Shown here piece by piece: positions 1 through 64,000 of a stretch of 64,000 nt of DNA. Below the pieces are notes generated by a model. It was not told the origin of the DNA. It was given only the letters and a program-made list of their open reading frames with translations, and ran no database searches. The translations under genes were made by a program, and so were the position numbers. Origin of the DNA: Sphingobium xanthum (GTDB lineage Bacteria; Pseudomonadota; Alphaproteobacteria; Sphingomonadales; Sphingomonadaceae). Positions within the stretch are counted from its first letter, which is position 1. Each line of letters begins with the position of its first letter. The stretch covers positions 1-64,000 of the forward strand of contig NZ_JAHKKS010000004.1 in assembly GCF_019737615.1 (NCBI RefSeq). The letters are read 5' to 3'.

Positions 1-158
1 ACCAGGTCTACGTCCTGCCCAAGCATCTCGACGAGAAGGTCGCAGCCCTCCACCTCGACAAGCTCGGGGTCAAGCTCTCCACCCTCACCGAAAAGCAGGC
101 CGCTTACATCGGCGTCTCCACAAAGGGGCCGTTCAAGCCCGATCATTACCGGTACTGA
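1..158 (+). CDS. ahcY: S-adenosylhomocysteinase, C-terminal end (5' truncated by window)
   Basis: Only the last 51 or so codons are in the window, read in the frame beginning at base 3 and ending at a TGA at 156-158. The residues include [18 protein letters not shown] and the terminal FKPDHYRY, which is the hallmark C-terminus of adenosylhomocysteinase (the Lys and Tyr of this tail reach into the NAD site of the neighbouring subunit in the family). The enzyme hydrolyses S-adenosylhomocysteine to adenosine and homocysteine in the cytoplasm, keeping the methyl cycle running. A hairpin follows at 166-194 before the next gene. The identification rests on the conserved tail alone but is strong. 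Confidence 0.93.
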
Positions 159-165
159 TGGCTCG

Positions 166-194
166 ATGCCCCTCCTCGAAAAGGGGAGGGGCAT
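166..194 (+). terminator. hairpin after ahcY, probable terminator
   Basis: A 10-bp perfect stem, ATGCCCCTCC (166-175) against GGAGGGGCAT (185-194), encloses a 9-nt loop. No T-run follows, so intrinsic termination is not certain. The G/C-rich arms resemble the inverted repeats found at 20036 and 34602. Confidence 0.5.
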
Positions 195-260
195 TGATCG
201 CCGCGCCGGCCCGTTTCGCTCGGCATTGCCTCGCGCAGCTTTGCCTCGTAATCCAGCGCA

Positions 261-2612
261 GTGATTTCGCTTCCGCCGCTAGTCCTTGCTGCAATCGGTG
301 CCGTGCTCGCGCTGTGGCTGGCCTTGTCGGCCTGGGCCTTGCTGTCGGGACTCGCGCTGCGCCGCACCTCGCGCCAGGCACGCGGGCAGGCGGATCGCCT
401 TGCCGATCTTCTTCAGTCTGCGCCTGCGATTCCCATGCTCGTGCGGGTCGATGGCCGCATCGAAGCGCCCGATCGCCTCGCCAACTGGCTGGGCCGCACG
501 ACTGTCCCTGCGTTTCTCTCCGAACTCGTTTCTGAGGAAAGCGGCTTTGAGCCGGAGCATGCCCGGGCGCTTGCCGAGGAAGTGAAGGCCGCGCAACGCG
601 GCAGCCGTTCCTTCGTATTGCCCATGCGTGCACAGGGATCGAGCCGGACCTTGCTGGTGCGGGGCGGCCCTGCCGGTCCCGATCTCGCCAGCCCTGGCAC
701 GATCGTGCTCTGGATCTTCGATGCCACCGAGAGCCAGTCGCAGATCGAGGATCTGCGCGGGCAGGTCGGGCGCTATCGCGACGCCTTGGAGGCATTGTCC
801 GGCGTGATCGAGGCGGCACCCATGCCGGTCTGGCACCGTGGCCCGGACCAGCGGCTCAGCCTCGTCAACAGTTCCTATGTTCAGGCTGTCGATGCCCGTT
901 CCGCCGCGCAGGTGATCGAGCAGGGGATCGAACTGATCGAGGCCATCGACGGCCTATCGCCCGGCGCCTCCGCCGCGCTCGCCGCCAATAGCCAGACGTT
1001 GAGCGCGCGCATGCTGCCCGTCACCATCGACGGCGAACGCCGGCTCATGCGCATCGTCGATGTGCCGCTCGGTAAGGTCGGCGTTGCCGGATATGCCATC
1101 GACATGCAGGAGCTGGAGGAAGTGCGCGCGGAACTGCGGCATCTCGTCCAGGCCAATCGCGACATGCTGGACCGGCTGTCTGCCGGTGTGGCGCAGTTCA
1201 ACGCCAATCATCTGCTCGAATTCTGCAATCAGCCGTTCCTCAGCATTTTCGGCCTGACTCCGGACCAGACTGCCGTCGAAACGCATTTCGACCGCGTGCT
1301 GGACGCAATGCGCGATGCGGGACTGGTGCCCGAGACGGCCGACTTCCCGTCATGGCGCGCAGAGCGGCGGCAATGGTTCCAGTCGCCGAACGCGCAGGAG
1401 GAACATTGGCGTTTACGCGACGGCGTCCATCTTAGGGTCTATGCGCAGCCGCTGCCCGATGGCGGTTTGCTGCTGATTTTCGAGGATCGCACCGAGCACG
1501 TCCAACTCTCCAGCGCGCGCGATACGCTGCTTCGCGTGCGCACGGCGACGCTCGACAACCTGTTCGAGGCGATTGCCGTGTTTGCCGCGGACGGCCGCCT
1601 GCACCTGTGGAACAGCCGCTTCCGCCAGATCTGGGCCGTGCAGGAAGCAACGTTGGCGACTCATCCGCGCGTCGATGAGCTGATGGCTGCACTGGCGGAT
1701 CGTCTCGCCCGCCCGCAGCAATCGAGCCTCGTCCACCAGCTCATCCGCGCCGCAACAGTCGAGCGGCGCCAGCGCGGCGGGCGCATCGCCTTTTCGGACG
1801 GCCGCTATTTCGAGTTCGCCGCCATACCGCTGCCGGACGGCAATGCGCTGTTCGTCATGCTCGACATCTCGGACAGCCGCCGCATCGAGCAGGCGCTGCG
1901 CGACCGCAACGAGGCGCTGGAGGATGCCGACCGCGTCAAGACGGCCTTCGTGTCCAATATGAGTTACGAGCTGCGTACGCCGCTGACCTCGATCGTCGGT
2001 TTCGCGGAAATGATGCAGTCCGGTTATGCCGGCGAACTGACGCCGCAGACCCGCGAATATGTCGATGCGATCATCGACAGCACGACGCGCCTCGCGCGCC
2101 TCATCGACAATGTGCTCGACCTGACGCAGGGCGCGGCGGGCGGCTTGCCACTGGAGCGCAAGGATGTCGATGTCGAGGCGCTGTTGAACGAGGTCGCCCG
2201 GCACTATGAGAGCAAGGCGAAGGAGCGGCAAGTCACGCTGGCGCTCTCGCTCCGTCCCGGCATCGGTCATGTCAAGGGCGACCAGCGGCGCATTCGCCAG
2301 GCGGTCGATCATGTCGTGGAGAATGCGGTGCGCTTCGTGGGCAATGGCGGCCGTGCGCTCATCCATTGCGAAGGCAGCGCGAAGGCTGTGCGCATCATCG
2401 TCTCGGATGACGGTCCCGGCATCGACAGCAAGATGCAGGCACGCATCTTCGACAGCTTCGCTCGCTTCGGCCGCAATACTGAAGGTGAGACGTCAGGCCT
2501 CGGCCTGCCTCTGGTGCGGCAGTTCGTCGAGGCGCATGGCGGCACTGTCGGCCTCGTGTCCGAGCCGGGGCAGGGGACGATCGTCACCATCGATCTGCCG
2601 CGCGGCGATTGA
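261..2612 (+). CDS. divL: DivL-type PAS-domain pseudo-histidine kinase (Tyr in H-box)
   Basis: A 783-residue membrane sensor with a GTG start. One N-terminal transmembrane helix (about residues 5-31) is followed by three PAS-like segments (roughly 175-280, 300-420 and 430-540), a dimerisation/H-box region and an ATPase domain with the N-box Asn688, DDGPGID and GLGLPLVRQF motifs. The phosphoacceptor position of the H-box reads NMSYELRTPL, so Tyr569 replaces the usual His. This is the signature of Caulobacter DivL (Tyr550 of 769 residues), which allosterically controls the CckA-CtrA cell-cycle phosphorelay through DivK. Domain order and length match. The gene lies just downstream of ahcY and 5 nt before tsaE. 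That it acts on CckA here is inference from the family. Confidence 0.85.
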   Translation: MISLPPLVLAAIGAVLALWLALSAWALLSGLALRRTSRQARGQADRLADLLQSAPAIPMLVRVDGRIEAPDRLANWLGRTTVPAFLSELVSEESGFEPEHARALAEEVKAAQRGSRSFVLPMRAQGSSRTLLVRGGPAGPDLASPGTIVLWIFDATESQSQIEDLRGQVGRYRDALEALSGVIEAAPMPVWHRGPDQRLSLVNSSYVQAVDARSAAQVIEQGIELIEAIDGLSPGASAALAANSQTLSARMLPVTIDGERRLMRIVDVPLGKVGVAGYAIDMQELEEVRAELRHLVQANRDMLDRLSAGVAQFNANHLLEFCNQPFLSIFGLTPDQTAVETHFDRVLDAMRDAGLVPETADFPSWRAERRQWFQSPNAQEEHWRLRDGVHLRVYAQPLPDGGLLLIFEDRTEHVQLSSARDTLLRVRTATLDNLFEAIAVFAADGRLHLWNSRFRQIWAVQEATLATHPRVDELMAALADRLARPQQSSLVHQLIRAATVERRQRGGRIAFSDGRYFEFAAIPLPDGNALFVMLDISDSRRIEQALRDRNEALEDADRVKTAFVSNMSYELRTPLTSIVGFAEMMQSGYAGELTPQTREYVDAIIDSTTRLARLIDNVLDLTQGAAGGLPLERKDVDVEALLNEVARHYESKAKERQVTLALSLRPGIGHVKGDQRRIRQAVDHVVENAVRFVGNGGRALIHCEGSAKAVRIIVSDDGPGIDSKMQARIFDSFARFGRNTEGETSGLGLPLVRQFVEAHGGTVGLVSEPGQGTIVTIDLPRGD

Positions 2613-2617
2613 CGCGC

Positions 2618-3076
2618 ATGCCTGATACGCAGCTTGCGGCGGCGACGCCCGACGCCATGGAAGCGCTGGGCCGGAGGCTGGGCGCCCGGCTCCAGTCCGG
2701 CGATATCGTGACGCTACAGGGTGGGCTCGGTGCCGGGAAAACGACCTTCGCGCGCGGCGTGCTGCGCGGCCTCGGTTTTGCGGCAGACGTGCCCAGTCCG
2801 ACCTTCGCGATCCTGCAAGGCTATGAGCCGCCCGAGACGCGCCTGTCGCTCGGTCATGTCGATCTTTACCGGATCGAGCAGCCGGACGAACTGGACGAAC
2901 TCGGCCTCGACGACTGGTTGGAGGGCGGCGCACTGGTCATCGAATGGCCAGAACGGCTCGGCACGCTTTATGCCGATCTGGCGCTCGCGATCCATATCGA
3001 CACGGCGGACGATGGCGGCCGTCTCTTGACAGCGCGCGTGCCCAAGTCTTGGGAGGGCCGATGGCCACTCCCATGA
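2618..3076 (+). CDS. tsaE: tRNA t6A37 biosynthesis ATPase TsaE
   Basis: A 152-residue P-loop protein needed with TsaB/TsaC/TsaD to make N6-threonylcarbamoyladenosine at tRNA position 37. The Walker A motif GGLGAGKTTF lies near residue 37, followed by SPTFAILQGYE, HVDLYRI and the acidic, Trp-containing WLEGGALVIEWPERLG typical of TsaE. The ATG at 2618 was chosen because it gives the family length. An upstream TTG at 2609 would overlap the divL stop. The 3' end overlaps the next gene, which suggests translational coupling. Confidence 0.93.
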   Translation: MPDTQLAAATPDAMEALGRRLGARLQSGDIVTLQGGLGAGKTTFARGVLRGLGFAADVPSPTFAILQGYEPPETRLSLGHVDLYRIEQPDELDELGLDDWLEGGALVIEWPERLGTLYADLALAIHIDTADDGGRLLTARVPKSWEGRWPLP

Positions 3077-4062
3077 TCCCGCCCGCCGGCGCCCGCGCCT
3101 TCATCGATGCCGCCGGCTGGCAGGAGGCTGAGATTTTGCCGCTGGCGGGAGACGCCTCGTTTCGCCGCTATTTCCGCGTGGTCGATGGCGCGCGCCGGGC
3201 GATCCTGATGGACGCACCGCCGCCGCATGAGGATCCGCGCCCGTTTCTCTCGGTTGGCCAGTGGCTGTGCGATCACGGATTCGCCGCGCCCGAGATTCTC
3301 GCCAAGGATCTGACGCAGGGCCTCGTGCTGCTGGAGGATTTCGGCGATGCGCGGCTGCGCGAACATGTCGATGAGCGGCCTCGGGACGAGGCACCGCTCT
3401 ATGAGCGCGCGGTCGATCTGCTGGTCGATCTGCACAAGCTGCCCGCCCAGGCGGAACTCGCGCCTTATGACCGCGCCGTCTATCAGCGCGAAACGGCGTT
3501 GTTGACCGAATGGTTCTGTCCGGCTGCCGGCCTCGATGTCGACGCCGATGCATATGTCGCGGCCTGGGAAGCCGTGCTGCCGATCGCCGAGCAAGACGAT
3601 GCGCCGGTCGTGACCGTGCTGCGCGACTATCATGCCGAGAACATCATGCTGCTGCCCGACCTCACCCGGTCGCGCGGTCTTGGCCTTCTCGACTTTCAGG
3701 ACGCGCTCGCCGGGCATCCCGCTTATGATCTCGTCTCCTTCCTTCAGGATGCGCGCCGTGACGTGAGCCCCGCGGTCGAGCAGGCGATGCTGCAGCATTA
3801 TCAGGCCAATGCCCGCTGCTCGGCCGATTTCGAGGCGGCCTATGCGGTGCTCGGCGCCCAGCGCAATGCCAAGATCATCGGCATCTTCACGCGCCTGTGG
3901 AAGCGCGACGGCAAGCCGCGCTATCTCGATTTCCTGCCGCGCATGTGGGGCCTGCTGGAGCGCGATCTCGCCCATCCCGCGCTCGCGCCGGTAACGGCCT
4001 GGTTCGATGCCAATGTGCCGCCCGAGGTGCGTGGCGAACTGCGGATCGACGACGCCGCATGA
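3061..4062 (+). CDS. amgK: N-acetylmuramate/N-acetylglucosamine anomeric kinase AmgK
   Basis: A 333-residue aminoglycoside-phosphotransferase-fold kinase. Motifs are a glycine-rich LAGDASFRRYFRV near the N-terminus, the catalytic loop DYHAENIMLL and the metal-binding LLDFQDALAGHPAYDLV. AmgK phosphorylates the anomeric hydroxyl of MurNAc recovered from peptidoglycan, and the following gene encodes its partner MurU. The ATG at 3061 has GGAGG at 3052-3056. A second in-frame ATG at 3073 forms an ATGA overlap with the tsaE stop, so the true start could be either. Homologues next to tsaE are often annotated only as phosphotransferase; the MurU neighbour makes AmgK the best reading. Confidence 0.85.
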   Translation: MATPMIPPAGARAFIDAAGWQEAEILPLAGDASFRRYFRVVDGARRAILMDAPPPHEDPRPFLSVGQWLCDHGFAAPEILAKDLTQGLVLLEDFGDARLREHVDERPRDEAPLYERAVDLLVDLHKLPAQAELAPYDRAVYQRETALLTEWFCPAAGLDVDADAYVAAWEAVLPIAEQDDAPVVTVLRDYHAENIMLLPDLTRSRGLGLLDFQDALAGHPAYDLVSFLQDARRDVSPAVEQAMLQHYQANARCSADFEAAYAVLGAQRNAKIIGIFTRLWKRDGKPRYLDFLPRMWGLLERDLAHPALAPVTAWFDANVPPEVRGELRIDDAA

Positions 4063-4784
4063 GCATTCAGCTCGACACGGCGATGCTGATGGCGGCCGGC
4101 CTCGGCAAGCGCATGCGACCGCTGACGGCGACGCGCCCCAAGCCGCTCGTGCGCGTGGCGGGACAAGCGCTCATCGATCATGCGCTCGACCGGATCGAGG
4201 ACGCCGGCATTCGCCGCACGGTCGTCAACGTCCATTATCTGGCGGACGCGGTGGAAGCGCATCTTCAGGCCCGCGCCCGACAGACCGGCGCCGACTATCC
4301 GGTCTCCGATGAGCGCGCCAAGCTGCTCGAGACCGGCGGGGGACTCGTCAAAGCGCTGCCGCTCCTGGGCGACGCGCCGTTCCTGTGCGCCAACAGCGAC
4401 AATCTCTGGATCAACGGGCCGGGCGATTCGATCCGGCTGCTCGCCAGCCGCTGGGACGATGCGGAGATGGATGCTCTGCTCCTCGTCATTCCCCATGCCC
4501 GCGCGACCGGGCATCGCGGCCTCGGCGATTTCCATCTCGATCCCCAAGGCCGCCTCAGCCGCCGCAAGTCCGGCCGCGTGGCACCCTTCGTCTATACCGG
4601 TGTGCAGATCATCTCGCCCCGGCTGATCCAGGATCCGCCGAGCGACGTCTTCTCGACCAACATCTTCTGGGATCGCGCCATCGCGCAGGGCCGGGCCTAT
4701 GGCATGACCCATTCGGGCCTCTGGTTCGATGTCGGCACGCCCGAGGCGATTCCGCTCGTCGAGGCCGGGATTGCGGATGGCTGA
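4059..4784 (+). CDS. murU: N-acetylmuramate alpha-1-phosphate uridylyltransferase MurU
   Basis: A 241-residue nucleotidyltransferase beginning in an ATGA overlap with amgK. The N-terminal LMAAGLGKRMRPLT signature and TRPKPLV are the nucleotide-binding motifs of sugar-1-phosphate nucleotidyltransferases. CANSDNLW and FSTNIFWDRAI fit the MurU subgroup. Together with AmgK it converts salvaged MurNAc to UDP-MurNAc, bypassing de novo synthesis and the fosfomycin target MurA. The short length, with no C-terminal beta-helix, separates it from GlmU-type enzymes. Substrate assignment depends on the amgK pairing. Confidence 0.87.
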   Translation: MSIQLDTAMLMAAGLGKRMRPLTATRPKPLVRVAGQALIDHALDRIEDAGIRRTVVNVHYLADAVEAHLQARARQTGADYPVSDERAKLLETGGGLVKALPLLGDAPFLCANSDNLWINGPGDSIRLLASRWDDAEMDALLLVIPHARATGHRGLGDFHLDPQGRLSRRKSGRVAPFVYTGVQIISPRLIQDPPSDVFSTNIFWDRAIAQGRAYGMTHSGLWFDVGTPEAIPLVEAGIADG

Positions 4785-7779
4785 GCGGCGCGCGCCCGCT
4801 CTCCACACCATCCCCGCGCACCGGGCTTTTTCGGACGCGCTCGCCAAGGGGTTGCTGGCGCTCCATGGCGGGACCGACGGCGGCCTGACCCTGGCGCGTG
4901 GGATCGTGCTGCTGCCCAATAATCGCGCGATCCGCGCCGTGCGCGATGCGTTCGTGCGCGCGTCCGGCACCGGACTGCTGCTGCCACGCCTCGTCGCTGT
5001 CGGCGACATCGATCTCGACGAGACTTTGGGCAGCGCGCTCGCGCCGATCGGCGCCGATGCGGCGATTCCGCCCGCCATTGCTCCCGCCGAGCGGCTGATG
5101 ATCCTCGCCCGCCTGATCCGCCAGCGGCGAGAGGCGCAGGGCGAGCGGCTGGAACTGGGCGAGGCCTATCGGCTGGCGACCGCGCTGGCGCAGGCGTTCG
5201 ACCAGCTCACCGTCGAGCGCCGGACACTTGCCGACGTGAAGGCGCTCCAGCCCGACGAGCTGTCCGGCCATTGGCAATCGGCGTTCGGCGAGTTCGAGCT
5301 GCTCATGGATGCGTGGCTGGCGGAGCTGGCGCGGCGCGGCCTCATCGACATGGCAGAGCGGCGCAACCGGCTGCTCGATCATGTCGCTGCCCGCTGGCGC
5401 GAGGCGCCGCCGGATCGCTTCGTCGTGGCGGCCGGTATCGTGACCAATGCGCCGGCTGTGGCGGGACTGCTGAAGACCGTCGCGAACCTGCCGCAGGGCA
5501 TGGTGGTGCTGCCCGATCTCGACCAGAATTTGACGCCGGAGCAATGGAAGGAGATTGGCCCTGTCGCGCCGCCCGAACCGGGGGAAACGCGGCCCCCGGC
5601 GCGGGATTCCCATCCGCAATATGCGCTGAAGCTGCTGCTGCATCGGATGGATGTGCATCGCGACGAGGTCGCGCTCTGGCGCTGGGGCAGCGAGCATGAT
5701 GCCCGCGCCGCGCGGGGCAAGGCGATCAGCAATGCGATGCTGCCTGCCTTGCTCACCGGCGGCTGGCCCGATGTGCCGCCCGCCGAACGCTCGCTGAAGG
5801 ATGTGCATGCGATCGAGGCCGCCAATCCGGCGGAAGAGGCGCAAGCGATCGCCATCGCCTTGCGCGAGGCGGTCGAGACGCCCGGCCGGACGGCCGCGCT
5901 GGTGACGCCCGACCGCGATCTCGCCACGCGTGTCTCGGCGCATTTGCGGCGCTGGGGTATCGATGCGGACGATTCCGCCGGCCGTCCGCTGGCGCAGCTC
6001 CCGCCCGGCACCTTGCTGCTCGCACTGGCGCAGGCGGGGGCGGAGCAGTTCGCGCCGGTCGCCTTGCTCGCCCTGCTCAAGCATCCGCTGGTGAAAGCCG
6101 GGGGGGAGCGGCTTGGCTGGCTGGAGCAGGTCCGCGCGCTCGATCTGGTGCTGCGCGGCCCGCGTCCGCCGGCTGGCCTGTCCGGCATATCGCGGTTGCT
6201 GGCGGAAGAGGGCGGCCGCCATCGCGAGGCGCGCGCGGCGCTGCGCCTCTGGTGGCCGCAAGTCTCCGAATGGCTGGCCCCGCTGGAAGCGGCGTTCGCC
6301 AGCGAACGGCCCTTGCCCGATCTGTTCGCGGCGCTGCGCGAGACCGCGTCCGCGCTTACCGGCGAGCGCGTCTGGGCCGGGCATCAGGGCCATGCCGCCG
6401 CGCGCTGCGTCGCCGATGCGGAAGCCGCCGCCGTTCATGGCCCGCTGACCGCCGACGGCGCGGGCTTCGTCGGCATGCTCGGCCAGATCCTCTCGGCGCA
6501 GGCCGTGCGCCCGCCACAGGGTGGGCATCCGCGGCTGCAAATCCTCGGCCTGCTCGAAGCGCGCCTGCAGCAGGCCGATCTCATGATCCTCGCCGGTCTC
6601 AACGAAGGCGTGTGGCCGGGCCTGCCGTCGCCGGACCCCTGGCTGGCGACGCGCATCCGTCTGTCGCTCGGCCTGCCGGGCCTCGATTATCGCATCGGCC
6701 TCTCGGCGCACGACTTCGCCAATGGCCTCGGCGCGCCGCAGGTCGTCCTGTCGCGCGCCCGCCGCGACCGCTCGGCGCCGACGATCGCCTCGCGCTTCTG
6801 GCTGCGGCTGAAGGCCATGACCGGCGAGCGCTGGGCGGAAGATCGGCGGTTGATTGCACTGGCGCGGGCGATCGATCGCCCAGTCGCGTTCAGCCTCGAC
6901 TATCAGCGGCCGTCACCTTGCCCCCCGGCGGATGCCCGACCCCTGCGGATCGCCGTGACGGATGTCGACCGGCTCAGTGCCGATCCCTACGCCTTCTATG
7001 CGTCCAAGATACTCCGTCTTTCGCGTCTGGAAGCCGTCGATGCCGATCCCGGACCGGCGTGGCGCGGCACGGCGGCGCACGGAATTTTGAAGCGCTGGAT
7101 GGATGAAGGTGAGCATGATCCGGCGCTGCTTGCGACCTTCGCGCGCGAGATGATCGAGGGGGCAAAGGCTCACCCGCTTCTGCGCGCCCTTTGGCAACCG
7201 CGACTGCTGGCGGCGCTTGACTGGGTGGCGGCGGAAGTCGCCGAGCAGCGGGCAGCAGGCCGGGAAATCCTGTTCGGCGAGAAGCGGGGTGAAATCAGGC
7301 TGGCCGGGGTCGAGCTTCACGGCACGCCCGATCGTGTCGATCGCTTGGAGGACGGTTCCGTCGCGATCGTGGATTACAAGAGCGGTGCGACCGCGAGCGT
7401 GAGGCAGGTCGAAGCCGGTTTTTCGTTGCAGTTGGGGCTGCTCGGCCTGATCGCGCGGGAAGGCGGTTTCGCGGATGTCGAGGCCGGCACCGAGGTCAGT
7501 GGTTTCGAATACTGGAAGCTCAGCAAAAGTGCGCGCGGCGCCTTCGGCCACAAGAGGCTGCTGACCGATCCAAAAGGAGCGCATAAGCGCATCGCGACGG
7601 AGCGTTTTCTGCCGCTTGTTGAGCGCGCATTCGAAAAGGCAGCGACCGACTGGCTCACCGGCCGCGAGCCGTTCGCCGCGCGGCCGCATTCCGATGCGCC
7701 GGTCTTCACCGATTATGATCAGCTGATGCGGCTCGACGAATGGTTCGGGCGCGGCCGGGCAGGGGGCTCGCGTGGCTGA
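4777..7779 (+). CDS. addB: double-strand break repair protein AddB (alphaproteobacterial type)
   Basis: A 1000-residue subunit of the AddAB helicase-nuclease that resects DNA ends for RecA loading. The start overlaps the murU stop by 8 nt. The first 700 residues form an inactivated helicase-like region. The C-terminal part has a PD-(D/E)XK nuclease core: AAHGILKRWMDEGEHD, then GTPDRVDRL (Gly849 on) and IVDYKSG (Asp866, Lys868), the expected D...DxK catalytic set. It is followed by addA with an 8-nt overlap, the standard order in this class. Confidence 0.93.
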   Translation: MAERRAPALHTIPAHRAFSDALAKGLLALHGGTDGGLTLARGIVLLPNNRAIRAVRDAFVRASGTGLLLPRLVAVGDIDLDETLGSALAPIGADAAIPPAIAPAERLMILARLIRQRREAQGERLELGEAYRLATALAQAFDQLTVERRTLADVKALQPDELSGHWQSAFGEFELLMDAWLAELARRGLIDMAERRNRLLDHVAARWREAPPDRFVVAAGIVTNAPAVAGLLKTVANLPQGMVVLPDLDQNLTPEQWKEIGPVAPPEPGETRPPARDSHPQYALKLLLHRMDVHRDEVALWRWGSEHDARAARGKAISNAMLPALLTGGWPDVPPAERSLKDVHAIEAANPAEEAQAIAIALREAVETPGRTAALVTPDRDLATRVSAHLRRWGIDADDSAGRPLAQLPPGTLLLALAQAGAEQFAPVALLALLKHPLVKAGGERLGWLEQVRALDLVLRGPRPPAGLSGISRLLAEEGGRHREARAALRLWWPQVSEWLAPLEAAFASERPLPDLFAALRETASALTGERVWAGHQGHAAARCVADAEAAAVHGPLTADGAGFVGMLGQILSAQAVRPPQGGHPRLQILGLLEARLQQADLMILAGLNEGVWPGLPSPDPWLATRIRLSLGLPGLDYRIGLSAHDFANGLGAPQVVLSRARRDRSAPTIASRFWLRLKAMTGERWAEDRRLIALARAIDRPVAFSLDYQRPSPCPPADARPLRIAVTDVDRLSADPYAFYASKILRLSRLEAVDADPGPAWRGTAAHGILKRWMDEGEHDPALLATFAREMIEGAKAHPLLRALWQPRLLAALDWVAAEVAEQRAAGREILFGEKRGEIRLAGVELHGTPDRVDRLEDGSVAIVDYKSGATASVRQVEAGFSLQLGLLGLIAREGGFADVEAGTEVSGFEYWKLSKSARGAFGHKRLLTDPKGAHKRIATERFLPLVERAFEKAATDWLTGREPFAARPHSDAPVFTDYDQLMRLDEWFGRGRAGGSRG

Positions 7780-10700
7780 GGCCAAACCGCTCCTACCCCT
7801 GACGCGCGATCAGGCCGATGCCTCGCGGCCGGACAGTCACGTCTGGCTGAGCGCGTCGGCGGGCACCGGCAAGACCGCCGTGCTCTCCTCGCGTGTCCTG
7901 CGCATTCTGCTTCAGGACGTGCCGCCCGAGCGTATCCTCTGCCTTACCTTCACCAAGGCGGGCGCGGCCGAGATGGCCGAGCGCGTCCACAGCCGGCTCG
8001 CGCGCTGGGTGCAGAGCAAGGGGCCGGATGTCGCGCGGGATCTGATCGCGCTGGGCGAGGACCCCGGTCCCGAGTCCGTTGCGAAGGCGCGGCTGCTCTT
8101 CGCCAAGGTGCTCGATGCGACGGGCGGCGGCCTGCGCATCCAGACGATCCACAGCTTCTGCCAGGCGCTGCTCGCGGCTTTTCCGCTGGAGGCCGGATTG
8201 GTGCCCGGCTTCAAGCCGCTCGACGATCGCGGACAGGCGGAGCTCTGGCGCAAGGCCCTCATCGCCATGATCGAGACGGCCGAGCGCGACCGCGATCAGC
8301 CAGTGCTGGACGCGATCGAGATGCTGGCGCTGCGGCTGGGCGAGGCGGGGACGCAGGTCTATCTGCAGCGCTGCGTGACGCTATGCGAGGAGTTGGACAA
8401 GCTCGCCGAACAACTCGGTCCCGAGGCGGGTATTCTGTTCGATGATCTGCAATTGCTTATGCTGGCGCTTTTGAAGCTACCAACCGGCGACATCGAAGTG
8501 GAAATTGCACTGCGCTGCGCGGATGGAACCTTTCCTATTCGCAAACTCCGTCAGGTGGCGGTTGCTAATAGAGCCTGGAACGCCAAGTCCGGTAACGCCT
8601 GCGCAGACCTGATCGAAAACTGGCTTCGCTTGACTGACGCAGATCGTGCCGGAGGCCTTGAAGAACTATTCGGCGCGCTGCTGACTCAGAAGGGTGAGGT
8701 TAAGAACCGAGACAAGGACAAACTACTCAACGCCGAACCAGATTATGTCGAAATCGCTGCTGAATGCGGCGCAGAGATCAGGGCTATGCTCGATCTGCGG
8801 CGACAAGTCACTATTGCTCGTTCCATGGGTCAGGCGCTGACCGCCGGCCGTGCTTATGCGCGCGCTTATGCGCAGGCGAAGCGGCAGGCGGGCGCCGTCG
8901 ATTTCGACGATCTGATCGGCCGGGCGAGTCAGCTCCTGACCCAGCCGGGCATGTCCGAGTGGATCCGTTACAAGTTGGATCAGACGGTCGATCATATTCT
9001 CGTCGACGAGGCGCAGGACACCAACGATCGGCAATGGGCGATCGTTGATGCTGTGGTGCAGGAGTATTTCGAGCGTGAGCTGGAACCGCCCGAGTTCCGC
9101 CTCCAGCGCACGCTTTTTGTGGTTGGTGACACCAAGCAGGCGATCTTCGGGTTTCAGGGCACCAGCCCCGAAGCATTTGGCAAAGCATTGCGCGATTTTC
9201 GTGGTCGCGCCGAGCGCGCAAGCCAGCCCTTTGCCGAACTGCCGCTGTCGCTCAGCTTCCGATCAATGCCAGCGGTGCTGGATGTGGTCGATGCGTTGCT
9301 TGACGAGGTTGGCCACGAGGCCCTTGGCCTCGAAAAGCCTTCGGAGCAGCATAACAGTGCCCGCCGCCACCCCGGCCGCATCCTGCTCCTGCCGCCGACC
9401 TCGCTCGTTGCGGCCGAGGAGGAGGAAGACGGCGAGATCGAGGAAAGCCCGGAGGGCGAGGACGACTGGTTCGCCGATCATCAGCGCAGACATGCCGAGA
9501 AGCTCGCGCAACTGGTCAAGAGCTGGATCGACGACAAGCTCTGGCTCCAGACCAAGGGACGGGCGGTCCGTCCCGGCGATGTGCTGATCCTGCTGCGCAG
9601 TCGCGGAGCGCTCTCGCGGCTGATCGTCGCGCGTCTCTACGAGGCTGGCGTGCCCGTCGCCGGCGTGGATCGGCTCCGTTTGCAGGCCCCGCTCGCCGTG
9701 CAGGACCTGCTCGCCGCGCTACGCTTTGCCGTGCAGCCGGAGGACGATCTCAATCTCGCCAATCTTCTGGTTTCGCCGCTCATCGGCTGGAGCCAGGACA
9801 ATCTCATGCACCGCGCGATCCGGTCCGGCGGCCGTTCGCTCTGGTCGCATCTGCGCGAGACGCTGATGCCCGAAGATCAGGCGCCGCTCCGTGCGCTGCT
9901 CGCCTCCGCCGATTTCTCGACGCCCTATCTCTATCTCGAAGCCATTCTTTCCGGCGCGATGGATGGTCGGCGCAAGCTCGTCGCCCGCCTCGGCGAGGAA
10001 GCGCGCGACGCGATCGACGAGCTGGTCAATGCCGCATTGGCGTTCGAGATGGACGATCATCCTTCGCTTCAGCGCTTCATCGACTGGTTCGACCGGGGCG
10101 ATGCCGACATCAAGCGCGAGCTGGGCGAGGGTGGCGACATGGTCCGCGTCATGACCGTCCACGGCGCCAAGGGCCTCGAAGCACCGGTCGTGATCCTCGC
10201 CGACGCCGCCTTCGATCCATCGGCCAGGCCGCGCGCCGATGCCGTCGAGCTGCCGGTCGGCAAGACGGCGAAGCTGCCGCTGATCCGCCCCGGCAAGGGC
10301 GAAGCGCCAGTGCTCGTACAGGAAGCGATGGACAAGGCAGGCGCGCTCGACATGCAGGAGCATTGGCGCCTGCTCTATGTCGGCCTCACGCGCGCGGAAG
10401 AGCAGCTTGTCGTCACCGGCGCGCTCGGCAGCCGGGCAAAGGGCGTCGCGCCGGAGGAGAGCTGGTATCAGGCCGTGGATCGGGCGATGCATCGCCTCGG
10501 TGCGGCATCGGAGCCGGTCGAGGGCTGGGGTGAGGGGCAGCTCTGGCTCGGCCCTTCCGGTCTTGAAGCCGCGACCACCCAGCCGTCCAGGGCAGAGGAA
10601 GGGGCCGACGCACAGGAGCCGCTGCCCGCCTGGCTTCGCGCACCAGCACCGCAGGAAGCACGTCCGCCACGCCCGCTCGCGCCCTCCGCATCGGTCGAGG

Positions 10701-11296
10701 ACGATGTGCCCAGCCCGCCGCCCGATGCGGCCATGCGTCAGGCGGCCGAGCGCGGGCACTTGCTGCACGCCTTGTTCGAGCGCCTGCCCGATGTCGTGCC
10801 GGCCGAGCGCAGGGATGCGGCGGATCGCTGGCTGTCCGGCGCGGGCGGCCTTGCCGATGCCGGCGAGCGCGCATCGCTGATCGCCCATGTCGAGGCTGTC
10901 CTGAATGATCCCGCTCATGCCGCTCTGTTCGGCCCGCAGGCGCTTGCCGAGGCGCCAATCGCGGCGGTGGTGGAGGGGCAGGTGATTGCGGGTACGGTCG
11001 ACCGTCTGCTTGTCACAGACGATCTCGTGCATGTCGTCGATTTCAAGACCGGCCAGCGCATCCCGCGCGATGCGCAGGATGTGCCGCCGGCCCATGTCCG
11101 CCAGATGGCCGCTTATGCCGCCGCGCTGGAAGCGATCTTCCCCGGTTGCGCCGTGCGGGCCAGTCTGCTCTATTCCGCGCGGCCCTTGCTGATCGATCTT
11201 TCGCCCACGCTTCTTGCGGCGCACAAGCCACGCTTGGGGCAGGGCGAGCAGTTCTTGTCCTCCGCCGACCTTGAGACGGCCTCACCGGCTGACTAG
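7772..11296 (+). CDS. addA: double-strand break repair helicase AddA
   Basis: A 1174-residue UvrD-family helicase with a GTG start inside the addB stop region. Visible motifs are SASAGTGKT (Walker A, Lys34), [34 protein letters not shown] (Walker B), [28 protein letters not shown] and [13 protein letters not shown]. The C-terminal nuclease has GTVDRLL and HVVDFKTG (Asp1090). It unwinds and, with AddB, degrades broken ends. The stretch at about 8440-8830 (residues about 223-353) is visibly less GC-rich and uses codons rare elsewhere in the gene, although the frame stays open; see findings. Confidence 0.94.
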
Positions 11297-11330
11297 ATTA
11301 CCATCCAACAGGTGCAAGGAGTTTGCAGTC

Positions 11331-11651
11331 ATGGCCACCAAGGCGATTTCCGACGCGAGTTTTCACGATGATGTGATTTCGGCCGACAAGCCGGTCCTCG
11401 TCGATTTCTGGGCCGAATGGTGCGGTCCGTGCAAGATGATCGGCCCGGCGCTCGAGGAGATTGCCGAGGAACTGGCCGACAAAGTCACCATTGCGAAAAT
11501 CAATATCGACGATCATCCCGACGCCCCGGCGCGTTATGGCGTGCGCGGTATCCCGACGATGATCCTCTTCAAGAATGGCGAGCCTGCCGCGACGAAGGTC
11601 GGTGCGGCGCCCAAGAGCGCGCTCAAAGGCTGGCTGGAAAGCTCGCTTTGA
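11331..11651 (+). CDS. trxA: thioredoxin
   Basis: A 106-residue thioredoxin with the canonical active site WCGPCK (Cys31, Cys34), preceded by VLVDFWAEW and followed by the cis-Pro region [12 protein letters not shown]. It reduces protein disulfides in the cytoplasm using TrxB. AAGGAG at 11316-11321 lies 9 nt before the ATG. The gene is 34 nt after addA, so it could be read from the addBA transcript or its own promoter. An inverted repeat lies downstream. Confidence 0.97.
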
Positions 11652-11721
11652 TTTTTGCGGACCGGGCGTCGTAGGGCGCTCGGTCGCGGACCTTTCGTGC
11701 GATTGCCGAACCTAAAGTCAT

Positions 11722-11808
11722 CCGTTCGCCCTGAGCCTGTCGAAGGGCCGTTCTTCCTCCCAATCAAGCAGGAAAAGGACAGCCCTTCGACAAGCTCAGG
11801 GCGAACGG
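11722..11808. repeat. 26-nt inverted repeat, family A, between trxA and suhB-like gene
   Basis: Arms 11722-11747 (begins CCGTTCGCCCTGAGC) and 11783-11808 (ends GGGCGAACGG) are complementary at 25 of 26 positions across a 35-nt spacer. The core GAGCxTGTCGAAGG recurs at 61368-61484. The repeat lies between two convergent genes, so the RNA hairpin could end transcription from both sides, but there is no T-run. It behaves like a dispersed intergenic repeat (REP-like) rather than a gene-specific signal. Confidence 0.8.
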
Positions 11809-11843
11809 TGTTTTGAGCCGCGGAAGATCTTGAGGAAATCTCC

Positions 11844-12638
11844 TCATCCGTAGAGGATCTTCGCGGCCTTTTCCCACATCGCGGGCGAGGCGGCGGCAAG
11901 CATGCCTTTCTGGTCCTGATCGGGCCGATAGGGCGATCCGTCGGGCCGCGCCACCAATCCGCCAGCCTCATTGACGAACAACGTGCCCGGCGCATGGTCC
12001 CAGGCCAGCGTGCGCTCGAACAGGGCGACATCGTTCTGCCCCAGCACGATGCGCGGATATTGTTCGGCGGCGCAGCGCGGAATATCGACCATTTGCAGTC
12101 GGCCCTCGGCGCGCGCCTTCAAATTCTCCCGCTTGGCCGGGTCCGCAAACAGCAGCGACAATCCCGCCACCGGCAGCGCTGCGCCGCTTTCCCGCGCCGT
12201 CACGGGTTGGTCGTCGATCGTCGCGCCTTTGCCCAACTCGGCATGGCACAGGCGTCCGGTCAGCGGATCGAGCATCCAGCTTTCGATCGTCTCGCCGCCA
12301 TCGACCAGCGCGACCATGATGCCGAAGGGGGGCTTGCCCGAGGCGAAATTGTGCGTGCCGTCGATCGGGTCGATCAGCCAGTTAAGGCCTGAGCCAAGCT
12401 GCTCCAGCAAGGTCGGGTCCGCCGCGCAGGCTTCCTCGCCGACGAGGCCGGCGTCCGGCAGGATGACCGTCAGCCCCTCGTTCAGCCGCAGCTCGCTTTC
12501 CTTGTCGGCAATCGTCACCTGCTCGCCGGCGGACTTTTCCTCGATCTCATGCGCAGCGAGGTTGCGGTAGCGCGGCATGATCTCTTCCGCCGCCACTTGT
12601 CGCATCAGGTCGGCGACCGATTGGGCCAGTCCTTCCAT
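11844..12638 (-). CDS. inositol monophosphatase-family phosphatase
   Basis: A 264-residue Mg2+-dependent, Li+-sensitive-type phosphatase. Motifs are VGEEACA (metal-binding Glu), WLIDPIDGTHNFASG (the DPIDGT signature) and AWDHAPGTLFVNEAGG (WDxAxG signature). These residues coordinate two or three metals in the family, whose members hydrolyse myo-inositol-1-phosphate, histidinol phosphate or 3'-phosphoadenosine 5'-phosphate. The sequence alone does not fix the substrate. It starts 1 nt after the argJ stop, so the two are probably co-transcribed; that neighbour makes an amino-acid-pathway role (histidinol phosphatase) worth considering. Confidence 0.85.
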   Translation of the reverse strand: MEGLAQSVADLMRQVAAEEIMPRYRNLAAHEIEEKSAGEQVTIADKESELRLNEGLTVILPDAGLVGEEACAADPTLLEQLGSGLNWLIDPIDGTHNFASGKPPFGIMVALVDGGETIESWMLDPLTGRLCHAELGKGATIDDQPVTARESGAALPVAGLSLLFADPAKRENLKARAEGRLQMVDIPRCAAEQYPRIVLGQNDVALFERTLAWDHAPGTLFVNEAGGLVARPDGSPYRPDQDQKGMLAAASPAMWEKAAKILYG

Positions 12639-12639
12639 G

Positions 12640-13863
12640 TCAGCTCCGATAGTCTGCGTTGATCGAGATATAGCCATGGGTGAGGTCGCAGGTCCACACC
12701 GTCGCGCGCCCGTCGCCAAGGCCGAGGTCCACGCCGATGCGGATCTCCTGGCCCTTGAGATGCGCCGCGATCGGCGCCTCGTCATAGCTGTCCGCCGCGA
12801 GACCCGCTTGCGCGACCCATTTGTCGGCGAAGCGGATGGCGAGCTTGTCGCGGTCGGCCGGTTCGCCGGCCTTGCCGACGGCCATGACGACGCGGCCCCA
12901 ATTGGCATCCTCGCCGGCGATGGCGGTCTTGAGCAGGGGTGAATTGGCGACGCTGAGGCCGATGCGCCGGGCGCTGTCGTCGCTGACGGCGCCGGTCACT
13001 TCGATCTCGATGAACTTCTGCGCGCCTTCGCCATCGCGCACGACGAGATGGGCCAGCTGCGTGCAGACATCGTTGATAGCGGCCTGCAGGGCGTCGGCGC
13101 CGGGCGAGTCCATGCTGGTCAGTGGCGCATTGCCCGCCGCGCCGGTCGCGAACACCAGCACCGTGTCGCTGGTCGAGGTGTCGCTGTCCACGGTGATGCA
13201 GGAGAAGCTGCGGTGATTGGCCGCGCCCAGCATCTTCTGGAGCAGGGCGGGGTCGATCGCCACGTCGGTGAAGATATAGCCGAGCATCGTCGCCATATCC
13301 GGTGCGATCATGCCGGAGCCCTTGATGATGCCGGCGAGCGTTATCTTGCGCCCGTCGACGATGGCACTCGCCATCGCGCCCTTGGCGAAGGTGTCGGTCG
13401 TGCCGATCGTCTCGGCCGCCTGCTCCCAGCTGCAGGGCGCGGCAGTCAGCGCCGCCGCCACGCCTTCGCGCGCCTTGTCCTTGGGTAGCGGGACGCCGAT
13501 GACGCCGGTCGAGCTGACGAACACCTCGTCCGGCGCGCAGCCGAGATGCGCGGAGACCTGCGCGCGGATCTGGTCCACGGCCTCGCGCCCGCGAAAGCCG
13601 GTGAAGGCATTGCTGTTGCCGGCATTGACGACGAGCGCCCGTGCCCGCCCGCCCGCGGCGCTCTCGCGGCCCATCTCGACCTCGGTCGAGCAGCAGACAT
13701 TGCGCGTGAAGACGCCAGCCACAGCTGTGCCCTCGGCCAGCTCGACATATGTCAGATCACAGCGATCCCATGCTTTATACTGCGCCCGCGCCACACGTCG
13801 CGTCACGCCCGATATGTCGGGCATGGCGGGGAAGGGGCGGGCGAGGGGCGAGATGTCGATCAT
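12640..13863 (-). CDS. argJ: bifunctional glutamate N-acetyltransferase / amino-acid acetyltransferase ArgJ
   Basis: A 407-residue ArgJ, which transfers the acetyl group from N-acetylornithine to glutamate and so recycles acetyl in arginine synthesis. It is a self-cleaving Ntn-type protein. KGSGMIAPDMATMLGYIFTD contains the conserved ATML whose Thr becomes the N-terminal nucleophile of the beta chain. VVNAGNSNAFTG and GEDANWGRV are further family motifs. The ATG at 13863 gives the usual length and the PLARPFP entry; upstream in-frame codons are unlike the family. It is followed without a gap by the phosphatase gene. Confidence 0.95.
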   Translation of the reverse strand: MIDISPLARPFPAMPDISGVTRRVARAQYKAWDRCDLTYVELAEGTAVAGVFTRNVCCSTEVEMGRESAAGGRARALVVNAGNSNAFTGFRGREAVDQIRAQVSAHLGCAPDEVFVSSTGVIGVPLPKDKAREGVAAALTAAPCSWEQAAETIGTTDTFAKGAMASAIVDGRKITLAGIIKGSGMIAPDMATMLGYIFTDVAIDPALLQKMLGAANHRSFSCITVDSDTSTSDTVLVFATGAAGNAPLTSMDSPGADALQAAINDVCTQLAHLVVRDGEGAQKFIEIEVTGAVSDDSARRIGLSVANSPLLKTAIAGEDANWGRVVMAVGKAGEPADRDKLAIRFADKWVAQAGLAADSYDEAPIAAHLKGQEIRIGVDLGLGDGRATVWTCDLTHGYISINADYRS

Positions 13864-13965
13864 GGCCGGCGCGAATAGCGCATCGCGGCGCGCGATCAAA
13901 CAGGCTTCGGCAGGTCGAGGTGCGCGGCTGTCCGATTGCACCTATTCACCACTTGCTCGACTGTT

Positions 13966-14037
13966 CTAGTGGTCCGATTCTGACATTTGCGATCCTATCG
14001 GACAGGGCGCCCCCAAATGTCGAAATCAATCCACTAG
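13966..14037. repeat. 24-nt imperfect inverted repeat, possible operator/promoter element
   Basis: Left arm 13966-13989 begins CTAGTGG and ends GACATTTG. The right arm 14014-14037 is its inverse, matching at 19 of 24 positions, with the outer CTAGTGG and inner GACATTTG perfect. The 24-nt spacer contains CGATCCTATCG, itself a small palindrome. The element lies between divergent argJ and the TonB-C gene, 15 nt before the latter's start, where a regulator site or 5'-UTR hairpin could sit. Confidence 0.5.
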
Positions 14038-14052
14038 TCAGGCGATGCGAGG

Positions 14053-14559
14053 ATGGAGCCAATGAACCAGAAGAACGCCGACCTGCTGCTCAGCCTGTTG
14101 GGGTTTGTCTTCGTCTGTTCGTTTCTGGCATTTGTGATCGCTCGGAGCGGCATTCTGGAGAACATCTCGGGTCAGCTCGCCCGTGAAGTGCAGGAACGCG
14201 ACGAGGAACCGCAGGCCGTTTCCGCGATTACGCCCGGTCCGCCGCCGGCACTGCCTGTCGTGCCTGAAGGTGGCCGACCGGCATCGGCAGAAGCGGGTGC
14301 TTGGCTCAAAGGCGCCGACTATCCGGGCGAGGCACTCCGGAACGATTGGCAAGGCACGGTGAGCGTCGTCTGGCGGATCGACACGAATGGCGCAGTGGGC
14401 GATTGTTATGTGGTGGAGAGCAGTGGCCACCGGGTGCTGGACGAGGCCAGCTGCCGGCTCGTCAAGGACCGCGCCCGCTACAAACCGGCGCGCGATGCGA
14501 ATGGGCGAGCGGTTGCATCGCTGGACAGGCGCCGGATCGTCTGGCGACTTCCGGAGTAG
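14053..14559 (+). CDS. TonB C-terminal-domain (energy transducer-like) protein
   Basis: A 168-residue inner-membrane protein: a single N-terminal helix (about residues 10-31), a Pro-rich linker (ITPGPPPALPVVPEGG) and a C-terminal TonB-C-like fold ending in KDRARYKPARDANGRAV. TonB proteins couple the proton-motive force to outer-membrane receptors, but this one is short and has no exbB/exbD beside it, so it may be a TonB-like paralogue of unknown partner. An alternative in-frame ATG lies at 14062. An inverted repeat sits directly upstream. Confidence 0.75.
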   Translation: MEPMNQKNADLLLSLLGFVFVCSFLAFVIARSGILENISGQLAREVQERDEEPQAVSAITPGPPPALPVVPEGGRPASAEAGAWLKGADYPGEALRNDWQGTVSVVWRIDTNGAVGDCYVVESSGHRVLDEASCRLVKDRARYKPARDANGRAVASLDRRRIVWRLPE

Positions 14560-14665
14560 ATCGCCCCATTCCCAATCCGTTAATAGTGAAGGGCGTAGAC
14601 GAAGCGCCCGGCGCATCCTATGGGATGCCCGTCTCATCGGCGAAAGTGTTCCGCGCTTGCAATTG

Positions 14666-14926
14666 ATGATCCTTCTGTCCGCGCTTCTGGCGTCGCTGAC
14701 CGGCCTGATGGCCGGGGAGCGGCCGGCTCCGCGTGCGCAGGTGGAACTGAGCGCCGTCGCTGCCGTTGCGCAGGTCGGCGAGGTCGTCGCGCAGATCGCG
14801 CATCGTCCCATCGCTGGGCTACCACGCCAGATGCTCGATGCGCCGGCGCGTTCGCAGGCTCACCGTGCCCTGCCGCGCCCGGCTGGCCGTGCGCTTCTCA
14901 TCTTGAAGCAGAGCTGGCTCCACTGA
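14666..14926 (+). CDS. small hypothetical protein with hydrophobic N-terminus
   Basis: An 86-residue open frame starting MILLSALLASLTGLMAGERP. The first 16 residues look like a signal peptide or membrane anchor, and the rest is rich in Ala, Val and Arg (AVAQVGEVVAQIAHRP). I recognise no domain. The codon pattern (G/C third positions) is like its neighbours. It fills the gap between the TonB-C gene and secA in the same direction. No strong ribosome-binding site precedes it, so it may not be a real gene. Confidence 0.45.
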   Translation: MILLSALLASLTGLMAGERPAPRAQVELSAVAAVAQVGEVVAQIAHRPIAGLPRQMLDAPARSQAHRALPRPAGRALLILKQSWLH

Positions 14927-15037
14927 GCTGATCTAAGGGCCGCTCCTGCGCGGCTCGCTCTCTTCCGCGTGCCGGATTGGCGCGCATGTCCGGCCATCGA
15001 AGCCGGTTATCCATCTCTTTCAGACAGGAATTCTGCC

Positions 15038-17776
15038 ATGTTCGGCGCCATTGCCAAGACTCTTTTCGGATCGTCCAACGATCGCTACGTGAGGTCGCTC
15101 CGCAAGACCGTGGAGCAGATCGCGGCTTTCGAGCCGACCATTTCCGCGCTCAGCGACGAGGAGCTGGCCGCTCAGACCGTCAAGTTCCGCGCCCGCCTCG
15201 ATGAAGGCGCCAAGCTCGACGATCTGCTGCCGGAAGCCTTCGCCACCGTTCGCGAAGCGGCGATCCGCACACTCGGCCAGCGTCATTACGATGTGCAGAT
15301 GATCGGCGGCATCGTGCTCCACCGCGGCGAGATCTCGGAGATGCGCACGGGCGAGGGCAAGACCCTGGTGGCGACGCTGGCGACCTATCTGAACGCGCTG
15401 GAAGGCAAGGGCGTCCATGTCGTTACGGTGAACGACTATCTCGCCAAGCGCGACTGCGACTGGATGGGGCAGGTCTATCGCTTCCTCGGCCTCACCACGG
15501 GCACGATCGTCCCCAATCTGCCCGAAGACGAGCGCCGCGCCGCCTATGAGGCGGACATCACCTATGCGACCAACAACGAGCTCGGCTTCGATTATCTGCG
15601 CGACAACATGAAGTATGAGCGCGCGCAAATGGTGCAGCGCCCGTTCAACTACGCGATCGTCGATGAGGTGGACTCCATCCTGATCGACGAGGCGCGCACC
15701 CCGCTCATCATTTCCGGCCCGACCGACGACAAGTCCGAGATGTATATGTCTGTCGATGCGCTGGTGAAGCAGCTCCAGCCGGACGATTACGAGAAGGACG
15801 AGAAGCAGCGCTCGATCGTGCTGACCGAGGACGGCACCGAGCGCGTCGAGCGCATGCTGGAGGATGCCGGCCTGCTCCAGGGCGCCAATCTCTACGACTT
15901 CGAGAATACGCAGGTCGTTCATCATGTGAACCAGGCTCTGCGCGCGATCTTCATGTTCCGCCGCGACATCGACTACATCGTGAAGGACGGCAAGGTCATT
16001 ATCATCGACGAGTTCACCGGTCGCATGATGGACGGCCGGCGTTGGTCGGACGGTCTGCACCAGGCTGTCGAGGCGAAGGAAGGCGTCAACATCGAGCCGG
16101 AGAACCAGACGCTCGCCTCGATCACGTTCCAGAATTATTTCCGCATGTATCCGAAGATCTCGGGCATGACCGGCACGGCCGCGACCGAGGCGGCGGAGTT
16201 CTTCGACATCTACAAGATGAACGTGGTGACGATCCCGACGAACCTGCCTGTCCAGCGGCAGGACGAAGAGGATCTTTTCTACAAGAGCACCGAGGACAAG
16301 TTCAAAGGCATTGCCAGGACGATTGGCGAGCATGCCGCGAAGGGGCAACCGGTGCTGGTTGGCACGGTCTCCATCGAGAAGTCCGAGCTGCTCTCCGAGT
16401 TTCTGAAGCAGGAAAAAGTGCCGCATAGCGTGCTGAACGCCCGCTTCCATGAGAGCGAGGCGCATATCGTGGCGCAGGCCGGGCGCCTCGGTGCGGTGAC
16501 GATCGCGACCAACATGGCCGGTCGCGGCACCGACATCCAACTGGGCGGCAATCTCGAATTCCGCGTCAATGACGAGCTGTCCGGCATGGCGGATGGACCC
16601 GAGAAGGACGCGGCTATCGAGAGGATCAAGGCCGAGATCATCGCCGAGCGCCAGGCGGTGCTGGATGCGGGCGGCCTGTTCGTGCTGGGCACCGAGCGGC
16701 ACGAGAGCCGGCGCATCGACAATCAGCTGCGCGGCCGCTCGGGCCGTCAGGGCGACCCCGGCCTCAGTCGCTTCTATCTCAGCCTCGACGACGATTTGCT
16801 ACGCATCTTCGGCCCGGACACCCTGTTCGCCCGCATGATGCGCTCCAGCCTGGAGGATGGCGAGGCACTGCCTCCGTCCAAATGGATGAGCAAGGCGATT
16901 GAGACCGCGCAGAAGAAGGTCGAGCAGCGCAACTACGACATCCGCAAGCAGGTCGTCGAATATGACGACGTCATGAACGACCAGCGCAAGGTCATCTACG
17001 AGCAGCGCAGCGACATCATGGATGCCGAGACCGTGGGCGAGGTCGTGACCGACATGCGCCACGAAACCGTCAACGCCATCGTCGGCTCGGCTTGCCCTCC
17101 GGGGACCTATCCCGAGCAGTGGAACATCGCCGGGCTCAAGGAGGAGTTGGAGCGCGTGCTGGCGTTGACGCCGGATATCGACGGCTGGCTCAAGGAAGAT
17201 GCGGTCGATCCCGAAATCTTCGTCGAGCGGCTGACCGAGCTGTCCGATCAGGCGCTCGCCGAGAAGGTCGCCGATCTGAAGCCCGAGACCTGGGCGCAGA
17301 TCGAGAAGAGCATCCTCCTCCAGAATCTCGACCATCACTGGAAGGAGCATCTCTCGACGCTCGACGCTCTGCGTCAGGTCGTGCATCTGCGCGCCTATGC
17401 GCAGAAGACGCCAATCAACGAATATAAGCAGGAAGCCTTCGCGCTGTTCGAGCGCATGCTGGACAGCATCCGCGAGGATGTGACCAACACGATCAGCCAT
17501 GTGCAGTTCCAGATGCAGGAGCCGACGCCGGCCCCGTTGCCCGATCTGCCGGCCTTCCTCACCAGCCACATCGATCCGTTCACAGGCGAGGACAACAGCG
17601 CGGACATTGATGCGGCCTCACGCGGCTTCATCACGACCACAGTGCCGCGTGCAGCGACGACGCGCCCCGCGTCGGCAGATGGCAACCCCTATGCGGACCA
17701 GGAGATCAGCCGCAACGCGCCGTGCCCCTGCGGCTCGGGCGAGAAGTATAAGCACTGCCACGGGGCGCTTGCGTAA
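15038..17776 (+). CDS. secA: preprotein translocase ATPase SecA
   Basis: A 912-residue motor that drives unfolded precursors through SecYEG. Motifs are [14 protein letters not shown] (Walker A, Lys108), [32 protein letters not shown] (DEAD motor with Walker B), [35 protein letters not shown] and the helical scaffold [10 protein letters not shown]. The C-terminal zinc-binding tail [17 protein letters not shown], which contacts SecB and ribosomes, is intact. The ATG at 15038 has AGGA about 8 nt upstream and gives the standard [12 protein letters not shown]-terminus. Confidence 0.97.
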
Positions 17777-17783
17777 GTAAAAA

Positions 17784-17813
17784 CCGTCATCCCAGCTTTC
17801 GCAGGGATGACGG
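17784..17813 (-). terminator. hairpin between convergent secA and MHS transporter genes
   Basis: A perfect 10-bp stem, CCGTCATCCC (17784-17793) with GGGATGACGG (17804-17813), and a 10-nt loop. Read on the minus strand it is followed by GTTTTTAC, so it is a good intrinsic terminator for the transporter gene. On the plus strand there is no T-run, but the stem may still help end secA transcripts. Confidence 0.75.
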
Positions 17814-17841
17814 CTTATGGAAGGGGTTACGGCTGCTGGTG

Positions 17842-19140
17842 TCAGTCGGCGCTCTTTGGCACCAGCCAGACGAGCCCGATCAGGCTGATCGCGCCGGCCG
17901 CCGAAAGATAGAGCCCGACCGCGCTGACACCGTGCGTGCTCACCAGATATTGCGCGACGATTGGCGCCGGCGCGCCGCCGACGATGCCGCCCACGTTGAA
18001 GGCGAAGGATGCCCCGGTGTAGCGCACGCGCGCCGGGAACAGCGCCGTCAGCCATTCGCCAAGCGGCCCGTAAGTGAAGCCCATGATGAACAGGGCGGCC
18101 GAGAGTACCATGAGCAGCAGGCCCGGTTCGGCAGGGTTGAAGCCGCCACCGAAGACGAAACCGAGGACCAGGGTCGCCGCGCTGCCCGCCATGAGTACGC
18201 GCGTCGCGGACTTCCTGTCCGACCACCAGCCCGCAAGAATGATGCCGATCGCCATCATGACGATGGCGGTGAGCTGGATGCTGAGCACCTCGCCGCGCGG
18301 CATGCCGAGCGTCGTGGTGGCGTAGCCGAGCGCGAAGGCGGTTGCGATGTAGAAGAGCGCAAAGCAGGCGACGACGCCGAGCGTGCCGGCGATCGTCTCG
18401 CGCAGATGGTGCGAGAAGAGTTCGGCCAGTGGGACCTTGGCCGGCGGCTCTGCCTCCAGCGCAGCCTTGAACTCTGGCGTCTCGCTCAGTTTCAGCCGCA
18501 CCCAAAGGCCGATGATCACCAGCAGCGCGCTCGCGAGGAACGGCAGGCGCCAGCCCCAGGCCAGGAAATCCGCGTCAGTGAGCCAAAGGCCGAGCAGCAG
18601 GAACAGCCCGTTGGCGGCAATGAAGCCGAGCGGCGCGCCAAGCTGCGGCATCATGCCGAATCGTGCGCGCCAGCCGGGCGGCGCATTCTCCACAGCGAGC
18701 AGGGCCGCGCCGCCCCATTCGCCGCCAAGCCCGAAACCCTGGCCGAAGCGCAGGATGCAGAGCAGCAGGGGGGCGACCCAGCCGATCATTGCATAGGTCG
18801 GCAGGAAAGCGATCAGGAAGGTCGAGCTGCCCATGAGCATGAGCGAGGCCACCAGTGTCGATTTCCGCCCGATGCGATCCCCGAAATGGCCGAACACGGC
18901 GGCGCCGAGCGGCCGTGCGAAAAAGGCGAGGGCAATGCTGGCGAAGGAGGCAAGGAGCTGCGCCGTCGGCGAACTGCTCGGGAAAAACAGCGGGCCGAAA
19001 ACGAGGCTCGCGGCTGTCGCGTAGATATAGAAATCGTAGAATTCGATCGTTGTCCCGGCGAGGCTGGCGATCAGCGCCCGCCGGTGCCGGATCATGGTCC
19101 GCCAGCCTTCGGCCTGTTGCGGTATTGCTGTCGCGTCCAT
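17842..19140 (-). CDS. MFS transporter, metabolite:H+ symporter (MHS) family
   Basis: A 432-residue protein with 12 predicted membrane segments. The N-terminal IEFYDFYIYATAASLVFGPLF, the loop GHFGDRIGRKSTL (between helices 2 and 3) and GFGLGGEWGGAALLAVE are characteristic of the MHS group (ProP, KgtP, ShiA). These import carboxylates, betaines or shikimate with protons. Nothing nearby identifies the substrate. A second possible start is Met16 (MIRHRRAL), which removes a polar leader. It is a single-gene unit with a terminator at 17784-17813. Confidence 0.88.
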   Translation of the reverse strand: MDATAIPQQAEGWRTMIRHRRALIASLAGTTIEFYDFYIYATAASLVFGPLFFPSSSPTAQLLASFASIALAFFARPLGAAVFGHFGDRIGRKSTLVASLMLMGSSTFLIAFLPTYAMIGWVAPLLLCILRFGQGFGLGGEWGGAALLAVENAPPGWRARFGMMPQLGAPLGFIAANGLFLLLGLWLTDADFLAWGWRLPFLASALLVIIGLWVRLKLSETPEFKAALEAEPPAKVPLAELFSHHLRETIAGTLGVVACFALFYIATAFALGYATTTLGMPRGEVLSIQLTAIVMMAIGIILAGWWSDRKSATRVLMAGSAATLVLGFVFGGGFNPAEPGLLLMVLSAALFIMGFTYGPLGEWLTALFPARVRYTGASFAFNVGGIVGGAPAPIVAQYLVSTHGVSAVGLYLSAAGAISLIGLVWLVPKSAD

Positions 19141-19213
19141 GCGTCCCCCCTGTTCCGGTGCCTAGTTGGCACGCTCGCGCGGGAAAGCCAACGTCTTCTC
19201 CGGCCGGAAGAAG

Positions 19214-20029
19214 CTATTCGTCCCGTTGCGTCCGCCGGAGCTGGTTGAGCACTTCATAAGCCATGACGGCCCCCGCGACGGATGCATTGAGGCTGTCGGC
19301 CCGGCCCATCATCGGCATCTTCACCAGCAGGTCGCAGGCCGCTTCATAGTCCTCCGGCAGGCCGCGCGCTTCATTGCCGATGAGGATGAACGTCGGCGCC
19401 GCATAAGACGGCTCCTGATAGTCAAACGCAGTATTGAGGCTGGTGCCGACGAGTTGCCCGGGGCCAGCGCGCAGCCAGCCGAGGAACTCCGGCCAGTCGG
19501 CCTGAGCGAGCTTCTGCGTGAACAGCGCGCCCATCGAGGCACGCACAGTCTCCACCGAGAAGGGATCGACGCAATCGTCGATCAGGATCACGCCGCCCGC
19601 GCCGACCGCATCGCCGATCCGCATCAGCGTGCCCAGATTGCCGGGATCGCGCATCGCCTGCGCCACGAACCAGATCGGAGCCACGCTGCGGTCCAGCTCG
19701 GCCAGCGGGGTCAGCCGGTCGCGATAGACGCCGATGATCGCTTGCGCGTTGTCCTTGCCGGACATCTTGCCGAGAATGTCGGGCGTGGTCAGGATGACCT
19801 CGCCGCCTGCCGCCTCGACCTCTTCGAGCAAGGTCTGGGCAAGGGGATGGGGCCGCGCATCGCTCGCGAGCACAACCATCTCGGGCAGCACGCCCTGCTC
19901 GCGCGCTTCGGTCAGGATGCGCAGGCCCTCGGCCAGGAACACCCCCTCGCGCTTGCGGAGCTTCTTCTCGCGCAGCGAGCGTATCCGCTTCACGAGTGGA
20001 TTGGAAAAGCCGGTAATTTCGCGCGGCAT
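19214..20029 (-). CDS. TrmH/SpoU-family RNA 2'-O-methyltransferase
   Basis: A 271-residue protein. An N-terminal RNA-binding-like part (SNPLVKRIRSLREKKLRKRE, LAEGLRIL) is followed by a SPOUT knot domain with AQAMRDPGNLGTLMRIGDAV, ILIGNEARGLPEDY and MMGRADSLNASVAGAVM, the three SAM-binding/knot motifs. Family members 2'-O-methylate 23S rRNA or tRNA; which nucleotide is not decidable here. The start at 20029 was chosen because the upstream frame runs into the inverted repeat at 20036. The gene is downstream of the ptsH-manX group on the same strand. Confidence 0.88.
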   Translation of the reverse strand: MPREITGFSNPLVKRIRSLREKKLRKREGVFLAEGLRILTEAREQGVLPEMVVLASDARPHPLAQTLLEEVEAAGGEVILTTPDILGKMSGKDNAQAIIGVYRDRLTPLAELDRSVAPIWFVAQAMRDPGNLGTLMRIGDAVGAGGVILIDDCVDPFSVETVRASMGALFTQKLAQADWPEFLGWLRAGPGQLVGTSLNTAFDYQEPSYAAPTFILIGNEARGLPEDYEAACDLLVKMPMMGRADSLNASVAGAVMAYEVLNQLRRTQRDE

Positions 20030-20035
20030 CCCTAG

Positions 20036-20149
20036 CCCCTCCTCTTCAGAGGAGGGGTTGGGGTGGTGCAGCAACGATGCATTCCATGTCTGTGAGAGCG
20101 ATGCTGGCGCATCGCCACCACCCCCTGCCCCTCCTCTGAAGAGGAGGGG
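20036..20149. repeat. paired palindromes, family B repeat
   Basis: Two 22-nt palindromes with CCCCTCCTC arms lie at 20036-20057 and 20128-20149. The sequences beside them (GGTTGGGGTGGTG after the first, CACCACCCCCTGCC before the second) are also complementary, so the whole block can fold as one long arm or as two hairpins. A near-identical left half occurs at 34602. It separates the methyltransferase gene from ptsH. Confidence 0.8.
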
Positions 20150-20174
20150 TGGTTTCCGAAGTTTCTCGGAAGGT

Positions 20175-20459
20175 TCATTCCTCGCCGAAGCGGTCTTCGA
20201 CCAGTTCGGCCATCGCTGCCAGCGCCTGCTCGGCACCGTCGCCGTCGGCCGAGATGGTGATGCTGTCGCCCATCGCCGCGCCCAGCATCATGAGGCCCAT
20301 GATCGACGTGCCGACCACTTCCTGGTCATAGCCTTCCTTGCGGACCATGATCGTCGCGTTGAGGCCGCTTGCCAGCGTGACGAACTTGGCGCTCGCGCGC
20401 GCATGCAGACCGCGCCGGTTGGTGATGAGGACGGTCCGGCTCACCGCTTCGCCGTTCAA
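20175..20459 (-). CDS. ptsH: HPr phosphocarrier (regulatory PTS)
   Basis: A 94-residue HPr. RRGLHARASAKFV carries the phosphoryl-accepting His19 that receives phosphate from EI. GTSIMGLMML carries Ser52, the site phosphorylated by HPr kinase. With no PTS permease in the cluster it transfers phosphate to the EIIA-Man protein as part of a regulatory relay. Its ATG overlaps the manX stop (ATGA), and hprK lies in the same transcript, so carrier and kinase are co-produced. Confidence 0.96.
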   Translation of the reverse strand: MNGEAVSRTVLITNRRGLHARASAKFVTLASGLNATIMVRKEGYDQEVVGTSIMGLMMLGAAMGDSITISADGDGAEQALAAMAELVEDRFGEE

Positions 20460-20860
20460 GGCGTGTCTCCGAGCAGTTCGGACGCGACGCTGATATATTT
20501 CTTGCCCGCTTCCCGCGCCGCGGCGACGGCCTGCGTGACGCTCATCGTGCGGCGCGCGCTTTCCAGCCGGATCAGCATCGGCAGGTTGATGCCGGCGATC
20601 ACCTCGATACGGCCGGCGTCGAGCAGCGAAATGGCGAGGTTGGAGGGTGTTCCGCCGAACAGATCGGTCAGCAGGATTACGCCCGCGCCGTCATTCACGC
20701 GCTCGACGGCCGATGCAATGTCCGCCCGGCGCGATTCCATGTCGTCGTCAGGGCCGATACAGATCGTTTCAATGGCCTCTTGCGGGCCGACGACGTGCTC
20801 CATGGCGATCCGAAATTCGGTCGCCAGCCCGCCATGCGTCACGAGCACCAATCCGATCAT
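20456..20860 (-). CDS. manX: PTS EIIA component, mannose family (regulatory)
   Basis: A 134-residue single EIIA-Man domain. The N-terminal GLVLVTHGGLA carries the phosphorylated His9, and VILLTDLFGGTPSN is the conserved subunit-interface motif. EIIB, EIIC and EIID partners are absent, so sugar transport is unlikely. In alphaproteobacteria this protein serves as an output of the HPr relay. It sits between rapZ and ptsH with tight spacing, consistent with one operon. Confidence 0.93.
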   Translation of the reverse strand: MIGLVLVTHGGLATEFRIAMEHVVGPQEAIETICIGPDDDMESRRADIASAVERVNDGAGVILLTDLFGGTPSNLAISLLDAGRIEVIAGINLPMLIRLESARRTMSVTQAVAAAREAGKKYISVASELLGDTP

Positions 20861-20865
20861 GATAA

Positions 20866-21813
20866 CTAAACGCCCCGCCCTTCATTGCCGTTTCGATCGC
20901 TTCGGCGCCGGTTCTCATAGGCGTCTAGCTGCACTGATTCCAGATTGCGGTGCGCAATGGTGGGCGAAAAGCCGGCCTTGCGCAAGCGCATAGCGATTTC
21001 CTCGGTCACGCAGACCGATCTGTGGCGCCCGCCCGTGCATCCGAAGGCAACGGTGACATAGGCCTTGCCGTCCTCGCTGTAGCGCGGGAGCACGGTCTTG
21101 AGCAGAGCCTCGATCTGGCCGATCGCGGTGTCGAACAAGGGGTCGGCCATGACATGCGCGCGCACGTCGGGGTCGAGCCCGGTCAGGTCACGCAGCGATT
21201 CTTCCCAATAGGGGTTCTGCAGGAAGCGCATGTCGAACATCAGGTCGGCGTTGCGCGGGACGCCGCGCGCGAAGCCGAAGCTGAGCAGGGTCAGCGTCGA
21301 TTCGAAGCTCTCGGCGAAGCGGCGGCGAATCTCCTGCTGGAGCGCGTTGCTGGTGAGGTCGCTCGTATCGACCACATGCTCGGCGGCGCGGCGCAGCGGC
21401 TCCAGCAGCTCGCGCTCACGGGCGATGCCGTCCGTCGCGGGACGGTCGAGCGCCAGCGGGTGGCGGCGGCGCGTCTCGGCGAAGCGGCGCTCCAGCACGG
21501 AACCCGAGCAATCGAGAAACAGCACCTCCACACGCGCGCCATGCCGGGCGCGGAGCGAGGCGATGCGTGCGAGGATGGTGTCGGCGTCGAAGCCGCGCGT
21601 CCGGCTGTCGATACCGATGGCGAGCGAGCGGGATTCGGTGGCGTCATGCCCCTGCGGCGCGGGTGCGGCGAGCAGGCTGTCGAGCAGGGTCAGCGGCAGA
21701 TTGTCCACCGTCTCCCAGCCCGCATCCTCCAGCGTCTTGAGCGTCGTCGATTTGCCGGCGCCCGAGAGGCCGGTGACGATCAGGATGGATTTGGGCGCGC
21801 CCCTCTTGCTCAT
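20866..21813 (-). CDS. rapZ: RNase adapter protein / nucleotide-binding RapZ
   Basis: A 315-residue protein with N-terminal P-loop GLSGAGKS (Lys21) and the C-terminal RapZ signature VAFGCTGGRHRSVCVTEEIA. Earlier motifs VDNLPLTLLD and FGFARGVPRNADLMFDMRFL are also typical. In enterobacteria RapZ guides RNase E to GlmZ and so controls glucosamine-6-phosphate synthase. In alphaproteobacteria its placement inside the PTS block points to envelope-precursor or PTS signalling, but the target is not known from sequence. The start overlaps the hprK stop. Confidence 0.93.
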   Translation of the reverse strand: MSKRGAPKSILIVTGLSGAGKSTTLKTLEDAGWETVDNLPLTLLDSLLAAPAPQGHDATESRSLAIGIDSRTRGFDADTILARIASLRARHGARVEVLFLDCSGSVLERRFAETRRRHPLALDRPATDGIARERELLEPLRRAAEHVVDTSDLTSNALQQEIRRRFAESFESTLTLLSFGFARGVPRNADLMFDMRFLQNPYWEESLRDLTGLDPDVRAHVMADPLFDTAIGQIEALLKTVLPRYSEDGKAYVTVAFGCTGGRHRSVCVTEEIAMRLRKAGFSPTIAHRNLESVQLDAYENRRRSDRNGNEGRGV

Positions 21814-22256
21814 GACCGGCCCGTCAGCCGCGCGAGATGGCGCAGCGCATGTTCGACCTTGACCGGCGCCGAAGGCTCCCGCCCGGCAAGCGCGATCAGC
21901 GGCAGCGCGATGCCCGCCAGCATGATGGTCGGAAACGGATCGGGCATGCGCGGGGGCCTATCTTCCAGTCTGATCGCCAGGACTGCCGTCACATCCTCGA
22001 CATGCGGCATCTCGACAAGCCCCAAGTGGCGGATTTCCATCCTGCCCGCAATGTTGGCCGGCGGGGCTAGCGACAATGCGTTGTCCCGCGCTTGGACGAT
22101 CGTATAGTCGTCGCTGATGAGGGTCGCGCCCCGATCGATGAGGCGGAGCGCCAGATCGGACTTGCCCGATCCGCTGATGCCCAGGATGAGTACGCCTTGT
22201 CCGTCGATCGCGACGCTCGTGGCATGCACCGTTTCGGTGAGCGGCTCGGCGGTCAT
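21810..22256 (-). CDS. hprK: HPr kinase/phosphorylase, short alphaproteobacterial form
   Basis: A 148-residue protein with the Walker A GISGSGKSDLALRL (Lys32), LISDDYT and the signature-like MEIRHLGLVEMP. Compared with Firmicutes HprK (about 310 residues) the N-terminal domain is missing; only the C-terminal catalytic core is present, as is usual for this class. It phosphorylates HPr on Ser52 and probably reverses it. It overlaps both chvG (upstream) and rapZ (downstream), so the two-component system and PTS regulator are one transcript. Confidence 0.92.
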   Translation of the reverse strand: MTAEPLTETVHATSVAIDGQGVLILGISGSGKSDLALRLIDRGATLISDDYTIVQARDNALSLAPPANIAGRMEIRHLGLVEMPHVEDVTAVLAIRLEDRPPRMPDPFPTIMLAGIALPLIALAGREPSAPVKVEHALRHLARLTGRS

Positions 22257-23857
22257 TTGACGGCCTTGACCGGCATTTGCGGATGCTCGGTCACGCGCGT
22301 GAGGGTGAACACGAACCGCGCGCCCGGCTTTCCGTCCGGCCGGTCCTCGACCCAGAGCGCGCCGTGATGCCCCTCCAGGATCGTGCGGGCGATGGCGAGG
22401 CCGAGGCCGCTATGCTTGCCGAAACCGTCGCGCTCGGGCCGCACGCTGTGGAAGCGGCGGAAGATCGCCTCGCGCTCGCTCTCCGGCACGCCCGGCCCGT
22501 CATCCTCGACCGCGACATGCACTTTGTCGCCGTGCGCTTCGACGGTCAGGCGCACCCGGCCGCCCTCGGGCGAGAAGGATCGGGCATTGTCGATCAGGTT
22601 TTCGACGACGCGCGTCAGCTTCTGCGGATCGCCCATGACGAAGAGATGCCCGCGCGCCGGCCCGGTATAGCTGATCCTGACGGCCGGTGCGTCCTCGCGG
22701 GTCGGCTGGTTGCGGGCGATGCGCCCGATCAGACGGCCGAGGTCGATGAGATCGAAGGGCGTGCGCGACAGCTGGGCGTCGATGCGCGAGGCCTCGGCGA
22801 TTTCCGTCACCAGCCGGTCCAGCCGTCGCACATCGTCCTGCGCGATGTCGAGCAGCCTGGCCCGCAGCGCCGGGTCCTTGATCTGGCCAAGGCCCTCCAG
22901 CGCGGACCGCAGCGAGGCGATCGGGTTCTTGAGCTCGTGGCTCACATCGGCGGCGAAGGCATCGGTCGCGTCGATGCGCTGGCGCAGCGCCTGGCTCATG
23001 TCCGAGATGGCGCGCGCCAGCATGCCGATCTCGTCGCGCCGGTCGGGCAGGCGCGGCACGATCACCTCCCGTGCCCGGCCGAGCCGCACGCGCACCGCCG
23101 CACGCGCCAGCCGCCGCAGCGGCAGCACGATCGTGCGCGCCAGGAACAGCGAGAGCAGGATCGAAGCGATGATCGCGGCGGCCAGCACGAGACCGATGCG
23201 CAGCCGCTCGGCGCGCACGATCTCGGTGATGTCCCGCGCATTGATCGTCGCGAGCAGGGTCTCGCCATCATCGACCAGCGGGCGGGCGACGCTGAGGAAC
23301 GGCGTGCGATCCGGCGCGAAGCGATAGGCTGCCGTCGGCGATCGGTCCCGCGCTGCCTGCCGCGCCTCCGGCCAGGCTTCCAGCCGGTCCTCGCGCGGCT
23401 CGGCGAGATAGGGCGGGGCCGTGGCGAAGGCGATCGTCTCGACGATCCGGTCCAGCACACGCGCGATCTGAAGATGGATCGGGTCCTCATCCGGGCGGCG
23501 CATCCGGTAGGTCGGCGTGGCGAGCGTGAAGCTGTCGACGCTCTTGCGCCCGTTCTGCGCATAGATGCGCAGCCGCAGGCCCGTCGCCTGCGCGGACCGG
23601 ACGAGCAGGGTCGTGCGCTCCTGCGGCTCGGCGAGGTCCATGGCGGCGGCGATCACGGCCGCTTCGCGTGTCATGGCGACGAGCCGTCCGTCGATCAGGC
23701 GGGCGCGATAGCTGTCGAGGTAGAAGAAGCCGCCGGCGAGGATTGCAAGCGCGAAGATGTTGACCGCGAGGATCCGGCGGGTGAGCGAGATGCGGTTCGT
23801 CCACTCCCCACTCGCCTGCCGCTCCTCACTCCTCGTTGAAACGGTATCCGGCGCCAT
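22253..23857 (-). CDS. chvG: sensor histidine kinase ChvG
   Basis: A 534-residue inner-membrane kinase: TM1 at about 29-46, a periplasmic domain of about 170 residues, TM2 at about 220-243, HAMP, then [16 protein letters not shown] with phosphorylated His307, [10 protein letters not shown] and DDGPGVP / [10 protein letters not shown] ATPase motifs. ChvG (ExoS) senses acid or envelope stress and phosphorylates ChvI. No ATG, GTG or TTG occurs in frame between the chvI stop and TM1, so the best start is the ATG at 23857, inside the last codons of chvI (32-nt overlap), implying tight translational coupling. Confidence 0.9.
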
Positions 23858-24533
23858 AGAGCGTATCGATCGCGTTGAACTCGGGCGCCACTTCGCGGAA
23901 CTTGCGGCGCAGGCGCTTGATGTGGCTGTCGATCGTGCGGTCATCGACATAGATATCGTCCTGATAGGCCGCATCCATCAGCTGATTGCGCGTCTTCACG
24001 ATGCCGGGCCGCTGGGCGAGCGCTTCCAGAATCATGAACTCGGTGACGGTGAGGGCCACGTCCCTGCCGTCCCATTGCACGCGATGCCGCGCCGGGTCCA
24101 TGCTGAGCCTTCCGCGCACGATCGTTTCCGGAAGCGTCTCGTCCTGCGGCGCCTCGGACTCCTGCGTCAGCGCCGCGCGCCGCAGCAAGGCCCGGATGCG
24201 CGCGATCAGCAGTCGCTGCGAGAAGGGCTTGGCGATATAGTCGTCGGCTCCCATCGCGAAGCCCAGAGCCTCGTCGAGCTCGTCCGTCTTCGACGTCAGG
24301 AAAATGAAGGGCAGACTGCCTTTCTCGCGCAGCCGCCGCAGCAATTCGACCCCGTCCATGTTCGGCATCTTGATGTCGCAGACGACGAGATCGGGCGGGT
24401 TGTCGATCAGCGCGGGGAGGGCGGCGACACCGTCCGAATAGAGCCGTGTCACAAAGCCTTCCGCGATCAGCGCTATGCTGAGCGAGGAGAGGATGTTGCG
24501 GTCATCATCGACCAGGGCGATCGAAGCGCTCAT
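23826..24533 (-). CDS. chvI: OmpR-family response regulator ChvI
   Basis: A 235-residue regulator: a receiver with DDDRN (residues 9-13), the phosphoacceptor Asp53 in [11 protein letters not shown] and the KPFS lysine, followed by a winged-helix DNA-binding domain ([37 protein letters not shown]). ChvI orthologues control acid response, exopolysaccharide and envelope genes. The ATG at 24533 gives the family N-terminus. It is divergent from pckA, a pairing conserved in alphaproteobacteria and consistent with ChvI acting on the shared intergenic region. Confidence 0.94.
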
Positions 24534-24818
24534 CGGGCTCAGGCGCCAACCCATGAAATTGCGTGGGGTTTCCGACTAGACGATGCTATCATTGTGCGCA
24601 ACATGACCCTTGTGGATGAAGCTGTCGGCCAAGCGCGATCCCTGCAGGCCGAACGGAGTGGGCTTGTCCCAATCCGTGGCAGTGCAGCATGGGTTGAGGT
24701 TTGACGCTGGCAGGCCAAATGCTTATGCGGCGATGACAAGTTCAATTTATTCTACGATCCAGTCGCTCAGCTGCCAGGCCGAACCCGGACGGCGAGAGCG
24801 ATGCATTAGGAGACAGCT
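24534..24818. promoter_or_regulatory. divergent chvI / pckA intergenic region
   Basis: 285 nt between the two divergent starts, without a credible gene. It must contain both promoters. An AT-rich patch (TTCAATTTATTCTACG, about 24741-24756) lies about 65 nt before the pckA start and is the likeliest -10 region for pckA. I could not identify a ChvI site by eye. Confidence 0.5.
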
Positions 24819-26429
<1,611 letters not shown>

Positions 26430-26463
26430 CGCGATCCTGTCGCAAGGCAAGTTTACTTCTTGG

Positions 26464-26511
26464 CGGCGGCCTCCCGTGATAGGTTGGCCGCCGTCAGCCC
26501 TTTCGGGGCTC
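26464..26511 (+). terminator. tandem hairpins between pckA and small EF-hand-like gene
   Basis: An 8-bp perfect stem, CGGCGGCC (26464-26471) with GGCCGCCG (26486-26493), is followed immediately by a second hairpin, AGCCC...GGGCT around 26496-26510. The second lies just upstream of the ribosome-binding site of the next gene. Neither is followed by a T-run, so they may stabilise or attenuate rather than terminate. Confidence 0.35.
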
Positions 26512-26527
26512 TGCGGAGGGAGAAATC

Positions 26528-26839
26528 ATGAGCATGTTCGACGGCCTTCTGGGCAATCTCGATGATATCGCGGCCAAGCTCGGCCTGCCCGCCGACCAGG
26601 TGCAGGGTATGATGGCGTCGGTGCAGGAGAAGATGGCGGGCGGCGGCGACATGATGTCGGCCGTGATGTCCGTCGCGCAGGAGCACGGTATTTCCATGGA
26701 TAGCCTGTCGGGCCTGCTGCAGGGCGGCGGCGCGCAGGACATGTTGTCGCAAGTCACCGGCGCGCTCGACAAGGACGGCGACGGCAATCCGCTGAACGAT
26801 CTCGGCGGTCTCGCGAAGGGCCTGTTCGGCAAGGAATAA
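26528..26839 (+). CDS. small protein with one EF-hand-like loop
   Basis: 103 residues, Met- and Gly-rich, with no signal peptide or membrane helix. Helical N-terminal half (LDDIAAKLGLPADQVQGMM); residues 81-91 read DKDGDGNPLND, with acidic residues spaced as in an EF-hand calcium loop; the end is GGLAKGLFGKE. The architecture resembles small proteins of unknown function found singly in proteobacteria. A strong GGAGGGAG ribosome-binding site lies upstream and a terminator at 26865 downstream. No function can be assigned. Confidence 0.75.
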   Translation: MSMFDGLLGNLDDIAAKLGLPADQVQGMMASVQEKMAGGGDMMSAVMSVAQEHGISMDSLSGLLQGGGAQDMLSQVTGALDKDGDGNPLNDLGGLAKGLFGKE

Positions 26840-27179
26840 GGCGCGCGAAAAGCCTGTCCTACAGGAGCGGCGGCATGGCAGCATGCTCGCCGCTCTTTCT
26901 CATGATGGCGATTGAAAGCTGGGTGGTCCGTCCCGGAGATTCGGGCCGACCCCATAACCTTCATAACCTTCGCAAGAAAATTACGTGGTGTCACCGGACG
27001 AAGTGCGCTATGGGCGCCGCCGCACGCGGGCCCTTTCCGGTGCCGGGTTCAGAGGAATTTCGGTCATGACTTTGCAGCAACAAGGCATCGCCTAGCAAGT
27101 CGAGCGGGTCACAGCGGCGCCCGCTTCGGCGCGCGCATGGCAGCCGCTTCCATGACCCCGTTCCGACTGGATTTTCGAC
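26840..27179. other. 340-nt gap without a supported gene
   Basis: It begins with the terminator at 26865. The rest has no reading frame with convincing codon use, RBS and start. The stretch near 26955-26987 (CATAACCTTCATAACCTTC and following) is AT-richer than the surroundings and could hold the promoter of the gene at 27180. Confidence 0.5.
26865..26899 (+). terminator. intrinsic terminator after small EF-hand-like gene
   Basis: An 8-bp perfect stem, GAGCGGCG (26865-26872) with CGCCGCTC (26888-26895), is followed by TTTCTC. It is well placed 26 nt after the stop codon. Confidence 0.7.
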
Positions 27180-27632
27180 ATGACCGAACCAACTGGCCCG
27201 CGCCTGTTCGCGGCCCCTGACGACATTCGTGCAATCGGCGAGGCAATGCTCGCCTGCACGCTCCCCAAGGAAAGCTGGACCCATGAGGCTCATCTTTCCA
27301 CCTGCCTCTGGCTGCTCGTCGAGCGGCCGGACATCGATGTGGATGCGCAGATCGGCGATCTGATCCGGCGCTACAACGTCTCGGTGGGCGGCGTGAACGA
27401 CGCGACGCAGGGTTATCATGAGACGATCACGCGCGCCTTCGTGGCCGGTGTGCGGGCCTATCTCGCCCGTGACGTCGAGCGCGATCTTCTGGCGGCGGTG
27501 AACGGTCTGCTGGCCGCGCCGGAGGGACAGCGTGACTGGCCGCTGCGTTTCTGGTCGCGGGAGCGGCTGTTCTCGCCCGAGGCGCGATTGGGTTTCGTTG
27601 CGCCGGATCTTGCGCCGCTGCCCGGAGGCTGA
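27180..27632 (+). CDS. conserved hypothetical protein
   Basis: A 150-residue soluble protein. Patterns that look conserved are LPKESWTHEAHLSTCLWLL (two His in WTHEAH), NVSVGGVNDATQGYHETI and LRFWSRERLFSPEARLGFV. The clustered His, Glu and Tyr residues might bind a metal or small ligand, but that is inference. It has no signal peptide. The stop is 14 nt before the convergent nfeD gene. The start ATG has only a weak ribosome-binding site. Confidence 0.7.
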   Translation: MTEPTGPRLFAAPDDIRAIGEAMLACTLPKESWTHEAHLSTCLWLLVERPDIDVDAQIGDLIRRYNVSVGGVNDATQGYHETITRAFVAGVRAYLARDVERDLLAAVNGLLAAPEGQRDWPLRFWSRERLFSPEARLGFVAPDLAPLPGG

Positions 27633-27646
27633 GCCGGGACGAGCGA

Positions 27647-28114
27647 TCAGGCTGTCTGTTCCCGTGGGAGAGGGGCGACGCTCAGCACGGCGCCGGTCAC
27701 GTCCGTCACCACCATATGTTCGCCCACGGCGGCATCCGGCCCCGTCGCCTGCCAGCTTCCGTCATCGACGCGGACCCGGCCCTCGCCATGGCTGATCGCC
27801 TCGACCACCACGACCTTGCGGCCGATCATGCGGGCGGCGCGGTCGTTGAGAAGCGGATCGTCGCCCTCGATCGGGCGGGCGAGATACCAGAGCCGCCCAC
27901 CGCTCACGGAGAGCGCGCTGAAGACGGCGAAGGCGAGGAGTTGGAAGGCCTCCCCGATCGGCAGCAGCATGGCGAGGCCGGCGGTGAGCGCAGCCGCCAC
28001 GGCGAGCCAGATGAGGAACACGCCCGGCAGGAGCATCTCGGTGATGGCGAGGACGATCGCCAAAGCCGCCCAGAGGACGGTGGGATGCAGACCGCCGAAC
28101 AGATCGCTGATCAT
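27647..28114 (-). CDS. NfeD-family membrane protein
   Basis: 155 residues: three hydrophobic segments in the first half ([20 protein letters not shown], then [19 protein letters not shown] and [14 protein letters not shown]) and a C-terminal OB-like beta domain with [19 protein letters not shown]. NfeD proteins pair with SPFH/stomatin proteins, and here the start overlaps the qmcA-like gene's stop as ATGA, the classic arrangement. The pair is thought to organise membrane microdomains or quality control. Confidence 0.9.
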
Positions 28115-29073
28115 GGCGCCTTGGTCCTCGGCAAGCCGGTGGCGGTCTTCGCGGCGCTGTCGTCCGTACCCAGAGCTTCGCGTGCGAGCTGGCCGATGCC
28201 GCCGAGCGTGCCGATCAGTTGCGTCGCCTCAACCGGGAAGAGGATGGTCTTGGCATTGGAGGAGGTCGCGAACTTCTCGACCGCCTCGACATATTTCTGC
28301 GCGACGAAATAGTTGATCGCCTGTGCATTCCCGTCGGCAATGGCCTGACTGACCATCTGTGTCGCCTTGGCTTCTGCTTCGGCCGCGCGCTCGCGTGCCT
28401 CGGCCTCGCGGAAGGCGGCCTCGCGTTGACCCTCGGCCTGGAGGATGCGCGCGGCCTTCTCGCCCTCGGCGCGGAGGATCTCGGCGCTCTTGAAGCCCTC
28501 GGCCTCCAGAATGTTGGCGCGCTTCTCGCGCTCGGCCTTCATTTGGCGGCCCATGGCGTTGACGATATCGGCGGGCGGGCGGATGTCCTTGATCTCCACG
28601 CGCGTGATCTTCACGCCCCAGGCGCTGGTCGCATGATCGACGACGCTCAGCAGCCGGGCATTGATCTCATCGCGTTTGGAGAGAGTCTCGTCGAGGTCCA
28701 TGGAGCCCATGACCGTCCGCAGATTGGTCGTCGCGAGCTGGAGCAGAGCCACGTTGAGCTGGCTCACTTCATAGGCCGCCTTGGCGGCGTCCAGCACCTG
28801 GAAGAACACCACGCCGTCGACCGACACCATGGCATTGTCCTTGGTGATGATCTCCTGGCTGGGCACGTCGATCACCTGCTCCATCATGTTGATCTTGCGG
28901 CCGACGCGATAGAAAAAGGCGGGATAGACGTTGAAGCCGGGCGAGGCGACCTCGGTGAACTTGCCGAACCGCTCGATCGTGTAGCGATGGCCCTGCCGAA
29001 CGATCTTCACGCTGGCGAACAGGTAGAAGATCACCAGAAACACGATGAAGATGGCGAATGTAATCATGTCCAT
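28111..29073 (-). CDS. SPFH/band-7 (paraslipin, QmcA-like) membrane protein
   Basis: 320 residues: one N-terminal membrane helix ([19 protein letters not shown]), an SPFH domain ([53 protein letters not shown]) and a long charged coiled coil rich in Ala and Glu ([14 protein letters not shown] onward). It oligomerises in the inner membrane, with NfeD as partner. The ATG at 29073, preceded by GAGGAGG, was preferred over the longer frame, whose extra 58 residues look non-coding. Confidence 0.92.
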
Positions 29074-29168
29074 GGCCAGTGGCCTCCTCGTGCTGCTCTC
29101 GCTACTATGTCCCGACGCGGCGCCGGCGGGAAGCGGAATCGGTAGCCGGAAACGGGGAGAGTGACAGG

Positions 29169-30020
29169 ATGAAAAAAGGCAGGGAACGCCCGGACGATAA
29201 TGAACTGCCGCTGCGCCTCGTGCGCACGATGCTGTTCGTGCCGGCATCGCGGCCCCGCGCGATCGAGAAAGCGCGCACGCTGGATTGCGACTTCGTCATT
29301 CTCGATCTGGAAGATTCCGTCCTGCCGGAGGATCGCGATCAGGCCCGGCAGACCGCCGTGGAAGCGGTCAAGGCAGGTTTCGGCGGACGCCCCTGCGCAA
29401 TCCGGATCAACGGCGAAGGGCGGCCGGACCATGGACTGGACATGGTCGCGGTACGGGCCGCGTCGCCGCCCTATGTGATCGTGCCCAAGGTGATCGAGGC
29501 ACGCCAGGCGCACGACGTCCATCTCGTCACCCAGCGTCAGACGATCGCGATGATCGAGAGTCCGGCCGGCATCGTCAACGCGCAGCGCATCGCCCGCGAG
29601 CCGGGCGTGGTCGCGTTGCTGGCCGGCACCAACGACCTGCGGCGCGGGCTTGGCGTTCCACCCGATGCGCCGCGGTCCGCCATCTCCTTTGCGCTTCAAT
29701 CGATCGTGCTGGCTGCCCGCGCCGCCGGCGTCGCCGCGTTCGATGGTGTCTACAACAATCTGGAGGATCCGCAGGGCCTCGCGCAGGAATGCGAGGAGGG
29801 ACGGCAAATGGGGTTCGACGGCAAGTCGATCATCCATCCGAGCCATATCGAGATCGCCAACAACGCCTTCTCGCCCAGTGGCCCGGCCGTGGAGCAGGCG
29901 CGCGCGCTGATCGAGGCCTTCACCGGCGGCGCCCAGCGCTATGACGGCCGCATGATCGAATCCATGCACGTCGCCGAGGCGAAGGCGCTGGTCGAGCGTG
30001 CGGAGCGCCAGCGCAGCTAG
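29169..30020 (+). CDS. HpcH/HpaI aldolase/citrate lyase family (CoA ester lyase, CitE-like)
   Basis: 283 residues of a TIM-barrel lyase: [17 protein letters not shown], the metal-binding [36 protein letters not shown] and [13 protein letters not shown]. Members cleave citramalyl-CoA, malyl-CoA or citryl-CoA, or hydrolyse malyl-CoA. No citrate lyase alpha or gamma subunit is nearby, so this is a stand-alone CitE-like enzyme whose substrate is open. ATG 29169 follows a purine-rich leader (GGGGAGAG). Confidence 0.87.
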
Positions 30021-30029
30021 CGCCCCGCT

Positions 30030-30452
30030 CTAGTTGAACACGTGCTCGATCGTCCGGCGCAGCTGGAACGGCGAGACGGGCTTGAAAAGCGTGGCGGCGG
30101 GATGATCCTTGGCGATCCGGTCGATCGTCGCCTGCTCCCGCGATCCGGTGATGAAGATGACCTTCGATCCGTTCTGGTGATGGATGGCGAGCGCGGCATC
30201 GACACCGTCGCGTTCGCCCTTCAGCCGCATGTCCATGAGCACCAGTCGCGGATCATGGACCCGGGCCAGATCGATCGCGTCGTCCGCCGTCGCGGCAATC
30301 CCGCAGACAGCAACGCCCATCTGTTCGAGCTGCAGCTTCAGTCCTTCGGCGATGAGGAACTCGTCTTCGACGACGAGAGCGCAGTTGATCTTGTCGGTCA
30401 GGCTAGTTTCGGCATCGGCAGGGTCACTTTTGCGGTCGTTCCATTGTGCCAT
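30030..30452 (-). CDS. single-domain response regulator
   Basis: A 140-residue receiver with no output domain: acidic pocket VVEDEF (Glu29-Asp30), phosphoacceptor Asp74 in LVLMDMRLKG, ITGS and the conserved Lys in LFKPVSP. Its ATG lies 55 nt inside the end of the ethylene-receptor-like kinase gene, so the two are translationally coupled and almost certainly a cognate pair. With no DNA-binding domain it must signal by protein contact or pass phosphate on. A later CTG at the kinase stop is a possible alternative start. Confidence 0.88.
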   Translation of the reverse strand: MAQWNDRKSDPADAETSLTDKINCALVVEDEFLIAEGLKLQLEQMGVAVCGIAATADDAIDLARVHDPRLVLMDMRLKGERDGVDAALAIHHQNGSKVIFITGSREQATIDRIAKDHPAATLFKPVSPFQLRRTIEHVFN

Positions 30453-31624
30453 TGAATGTCCATTTTTCCTTGTAGCTGGCGGACCAGTCCCTGGATCAAT
30501 CGCTTGCCCAAGCCAGTGCGCGACACCGTTTCGTCTTCTCTGTCTCCGCGGCCATTGTCGCTGACCGTCATCTCGATATTACCCGCATCGGCGCTGCGCG
30601 CCAGCGTCACCGAGATTTTTCCCTCACCATCCTCAAAGGCATGTTTAATGGAATTGGTCACCAGTTCCGTCACCAGAAGCCCGAGTGGCACTGCATAGTC
30701 GAGATTGACCGGCAGTTCGCAGGCATCGACATCGATCTCGACATGCCCGGTGGCACCGGCCGACACGACATTTTCGGTCAACTCCCGCAGAAATGGCGCG
30801 ATGTCGAACGTCTGGAGATCGTGCGAGGTCATCAGCTGCTGATGGACCAACCCGAGCGCGTAAACCCGGGAGCGCAGCGACTGCAATGAGGCTTTCGCAT
30901 CGGAATCGGACAGGCGGCTTTCCTGCATCGTGATGATCGAATCGACGATCTGCAGATTGTTCTTCACGCGATGATAGACCTCGCGCAGCAGCAGATCGCG
31001 CTGTTGCAAGGCTTGGCTCTTTTCCCGCACCATGGATTCGAGCTGGGCGCGGGTCAGGTCGAGATCGTCGAGCGTCTTCTGAAGATGTGCGTTGGCTTCG
31101 GTCAGCGCCGCGGTGCGTTGAGCGACGCGCTCTTCCAGCTCGGTGTTGGCGACGCGGACCTTCTCTTCGCTCGCGAGCAGCAGCTTGTTGGTCTGCTCCT
31201 GCTCGTCGATCTTGCGCGAGAGGACAAGGTTGAGCGACTTCATCTCGGTGGGCGAGGGGAGAGCGAGGAGTCGCGGGATGAGCGGCCAGAGCAAAGCGGC
31301 GGTAATGACCGAAAGCAGGGCCGTGATCGCCTTGACGATCCCTTCGATCCCATAGGCCGCGACCCACAGCACATAGACGGCCAGAAAATGCGTCAGGCCG
31401 CACGCCATGATGAAGGCGACGAACAGATAGACGATCCAGCGGAATTCCAGGTCTTGCCGCCGCACGACGAAGAAGCTCAGCGCCACGGGAATCGAGAAAT
31501 AGGCGAGGCCGATCACGATGTCCGCGATGGCATGAGTCCAGATGAGGCCTGGCGCCCAGGTGAGGCAGAAGCCGTGCGGCGTGAGACCTGTCGGATTGAC
31601 GAGCCAGTTCCAAAGATCGGTCAT
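30398..31624 (-). CDS. histidine kinase with ethylene-receptor-like (EBD) N-terminal domain
   Basis: 408 residues. Three membrane helices (about 29-55, 62-86, 92-118) form a domain very like the ethylene-binding domain of plant ETR1: DIVIGLAYFSIP (Asp35, Tyr42) and AFIMACGLTHF (Ile72, Cys75, His79). These match ETR1 Asp25, Tyr32, Ile62, Cys65 and His69, each offset by exactly 10, with Cys65/His69 being the copper ligands there. A coiled coil (about 140-205) then leads to a HisKA_2-type H-box, REVYHRVKNNLQI (His218), and an ATPase domain (ELVTNSIKHAF, DNGRGD). No GAF domain is present. GGAGG precedes the ATG. The ligand is not proven; kinase identity is certain. Confidence 0.88.
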   Translation of the reverse strand: MTDLWNWLVNPTGLTPHGFCLTWAPGLIWTHAIADIVIGLAYFSIPVALSFFVVRRQDLEFRWIVYLFVAFIMACGLTHFLAVYVLWVAAYGIEGIVKAITALLSVITAALLWPLIPRLLALPSPTEMKSLNLVLSRKIDEQEQTNKLLLASEEKVRVANTELEERVAQRTAALTEANAHLQKTLDDLDLTRAQLESMVREKSQALQQRDLLLREVYHRVKNNLQIVDSIITMQESRLSDSDAKASLQSLRSRVYALGLVHQQLMTSHDLQTFDIAPFLRELTENVVSAGATGHVEIDVDACELPVNLDYAVPLGLLVTELVTNSIKHAFEDGEGKISVTLARSADAGNIEMTVSDNGRGDREDETVSRTGLGKRLIQGLVRQLQGKMDIQWHNGTTAKVTLPMPKLA

Positions 31625-31965
31625 CGCTACCTCCTGCGCCGCAATTCTATCATAGAGCACCACATTCCCATACCAGCGGTCTCATGCGGCCCCTCCGAGA
31701 CTCTAGCCACGCTTCGTCGCACAGTTTCAGCCATTTAACTCCGCTTTAGCAGTTTTCGAAGATCATCCACGGGCAAACGCACAACAAGAAAAACGGCACG
31801 GATATCTCGGCAAGATCGGCCATGCGAGTATTGGCGGACTGAAGAGACCGAGAAACCGCGACCTGAAATATTGTGCGACGGGAAGCAAATTGCGTCGGCC
31901 CTGACGCTCGGCTTCGCATCGCGCGAAGATCCGGGCAGCTGGCGCGAGCACGAGGGTCGGGTCGA
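31625..31965. other. 341-nt divergent intergenic region (EBD kinase / MCP-like gene)
   Basis: It should hold the promoters of both flanking genes. Bases 31700-31900 are less GC-rich than the surroundings. The plus-strand frame of the MCP-like gene stays open upstream to 31873, but the residues there do not look like a folded domain, so I treat them as leader. No repeat, RNA gene or clear operator was seen. Confidence 0.45.
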
Positions 31966-33021
31966 GTGCCACAGAGAATAATCGCGCTGTTCGATCATCT
32001 GCGCGAACATGTCGATCAATTCGGCGATGCCAATGGGGCCATCGTCCGGCAGATCAAGCTGCTGGCGCTCAACGCCGCGATCGAGGCCGCGCGTTCGGGT
32101 GAGGCTGGGCGTGGCTTTTCGGTCGTCGCGCAGGAAGTGAAGGCGCTCGCGGAGCAGGCCAAGACAATGGCCGGCTCGTTCGGCGAAGGGGTGAGCGGCA
32201 GCATTCGCACGGGCGCTGCCGTCGCGGCGCAACTCGCGGAGGAACTCGAAGCGGGCCGCCTCGTCGATCTCACGCAGTCGATGGCGCATTCCGTGCTGGG
32301 CTTGCTCAGCGGCCGCGCTCCCGAAATCTGCACCCTGGCGAGCGACACGGATCTCTATAATGCGCTCGTTGCGCCATCGGACGAGACAATCGCGATAGCG
32401 GAGGCCCGGCTGGCGCTGACCACTTCCTTCTCCAATTTTTATCGCAATGCCTTCATTGCAGATCGCGATGGCAATGTCGTCGCCTCGGCAGACAGGCAGT
32501 CGGCCGCCAAATTCGGCAGCATTGGCGAAACCAGGAGCTTCTCCCAGGCGCTCTCGCTCCCGTCCGCAACGGACTGGTTCGTGGGTGACGTGTGGCAGAC
32601 GCCCGGTGAACGCGACCGGCTTTCGCTCATGTTCAGCGGCGGCGTGCGCCATTGCACGGATCCGCGCGGAAGGCCGGCCGGCGTTGTCGTCTTCGAATAT
32701 GACTGGGGCGGGCAGATCAACACGCTGCTTTCGAGCGCGGCGAGGGCGAGCAGCGAGGCCGAACGAACCCGGCTGACGATCATCGATGGCGAACGCCGGA
32801 TCATCGCGTCGTCCTGGGACGCGCCGTTCGGCGAGCTCTTCCAGGAGAGTTTTCCTGCGCCTTGCGGCGTTTCCCGCCGGGCCGATGCGGTCCTCGCTTA
32901 TGCCAAGGCGCCGCAGAGAAAGGGATTTGATGCTCTGGGTCTGATGTGCCTCATCGAGAAGCGCCACCTCACCAGCGAAGAGATCCGCTCGACCTTCACG
33001 AAGCGGACCGCCGCCGTCTGA
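31966..33021 (+). CDS. soluble MCP-like protein: N-terminal signalling tip, C-terminal Cache-like sensor
   Basis: About 351 residues from a GTG at 31966 (the frame is open to 31873). The N-terminal third contains the highly conserved chemoreceptor hairpin tip, [20 protein letters not shown] plus [19 protein letters not shown], without methylation helices or HAMP. The rest resembles a Cache/PDC sensor: [46 protein letters not shown] and [15 protein letters not shown]. There is no transmembrane segment or signal peptide, so it should be cytoplasmic. The order is inverted relative to ordinary chemoreceptors. It is divergent from the EBD kinase and lies upstream of guaB. Confidence 0.75.
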
Positions 33022-33038
33022 CTGTCCCAGCGCGCTAA

Positions 33039-34589
<1,551 letters not shown>

Positions 34590-34601
34590 GTACGCTTTTA
34601 G

Positions 34602-34715
34602 CCCCTCCTCTTCAGAGGAGGGGTTGGGGTGGTGTCGGACCTCGCCGAATGATCGCTGCGCAAGTGATGCTGCGCGTCACCCCCACTCCCTGACCCCTCC
34701 CCTGAAGGGGAGAGG
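34602..34715. repeat. family B inverted repeat between guaB and rsmB
   Basis: The 22-nt palindrome at 34602-34623 is identical to that at 20036-20057 and continues into the same GGTTGGGGTGGTG. The distal partner (34694-34715, CCCCTCCCCTGAAGGGGAG) is a diverged copy. The intervening 70 nt differ from the first copy. It probably forms a long hairpin in the guaB 3' UTR. Confidence 0.8.
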
Positions 34716-34727
34716 CGAGGTTTTCGC

Positions 34728-35912
34728 ATGACACCGTCTGCCCGTGTCCAGGCCGCGATCGACCTGCTCGATCTGATTATCGCCGCCGCGCGCGACGACG
34801 GCCCGGCGGCCGACACGCTGATCGCGCGCTATTTCAAGGAACGCCGCTATGCCGGGTCGAAGGACCGGCGCGCCGTGCGTGACCTCGTCTATCGGGCCAT
34901 CCGCGCCTATGGCGAAAGTCCGGCGAGCGGGCGTGCCGCCATGGTCGGCCTTGCGCGCGAGGATGCGGAGCTCGCGGCACTCTTCGATGGATCGCCGCAT
35001 GGGCCGGGCCCGATCGGCACGAAGGATCAGGTGCCGGAGCGCACGATGCTGCCGCGGTGGATCCTGCCGGAACTGGCCGCACTGCTGGACGATCCGGAGC
35101 AGTCTGCCCTGCTGGATCGCGCGCCGCTGCACATTCGCGTCAATCCGCTCAAGGCGTCCGCCGAGACGGTTCTGGCGCGCTGGCCGGATGCGCGCCCGAT
35201 CCCGGCCACATCGCGCGGGATGGCACTGCCGAGCGGGACCGACGTCGAGAGCGATCGCCTCGCGCGCGAGGGTGCGCTGGAGATTCAGGACGCCGGGAGC
35301 CAGATCATTGCGCAGGCCTGTGCGGCGCAGCCCGGCATGACCGTTCTCGATCTCTGCGCGGGCGGCGGCGGCAAGACGCTCGCGCTGGCGGCGGACATGG
35401 CGGGGCAGGGGCGCCTCATCGCTGCCGATGCGGTGCGTGACCGCCTCGCCCGGTTGACACCGCGCGCCGAGCGGGCCGGCGTCGCCAACATGATCGAGAC
35501 CCTGCTGCTCGATCCGGGCAAGGAGGCCGTGCGCCTCGCTCCGCTGGAAGGTCAATGCGACATCGTCCTCATCGATGCACCGTGCAGCGGCACCGGCACA
35601 TGGCGGCGCAATCCCGAAGCGCGCTGGCGCCTCACCTCCGCGCGGCTCGAAAGGATCGTCGCGTTGCAGGCACGGCTTCTTCAGCTGGCGGCGCCGCTCG
35701 TCAGGCCCGGCGGGCGGCTGGTCTATGCGGTCTGCTCCCTGCTGGATCGCGAGGGCAGAGCGCAAGTTGAGCAATTTATTAGGTCCGATCCATTATGGGT
35801 CGGTCGCTCGACGATCGCGGCGGGAAGGCCCTGGGGCGACGGCATTTTGCTCAGCCCTGCCCATGATGGGACGGATGGCTTTTTTTTCGCGGTCCTTGAA
35901 AAACCGTGCTAG
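34728..35912 (+). CDS. rsmB: RsmB/NOP-family 16S rRNA (cytosine-C5) methyltransferase
   Basis: 394 residues: an N-terminal NusB-like helical part (ARVQAAIDLLDLI) and a SAM methyltransferase domain with DLCAGGGGKTLAL (motif I), DAPCSGTGTWRRNPEARWRL (motif IV, Cys286) and VYAVCSLLDREG (motif VI, catalytic Cys336). It methylates a cytosine of 16S rRNA, C967 in E. coli RsmB; the exact position here is inferred. The end overlaps the upstream frame of the TPR gene, but the latter's chosen start lies 50 nt later. Confidence 0.9.
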   Translation: MTPSARVQAAIDLLDLIIAAARDDGPAADTLIARYFKERRYAGSKDRRAVRDLVYRAIRAYGESPASGRAAMVGLAREDAELAALFDGSPHGPGPIGTKDQVPERTMLPRWILPELAALLDDPEQSALLDRAPLHIRVNPLKASAETVLARWPDARPIPATSRGMALPSGTDVESDRLAREGALEIQDAGSQIIAQACAAQPGMTVLDLCAGGGGKTLALAADMAGQGRLIAADAVRDRLARLTPRAERAGVANMIETLLLDPGKEAVRLAPLEGQCDIVLIDAPCSGTGTWRRNPEARWRLTSARLERIVALQARLLQLAAPLVRPGGRLVYAVCSLLDREGRAQVEQFIRSDPLWVGRSTIAAGRPWGDGILLSPAHDGTDGFFFAVLEKPC

Positions 35913-35962
35913 CGTTTGGCATTATGGCGTCAGTTGTACGCAGTTCTGTTTTGGAGACGATT

Positions 35963-36472
35963 ATGCGGTTCACGCCCGCTTCCATCCTGTTGGCAAGTGC
36001 GCTCGCCCTATCTGCGAGCAGTGGCATCGGCAAGCAGGCGCCTCTCCCGGCGCCGAATGCGCGGGCCCAGCAGTGGATTGCGAAAGGTCAGGACGCTCTT
36101 GCTGTCGGCAATATCAATGCTGCCCGCGATGCCTATGAGACGGCGGCGCTGCTCGCGCCGCAGGAGCCATCCATCTATCTCGCCCTCGGCAAGATCGCGC
36201 GTGCGCAGAAGATGCCGGGCAAGGCGATCCGCTATTATAGCCGGGCGCAGGATCTCGATCCCAGCAACCAGCTCGCCCTGCAGGGGCAGGGGCTGGCGAT
36301 GATGGACAAGGGCGCGACCGAGAGCGCGCGCGAGACGCTCGCGAAGCTGCGCACCGTCTGCAAGTCGAACTGCACCAATGCCGAGCCGCTGATCGCGGCG
36401 ATCGCATCGGGCGGGCCGAAGGTGGCCGCCGCCGAAGCCCCGACGCTCCCCAAGGGCGTCGAGCAGCGATAA
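35963..36472 (+). CDS. exported tetratricopeptide-repeat protein
   Basis: 169 residues. MRFTPASILLASALALSASSG is a signal peptide. Two TPR motifs follow (AQQWIAKGQDALAVGNINAA, then PSIYLALGKIARAQKMPGKA and the third-helix YYSRAQDLDP), ending with a Cys pair (TVCKSNCTNAEPL) that could be disulfide-linked in the periplasm. GGAGA lies 8 nt before the ATG at 35963, chosen because it places the signal peptide first. The role is unknown; TPR proteins mediate protein contacts. It is convergent with rsmA, 4 nt away. Confidence 0.82.
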   Translation: MRFTPASILLASALALSASSGIGKQAPLPAPNARAQQWIAKGQDALAVGNINAARDAYETAALLAPQEPSIYLALGKIARAQKMPGKAIRYYSRAQDLDPSNQLALQGQGLAMMDKGATESARETLAKLRTVCKSNCTNAEPLIAAIASGGPKVAAAEAPTLPKGVEQR

Positions 36473-36476
36473 AGCG

Positions 36477-37319
36477 CTAATCGGCGTCCGCGCTGCCGAG
36501 CAGCCGGGCCAAGGTCACGAAATCCTCGACGGCCAGCGTCTCGGCGCGACGGCTCTCGTCGATCCCTGCCTGCGCCAGCGCAGCGAGCGCGCCGGGCACG
36601 CCCTTGAGGCTCTGACGCAGCATCTTGCGGCGCTGGCCGAATGCGGCGGCGGTGATCCGCCCGAGCAGCTTCACATCCACGCCCGCCGGTGCTTCCGCTG
36701 GCACGATGTGAACGACGGCGGACATGACTTTGGGGGGGGGCGTGAAAGCCGAGCGATGCACTTTCATCGCAATGCGCGCATCGCTGCGCCACTGCGCCAG
36801 CACGGCCAGCCGGCCATAAGCGTCACTCCCCGGCTTCGCGACGATCCGCTCGGCGACCTCGGCCTGGAACATCAAGGTCGCCGATTTCCACCAGGGCGGC
36901 CAGACCTCGCTTTCGAGCCAGCCGACCAGCAGCGCCGTGCCGACATTATAGGGCAGGTTCGCGACGATATGCGCCGGCCCGCCGCACTCCGCTTCCGGAT
37001 CGATCCGCAGCGCATCTTCGGCGATCACGCGGAGCTTGCCCGGACAGGCGCTGCCGAGCTCCGCAAGCGCCGGCAGGCAGCGGTCATCCCGCTCCACCGC
37101 CGTCACCTGCGCACCGGCGCGCAGCAGGGCGCGCGTCAGGCCACCAGGGCCGGGGCCGACCTCGAAGGCCCGCTCGCCCGCCAGCGGGCCGGGCACGGCC
37201 GCGATCCGGTCGAGCAATTGCTCGTCCAGCAGGAAATTCTGACCGAGCGCCTTGCTCGCGCGCAAGCCGTGAGTCGCGATCACCTCGCGAAGGGGTGGCA
37301 GGGTCGGGAGCGTCGGCAT
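36477..37319 (-). CDS. rsmA: 16S rRNA dimethyladenosine transferase RsmA (KsgA)
   Basis: A 280-residue enzyme that dimethylates A1518 and A1519 of 16S rRNA late in 30S assembly. Visible: [17 protein letters not shown], the SAM motif [25 protein letters not shown] and the catalytic [11 protein letters not shown], then [11 protein letters not shown]. It is the last gene of the lptD-surA-pdxA-rsmA string, 8 nt after pdxA, the same order as in many proteobacteria. Confidence 0.96.
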
Positions 37320-37327
37320 GCTCCCTC

Positions 37328-38365
37328 CTAGCAGGCGTCGGCCCAGGAGCGGCGGCAGACCTCGGCGTCGCGCGCCATCCTGATGGCGGCGATCATCGCG
37401 CCGGGATGTGCATGACCGCGCCCGGCCAGTTCGAAAGCCGTGCCATGATCGGGCGAGGTGCGCACGATCGGCAGGCCGAGCGTGATGTTGACGCCGTCGT
37501 CGAAATGCAGCGTCTTGATGGGGATCAGTGCCTGATCGTGATAACAGCAGAGCGCTGCGTCGTAGCGGGCCCGGGCGCGGTGCGAGAACATGGCGTCGGC
37601 CGCGTGCGGGCCGGTAATGTCCAGCCCTTCCTCGCGCAGCTGCTCGAGTACCGGGATGATGAGCTCCTGCTCTTCGCTGCCAAGGAGGCCATCCTCACCC
37701 GCATGGGGATTGAGTCCGGCCATGGCGAGGCGCGGATTTTCAATGCCGAACAGGCGCCGCAGCCCACGCACGGTCGCGAGCGCGCGGCTGCGGATGAGAG
37801 TTGATGTGAGCGCCTGCGGCACTTCGACAAACGGCACATGGATGGTGAGCGGCACGACGCGCAGGCTCGGGCCGGCCAGCATCATGACGATATTCTCTCG
37901 GCCGACGCCGCAGCGTTCGGCGACGAACTCGGTCTGGCCCGGATGCGTGAAGCCGACCTGGGCGAGTTGCGCCTTGGAGACGGGTGCGGTCACAAGCGCG
38001 GCGGCGCTTTCCGCCCGCACGAGACCGGTCGCCGCCTCCAGCGACTGGAAGGCGCAGCGCGCCCCGTCCAGTGTCGGGCTGCCCGGGATGATCTCGCCCG
38101 CATCGGCCACCTGCAGGCAGGGCAGGGCGTGCTCGAAGACATCGACGGCTTCGGCCGGATCGCTGATCCGTTCGATCGGGCCGTCCCATACGGCCTTGAT
38201 CGCCTCGACATCGCCGACGACGAAGAAGCGCGGGAGCTGCTCGGTCATGCGCAGGTCCCAGGATTTGGCGATGACTTCCGGCCCGATCCCCGCCGGGTCG
38301 CCCAGCGATATCGCGATCGGGCGAAGCGAGGTGGCGCCGGGCCAGAACTCGGACCGATCAGTTAT
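37328..38365 (-). CDS. pdxA: 4-hydroxythreonine-4-phosphate dehydrogenase PdxA, non-canonical start
   Basis: PdxA oxidises 4-phosphohydroxythreonine for pyridoxal phosphate synthesis. The family N-terminal motif [19 protein letters not shown] is encoded in frame upstream of the first ATG (38248). Between an in-frame TGA (38371-38369) and that motif there is no ATG, GTG or TTG. The only plausible initiators are ATT at 38368 or ATA at 38365, overlapping the surA stop; the ATA reading gives 345 residues beginning (M)TDRSEFWPG. Other motifs are intact: [51 protein letters not shown]. The start is uncertain; the identity is not. Confidence 0.9.
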
Positions 38366-39701
38366 AATCGATCACCGCGTCGCGTCGCAGATCGCGCAGA
38401 TAGGTGCGCGCCCGCTTGTTCACACGGTCCTCTTCCATCTGGGACATGATCTGGTCAAAGCTCGGCGCGCTCGCGTCCTGCGGATCGTCGCGGCCGCACA
38501 GGATCAGCGCTCGCACCCCGTCCTGTGCCGAACCGAACGGCGGCGTCGATTCGCCGACCTGCATGGCGAGCAGAACGCTCTGCAACTGGGCAGGCAGGTT
38601 GCGCGCCTGAATATCGTTCTCGACGACGGTGGCGTTGAGCCGTGCCGCGAGTTCCGAGACAGCGCCGCATCCGCGCACGCCCTTGAGCGCCTCGCCGAAT
38701 TCATTGGCCTTCTTCTGCGCGTCGGCCGCACTCGTGCCGGCCGGGAAGTCGATGGCGACCTGCTTCAGGCTGAGCACGGCATCGCGCGGATCGGCCGTCA
38801 GCACCTGGCGCTTGTCGATGAGATAGAGGATCGAAAAGCCGCCGGGAATTGCGATCGGCCCCACAATCTGGCCGACCTGAAGCTGCTGCGCTGCCGTCGC
38901 AAGCTCGTCGGGAAGCTGCGCGAGCCGCACCCAGCCGAGATCGCCACCAACTGCCGCGGTGGAGGCTTCCGAATATTGTCGCGCATAGGCCTGGAACGAT
39001 CCGCCGCCACGGATCTGGTCCATGATCTGCTGGCCGTTCTGCATCACGCGCTGCTGCGTTTCGGGCGTTGCCGAGAGGTAGATTTCGCCGATGCGAAACT
39101 CTTCCTTGCCCTTGGCGTCGGTCATGCGCTTGACGACCGAACGGACTTCTTCCTCGGAGACGTTGACGAAGGGCTGAACCTCACGGCGCAGCAATCGGTT
39201 CCACGCGACTTCGCCTTCGATCTGCCGCTTGATGCTGCGATCCGAGGAGCCTTGCGCGATCAGATATTTGCTGAAGTTTTCCGGCGTGTAGCGGAAGTTG
39301 GCGGCGACACGGGCGAAGTTCTCGTCGAGCTCGGCCTTCTGAACCCGGATGTCCTTGGATGCCGCGGCCTGAATTTGCAGCGTCTCGTCGATCAGATTGC
39401 GCAGCACCTGCAGCTTGAGGCGATCGCGCTCCTCGTCGCTGACCTTGCCGCCATTGGCGAGGACCACCAGCGCGAGACGCTGATCCACGTCGGTCTCGGT
39501 GATCACTTCGCCATTCACAAGTGCGGTCGCGGTGCGCACATTGGGGTCGCGCTTGCCGAACAGCGTGACCGAATCCGGAATGTCGAGCGCGGAGCTGGGG
39601 GCTTCGAGATTTCCTTCGTCCACCGTCTGGGCCTGCGCCGCAAAGGCCAGCGCACAGCCCACGGCGCCAACGGCCACGAGGCCGGCGAAACGGGCGGACA
39701 T
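38358..39701 (-). CDS. surA: periplasmic peptidyl-prolyl isomerase / OMP chaperone SurA
   Basis: 447 residues. MSARFAGLVAVGAVGCALAF followed by AAQAQ is a Sec signal peptide. A SurA N-domain (VNGEVITETDVDQRLAL, LRNLIDETLQIQ) and parvulin-type rotamase part (EEFRIGEIYLSA, GGDLGWVRLAQLPDEL, GPIAIPGGFSILYLID) follow. SurA escorts outer-membrane proteins, including LptD, across the periplasm, matching its position after lptD. In-frame ATGs at 39731 and 39746 would add a short polar leader. The stop overlaps the pdxA start region. Confidence 0.88.
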   Translation of the reverse strand: MSARFAGLVAVGAVGCALAFAAQAQTVDEGNLEAPSSALDIPDSVTLFGKRDPNVRTATALVNGEVITETDVDQRLALVVLANGGKVSDEERDRLKLQVLRNLIDETLQIQAAASKDIRVQKAELDENFARVAANFRYTPENFSKYLIAQGSSDRSIKRQIEGEVAWNRLLRREVQPFVNVSEEEVRSVVKRMTDAKGKEEFRIGEIYLSATPETQQRVMQNGQQIMDQIRGGGSFQAYARQYSEASTAAVGGDLGWVRLAQLPDELATAAQQLQVGQIVGPIAIPGGFSILYLIDKRQVLTADPRDAVLSLKQVAIDFPAGTSAADAQKKANEFGEALKGVRGCGAVSELAARLNATVVENDIQARNLPAQLQSVLLAMQVGESTPPFGSAQDGVRALILCGRDDPQDASAPSFDQIMSQMEEDRVNKRARTYLRDLRRDAVIDYN

Positions 39702-39856
39702 CGTCTTCACTTCAACCAATATGCTCTCCATCCGCAAGCAGATCACGGCCGATCATCGGCGAACCTGCTTTCGCTCCTGCCTCATCGCGGCTTAACCACG
39801 GCTGAGCAATGGCCGGCCCCCGGACGGGGACCTCGGCCGGTCGCGACGGCCCGTCT

Positions 39857-42118
39857 TTATATGCCCAGATTTTTAAATACCAGCCGCAGCTGAAAGGAAT
39901 TGCCGCGCCGCGCGTCGCCCACGGTCTGATAGTCGCGGCGCCAGGTCAGGCCCATTTCGAGGCAGTCATCCTCATAAGCGACGCCGAGGCGGTGACGCAC
40001 CGGCTCGAAGCCGGAGAGGGTGCTGGTCGGATCGTCGCTGGCGCCGGTGAGGTCGATGTTGGTCGAACCGAACACGGACCAGTATTTGGCGAACGCGACG
40101 CGGGCGCCGACGCGCACTTCCTCGACATCGCGCAGATCCTCCACGCCGGTCGTCACGTTGCGGTTGAGCCGGATATAGCCGATTTCCGCATAGGTCTGGC
40201 GCGAGCCGACCGTCGCCTCGATCTCGTTGCGGCGCACGGCGAGATTTTCCTTGTCGAGCCGGAAGCGGTGCGTGACCTGGACGAAATCCTTGAAGCGCAG
40301 TTGTGAACGGCCGACGATGTCGGAGAGCCGATCGGACAGGCCGGTGCCGTTCGGCAATACGGTCGTCCGCTCGTCGAGTCGGTAGCTCTGGCCGATGGTC
40401 GCGTCGAATGTGAAGTTCGGCCGATCCAGCCGATAGTCGAAGCCATAGGTGATGCGGCTCGAATCCTCGAACCGGTCGTATCCGGGGAAGCGATTGAGCG
40501 CGAAGAGGTTCGAATCTTCCAGATCGATCGCGCGCGCATCTTCATTGGGCAGGCTCAGATTGGCGAGCCGCGGCGCGACGACGAGCTGGATGCGCGGCAC
40601 GATCCGCTGCGTGCCGCCGAGCGCTCGGCCGATGAAGGGCCAGCGCATGTCGAGCGCGAGCGCCGCGATGCCGCGCGTCTTCCAGCCCGGATCGCCGCGA
40701 TAGATGACGGTTGGGCTGAGCGCGTTCTGCGAGCTGTGATAGACGTCGCCGCGTGCATAGCCGGTCAGGGTCAGTTCCTGGCCGAGCCGGGTGAGGCGGC
40801 TCTGCTGCCAGGTGATGCCGACGAAGGCGCGCTGGCTGTCCTGCCCCTCGGTGCGCAGGATGGCGAGGCTGTTGGCCTGGATCTGTACCGATCCACCAAG
40901 CAACGGATCGGTCGTGCGCAGCCGGTAGTCGATGGCGGGGATGGCGATCGGCACCTGGCCCGCTACGGCATTGGGCCGCAGCGACTGGAAATCCCAGCCG
41001 GCGATCGAGAGATAGCTGCGCGTGCCGATCCGCTCGAGATTGATCGTCGAGCGCAGCCGGTCCTCATGGCTGATATCGTAGCGATTGAGGAACGTGCGGT
41101 CGCTCACATAGCGGAGCGATCCGGACAGGGACCAGAGCGGGTCGAACTGGAACTTGCCGCTCGCCGCGAAATAGCCGCGCAGCCTGTCCTCGCTGGTCGT
41201 GACACCTGGCGTAGAGACCGGTGTCACCTGGCTGACCGTGCCGAAGCCGGTCACCTGATAGGCGCCGTTGGAGAGCAGCGCCCGGTAATTGCCTTCCAGC
41301 ATCGGGAAGACGGCGCTGTAGACATGTGGCGTGATCGTCAGGTCGCGGTTGCTGGCGATGCGCCAGTAATAGGGCACGGCGAGCTCGAAGCCGTTGCGCC
41401 GGTCATAGCCCACATCGGGCACCAGCAGGCCGCTGCCGCCTTCCTCGCCGATGCTGTGACGCAGGCCGGGCAGCGGGATGAGCGGCATGCCGAGCAGCTT
41501 CACCCGCGCATTATCGTAGCGCACCCGCTCGCGTGCCTGGTCGAGCACCACGCGGTCGGCCTGAATCTGCCAGGTCGGCTCCTTCGGACAGCCATGATCG
41601 TCCTCGACGCGGCAAGGCGTGTAGGCGGCATGCTCCAGCACATAGATGTCGCCTTGGCGCGTACCCTTGTCGGCGGCGAGGCGATTGTCGTTCTGGGTGA
41701 CGATCAGCAGGTTCGCGATGACGCCGTCACGCAGGCTCTCGGTCACGTCCATCTCGTCGGCATAGGCCTTGTCGCCATTGCGGTTGACGAGGGCGACGTC
41801 GCCGCGCGCGATTACCGTGCCTTCCTTGCGATTCCAGACGACCGAGTCCGCGACCAGGCGCGCGCCATCGCGCGTGACATGGACATTGCCCGACGCCGTG
41901 ACGACATCGCCCTCATAGTCGTAATCGATGCGGTCGGCCTGGAAGCCGATTTCCTCGGCGGAGATTGGCTGATCCGGCGGGGCGACATCGACGCCCCGGT
42001 CGGGCCGGTCCTGAAGGCTCGGCGGAGCCCCGGTCTGCTCCTGCGCCTGTGCGGGTCCGGCCGCCGCGAACAGGAGGAGGGAAAGGAAAACGGCAGGCAT
42101 GAGCATGCCAGGGCGCAT
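39857..42118 (-). CDS. lptD: LPS-assembly protein LptD
   Basis: A 753-residue outer-membrane beta barrel that inserts lipopolysaccharide into the outer leaflet with LptE. It begins MRPGMLMPAVFLSLLLFAAA with AQAQ cleavage, then an OstA/LptA-like jellyroll (FQADRIDYDYEGDVVTASGN, RLVADSVVWNRKEGTVIARG) and a long barrel domain (GSGLLVPDVGYDRRNGFEL, then aromatic/polar alternation) ending in a strand with terminal hydrophobic pattern SFQLRLVFKNLGI. AGGAGC precedes ATG 42118. It is divergent from pepA. Confidence 0.95.
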   Translation of the reverse strand: MRPGMLMPAVFLSLLLFAAAGPAQAQEQTGAPPSLQDRPDRGVDVAPPDQPISAEEIGFQADRIDYDYEGDVVTASGNVHVTRDGARLVADSVVWNRKEGTVIARGDVALVNRNGDKAYADEMDVTESLRDGVIANLLIVTQNDNRLAADKGTRQGDIYVLEHAAYTPCRVEDDHGCPKEPTWQIQADRVVLDQARERVRYDNARVKLLGMPLIPLPGLRHSIGEEGGSGLLVPDVGYDRRNGFELAVPYYWRIASNRDLTITPHVYSAVFPMLEGNYRALLSNGAYQVTGFGTVSQVTPVSTPGVTTSEDRLRGYFAASGKFQFDPLWSLSGSLRYVSDRTFLNRYDISHEDRLRSTINLERIGTRSYLSIAGWDFQSLRPNAVAGQVPIAIPAIDYRLRTTDPLLGGSVQIQANSLAILRTEGQDSQRAFVGITWQQSRLTRLGQELTLTGYARGDVYHSSQNALSPTVIYRGDPGWKTRGIAALALDMRWPFIGRALGGTQRIVPRIQLVVAPRLANLSLPNEDARAIDLEDSNLFALNRFPGYDRFEDSSRITYGFDYRLDRPNFTFDATIGQSYRLDERTTVLPNGTGLSDRLSDIVGRSQLRFKDFVQVTHRFRLDKENLAVRRNEIEATVGSRQTYAEIGYIRLNRNVTTGVEDLRDVEEVRVGARVAFAKYWSVFGSTNIDLTGASDDPTSTLSGFEPVRHRLGVAYEDDCLEMGLTWRRDYQTVGDARRGNSFQLRLVFKNLGI

Positions 42119-42361
42119 GCGCTCCTGACCATCGTCCCTGCGGCGCAACACAGTCGCCAAAGCTCTTCTACTCCATCCGGCACACCGGCCGGTGCTCCCA
42201 CCTTCGCGCCTATTGCATCGCAACGCCGCAATCGCAATTGCCTAACCAAGCATGAAATCGCGGTTTATATTCCGTTTGCCGTGGCGCGCATGCCGCCAAG
42301 TCGCTATTTCGGGGCCAATCGGGCGCTGTCCGGCGCGCAAACCGTTCCAGGAGTTCGTTTC

Positions 42362-43816
42362 ATGAAAATCGCGATCAGTGCTTCTCGTCCGTCGGACGTG
42401 GGCTGTCTCATCTTTCCCGTCGCCAAGGGCAGCGTCATCGCGCCGGCGATCGAGGCGCAGACGCTGGCGGCTGAAGCGGCTGGCGCATCGCGCTTCGCGG
42501 GCGAGACGGGCGCCGTGGTTGAGCTGTTCGCGAGCGAAGGTGGCCGAACCGTGCGCATCCTCCTCGTCGGCACAGGTGAGGGTAAGGTCGCGGACTTGGA
42601 GAAGGCAGGCGCGGCGGTCAGTGCGCGCCTGCTGACCTCGGGCCTGACGCATGCCGCCGTGGATGGCACGGGCATCGATGCGGCATCGCTCGCGCATCTC
42701 GGCCTCGGTGCCTGGCTGCGCGCCTGGCGTATCGATACTTATCGCACCAAGCTTGCCGAGAAATCCAAACCCACGCTCGAGACGCTGACTCTGGTCAGCG
42801 ATGCAGCGGAGCTGGGCAAGAGCTGGGCCGATCTGGAAGCGGTCGCGCAGGGCGTCGCCTTCACGCGCGAGCTGGTCTCCGAGCCCGGCAACATCATCTA
42901 TCCCGAAACCTTCGTGGAGCGCTGCCAGCATCTGGCGGAGCTTGGTATCGGGATCAGCGTCCTCGACGAGGCCGACATGGCGAAGCTCGGCATGGGCGCA
43001 CTGCTCGGCGTTGCGCAGGGCTCGATCCGCAAGCCGCGCCTGCTGGCACTGCACTGGGATGGCAGCGCGGGGGCGCAGGAAACGCCGCTCGTACTGGTCG
43101 GCAAGGGCGTGACGTTCGACACGGGTGGCATTTCGCTCAAGCCCGGCCCCGGCATGGAAGACATGAAATGGGACATGGGCGGAGCCGGTGCGGTCGTCGG
43201 CACAATGAAGGCACTAGCGCTGCGCAAGGCGAATGCGCATGTCGTCGGCATTTGCGGACTGGTCGAGAACATGCCCGATGGAGGCGCGATGCGCCCCGGC
43301 GATATCGTCACCAGCATGTCCGGCCAGACGATCGAAGTGCTGAATACGGACGCGGAAGGCCGTCTCGTCCTGTGCGACGCCATCTGGTGGGCGCAGCAGA
43401 CCTACAAGCCAAACACCATCGTCGATCTCGCGACTCTCACTGGCGCGATGTTGATCTCGCTCGGCGTCGAGCATGGCGGCCTGTTCTCCAACGATGACGG
43501 CCTCGCCAATCAGCTGCTCACGGCCGGCCTCGAAAGCGGTGACAAGCTGTGGCGCTTCCCGCTCGCGGACGCCTATGACAAGCTGATCGACAGCCCGATC
43601 GCCGACATGAAGAATATCGGCCCGCGCTACGGCGGCTCGATCACCGCGGCCCAGTTCATCAAGCGCTATGTGCAGGAAGGCGTCAGATGGGCGCATCTCG
43701 ACATTGCCGGCATGGTCTGGGCCGACAAGCCCGGCGCGACGTGGGACAAGGGCGCCACCGGCTATGGCGTGCGCCTGCTCGATCGGCTGATCCGCGATCA
43801 TCATCAGGCGGGGTAA
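42362..43816 (+). CDS. pepA: leucyl aminopeptidase (M17)
   Basis: 484 residues. The C-terminal catalytic domain has LVLVGKGVTFDTGGISLKPG, the M17 signature NTDAEGRLVLCDA, and IVDLATLTGAM; the metal-binding Lys, Asp and Glu residues are in place. The enzyme removes N-terminal residues in the cytoplasm. A Macro-like N-terminal domain precedes. AGGAG lies 9 nt before ATG 42362. The frame stays open far upstream opposite lptD, but those codons are antisense to the barrel gene. Confidence 0.95.
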   Translation: MKIAISASRPSDVGCLIFPVAKGSVIAPAIEAQTLAAEAAGASRFAGETGAVVELFASEGGRTVRILLVGTGEGKVADLEKAGAAVSARLLTSGLTHAAVDGTGIDAASLAHLGLGAWLRAWRIDTYRTKLAEKSKPTLETLTLVSDAAELGKSWADLEAVAQGVAFTRELVSEPGNIIYPETFVERCQHLAELGIGISVLDEADMAKLGMGALLGVAQGSIRKPRLLALHWDGSAGAQETPLVLVGKGVTFDTGGISLKPGPGMEDMKWDMGGAGAVVGTMKALALRKANAHVVGICGLVENMPDGGAMRPGDIVTSMSGQTIEVLNTDAEGRLVLCDAIWWAQQTYKPNTIVDLATLTGAMLISLGVEHGGLFSNDDGLANQLLTAGLESGDKLWRFPLADAYDKLIDSPIADMKNIGPRYGGSITAAQFIKRYVQEGVRWAHLDIAGMVWADKPGATWDKGATGYGVRLLDRLIRDHHQAG

Positions 43817-43840
43817 GGAGCAAGGGCGCGATCAAAATTG

Positions 43841-43925
43841 ACCAGTGCTCCTGCGAAGGCAGGAGCCCAGGGCGTTCGAGCGCAGTATCATCCGGACCTG
43901 GGTTCCTGCCTTCGCAGGAGCACTG
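43841..43925. repeat. 30-nt inverted repeat, family C, between pepA and holC
   Basis: Arms 43841-43870 (begins CCAGTGCTCCTGCGAAGGCA) and 43896-43925 are complementary at 29 of 30 bases, with a 25-nt spacer. Each arm is itself partly palindromic (CTCCTGCGAAGGCAGGAG), so small hairpins can also form. It lies 20 nt before holC, within the likely pepA-holC transcript. Confidence 0.85.
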
Positions 43926-43945
43926 GTTTGCGCTAGGACCCCTCC

Positions 43946-44383
43946 ATGCAGGTCGATTTCTACCAGCTCAGCCGCGACCCCGCCGAGGCGGTCATTCCCG
44001 GTATAGCGAGCCGCATCCTCAAGGACGGCGGCCGCCTGCTGGTCGTCTCGGCCGAGCGCAGCCAGCTCGATCGCATCTCGCACACCCTCTGGAGCGCCGG
44101 CCCCGAAACCTATTTCGCCAACGACCATGCCGACGCGCCGATGCCTGAGGTCCAGCCGATCCTGCTCGCATGCGACTGCGCCCCGGCAAACGGCGCCCGC
44201 CACGTCGCGCTCGCCGACGGCCACTGGCGCGAGGAAGCCCTGAGCTTCGACCGCGCCTTCTATTTCTTCGACGGCGCCACGATCGGCGAAGCCCGCACCG
44301 CCTGGCGCACCCTCAGCAAGGCCGACGGCATCACACCCCGCTTCTGGAAGCAGGACGGCGGCAAGTGGCGGCAGGGGCCTTGA
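43946..44383 (+). CDS. holC: DNA polymerase III chi subunit
   Basis: 145 residues typical of HolC: MQVDFYQLSRDPAEAVIPGI, ADAPMPEVQPILLACDCA and FDRAFYFFDGATIGEARTAW, ending WKQDGGKWRQGP. Chi links the clamp loader (through psi) to single-stranded DNA-binding protein. It follows pepA, the common neighbour in proteobacteria. Its stop overlaps a TTG that begins the broken lipoprotein gene. Confidence 0.92.
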   Translation: MQVDFYQLSRDPAEAVIPGIASRILKDGGRLLVVSAERSQLDRISHTLWSAGPETYFANDHADAPMPEVQPILLACDCAPANGARHVALADGHWREEALSFDRAFYFFDGATIGEARTAWRTLSKADGITPRFWKQDGGKWRQGP

Positions 44384-44957
44384 GTTCGACTGCCCGTTGC
44401 CTGCTCCTCAGCATTGCCGGCTAGCGACAGCTTCCTGTCAGGTCCGGCCGCCATCATTGATCGAACGGCAGTGCGACGTCGCACTCTCTCGCGTAAAGGC
44501 GCGGGTTGCTGAAAGTGGTCGCACGAAGCTGGTCTTTAGCGCGCTCGACGCGGAATGGACTTATAGATTGGGTGCGACTTCGGGGAACTGGCGGGTGGCC
44601 GACGGAACGGCCCGAATGGCTGGGCAACCAGATACTCAATTGATGTCCAAACTCGAGCTGCAAGGCGAGAAGAGTGCGATTTCACGCTGCCCCGCAATTC
44701 GCGGTTTGCTGACCGAGAGGCATATTCCTTTCGGCGACGAAGCGATGAAGACTGCGAAGGGCGATAGGCGAGCCGAATATTCCGCAAGTCTGGAAAGCGT
44801 TTCTCTGCCAGCCCTGAGTCATGATGGTCAGTCGGCGCTCATCGCCACAAGCTGGGTAAAGGGCGCGACCGAAGGCGAAGGCTATATCGAACTGATGCGA
44901 CGCCAGCCCAGCGGGGAATGGATCGTCGTTTCTCGCGCGGTGACTTGGGTGTCCTGA
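44380..44957 (+). pseudogene. putative lipoprotein gene split by an apparent -1 frameshift
   Basis: A TTG at 44380 overlapping the holC stop starts SSTARCLLLSIAG, a classic hydrophobic signal core, and then meets TAG. One base short of frame, the sequence continues LATASCQVRPP and stays open to 44957 (LIERQCDVALSRVKARV ... [14 protein letters not shown]). Adding one base near 44422 joins the two parts into a lipoprotein signal ending in Cys. Without it the body could only start at TTG 44397 or 44457 with no export signal. The body of about 165 residues matches no family I know. Base use is less GC-rich than neighbours. Sequencing error is possible. Confidence 0.45.
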
Positions 44958-45055
44958 TGCTGTCGCGCCTCATATCATCCTCACCCTTGATCCGCCCTCA
45001 CTTCGCCGCTAGAGGGCGCGCGTCTTTCTTTTCAGCCAAAATCCGGAGCATTCCC

Positions 45056-45478
<423 letters not shown>

Positions 45479-45504
45479 AGCGCTTTTCATTGCGTTGATG
45501 AAGA

Positions 45505-45535
45505 GGGGCGCCGGGCTGACCGGACGCCCCTTTTT
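45505..45535 (+). terminator. intrinsic terminator after ndk
   Basis: A GC-rich stem (GGGGCG at 45505-45510 pairing with CGCCCC at 45525-45530, with an inner CCGG/CCGG) is followed directly by TTTTT (45531-45535). Confidence 0.88.
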
Positions 45536-45558
45536 CCTTGCCTCCGGACCGGGATAGC

Positions 45559-45586
45559 AAAACGCCGCCCGGTCTCCCGGACGGCG
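45559..45586 (-). terminator. intrinsic terminator after PEPxxWA-CTERM gene
   Basis: On the minus strand, arms at 45577-45586 and 45563-45572 (9 of 10 paired, 4-nt loop) are followed by TTTT. It lies 22 nt beyond the stop of the PEP-CTERM gene. Confidence 0.8.
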
Positions 45587-45608
45587 CTCTGCGGATCGTT
45601 GAGATGGC

Positions 45609-46217
45609 TCAGGCGAAGCTGACGACCGTCTTGCCGCGGCGGCGACGCATCTGCAGGCCAACGAGGCCGAGACCGCCGATCATCATCGCCCAGGTCGTCG
45701 GCTCGGGCACGGCGCCGGGAGTCGGATCGCCCGGATCGCTGCCGTCCGTCGTCAGCGTCGACTTGGCCAGCGTCACGCTCCAGCCGATGTTGTCGACGTC
45801 GATGTCGAGCCGCACCTGTAGCCCGGCGGCGATGTCATCGAAGAAGTTCGCGCCGAGGTTGAACGTGGTGAATTCCCACACCTCGCCGAAACCGTCGAGA
45901 CTGCCGAGCAGGACCCAGGCGCCGCTATCCCACGCATAGACATTGTCGACTTCCGGCGGGAACGTGCCGCCATTGCCGTCCGTGTCCACGTCGAACGCCG
46001 AGATGTTGAGTTCCGCCGTGGCGAAGCCTGGTGCGATTGCGCCGTGCGTCCATTCCCAGTCTTCATCGGCATCGCGATAATAAGGGGAATCGAACTTCTC
46101 GGCATCGGTGGGCACGAAGAAACCCGTCGGCGCCTCTGCGATATCGACAGCTGCGTTGGCGGCGCCGGCGGACAGGCCGATCAGGGCGGCCGCGGTCAGA
46201 TAAGCTACTTTGTTCAC
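45609..46217 (-). CDS. PEPxxWA-CTERM sorting-domain protein
   Basis: 202 residues with GTG start and GGGAG upstream. An N-terminal signal peptide (VAYLTAAALIGLSAGAANA) is followed by an acidic, Gly/Asp-rich secreted domain with few Cys, then the sorting tail VPEPTTWAMMIGGLGLVGLQ and RRRRG. This PEP-WA-helix-Arg tripartite signal is common in sphingomonads and is recognised by an exosortase/archaeosortase-like system, often with exopolysaccharide. No exosortase lies in the window. The passenger domain has no recognisable function. Confidence 0.9.
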   Translation of the reverse strand: MNKVAYLTAAALIGLSAGAANAAVDIAEAPTGFFVPTDAEKFDSPYYRDADEDWEWTHGAIAPGFATAELNISAFDVDTDGNGGTFPPEVDNVYAWDSGAWVLLGSLDGFGEVWEFTTFNLGANFFDDIAAGLQVRLDIDVDNIGWSVTLAKSTLTTDGSDPGDPTPGAVPEPTTWAMMIGGLGLVGLQMRRRRGKTVVSFA

Positions 46218-46489
46218 GATTACTCTCCCACGAGTATCAGAGTGCGCCGCGCACATTCATGCGTCGGCAAAGTGGCGACCTCAGGCGCGACCTTCACTAT
46301 TTTCTGCTGCGGGAATTGGACGGAATCGTCGCTCGCTCGCTCGGATTATCCTGTTTGCACAACCGGTTATCGCCGGGACGCCCGGCGCTCCCGAAATCGG
46401 TTTTACCGGCCGAAGCGCCACGCCGTGCGCGGCTTGCGATAGGCTCCCCGCTGCCGGGATGAAGCGGTGCCTCGCGGCGTCCGGCCGCT
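46218..46489. other. 272-nt gap between PEP-CTERM and chorismate mutase genes
   Basis: Both flanking genes are on the minus strand, so this holds the 3' UTR of the chorismate mutase gene and the promoter of the PEP-CTERM gene. Short GC palindromes occur (for example CGCCGGGACGCCCGGCG near 46372), but no clear terminator, RNA gene or open frame. Confidence 0.45.
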
Positions 46490-46771
46490 TCAGTCGTTGC
46501 CGCGCATCCGCTCGTGATGACGGATCACCTCGTCGATGATGAAACGCAGAAATTTCTCGGTGAAGTCGGGATCGAGATTGGCCTCGACGGCGAGACGGCG
46601 CAGCCGCGCCACCTGCTTGCCTTCGCGCGCGGGATCGGCCGGGGGAAGGGCGGCCTGCGCCTTGTGCTGTCCGACGGCCTGAGTGATCTTGAAGCGCTCC
46701 GCCAGCAGGAAAACCAGCGCGGCGTCGATATTGTCGATGCTTTCCCGATAGCGCGCGAGCGTCTCGTCCAT
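46490..46771 (-). CDS. chorismate mutase, AroQ type
   Basis: A 93-residue all-helical mutase converting chorismate to prephenate for Phe/Tyr synthesis. YRESIDNIDAALVFLLAERF supplies the conserved Ile-Asp and Leu-Ala-Glu-Arg-Phe of helix 1. VGQHKAQAALPPADPAREGK has the Lys and Arg that bind the substrate carboxylates, and the end is RFIIDEVIRHHERM. GGGAGAAG lies upstream of ATG 46771. It is a stand-alone domain, not fused to prephenate dehydratase. Confidence 0.9.
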   Translation of the reverse strand: MDETLARYRESIDNIDAALVFLLAERFKITQAVGQHKAQAALPPADPAREGKQVARLRRLAVEANLDPDFTEKFLRFIIDEVIRHHERMRGND

Positions 46772-46877
46772 GGCGCGGTCTTCTCCCTTTGAGCGGCGGG
46801 CATCACTCGCCGCTCTTGGGCCACAAGGCAAGCCAATTTGCTTGCCAAAGCGCATGTCCGCCGCCACAGCACGCGGC

Positions 46878-47891
46878 ATGAGCGCTACCATCCATCGCAT
46901 GCCCGGCCGGGCCGCGCCGACCCTCCAACCCATGATGACACTCGTCGCGGATGACCTGAACAGCGTCAACGCGGTGATCCTCGCGCGCATGCAGTCGCGC
47001 ATTCCTCTCATCCCGGAGCTGGCCGGCCATTTGATCGCCGGCGGCGGCAAGCGCATGCGCCCGATGCTCACTCTGGCCTGCGCGAAGCTGCTCGAATATG
47101 GTGGCACGCGCCATCACAAGCTCTCCGCCGCCGTCGAGTTCATCCACACCGCCACCTTGCTGCATGATGATGTGGTCGACGGCAGCGGCATGCGGCGCGG
47201 GCGTCGCACGGCGAACATGATCTGGGGTAATAATGCCTCCGTGCTCGTGGGCGATTTCCTGTTCAGCCGCTCGTTCGAGCTGATGGTCGAGGATGGCTCG
47301 CTCAAGGTGCTGCGCATCCTCTCCAATGCTTCGGCCGTGATCGCCGAGGGTGAAGTGAACCAGCTCACTGCCCAGCGCCGCATCGAGACGGACGAGGACC
47401 AGTATCTCGACATCATAGGCGCCAAGACCGCCGCGCTCTTCGCCGCCGCCTGTCGCATCTCCGCCGTGGTCGCCGAGCGGCCCGAGGCGGAGGAACTGGC
47501 GCTGGACGCCTATGGCCGCAATCTCGGCATCGCCTTCCAGCTGGTCGATGACGCCATCGATTATGTCTCGGACGGCGAGACGATGGGCAAGGACACCGGC
47601 GACGATTTCCGCGACGGCAAGATCACCTTGCCCGTGATCCTCGCTTATGCGCGCGGCAATGCCGCCGACCGGAAGTTCTGGAAGGAAGCCATGTCCGGCC
47701 TTCACGGCGATAATGCCGATCTCGGTCAGGCCCAGTCGTTGCTCCAGTCAACCGGCGCGATCGACGATACGCTGGCGCGCGCCCGCCATTATGGCCAGCG
47801 CGCCATCGATGCGATCGGCATGTTCGGCAATGGCGCGGCCAAGTCTGCTCTGGTCGAGGCGGTCGAGTTCGCCATCGCCCGGGCGTATTGA
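46878..47891 (+). CDS. polyprenyl (octaprenyl-type) diphosphate synthase
   Basis: A 337-residue trans-isoprenyl synthase. The two Asp-rich Mg2+ sites are HTATLLHDDVVDGSGMRRG and AFQLVDDAIDY; GGGKRMRPMLTLA and DDFRDGKITLPVILAYA are also family motifs. It elongates farnesyl diphosphate by isopentenyl units to the side chain of ubiquinone; sphingomonads make UQ-10, so the product may be decaprenyl, which the sequence does not settle. ATG 46878 was chosen; another in-frame ATG is at 46854. Divergent from chorismate mutase. Confidence 0.92.
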   Translation: MSATIHRMPGRAAPTLQPMMTLVADDLNSVNAVILARMQSRIPLIPELAGHLIAGGGKRMRPMLTLACAKLLEYGGTRHHKLSAAVEFIHTATLLHDDVVDGSGMRRGRRTANMIWGNNASVLVGDFLFSRSFELMVEDGSLKVLRILSNASAVIAEGEVNQLTAQRRIETDEDQYLDIIGAKTAALFAAACRISAVVAERPEAEELALDAYGRNLGIAFQLVDDAIDYVSDGETMGKDTGDDFRDGKITLPVILAYARGNAADRKFWKEAMSGLHGDNADLGQAQSLLQSTGAIDDTLARARHYGQRAIDAIGMFGNGAAKSALVEAVEFAIARAY

Positions 47892-47894
47892 ATC

Positions 47895-48401
47895 ATGCAC
47901 GCGCGGAGCTGGTCTCTGCGCGTCGCCACGCCGGACGATGCAGCTCAGGTGTCGGCTCTGCTCGATCGATCCTACGGGACCATCTGGGTCGGCCATTACG
48001 ATCCTGACCTGATCGCGACCGTCCGCCCGTTCGTCACCCGTGCCAATCCCAAATTGCTCGCCTCCGGCACCTACTTCGTGGCGGAAGCCCCCGGAGGCCT
48101 CGCCGTGGGCTGTGGCGGCTGGACGCATGAGGCGCCCGGCACGGCCGCGCTGGAGGACGGCGTTGCCCATATCCGCCATTTCGCGACCGATCCGGACTGG
48201 CTGCGCCTCGGCATCGCGGCGGCGATGCTCCGCCGCTGCATGGCGGAAGCGAAGGCAAGCGGTGCCGTCACCTTGTTCGCCGACTCAGCGCTCGGCGCAG
48301 AGGGGTTCTACGGTGCCTTCGGCTTCGAAGTGCAAGGCCCCACCGCACCTCTCATCAATGGCCATGCGCTGCCGGGCGTCCTGATGCGGGTTGCGCTGTG
48401 A
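47895..48401 (+). CDS. GNAT-family N-acetyltransferase
   Basis: 168 residues: an N-terminal LRVATPDDAAQVSALLDRS, a central beta strand (GTYFVAEAPGGLAVGCGGW) and the acetyl-CoA-binding motif region HIRHFATDPDWLRLGIAAAM plus LRRCMAEAKASG. GF-x-YG...F near the end (GAEGFYGAFGFEV) completes the fold. The substrate is unknown. It begins 3 nt after the polyprenyl synthase stop and its own stop overlaps the next reading frame. Confidence 0.85.
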   Translation: MHARSWSLRVATPDDAAQVSALLDRSYGTIWVGHYDPDLIATVRPFVTRANPKLLASGTYFVAEAPGGLAVGCGGWTHEAPGTAALEDGVAHIRHFATDPDWLRLGIAAAMLRRCMAEAKASGAVTLFADSALGAEGFYGAFGFEVQGPTAPLINGHALPGVLMRVAL

Positions 48402-48418
48402 GCCCCGGAGGTGCCCCG

Positions 48419-48802
48419 ATGAAGATGAAGAGCTTCGCCAGCCCCGATGCCTTCGCCGAGGACGCGGGTGGATGGCAGCGTCCACTCGTCGAGCAGTTTC
48501 GCACCGCCATCCACGCGGGCGGCGATTTCTCCGAGCAGATCAAATGGGGCAATCTCGTCTTCGCCTCGAATGGCCTCTGCATCCTCATCCGCGTCGAGGA
48601 TGCGCGCGTGCTGCTCGGCTTCTGGCGAGGCAAGCGGCTCCGCGATCTCGAGCCGCGCATCAAGGCGAGCGGCAAATATGAGCTCGGCAACATCGTTCTG
48701 CGCGAAGGGGAGGGCCTTTCGAGCGATCAGGTCACGCGGCTCGCCGCGGCGGCGGCCGCGCTGAACGCTGAACTGGGTGATCCTGCTGCCATCGGGCGGT
48801 AA
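48419..48802 (+). CDS. DUF1801-family protein
   Basis: 127 residues: LVEQFRTAIHAGGDFSEQIK, then WGNLVFASNGLCILIRVEDA, LGFWRGKRL and SGKYELGNIVLREGEGLSS form the small alpha/beta fold of the DUF1801/YdhG family, whose function is unknown. A perfect GGAGGT (48407-48412) lies 6 nt before ATG 48419, so I prefer it to the GTG at 48398 that overlaps the acetyltransferase stop. Confidence 0.82.
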   Translation: MKMKSFASPDAFAEDAGGWQRPLVEQFRTAIHAGGDFSEQIKWGNLVFASNGLCILIRVEDARVLLGFWRGKRLRDLEPRIKASGKYELGNIVLREGEGLSSDQVTRLAAAAAALNAELGDPAAIGR

Positions 48803-48842
48803 CAGGCAGTTTAGAAGAAGCGCCGAGAGGAGTTCCGACTCG

Positions 48843-49553
48843 ATGAGCAAGCTCGACCAGTTCCCCATTGCCCGCCGCTGGCCCGCAACCAATCCGGAGA
48901 TCATTCAGCTCTACGGTCTGCCGACGCCCAATGGTGTGAAGGTCTCGATCGCGCTGGAAGAGATGGCGCTGCCCTATGAGCCGCACCTCGTCGACATCAT
49001 GAAGAATGAGAGCTGGACCGAGGAATTTCTGGCCCTGAACCCGAACGGCAAGATCCCGGTCATCATCGATCCGGACGGTCCGGATGGCGAGCCCCTCGGG
49101 CTCTATGAGTCGAACGCGATCCTGCTCTATCTCGCCGAGAAGACCGGCAAGCTCATCCCGGCCGACCGGCGCGGGCAGCTCGCGGTGCGCCAGTGGCTGT
49201 TCCTGCAGGCGGCGCATATCGGGCCGATGTTCGGCCAGGTCGGCTTCTTTCACAAGTTCGCCGGCAAGGAGATCGAGGACAAGCGCCCGCGCGACCGCTT
49301 CGTCGGCGAATCTAAGCGCATGCTGAAGCTGCTGGAAGATGCGCTCGCCGATGGCCGCCCGTGGCTCATGGGAGAGGACTTCACCATTGCGGAATGCGCC
49401 TGTCTCGGCTGGGTGCGCAATCTGATCGGCTTCTATGAGGCGGGCGAGTTGGTCGATTTTGCCGCGCTCACCCATGTGCCGCGCTGGCTGGAGGCGGGCC
49501 TTGCCAGACCGGCCGTCCAGAAGGGTCTCGCGACCCCGGCGAGGCCGGCATGA
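48843..49553 (+). CDS. glutathione S-transferase, Nu/YfcG-like
   Basis: 236 residues. The thioredoxin-fold half has IQLYGLPTPNGVKVSIALEE (Thr/Asn in TPN in the place of the catalytic residue), NPNGKIPVIIDPDG with the cis-Pro, and LYESNAILLYLAEKTGKLIP with Glu-Ser that bind glutathione. The helical half has LMGEDFTIAECACLGWV, the conserved folding motif. It resembles YfcG, a disulfide-bond reductase that uses two glutathiones. It overlaps the next gene by ATGA. Confidence 0.9.
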   Translation: MSKLDQFPIARRWPATNPEIIQLYGLPTPNGVKVSIALEEMALPYEPHLVDIMKNESWTEEFLALNPNGKIPVIIDPDGPDGEPLGLYESNAILLYLAEKTGKLIPADRRGQLAVRQWLFLQAAHIGPMFGQVGFFHKFAGKEIEDKRPRDRFVGESKRMLKLLEDALADGRPWLMGEDFTIAECACLGWVRNLIGFYEAGELVDFAALTHVPRWLEAGLARPAVQKGLATPARPA

Positions 49554-50353
49554 GCCAGGCCGCAGCCTATGAGCGCTTCCGCGCGCTGCATGAGCGCCCC
49601 GGCGCCTTCATCATGCCCAATGCCTGGGATGCCGCATCCGCCGCCTTGCTGGCGCGCGAAGGCTTCGAGGCTTTGGGTTCGTCCTCAGCCGCCATCGCCT
49701 TCGCGCTCGGCCGGCAGGATGGCGCCCATGCGGTGAGTCGCACCGAGGCGATCGACAATGCCGTCCTTCTCGGCACCGCCAGCGGCCTGCCGGTGAACGG
49801 CGATCTGGAGGATGGCTTCGGCCCAGATTCCGAGGACTGCGTCGCGACGGTGGAAGCATCCATCGCGGCGGGCCTCGCCGGTCTTGGCATCGAGGACACC
49901 ACCGCCAATCCCGCCGATCCGATCCACGGCTTCGACGCCGCCGTCGCCCGCGTCGCCGCCGCTGCGAAAGCCGCCAAAGGCCGCATCCTGCTGACCGCCC
50001 GCGCCGACAATCTCATCAATGGCCGGAACGATCTCGACGACACGATCCGCCGCCTCGTTGCCTTTGCCGAGGTCGGCGCGGACGTGCTCTTCGCGCCCGG
50101 CCTGCCGTCTCTGGAGGCCATTGAAGCAGTGGTGAAGGCCGTCGCCCCCAGGCCGGTCAACGTCCTGATCGGCCCGGCTGATCTGGCAACGTTGGACGCC
50201 ATCGGGGTCAAGCGCGTCAGCATGGGCGGCATGCTCCAGCGCCGCGCCTATGACGGCCTGATCGATGCCGCAAAGGCGTTGAAAAACGGCAATATTGCGG
50301 GTGCAAAGGCGACGATCACCCATGGCGATCTTATGGAGCTTTTTGCGCGCTAG
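49550..50353 (+). CDS. isocitrate lyase/PEP mutase-family protein
   Basis: 267 residues of the PEP mutase/ICL TIM barrel: FIMPNAWDAASAALLAREGF, ALGSSSAAIAFALGRQDG, NGDLEDGFG (metal-binding), AGLGIEDTTANP and RILLTARADNLINGRNDLDD. The catalytic Cys of isocitrate/methylisocitrate lyases (KKCGH) is absent, so true lyase activity is doubtful. Members cleave or rearrange C-C or P-C bonds such as oxaloacetate or carboxy-PEP derivatives. Substrate unknown; coupled to the GST gene by ATGA. Confidence 0.86.
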   Translation: MSQAAAYERFRALHERPGAFIMPNAWDAASAALLAREGFEALGSSSAAIAFALGRQDGAHAVSRTEAIDNAVLLGTASGLPVNGDLEDGFGPDSEDCVATVEASIAAGLAGLGIEDTTANPADPIHGFDAAVARVAAAAKAAKGRILLTARADNLINGRNDLDDTIRRLVAFAEVGADVLFAPGLPSLEAIEAVVKAVAPRPVNVLIGPADLATLDAIGVKRVSMGGMLQRRAYDGLIDAAKALKNGNIAGAKATITHGDLMELFAR

Positions 50354-50366
50354 GCGGAGCGCAAGC

Positions 50367-50681
50367 TCAGCTGGCCAACTTCATCATCAGCAACCCGCTG
50401 ACGATCAGCCCCGCCGCAACAAGCCGAAACGCGCTCACCGCTTCGCCGAGAAAGAGCACGCCAATGACGAAAGCGCCCAGCGCCCCGATGCCGGTCCACA
50501 CCATATAGGCCGTCCCGAGCGGCAAGGTCCGCATCGACCAGGCCAGCAGCCCGAAGCTCAGGATCACCGTCACGAACGTGATCAGGCTCGGCCAGAGCCG
50601 GGTAAAGCCATCCGATTGTTTCATCGAAAAGGCCCAGACGATCTCGAACAGTCCGGCCACGATCAACGCGATCCACGCCAT
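50367..50681 (-). CDS. gdx: guanidinium exporter Gdx (SugE), SMR family
   Basis: 104 residues with four membrane helices. WIALIVAGLFEIVWAFSMK carries the essential Glu13. GFTRLWPSLITFVTVILSFG and LLAWSMRTLPLGTAYMVWTG plus IGALGAFVIGVLFLGE follow E. coli SugE/Gdx closely and differ from the multidrug EmrE branch. It works as a dual-topology dimer exchanging protons for guanidinium. GGAGG (complement of 50687-50691) precedes the ATG, and a guanidine-II-like leader lies just upstream. Confidence 0.9.
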   Translation of the reverse strand: MAWIALIVAGLFEIVWAFSMKQSDGFTRLWPSLITFVTVILSFGLLAWSMRTLPLGTAYMVWTGIGALGAFVIGVLFLGEAVSAFRLVAAGLIVSGLLMMKLAS

Positions 50682-50704
50682 GTCATCCTCCAAGGGATCA
50701 ATGA

Positions 50705-50751
50705 CCGGGCCGTCCCGGACTTGTGCCCTGATCGGGGGAGGACGTGGCCTC
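50705..50751 (-). promoter_or_regulatory. candidate guanidine-II (mini-ykkC) riboswitch
   Basis: In the gdx leader, a perfect 5-bp hairpin CCGGG-ACGG-CCCGG (50718-50705) has the ACGR tetraloop that defines this riboswitch class, 13 nt before the ribosome-binding site. About 19 nt upstream a second hairpin, GAGG...CCTC (50751-50738), carries CACGT in its loop and so departs from the ACGR consensus. The class is two such hairpins in tandem ahead of SugE/SMR genes. One half fits exactly and the other is degenerate. Confidence 0.5.
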
Positions 50752-50836
50752 GCACTGCCCCAGATAGGACATGCCGCCGCCCGGTCAAGGCCGGTACCAG
50801 TTGGCATTCTCGCCCGCACGGCTCTAAGCGGCTCTG

Positions 50837-53296
50837 GTGAGCCAACTCCCCATCCACGCCGTCCTGCCGGACCTGCTGACTGTCCTGCGCGAGGGAAGCA
50901 GCGCCGTGCTGGTCGCGCCGCCCGGTGCCGGCAAGACGACCATGGTCGCCACGGCGCTTCTCGGCGAGCCGTGGGTCGCGGGCGGGCAGATCTGGCTGCT
51001 TTCGCCCCGCCGCCTTGCCGCGCGCGCCGCCGCCGAGCGCATGGCCGATCTGGCGGGCGAGAAGCCGGGCGAGACGATCGGTTATGCGACTCGCCTCGAA
51101 AGCCGGACATCCGCGAAAACCCGCATCCTCGTCGTCACCGAAGGCATTTTCCGCCGCCGCATCCAGTCCGATCCCGAGCTGTCCGGCGTCGCCGCGGTCC
51201 TCTTCGACGAAGTCCATGAGCGCAGCCTCGAGGGCGATTTCGGCCTCGCTCTGGCGCTCGATGCGCAGGCCGGGCTGCGCGAGGATCTGCGGCTCGTCGC
51301 GATGTCCGCCACGCTCGATGGCGCCCGCTTCGCCCGCCTGATGGACGGCGCGCCGGTGATCGAGAGCGAGGGCCGCAGCTACCCGATCGATCTGCGCCAT
51401 ATCGGCCGCGCCGGCGACGCCCGCATCGAGGACGCCATGGCCGCCGCCATCCGCCGCGCGCTCGCCGAGGAAGGGCAGGGCGACCTGCTCGCCTTCCTGC
51501 CCGGCGTCGGCGAGATCGAGCGCACGGTCGAGCGGCTCACGGCCTTGCCCGCAAGCGTCGCGCTGCATCGCCTCCACGGCTCGCTCGACCCGGCCGATCA
51601 GCGCGCCGCCCTTCGCCCGGCCGCGCCCGGCACGCGCAAGGTCATCCTCGCGACCAGCATCGCCGAGACCAGCCTGACGATCGACGGCGTGCGCATCGTC
51701 GTCGATTCGGGCCTCGCCCGCCGCCCACGCCACGATCTCGCGGCCGGCGTCACCCGCCTCGTCACCGAACGGGCCAGTCAGGCCGCGGTCACCCAACGCG
51801 CCGGCCGCGCCGGACGTCAGGCGCCGGGCGTCGCCTATCGCCTGTGGGAAGCCGCGGCGACCGCCGGCCTGCCACCGTTCGATCCGCCCGAGATCCTCGA
51901 AAGCGACCTCACCGGCCTGCTGCTCGATTGCGCCGTCTGGGGTGTCACCGATCCCGCCACGCTCCGCTGGCTCGATCCGCCGCCCGCCGCATCGATCAGC
52001 GAAGCGCGCCGCCGCCTCATCGCGATTCGCGCGCTGGACGAAGAGGGCAGGGCGACCCCGCATGGCCGCAAGGTAGCCGAACTGCCGCTGGAGCCGCGCC
52101 TCGCCCATATGCTCCTGGCCTCCGCCGAGGAAGGCGAAGCGTCGACAGCGGCTGATATAGCCGTCCTCCTCACCGAACGCGGCCTCGGCGGAACCTCCGT
52201 CGACCTCGCCCGCCGCCGCGCCAATTGGAGCCGCGAGCGCGGGCAGCGTGCCGAAGCGGCGCGGGGCCTCGCCCGCCGCTGGCTCGGCCTCGTCGGCAGC
52301 AGGGCGGGCGGCTTTGGCGACGATGCCATGCTCGCCCGCTGCCTGACCCGCGCTTTCCCTGACCGCATCGCCAAACGCCGCGACGCGAGCGGCGAAAACT
52401 GGATCAGCGCCGGAGGCCGCGGCTTCCGCCTCGATCCCGCCGATCCGCTCGCTCGCGCCGACTGGCTCGCGGTCGGCGAGATACAGGGCAGCGCGTCCGG
52501 CGCCCGCATCCTCTCCGCCGTCGCGATCGAGGAAGGCGATGTCATGGCCGCCGCCGCCGATCGCATCGCCGACAAGCGGACCGTCCGCTGGCGCAAGGAT
52601 CTGGCCGGCGTCGAGGCCGTCCGCGAGCGCTGGCTTGGCGCGATTCGCCTCTCCAGCGGCCCCGACGACACCCCTGACCGCACGGCCGTCATAACGGCGC
52701 TCGCCAAGGCGCTACGCGACGAAGGCCTTGATCTCCTTCCCTGGGGCAAGGCCGCCGAGGCCCTGCGCACCCGCGCCGCCTATGCCGGCGTCGTCGATAC
52801 AATCTCGGACGCCGCACTGGCCGAGGACGCGGAAGACTGGCTGGAAATGCTGCTCCCCGCCAATGCCCGCCGCTTTTCCGCCATCGATCCGGGCGCCCTG
52901 CATGGCTTGCTCACCCAGCGCCTCGGCTGGGACGCGACCCAGCGCATCGAGGCGCTCGCCCCCGCAGATTTTACCAGCCCCGCCGGCAGCCACCACGCCA
53001 TCGACTATGCCGCCCCGGCCGGCCCGACCGTCGAACTGCGCGTGCAGGCCCTGTTCGGCCTCGCCGCGCACCCGACCGTCGGCCGCGAGCACATCCCGCT
53101 CGTCCTTTCGCTCACCTCGCCCGCCGGCCGCCCGATCCAGACCACCCGCGATCTCCCCGGCTTCTGGAAAGGCAGCTGGACCGCCGTCGCCAAGGAAATG
53201 CGCGGCCGCTACCCCAAACACCCCTGGCCCGACGACCCGGCTAGCGCCAACGCCACCCTGCGCACGAAAAAGGCGGATGCGCGCGCGAAATCTTGA
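50837..53296 (+). CDS. hrpB: ATP-dependent helicase HrpB
   Basis: 819 residues with GTG start. A DExH helicase core: VAPPGAGKTTMVATALL (Walker A), LSPRRLAARAAAERMA, VTEGIFRRRI, VLFDEVHERSLEGDF (DEVH box), MSATLDGARFA, ATSIAETSLTIDGV and TQRAGRAGRQAPGVAYRLW. It is followed by HA2/OB and the HrpB C-terminal domain (RRANWSRERGQRAEA on). A putative RNA helicase of uncertain cellular role. Divergent from gdx. Confidence 0.93.
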   Translation: MSQLPIHAVLPDLLTVLREGSSAVLVAPPGAGKTTMVATALLGEPWVAGGQIWLLSPRRLAARAAAERMADLAGEKPGETIGYATRLESRTSAKTRILVVTEGIFRRRIQSDPELSGVAAVLFDEVHERSLEGDFGLALALDAQAGLREDLRLVAMSATLDGARFARLMDGAPVIESEGRSYPIDLRHIGRAGDARIEDAMAAAIRRALAEEGQGDLLAFLPGVGEIERTVERLTALPASVALHRLHGSLDPADQRAALRPAAPGTRKVILATSIAETSLTIDGVRIVVDSGLARRPRHDLAAGVTRLVTERASQAAVTQRAGRAGRQAPGVAYRLWEAAATAGLPPFDPPEILESDLTGLLLDCAVWGVTDPATLRWLDPPPAASISEARRRLIAIRALDEEGRATPHGRKVAELPLEPRLAHMLLASAEEGEASTAADIAVLLTERGLGGTSVDLARRRANWSRERGQRAEAARGLARRWLGLVGSRAGGFGDDAMLARCLTRAFPDRIAKRRDASGENWISAGGRGFRLDPADPLARADWLAVGEIQGSASGARILSAVAIEEGDVMAAAADRIADKRTVRWRKDLAGVEAVRERWLGAIRLSSGPDDTPDRTAVITALAKALRDEGLDLLPWGKAAEALRTRAAYAGVVDTISDAALAEDAEDWLEMLLPANARRFSAIDPGALHGLLTQRLGWDATQRIEALAPADFTSPAGSHHAIDYAAPAGPTVELRVQALFGLAAHPTVGREHIPLVLSLTSPAGRPIQTTRDLPGFWKGSWTAVAKEMRGRYPKHPWPDDPASANATLRTKKADARAKS

Positions 53297-53348
53297 CAGC
53301 CGGCCCCGCTTTGAGCGACGGCACTCTAAGCCCAACGAAGGAATGACC

Positions 53349-53627
53349 ATGCCCGCGCGTATCTATCAGATGCCCAAGAACGCCATGCAGTCGGGCAAGG
53401 CGCGCACGGCGACCTGGTTGCTCGAATTCGAGCCCGCGGAGGCCAAGAAGCCCGATCCGATGACGGGCTGGGCCGGTTCGGGCGACACGCAGGAGCAGGT
53501 GAAGCTCAGCTTCGAGAGCGCGGACGACGCCCGCGCTTATTGCGACCGCAACGGCATTACCTACAATGTCGTGAAGACGCCGCCGAAGACCCTGAAAATT
53601 CAGGCCTACGCGGATAACTTCCGCTAA
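53349..53627 (+). CDS. NDUFS4-like accessory subunit of respiratory complex I
   Basis: 92 residues matching the ETC_C1_NDUFA4/NDUFS4 family: ARIYQMPKNAMQSGKARTA, WLLEFEPAEAKKPDPMTGWA, GSGDTQEQVKLSFES and AYCDRNGITYNVVKTPPKTL. It is the alphaproteobacterial homologue of the mitochondrial 18-kDa subunit that stabilises the peripheral arm of NADH:quinone oxidoreductase. AAGGA lies just upstream; an in-frame ATG at 53343 is an alternative. The stop overlaps the convergent purN stop. Confidence 0.93.
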   Translation: MPARIYQMPKNAMQSGKARTATWLLEFEPAEAKKPDPMTGWAGSGDTQEQVKLSFESADDARAYCDRNGITYNVVKTPPKTLKIQAYADNFR

Positions 53628-54586
53628 AACTGTTCGGCGATTTCCATCATCTTGGTGAGCCGCTTCGGCGCCACGGCGCGCCAGCTCTTGGCGAGCCAGT
53701 CGCCGACATGATCCCAGTCCACGCCCGGCCGGTCGAGCTTGAGCGCGATCCAGCCCGATGCGCCATAATAAGCCGGGCGATAATAGATGTCCGGCTCGGC
53801 ATCGATCAGCGCGTTCATCTCGTCCGGTCCGCTGGTCTTGACCAGCAGCGCGACGGCATCCTCGCCATGATGTCGGACCGAGACATAGGCGAAGAACTTG
53901 CCGGATTTCTCGCCGCCCACCCGCCAGCCCGGCGCGCCATGCGAGGTCCGTGCATCGGTCTCGGGCAGAGCGAGCGCCAGTTCGCCGACTTTCGCGAGAA
54001 TCCAGTCCGGATCCATCTCGCGCCCGACATAGTCGGCGAGCATGCGCGGATAGAGCTGATATTCGGCATAGAGCACGCGCTGCGCCAGGGCCTCCGGCGT
54101 GTCACCGGGCAGGATGGCGACCGGAATCTGGCCGAGCACTGGCCCCGCATCGAGGTCGGCCGTCACCAGATGCACCGTGCAGCCACCATGGCTGTCCCCG
54201 GCGTCCAGCGCGCGCTCATGCGTGTGCAGGCCGGTATATTTGGGCAGCAGGGACGGGTGGGTGTTGAGCATGCGCCCGGCCCAGCCCGCGACGAACTCGG
54301 GCGTCAGGATACGCATGTAACCGCACAGCGCGATGTAATCGACGTTCGCCTTCGCAAGCGCATCCAGCATGATCGCTTCATGTGCCTCGCGCGTCAGCCC
54401 CTTGTGGCTGTGCGCGAAGGTTGCGATGCCCTCAGCCGCTGCAACCTGAAGCCCGCGCGCGTCCGGCTTGTTGGACGCCACCAGCACGATCTCATAGGAG
54501 CAATCCGGCAGGCGCGAGGCGAACAGCAGCGATGCCATGGTCGTGCCCGTACCCGAGAGCATGACGGCGACTCTTGCCTTGGCCAT
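53624..54586 (-). CDS. purN: phosphoribosylglycinamide formyltransferase fused to a MmcQ/YjbR-type domain
   Basis: 320 residues. Residues 1 to about 192 are PurN: VAVMLSGTGTTMASLL, YIALCGYMRILTPEF, NTHPSLLPKY (Asn108, His110 catalytic), GCTVHLVTADLDAGPVLGQ (Asp146). It uses 10-formyl-THF to formylate GAR in purine synthesis. Residues about 193-320 are an unrelated C-terminal unit with YjbR/MmcQ features: LALALPETDARTSHGAPGWR, KFFAYVSVRH, VALLVKTSGPDEMNALI, YYRPAYYGASGWIALKLD and SWRAVAPKRL. PurN is normally about 190-215 residues, so this is a fusion in one open frame. Downstream of purM by 23 nt. Confidence 0.92.
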   Translation of the reverse strand: MAKARVAVMLSGTGTTMASLLFASRLPDCSYEIVLVASNKPDARGLQVAAAEGIATFAHSHKGLTREAHEAIMLDALAKANVDYIALCGYMRILTPEFVAGWAGRMLNTHPSLLPKYTGLHTHERALDAGDSHGGCTVHLVTADLDAGPVLGQIPVAILPGDTPEALAQRVLYAEYQLYPRMLADYVGREMDPDWILAKVGELALALPETDARTSHGAPGWRVGGEKSGKFFAYVSVRHHGEDAVALLVKTSGPDEMNALIDAEPDIYYRPAYYGASGWIALKLDRPGVDWDHVGDWLAKSWRAVAPKRLTKMMEIAEQF

Positions 54587-54609
54587 TGCGATTGTTCCTC
54601 CTTGTCGAC

Positions 54610-55716
54610 TTAGCCGACGTGCGTCGCTTCCCACGCGGACATCGCGCTCCAGGCATCGGCCGAGCCGCTGACCGTGCAGCCCTTGGCGCCGGCGCGGATT
54701 TCGCCGATGCGATGGACGGTCTCGCCCGCCGCGTCGAGCGCTTCGGTCACGGCCGCGACATCCTCTGCCGCCACGACCACCGCCATGCCGATCCCGCAAT
54801 TGAAGGTGCGCGCCATTTCGCCCGGTTCGATATGTCCCTGCGCCTGCAGGAACGCCATCAGCCGCGGCTGTTCCCAGAGATCCGCATCGATGAAGGCATG
54901 CAGATCTGCCGGCAGCACGCGCGGGATATTCTCCAGCAGCCCGCCGCCGGTGATATGCGCCATGGCGTGGATCTTCCCCGCGCGCACCAGCGGCAGCAGC
55001 GGCTTCACGTAGATCTTGGTCGGCGCCATCAGCGCGTCGATCAGCAGCACGTCCTGATCGAACAAGGCCGGCCGGTCGAGCTTCCAGCCCTTGTCGGCCG
55101 CGAGCCGCCGCACCAGCGAATAACCGTTCGAATGCACGCCCGAGGATGCGAGGCCGAGGATCACGTCGCCCGCGGCCACCTTGTCCGCGGTCAGCACCTC
55201 GTCGCGCTCCACCGCGCCGACGCAGAAACCGCCAAGATCATAGTCGCCGGCGGCATACATGCCCGGCATTTCCGCCGTCTCGCCACCGATCAGCGCGCAG
55301 CCCGCCTGCTTGCATCCTTCTGCAATGCCGGCGATCACCTGCTCCGCGACGCCGTTGTCGAGCTTGCCGGTCGCGAAATAGTCGAGGAAGAACAGGGGCT
55401 CGGCGCCCTGCACGATGAGATCGTTGGCGCACATGGCGACGAGGTCGATGCCGACCGTGTCGTGCTTCCCGCTGTCGATCGCGAGCTTGAGCTTGGTGCC
55501 CACGCCGTCATTGGCGGCGACCAGCAGCGGGTCCTTGAACCCGGCTGCCTTCAAATCGAAGAAGCCGCCGAATCCGCCGAGATCGGCATTTGCGCCGGGC
55601 CGCCGCGTCGCCTTGGCGAGCGGGGCAATGGCGCGCACCAGCGCATTGCCGGCGGCGATGTCGACGCCGGCCTGCGCATAGGTATAGGGGGCGGGTTCGT
55701 TGTGCTTCTGGTCCAT
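54610..55716 (-). CDS. purM: phosphoribosylformylglycinamidine cyclo-ligase
   Basis: 368 residues of AIR synthetase, an ATP-dependent step of purine synthesis. [80 protein letters not shown] and [15 protein letters not shown] are diagnostic. It precedes purN on the same strand, probably as one operon, and is divergent from the DUF2066 gene. Confidence 0.96.
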
Positions 55717-55775
55717 GCGGAGCGCCTTACCAAATCGCGCTTGGTTTTCCAGAGCAATGCCGCCAAAAGGGCGCC

Positions 55776-57035
55776 GTGACGCTCAGCCTGCCTTCCCTGC
55801 GCCCCATTCATCTGCTGTTCGCGCTGGTTCTGGCAGCCTTCGCGGCTGTCCTGATCGCGCAGATCGAGGGCGAGCGCGGCATCGCGCCGATCGCGTCCAA
55901 CGGCGACTTCGAGGTGCGCGACATTCGTGTCGATGTCTACGGCCCGAACCCGGACACCGCCCGCGCGACCGGCTGGCGCCTTGCCCAGCGGCTCGCCTGG
56001 CAAGCACTCTGGAAGCGCACCAACGGCGGCGCGGGTCATATGCTGGCGGACGGAACCTTGGACGGCCTCGTCTCGGGCATCGAGGTGCAGCAGGAGCAGA
56101 TCGGCCCGAATCGCTATATCGCGACCCTGGCCGTGATGTTCGATCGCGCCCGCACCGGTCAGGCGCTCGGTGTGAGCGGACAGGTCATGCGCTCGCCGCC
56201 GCTGCTGGTCATCCCGGTGCTCTGGGATGGTGGCGTCGCCACGACCTTCGAGACGCCGACCGAATGGCAGAAAGCCTGGGCTTTGTTCCGCACGGCCGAC
56301 AGCGCCATCGATTATATCCGCACGACCGGCGACGGCCCCGACGCACTGCTGCTCAATGCCGGCCAGCCCGGGCGGCGCGGCCGCAACTGGTGGCGCCTGC
56401 TGCTCGATCTTTATGGCGCGGCGGATGTCATCATGCCGATCGCCCGGCTGGAGCGCACCTGGCCCGGCGGCCCGGTCACCGGCCATTTCTCGGCGCGCTA
56501 CGGTCCGGACAATCAGTATATCGGCAGCTTCACCCTGCGCGTGAACCGCTCGGCGGACATCCCCAGGATGATGACCGAGGCTGTCGCGAAGATTGACTCG
56601 CTCTATGCGCAGGCGCTGGCTGCCGGCATATTGCGGCCCGATCCCTCGCTGGTCATCGAGGAGCCGCTGAACGCCGTTGCGCTCGACAATGTCGGTGATC
56701 TCGATTCGCTGGTCGCGGCGCTGCCGAGCGAGGATGGCACGCCGGTCAGCGGCGGGTTCAATGTCCAGTTCGACACGCCGACCGCCACCGCCATCGGCGA
56801 GATCCAGAGCCTCGTTCGCGCCATTCCGGGTGTGCGCGGCGCTTCGATCAGCAGCCTCGCGCTCGGCGGCACGTCGGTGATGCAGGTCGGCTTCGACGGG
56901 CCGGTCGAGCAGTTGCGCGCGGCGCTGGAAACACGCGGCTTCACGGTCAATGTGAACGGATCGACCCTGCGCATCGTTCGCCGCGCTCAGGGCGCGACAC
57001 CGAGCCCGTCGCCGCAAGGCGGAGGCGGGCAGTGA
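55776..57035 (+). CDS. DUF2066-family exported/membrane-anchored protein
   Basis: 419 residues from GTG 55776. A hydrophobic N-terminal segment ([20 protein letters not shown]) may be an uncleaved anchor. The DUF2066 region follows: [54 protein letters not shown]. The C-terminal third ([13 protein letters not shown] on, with [14 protein letters not shown]-type repeats) looks like a second alpha/beta unit. Function unknown. Its GTGA end overlaps hdaA, as is usual in this order. Confidence 0.82.
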
Positions 57036-57649
57036 GCCAGCTGCCGCTGCCGATCAGCTGGTCGCGGCGCGGAGGATGGGAAAGCCTGCTGATCCACAGC
57101 GCCAATGCCGATGCAATTGCGCTGCTGCGAAGCTGGCCGAACTGGCCGTCGCCCTGTGTGATTCTGGTCGGTCCGCCGCGCTCGGGCCGCACCCTCATCG
57201 CCCATATGATCGAAGGCGAAATCGGCGCGCGGATCGTTGACGACGCCGACACCGCCGCCGAGGAACGGCTGTTCAATCTCTGGAACGACGCGCGCGACAG
57301 CGGCCAGCCTTTGCTCCTCGTGGCGCAGGAGGCCCCGCCGGTCTGGGCGATCGCCTTGCCCGATCTGCGCACCCGCCTCGCCACCGCCGCTGTCGCCCGC
57401 ATCGAAGTGCCGGACGAGGCCGTGGCTGCTGCGCTCGTGGCGCATGGGCTTGAGCTGGCCGGTTCGGCCTTCGCGCCGGATGTGCCGGAATTTGTCGCCC
57501 GCCGGACACCGCGATGTTATGACGAGATCGATGCGGTCGTCACGCGCCTGAACGGGCTTTCGGTCTCCTCCGGACAGAAATTGTCGGTCGGGCTGGCGCG
57601 GCAAACGCTTTGTCATGAAAATGGCATAGACGGGGCGGCAGACCAGTAA
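57032..57649 (+). CDS. hdaA: DnaA-related regulatory protein HdaA
   Basis: 205 residues of a DnaA-like AAA+ domain: a short N-terminal QLPLPISWSRRGGWESLLI, P-loop-like VILVGPPRSGRTLIAHMIEG, DDADTAAEERLFNLWND (Walker B region), DLRTRLATAAVARI (sensor-like Arg) and a helical lid. HdaA stimulates ATP hydrolysis by DnaA and limits re-initiation in Caulobacter. The invariant Walker A Lys is Arg53 here (GRT). It is translationally coupled to the DUF2066 gene and is followed by ppk1. Confidence 0.82.
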   Translation: MSQLPLPISWSRRGGWESLLIHSANADAIALLRSWPNWPSPCVILVGPPRSGRTLIAHMIEGEIGARIVDDADTAAEERLFNLWNDARDSGQPLLLVAQEAPPVWAIALPDLRTRLATAAVARIEVPDEAVAAALVAHGLELAGSAFAPDVPEFVARRTPRCYDEIDAVVTRLNGLSVSSGQKLSVGLARQTLCHENGIDGAADQ

Positions 57650-57670
57650 AGCGCAAGGACGAGACTCATC

Positions 57671-59818
57671 GTGGCTGAAGCCGATCCGATCCAGACCATC
57701 GCGGAGAGCGGCGCGGAGGCGCGCTATTTCAATCGCGAGCTCTCCTGGCTGAATTTCAATCAGCGCGTGCTGGAGGAAGCCTGCAATCCGGCCCACCCGC
57801 TGCTGGAGCGCCTGCGCTTCCTATCCATCTCGGGCAACAATCTCGACGAGTTCTTCATGGTCCGCGTCGCCGGCCTCAAGGGCCAGCAATTGCAGGGCGT
57901 GGAGTTGCGTTCCGTCGATGGCCTGACGCCCGCGCAACAGCTCGATGCGATCGGCGCGCGCGCCGATGCGCTCATGGCCGAGCAGCAGAAGGTCTGGCAT
58001 GACCTGCGCGAGGCGCTGCGCGATGCGCAAATCAGCGTGATCGGGGACGGCGAGGCGGTCGATGCCAGGGCCGAGGCTTGGCTGCGCGCGCATTTCCTCG
58101 AGCAGATATTCCCGATTATCACGCCGCAGGCGCTCGATCCCGCGCACCCCTTTCCGTTCATCCCGAACAAGGGCCTCAGCCTCTTCTTCGATCTGCTGCG
58201 CAATTCGGACAAGGAAGTCGTTCAGGAGCTGGTGATTCTGCCTGCGAGTCTGCCGCGCTTCATCCGCGTTCCGGGCAAGGCCGCGCGCTACATCGCCATC
58301 GAGTCGCTCGTCCGCCGCTTCACCGATCTGCTCTTTCCCGGCTTCACGGTGCGCGAGAGCGGGCTGTTCCGGATCCTGCGCGACAGCGACATCGAAATCG
58401 AGGAAGAAGCCGAAGACCTCGTCCGCTATTATCGCAGTGCCATCAAGCAGCGTCGCCGCGGCCGCATCATCCGTCTCGAAATGGAGACGGGCGTCGCCGA
58501 GCCGGTCGAGGACATGCTCCAGACGCTGATGCAGGGTGAAGATGCGATGACCGTCGATATCGACGGTTTCGTCGGCATCGCCGATCTGGAGAGCCTGGTG
58601 GACGAGGATCGGCCGGATCTCAAGTTCACCGCCTATGTCCCGCGCTTCCCGGAGCGGATCGCGGAATATGGGGAGGATTGCTTCGCGGCGATCAAGGCCA
58701 AGGACATCGTCGTTCATCACCCCTATGAGAGCTTCGACGTCGTCATCGCCTTCCTGGCGCAGGCCGCGGCGGACCCCGATGTCGTTGCCATCAAGCAGAC
58801 GCTCTATCGTGCCGGCAAGCAATCCGCGATCATCCGCGCGCTGATCGATGCGGCCGAGGCCGGCAAGTCGGTGACGGCCGTGGTCGAGCTGAAGGCGCGT
58901 TTCGACGAGGAGCAGAACCTGCTCTGGGCAAGCCAGCTGGAGCGTGCGGGCGTGCAGGTGGTCTATGGCTTCATCGAGTGGAAGACGCACGCCAAGATCT
59001 CGATGGTCGTGCGCCGCGAGGGCGACAGCTTCCGCACCTACTGCCATTTCGGTACGGGCAATTATCACCCGGTCACGGCGCGTATCTATACCGACATCAG
59101 CTTCTTCACGGCCGACCCGCGCGCCTCGCGGGACGCGGCGGCGGTGTTCAATTACATCACTGGCTATGTCGAGCCGCAGCATATGGAGCTGCTCTCGCTC
59201 TCGCCGCTCCATCTGCGCCAGAATCTGAGCAATCTGATCGATGCCGAGATCGAGCATGCCCGCGCCGGCCGTCCGGGCACGATCTGGGCGAAGATGAACA
59301 GCCTCGTCGATGCCGCCATCATCGAGAAGCTCTATGCCGCGAGCAATGCCGGCGTCCGCATCGAGCTGATCGTGCGCGGCATCTGCTGCCTGCGCCCGGG
59401 CGTTCCCGGCATGTCGGACAATATCTCGGTCAAGTCGGTCGTCGGTCGCTTCCTTGAGCACAGCCGCATCTGGGCGTTCGGCAATGGCAAGGTGCTGCCC
59501 AACAACGATGCCCGGGTGTTCATCAGCTCCGCGGACTGGATGCCGCGCAATTTCGATCGCCGCGTCGAATATATGCTGCCCATCGAAAATCCGACGGTCC
59601 ATGACCAGATCCTCGATCAGGTTCTGGTCGCCAATCTGCTCGACAATGAGCAGAGCTGGGCGCTGCACAGCGATGGCAACTATGTCCGCCTCACCCCGGA
59701 GAAGAAGCGGTTCAACCTGCATCATTATTTCATGACCAATCCGTCGCTGTCCGGGCGTGGCGCATCGCGTCGCAAGGATGAAAAAGTTCCGAAGCTCTCG
59801 CTTCCGGCGCGCGACTGA
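57671..59818 (+). CDS. ppk1: polyphosphate kinase PPK1
   Basis: A 715-residue enzyme making polyphosphate from ATP. YFNRELSWLNFNQRVLEEA opens the N-domain and NNLDEFFMVRVAGLKGQ follows. IEWKTHAKISMVVRREG carries the autophosphorylated His440, then YCHFGTGNYHPVTARIYTD and PNNDARVFISSADWMPRNFD close the phospholipase-D-like active site. GTG start at 57671. ppx follows on the same strand 15 nt later, giving a synthesis/degradation pair. Confidence 0.96.
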   Translation: MAEADPIQTIAESGAEARYFNRELSWLNFNQRVLEEACNPAHPLLERLRFLSISGNNLDEFFMVRVAGLKGQQLQGVELRSVDGLTPAQQLDAIGARADALMAEQQKVWHDLREALRDAQISVIGDGEAVDARAEAWLRAHFLEQIFPIITPQALDPAHPFPFIPNKGLSLFFDLLRNSDKEVVQELVILPASLPRFIRVPGKAARYIAIESLVRRFTDLLFPGFTVRESGLFRILRDSDIEIEEEAEDLVRYYRSAIKQRRRGRIIRLEMETGVAEPVEDMLQTLMQGEDAMTVDIDGFVGIADLESLVDEDRPDLKFTAYVPRFPERIAEYGEDCFAAIKAKDIVVHHPYESFDVVIAFLAQAAADPDVVAIKQTLYRAGKQSAIIRALIDAAEAGKSVTAVVELKARFDEEQNLLWASQLERAGVQVVYGFIEWKTHAKISMVVRREGDSFRTYCHFGTGNYHPVTARIYTDISFFTADPRASRDAAAVFNYITGYVEPQHMELLSLSPLHLRQNLSNLIDAEIEHARAGRPGTIWAKMNSLVDAAIIEKLYAASNAGVRIELIVRGICCLRPGVPGMSDNISVKSVVGRFLEHSRIWAFGNGKVLPNNDARVFISSADWMPRNFDRRVEYMLPIENPTVHDQILDQVLVANLLDNEQSWALHSDGNYVRLTPEKKRFNLHHYFMTNPSLSGRGASRRKDEKVPKLSLPARD

Positions 59819-59833
59819 CGCTATGGGCGCTCA

Positions 59834-61345
59834 ATGACGTTGCTCGATCGCCTCGCACGCCGCCCGGTACAGTCCATGCTGCGCGGGCCGCATTTCCGTC
59901 GCACCGCCATCATCGATATCGGGTCCAACAGCATTCGCCTCGTCGTCTATGATGGGCCGCAGCGCATCCCTTTCACCCTCTTCAACGAGAAGGTGATGGC
60001 CGGCCTCGGCGCCGATATGGATAGCAGTGGGGCAATCTCCGAGCGGGCGATGGAGCGCGGCGTCGCGGCGCTGGAGCGCTTCGCGCGGTTGTGCGTCGAG
60101 ATGGCGGTCGATCAGCTCAGCGTGGTTGCGACGGCCGCCGTGCGTGATGCCAGCAATGGCGTTGAATTCGTTGCGCGCGCGGCCGATGTCGGCCTCAAGG
60201 TCCGCGTGCTGAGCGGTGAGGAAGAGGGCATGGCGTCCGCGCATGGCCTCCTCTCCGGTATGCCGGAAGCGGATGGCATCATCGGCGATCTTGGCGGTGG
60301 CAGTCTGGAGTTGGTGCGCGTGTCCGGCGGGAAGGTCGGCCGCGCCGTGTCGCTTCCGCTCGGCGTGTTTCGCGTCGCCGAGATCAGGCGGAGCGGCAAG
60401 AAGGCGCTGGCGCAACGCCTCGACGCCCTGCTCGCCGAGCGCGATTTTGCGGACATCGAGAAGGGCCTGCCTTTCTATCTGATCGGCGGGAGCTGGCGCG
60501 CCCTGGCGCGGCTGGACATGCAGATGACCGGCTATCCGCTGCCGATCCTGCATCACTACCAGATGACCCCGGACCGGCCCGCCATCCTGCTCCAGCGGCT
60601 GGAGCGGAGCAGCAAGGTCGAGATGAAGGGTTTGCCCGGCGTAAGCAGTGGCCGTCTGCCCGGGCTGCCGGACGCCGCGCATATGCTCTGCACGGTCATC
60701 GAGCGGCTCCGGTCGTCGCACCTCACGGTGTCGGCGTTCGGTCTGCGCGAAGGGCTGTTGTTCGAGCAACTGAGTGACGAGCTTGCTCGGCAGGACCCGT
60801 TGCTGATCGCCGCCCGCATCGAGGGTGAGGCGCAGGGGCGTTTTGTGGGTCATGGCGATCAGATCAGCGGCTGGATCGCCCCGCTGTTCCATGACGATCC
60901 GCCGGAATGGGCGCGCATCCGGCTCGCTGCCTGCATGCTGGCCGATGTCGGTTGGCGCGCGAATCCGGATTTCCGGGCGGAGCGTGGCCTCGAATTTGCG
61001 CTGCACGGCAATTGGGTCGGTATTTCGGCTACCGAACGCGCCGCGCTCGCGCAGGCGCTTTTTGCCAATTTCGGTGGCGGCACGGCGATAGCGCCCAGTC
61101 TGGAAGCTTTGGCTCCGCCCGAATTCCTCCGTCGCGCGACGCAATGGGGCCTCGCCATCCGCCTCTGCCAGCGCCTCTCCGGTGGCGCCGAAGGCCCCCT
61201 CGAAGGCTCGTCGCTGGAAATCCGCGACGGCACGATCATCCTGCGTCTCGATCCGGATTACGCCTCGTTGGCCGGCGAAGCGATCGATCGCCGCCTGCGC
61301 CAGCTCGGGCAGGCCATGGCGATGGGGTTCCTGATCGACGCTTGA
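59834..61345 (+). CDS. ppx: exopolyphosphatase / pppGpp phosphohydrolase (Ppx/GppA)
   Basis: 503 residues of the ASKHA fold: AIIDIGSNSIRLVVYDG (phosphate 1), VVATAAVRDASNG, LSGEEEGMASAHGLLSGM and IIGDLGGGSLELV (phosphate 2), then the HD-like helical C-terminal part (LFHDDPPEWARIRLAACMLAD). It removes terminal phosphates of polyphosphate and may hydrolyse pppGpp. Its place after ppk1 supports the polyphosphate role. A family A repeat follows. Confidence 0.92.
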   Translation: MTLLDRLARRPVQSMLRGPHFRRTAIIDIGSNSIRLVVYDGPQRIPFTLFNEKVMAGLGADMDSSGAISERAMERGVAALERFARLCVEMAVDQLSVVATAAVRDASNGVEFVARAADVGLKVRVLSGEEEGMASAHGLLSGMPEADGIIGDLGGGSLELVRVSGGKVGRAVSLPLGVFRVAEIRRSGKKALAQRLDALLAERDFADIEKGLPFYLIGGSWRALARLDMQMTGYPLPILHHYQMTPDRPAILLQRLERSSKVEMKGLPGVSSGRLPGLPDAAHMLCTVIERLRSSHLTVSAFGLREGLLFEQLSDELARQDPLLIAARIEGEAQGRFVGHGDQISGWIAPLFHDDPPEWARIRLAACMLADVGWRANPDFRAERGLEFALHGNWVGISATERAALAQALFANFGGGTAIAPSLEALAPPEFLRRATQWGLAIRLCQRLSGGAEGPLEGSSLEIRDGTIILRLDPDYASLAGEAIDRRLRQLGQAMAMGFLIDA

Positions 61346-61367
61346 GCGCGGCCCAATTCAGATTTCA

Positions 61368-61484
61368 CCGTTCGTCCTGAGTAGCCGCTGAGCTTGTCGA
61401 AGTGGTGTATCGAAGGGCCAAGATCACGCGCGGCCCTTCGATACGGGTCTTCGACTTCGCTCAGTCCCTACTCAGGGCGAACGG
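61368..61484. repeat. degenerate family A inverted repeat between ppx and I78-inhibitor gene
   Basis: Outer arms CCGTTCG (61368-61374) and CGAACGG (61478-61484) match those at 11722-11808. The GAGCTTGTCGAAG core and its inverse (CTTCGACTTCGCTC) recur inside, with a further CGAAGGGCC/GGCCCTTCG stem around 61411-61440. It looks like a composite or diverged copy of the same element. Located between convergent genes. Confidence 0.7.
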
Positions 61485-61510
61485 GGTAATGTCATACCGG
61501 CTGGTGCCGC

Positions 61511-61813
61511 TCAGCCGCAGCTCAGCCGCGTAATCACCATCTGTTCGTCATAGCTGACCGTCAGCCGGTCCTCGCGATAGTCCATCGTCATCATGGCGCC
61601 CGGCGACCCCCAGCGCAGCGTTCGTGCGCCGGACTTGGCGAGCAACTCCGCCCCAAGCGCGGCAGTTACTTTCTGCCCGACATAGCTGGCGAGCGCGTTG
61701 CTGTCGCATTTGCTGGCACCGGCCACAGGCGTCGTCGCCGGCGGCTCAGCGCCCGTTGCGGTGCAGGCGGCGGGCAAAATCGTGAGGGCAAGCAGGGCAG
61801 GGTGGGTGCGCAT
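61511..61813 (-). CDS. lipoprotein of the peptidase inhibitor I78 family
   Basis: 100 residues. The signal HPALLALTILPAAC places a lipidation Cys at position 17. The body has ALASYVGQKVTAALGAELLA and RTLRWGSPGAMMTMDYREDR followed by LTVSYDEQMVITRLSCG, the pattern of I78 inhibitors (subtilisin-type proteinase inhibitors), including the conserved Gly-rich turn, Asp-Tyr-Arg and terminal Cys-Gly. The ATG is 3 nt past the rnd stop, so the pair is co-transcribed. Inhibitor activity is inferred. Confidence 0.8.
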   Translation of the reverse strand: MRTHPALLALTILPAACTATGAEPPATTPVAGASKCDSNALASYVGQKVTAALGAELLAKSGARTLRWGSPGAMMTMDYREDRLTVSYDEQMVITRLSCG

Positions 61814-61816
61814 GGA

Positions 61817-62986
61817 TCATGCCTCCGTCCGTGTCATCAGCAGCTTACCATCGCGCACGGCGAATGCCATGCGGCCTTCGACCAGATCGAGCGCATCGCG
61901 GCCGAACTGTTCGAAGCGCCAGCCGTCGAGAATCGGCAGGCCGTTGCGCACACCCGCCGCGAGCAGCTCCAGATCGTCCGACCGGGCAAGCAGGCGCGAG
62001 GCGACATTGATCTCGCGCGAGCGAATCTTGAGCAGCAGCTTCAGGAGATCGGCGACCAGTATGCCTTCCTTGCCAAGGCCCGGCCGTCCGGGGTCGCGCT
62101 CGGGCATCTCGTCGCGGGGCAGGGGGCCTGCGCCTGCAATGGCGGCCATCAGCCGCGCGCCGATGTCGTTTGCCTTCCAGCTTGCCGACAGGCCACGGAC
62201 CTTGCCGAGATCGTCCTGGCTGCGCGGCGGATGCGAGGCGATGTCGGCCAGGGTCTCATCCTTGGCGATTCGTCCGCGCGGCAGGTTCTTGTCGCGCGCT
62301 TCCAGTTCGCGCCAGCCGGCGATCGCCTTGAGCCGCCCCAGCACATCCGCCTTGCGGCTGGAGATGCGCACGCGCTTCCAGGCGTCACCCGGGTCGACAT
62401 TGTAATTGGAGGGATCGGCCAGCCGCTCCATCTCCTGATCGAGCCAGACGCCGCGCTTGGTCTTGCGCAGTTCCTCCAGCATCAACGGGAAGATCTCGGC
62501 GAGATGCGTCACGTCGCCGATCGCATAGTCGATCTGGCGCTTGTCGAGCGGGCGGCGCCCCCAGTCGGTGAAGCGCGCGCCCTTGTCGAGATGAATACCA
62601 AGCCACGAATCGACCAGGTTGGAATAGCCGATCTGTTCGCCCTGGCTGAGCGCCATGCTGGCGATCTGCGTGTCGAACAGCGGATGCGGCGTCTTGCCGG
62701 TCAGGTTGAAGACGATCTCGATGTCCTGCCCGCCGGCATGGAAGACCTTGAGCACGTCCTCATTGTCGACCAGCAGGTCGAGCAGGGGCGTCATGTCGAG
62801 GCCCGGCGCTTTGGGGTCGATCGCGGCGGCTTCCTTGCCGTCGGAGATCTGGAACAGGCAGAGATCCGGCCAATAGCTGTTCTCGCGCATGAACTCGGTA
62901 TCGACCGCGACGAAGTCGGCTTTGGTCAGACGCTTGCACAGGGCTGCGAGCGTCTCGGAATCGGTAATCAATGGATGGATTTGCAT
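61817..62986 (-). CDS. rnd: ribonuclease D
   Basis: A 389-residue 3'-5' exoribonuclease of tRNA maturation. The DEDD domain has DFVAVDTEFMRENSY (Asp/Glu pair), VFHAGGQDIEIVF and DYAIGDVTHLAEIFPLML (Asp with the nearby Tyr). HRDC domains follow (ELEARDKNLPRGRIAKDETL, then LADIASHPPRSQDDL). The ATG at 62986 gives the usual MQIHPLITDSE start; an upstream 36-residue extension is unlike the family. Divergent from aspS. Confidence 0.95.
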   Translation of the reverse strand: MQIHPLITDSETLAALCKRLTKADFVAVDTEFMRENSYWPDLCLFQISDGKEAAAIDPKAPGLDMTPLLDLLVDNEDVLKVFHAGGQDIEIVFNLTGKTPHPLFDTQIASMALSQGEQIGYSNLVDSWLGIHLDKGARFTDWGRRPLDKRQIDYAIGDVTHLAEIFPLMLEELRKTKRGVWLDQEMERLADPSNYNVDPGDAWKRVRISSRKADVLGRLKAIAGWRELEARDKNLPRGRIAKDETLADIASHPPRSQDDLGKVRGLSASWKANDIGARLMAAIAGAGPLPRDEMPERDPGRPGLGKEGILVADLLKLLLKIRSREINVASRLLARSDDLELLAAGVRNGLPILDGWRFEQFGRDALDLVEGRMAFAVRDGKLLMTRTEA

Positions 62987-63143
62987 AAGGCAGGTGATCT
63001 TATTATGGGCCGATCCTCGATCGGGAGCCGGGTGACAGGCGATTGAAGCGGGTCTCTTAGCTCCCCAATCTGATTTTGTCGTCAGCTTTGTCATTCATCC
63101 TGCGCCCTCGCAATGCGGGGCGCGAAATAAAGGCCAGTAAAAG

Positions 63144-64000
63144 ATGCACGCCTATCGCACGCACACCTGCGGGGAACTTCGCGCGACGCACGCCGGCGAG
63201 ACTGTCCGCGTGTCCGGTTGGGTCCATCGCAAGCGCGATCATGGCGATCTCGTCTTCATCGACCTGCGCGATCACTACGGCATGGTCCAGATCGTGACGG
63301 AGGTGGACGGCCCCGTCTTCGCCGTCATCGAGAGCCTGAAGGCCGAGAGCGTGGTGACGATCACCGGCACGGTCGAGGCGCGCGCGAAGGAAGCGGTGAA
63401 CCCGAACCTGCCGACCGGCGAGATCGAGATTCGCGTGGCCGAGGCTGTCGTGCAGTCGGCGGCGGCCGAGCTGCCGATCCCGGTCGCCGGCGAGCAGGAA
63501 TATCCCGAGGAGCAGCGCCTGCGCTATCGCTTCCTCGATCTGCGCCGCGACACGCTGCACGGCAACATCGTCAAGCGCACCAAGATCATTTCGGACATGC
63601 GCCAGCGCATGCAGGCCTCGGGTTTCACCGAATATTCGACGCCGATCCTGACGGCCTCCTCGCCCGAGGGCGCGCGCGACTTCCTGGTGCCCAGCCGCAT
63701 CCACGCGGGCAAGTTCTATGCGCTCCCGCAGGCGCCGCAGATCTACAAGCAGCTGCTCATGGTCGCCGGCTTCGACCGCTATTTCCAGATCGCGCCCTGC
63801 TTCCGCGACGAGGATCCCCGCGCCGACCGCCTGCCCGGCGAATTCTATCAGCTCGATCTCGAAATGAGCTTCGTCACGCAGGAAGACGTGTGGGCGACGC
63901 TCGAGCCGGTCATGTCCGGCGTGTTCGAGACGTTCGCCGAGGGCAAGCATGTGACGCCCGCCGGCGAATGGCCGCGCATTCCCTATGACGAAGCCATCCT
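63144..64000 (+). CDS. aspS: aspartyl-tRNA synthetase, 5' part (3' truncated by window)
   Basis: 285 codons of a class II synthetase start at ATG 63144 and run off the window. The N-terminal OB-fold anticodon domain ([40 protein letters not shown]) is followed by motif 1 ([17 protein letters not shown]), [20 protein letters not shown] and motif 2 ([17 protein letters not shown]), then [13 protein letters not shown]. It may be the non-discriminating type that charges both tRNA-Asp and tRNA-Asn; the visible part does not settle that. Confidence 0.96.

Follow-up and report, generated by a model that had tools for sequence, protein, structure and literature searches.

A histidine kinase with an ETR1-type ethylene-binding domain, a HisKA_2 core and an overlapping lone receiver gene in Sphingobium xanthum

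Results of our analysis indicate, with fair confidence, that the window, i.e., the whole 64,000-nucleotide stretch of Sphingobium xanthum DNA analysed here, encodes a two-component membrane receptor for ethylene, in which an N-terminal ethylene-binding domain is joined by a helix to a HisKA_2 histidine kinase, and the gene of a lone receiver overlaps that of the kinase. The kinase likely binds ethylene, as judged from its sequence, and its gene probably lets the cell sense this gas. The layout of the kinase and receiver genes is already known from the AzoEtr1 system of Azospirillum brasilense; the new part is the HisKA_2 kinase with a receiver clade of its own, of which no mention was found at the level of titles and abstracts. 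The features of the locus are as follows.

30398..31624, minus strand: sensor histidine kinase, 408 aa, with an ethylene-binding domain, helical linker, HisKA_2, and HATPase_c (Pfam)
31259..31546, minus strand: ETR1_N ethylene-binding domain, residues 27-122 (PF25487 match; predicted model)
31388..31402, minus strand: Cys75...His79, counterparts of the ETR1 copper ligands Cys65 and His69 (alignment)
30983..31252, minus strand: helical linker, about residues 125-214, running on into the first dimerisation helix (full-length model)
30761..30982, minus strand: HisKA_2 dimerisation/phosphoacceptor domain, His218 in HRVKN (Pfam PF07568)
30410..30688, minus strand: HATPase_c catalytic domain (PF02518, 7.4e-13)
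30030..30452, minus strand: lone receiver, 140 aa (Response_reg 2.2e-16; Asp74 in LMDMRL; FITG switch motif)
31966..33021, plus strand: divergent neighbour of the kinase gene, encoding an MCP signalling tip and dCache_1, the latter below the curated cut-off (Pfam)

The kinase gene starts with an ATG at position 31624, with GGAGG 5 bases upstream, and its product begins with MTDLWNW. The match to PF25487 (E 1.8e-35, 121.5 bits vs. the curated cut-off of 27) is not due to chance, because of its score and because none of 14 control genomes has an ethylene-binding domain in any of the family searches described below; the profile search thus bears out the sequence-only reading of an N-terminal ethylene-binding domain. 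The HisKA_2 match (E 3.5e-20) includes the HRxxN motif, present as HRVKN at 218, the catalytic motifs of the kinase are intact, and Pfam gave no GAF or PAS match in it up to E 0.1. Pfam and the full-length model agree that, as had been proposed, the HisKA_2 kinase is joined directly by a helix with no GAF domain. The overlapping next gene, taken earlier for a single receiver, is indeed one: it overlaps the 3' end of the kinase gene by 55 nt, and Pfam reveals no output domain in its product.

The ETR1 residues D25, Y32, I35, P36, I62, C65, and H69 correspond in our alignment to D35, Y42, I45, P46, I72, C75, and H79 of the window kinase, at a constant offset of +10 and gap-free from D25 to H69. 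Of the 115 aligned residues of the ETR1 N-terminus, which served as the alignment ruler, 36 are identical to those of the window kinase. The five ligand-site residues that had been named from the letters alone, with this offset and no gap, are therefore where they were said to be. Their number, however, was set too low: according to excerpts of PMC11819568, and, for the positions, in part of PMC6586836, ethylene binding by ETR1 requires seven residues, and all seven are present. Cys65 and His69 of ETR1 have been modelled as copper ligands at the dimer interface, and the copper stoichiometry is described as debated (PMC6586836, in excerpt).

A three-helix N-terminal domain had also been proposed, and the predictions agree with it and place the Cys and His on helix 2. 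The AlphaFold model of residues 1-145 (34 sequences, mean pLDDT 82) has helices at 25-55, 62-88, and 91-112, and the hydropathy profile of the N-terminus has three peaks. Since Cys75 and His79 are predicted to lie one helical turn apart (i, i+4), both on helix 62-88, their facing each other is a weak criterion for a binding site. The full-length model contains a single helix at 125-237, with block pLDDT of 90-94 over 141-200; the rest of it is weaker, with a pTM of 0.35 overall. The alignments for the structure models comprised 33 and 11 relatives drawn from the loci collected in this study. A Foldseek search for a solved structure on which the ethylene-binding domain could be overlaid gave none at E 0.001, the best E being 1.5.

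In excerpts of PMC11819568, AzoEtr1 is described to bind radiolabelled ethylene, to be encoded upstream of an overlapping gene for the lone receiver AzoRR-etr1 (135 aa), and to influence biofilm formation and root colonisation. As AzoEtr1 and the window kinase have the same layout, namely the seven residues in an N-terminal ethylene-binding domain, a histidine kinase, and an overlapping lone receiver, all in Alphaproteobacteria, ethylene binding likely carries over to the latter. By strain and length, our locus L108 (A. brasilense Sp7 plasmid, 525 aa) is the AzoEtr1 gene; its product is 55.9% identical to that of the window gene over residues 16-108, and a separate alignment gives 62 of 127 aligned residues. 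The two kinases differ, in that AzoEtr1 has PAS (PAS_4) and HisKA, whereas the window kinase has HisKA_2 and no PAS, and the AzoEtr1 receiver lies outside the group that holds the window receiver. SynEtr1 (slr1212) of Synechocystis also senses light, through a GAF domain, and acts via a regulator that switches on the transcription of a small RNA (PMC11819568, PMC7700396, both in excerpt), whereas the window kinase has no GAF and its receiver no output domain. Plant ETR1 shares with the window protein the three-helix copper/ethylene domain, predicted in the latter, but the window protein lacks GAF, has a HisKA_2 kinase, and has its receiver encoded by a separate gene.

In Synechocystis and Azospirillum, ethylene binding has been traced to a receptor gene and connected with behaviour, and binding is also described in other cyanobacteria (PMC11819568, in excerpt). 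The role of these domains outside plants and Synechocystis is therefore less open than the sequence-only reading had stated, as the case of AzoEtr1 indicates. Diverse output domains of bacterial receptors of the ethylene type are mentioned in general terms in the excerpted 2020 review (PMC7700396). Among the titles and abstract openings covered by our literature search, there was no report of an ethylene receptor in Sphingomonas, with a HisKA_2 or HWE kinase, or linked to stress. The kinase class assigned to the window protein differs from that of the bacterial ethylene receptors studied so far.

The family search found ethylene-binding domains in 5 of the 94 genomes covered in the genus, 48 of 397 in the order, 31 of 387 in the class, and 31 of 397 in the phylum, these sets being overlapping and each including the window's genome. 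Such domains are not rare and are fairly common in Alphaproteobacteria, which corrects the earlier statement that they occur in cyanobacteria and some proteobacteria. The loci that we collected, 122 with the window included and enriched in Bradyrhizobium, were sorted by home-made profiles seeded by Pfam results into 84 with HisKA (53 with an internal receiver), 25 with HWE, six with HisKA_2, and seven that match none of these three classes. The six HisKA_2 loci (the window, L116, L157, which has PAS, L101/L180, and L182) represent five proteins, L101 and L180 being apparently the same contig, with equal sequence scores. The kinase of L116, a locus of the same genus, is 76% identical to the window kinase over the whole protein. 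In a quick tree of 91 of the 122 sensor domains, those of HisKA_2 proteins fall in separate places, while in a careful tree of 35 of them, the four closest join at 90/78 (not starred) and L182 stands apart. Because the trees differ, we claim neither a single nor a multiple origin of the HisKA_2 fusion.

Four of the receivers encoded next to HisKA_2 kinases, those of the window, L116, L157, and L101, make up a single clade (100/99). In two trees, one of 37 rows and one of 34 (33 from a pool of 87 plus the receiver of L182), this clade is separate from the receivers that go with HisKA ethylene kinases. The receiver encoded upstream of L182 joins this clade at 89/79 in the 34-row tree. The HisKA_2 kinase class goes with one receiver clade, and a receptor with this combination suggests coupling of the gas sensor to more than one signalling network. 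The clade groups with PhyR and with SdrG-like receivers encoded in the window's genome at 93/96 (37 rows) and 97/94 (34 rows), the genome's own receivers having been chosen by the PhyR profile (31 matches, 12 made into loci, nine own receivers placed in the trees), which favours PhyR-like company; PhyR is a long branch in both trees. The AzoEtr1 receiver is outside the PhyR/SdrG-like group in both, but its separation from the window receiver is not wide, because its clade is the next group out (89/84) in the 34-row tree.

In the mechanism that we favour, the three N-terminal helices would form, by homology, the ethylene-binding domain, with Cu(I) held near Cys75 and His79. Bound ethylene would shift these helices, and the shift would pass along the continuous helix (residues 125-237) and reach the HisKA_2 core, where it would alter autophosphorylation on His218. 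Ethylene would most likely reduce the kinase activity, by analogy with what has been proposed for other ethylene receptors. The overlapping receiver would be the cognate phosphoacceptor, at Asp74, and, because it has no output domain, may work through contact with other proteins or else pass phosphate on or drain it.

Together, the kinase and receiver look like the modules found in the general stress network of Alphaproteobacteria. PhyR is encoded in the genome, with a score of 334 bits over its cut-off. A kinase encoded next to phyR has a HisKA_2 match, the sigma-like half of the PhyR profile is matched within a few kilobases of phyR, and a receiver with PFMFATGYG is encoded elsewhere; the names PhyT, EcfG, and SdrG for these three, respectively, are our labelling. 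Excerpts of published studies describe that HWE/HisKA_2 kinases of Sphingomonas melonis feed SdrG, PhyT, and PhyR (PMC5898713) and that in Caulobacter the HisKA_2 kinase LovK and the lone receiver LovR drain phosphate from the stress network (PMC5964349). Because of these two cases, and by analogy only, we propose that the window pair might feed the PhyR/SdrG general stress response, a weaker proposal than that of ethylene sensing. The HisKA_2 kinase is common to the window protein, LovK-LovR, and the Pak/PhyK-type HWE/HisKA_2 kinases, and pairing with a lone receiver is common to it and LovK, the likeness to LovR being one of description (PMC5964349, in excerpt). The scores of the window kinase are, however, far below the cut-offs of the curated equivalogs, i.e., 146.4 of 750 bits for PhyK, in a match spanning residues 184-414 of the 421-aa translation, and 78.5 of 450 for LovK; among 193 class genomes, the LovK family gave one match at E 1e-80 and none over its cut-off. 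The sensor domain of LovK is LOV, whereas that of the window kinase is the ethylene-binding domain. It is conceivable, though less likely than not, that this domain replaces the light sensor of a LovK-LovR-like pair and that ethylene shifts phosphate towards or away from SdrG and PhyR. If so, how bacteria on leaves and roots tolerate stress or attach would be set by plant ethylene. A receptor of the build described here also offers a testable connection of plant ethylene with programmes of stress or attachment in bacteria.

The window receiver is not SdrG itself, as the PFXFATG[G/Y] (FATGUY) motif is absent from it and KVIFITGSR is found instead. The EcfG-type promoter pattern is GGAAC-N16-18-GTT. 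Such a promoter driving the kinase operon was rejected, there being none in front of it and no match to the pattern within 30030-33021. This and the missing FATGUY motif speak against the stress link. The window as a whole contains six matches vs. 1.94 expected, a number reached by 0 of 100 shuffles, and GGAAC-N-GTT matches occur on both strands at an inverted repeat at 54849-54874.

A true ethylene receptor with a dedicated, non-stress output, such as attachment, exopolysaccharide, or chemotaxis, is a serious possibility, if short of an even chance. AzoEtr1 affects biofilm and root colonisation, and the phenotypes of AzoEtr1 and SynEtr1 are described as surface- or biofilm-related (PMC11819568, in excerpt). 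The genome also has four CheW-domain matches, and the MCP-dCache gene, which could belong to such a system, adjoins the kinase gene in both genomes with this cassette, the L116 copy being 68% identical. Its assignment to the receptor system is a guess. Against a dedicated output, no copy was found in the surrounding 9.0, 5.4, and 5.3 kb of L157, L101, and L182, respectively, and the kinase class and receiver clade of the window differ from those of AzoEtr1. Of 61 genus genomes, seven had a match to the MCP-dCache protein at E 1e-20, all except its own copy being 24-27% identical; a paralog with 26% identity is encoded elsewhere in the window's genome. The usual domain order is dCache_1 before the MCP signalling tip, and it is reversed in the product of 31966-33021.

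The surroundings of the window and L116 cassettes are alike, with SPFH/NfeD and hpcH on one side and the MCP-dCache gene and guaB on the other; comparison of their intergenic regions yielded no motif that could be called. Among the hpcH loci of 19 other genus genomes, inspected with 1.5-kb flanks, guaB is present in two (L266 and L271), where it lies at a distance of about 0.6 and 0.1 kb from hpcH, respectively, and no such cassette separates the two genes; neither genome has an ethylene-binding domain. In these 19 genomes, hpcH is 49-58% identical vs. 89% in L116, and SPFH and guaB, where seen, are 83-86% identical.

It is unlikely that the domain senses copper, redox state, or another small ligand, with the copper site kept and ethylene not being the natural signal. 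Such a sensor would agree with the high conservation of the copper ligands (His in 122 of 122 and Cys in 118 of 122 collected loci) and with the loss of the Cys in L148, L151, L191, and L192, which indicates that the domain can drift from an ethylene site. In the window kinase, however, all seven residues are kept, including Ile45, Pro46, and Ile72, none of which is a copper ligand, and a Pfam scan of seven neighbouring proteins revealed none like the product of a copper gene. All seven are found in 112 of the 122 loci, the window included. The four proteins in which the Cys is replaced retain the His and perhaps are no longer ethylene sensors. As support for an ethylene receptor, a copper P-type ATPase encoded in the genome (over the cut-off) carries little weight, because the cut-off is likewise exceeded in 13 of 14 control genomes.

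Between the window and L116, dN/dS is 0.185 for the kinase, 0.158 for its sensor domain, and 0.200 for the receiver; all three are under purifying selection, which is tighter in guaB (0.070). An acquired kinase that is decaying or non-functional would fit the patchy presence (5 of 94 genus genomes) and the location between hpcH and guaB, which are at most 0.6 kb apart in two relatives without the kinase, but is most improbable, being largely refuted by dN/dS of 0.16-0.20 between two species over the kinase, sensor domain, and receiver, and at odds with the intact catalytic motifs.

The sensor domains of the 25 HWE-type loci among the 122 (L112, L122-L126, L128-L130, L133-L137, L139-L145, L149, L151, L164, and L165) make up a separate deep clade, starred, in the quick tree, and 24 of these 25 loci have no same-strand receiver gene right downstream. 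In L171, L174, and L177, the ethylene-binding domain is encoded in open frames of 142-153 aa with no kinase in frame. No such domain was found at E 1e-5 in 50,697 phage records, and it is present in 19 of 72,556 plasmid records, seven of which are from Azospirillum. Two Novosphingobium plasmids among them are typed as conjugative, and their loci, L110 (Novosphingobium sp. ES2-1 plasmid, 3995-5462) and L111, encode a kinase with an ethylene-binding domain and an overlapping receiver; in L110, a type II Cas9 gene lies about 0.8 kb away.
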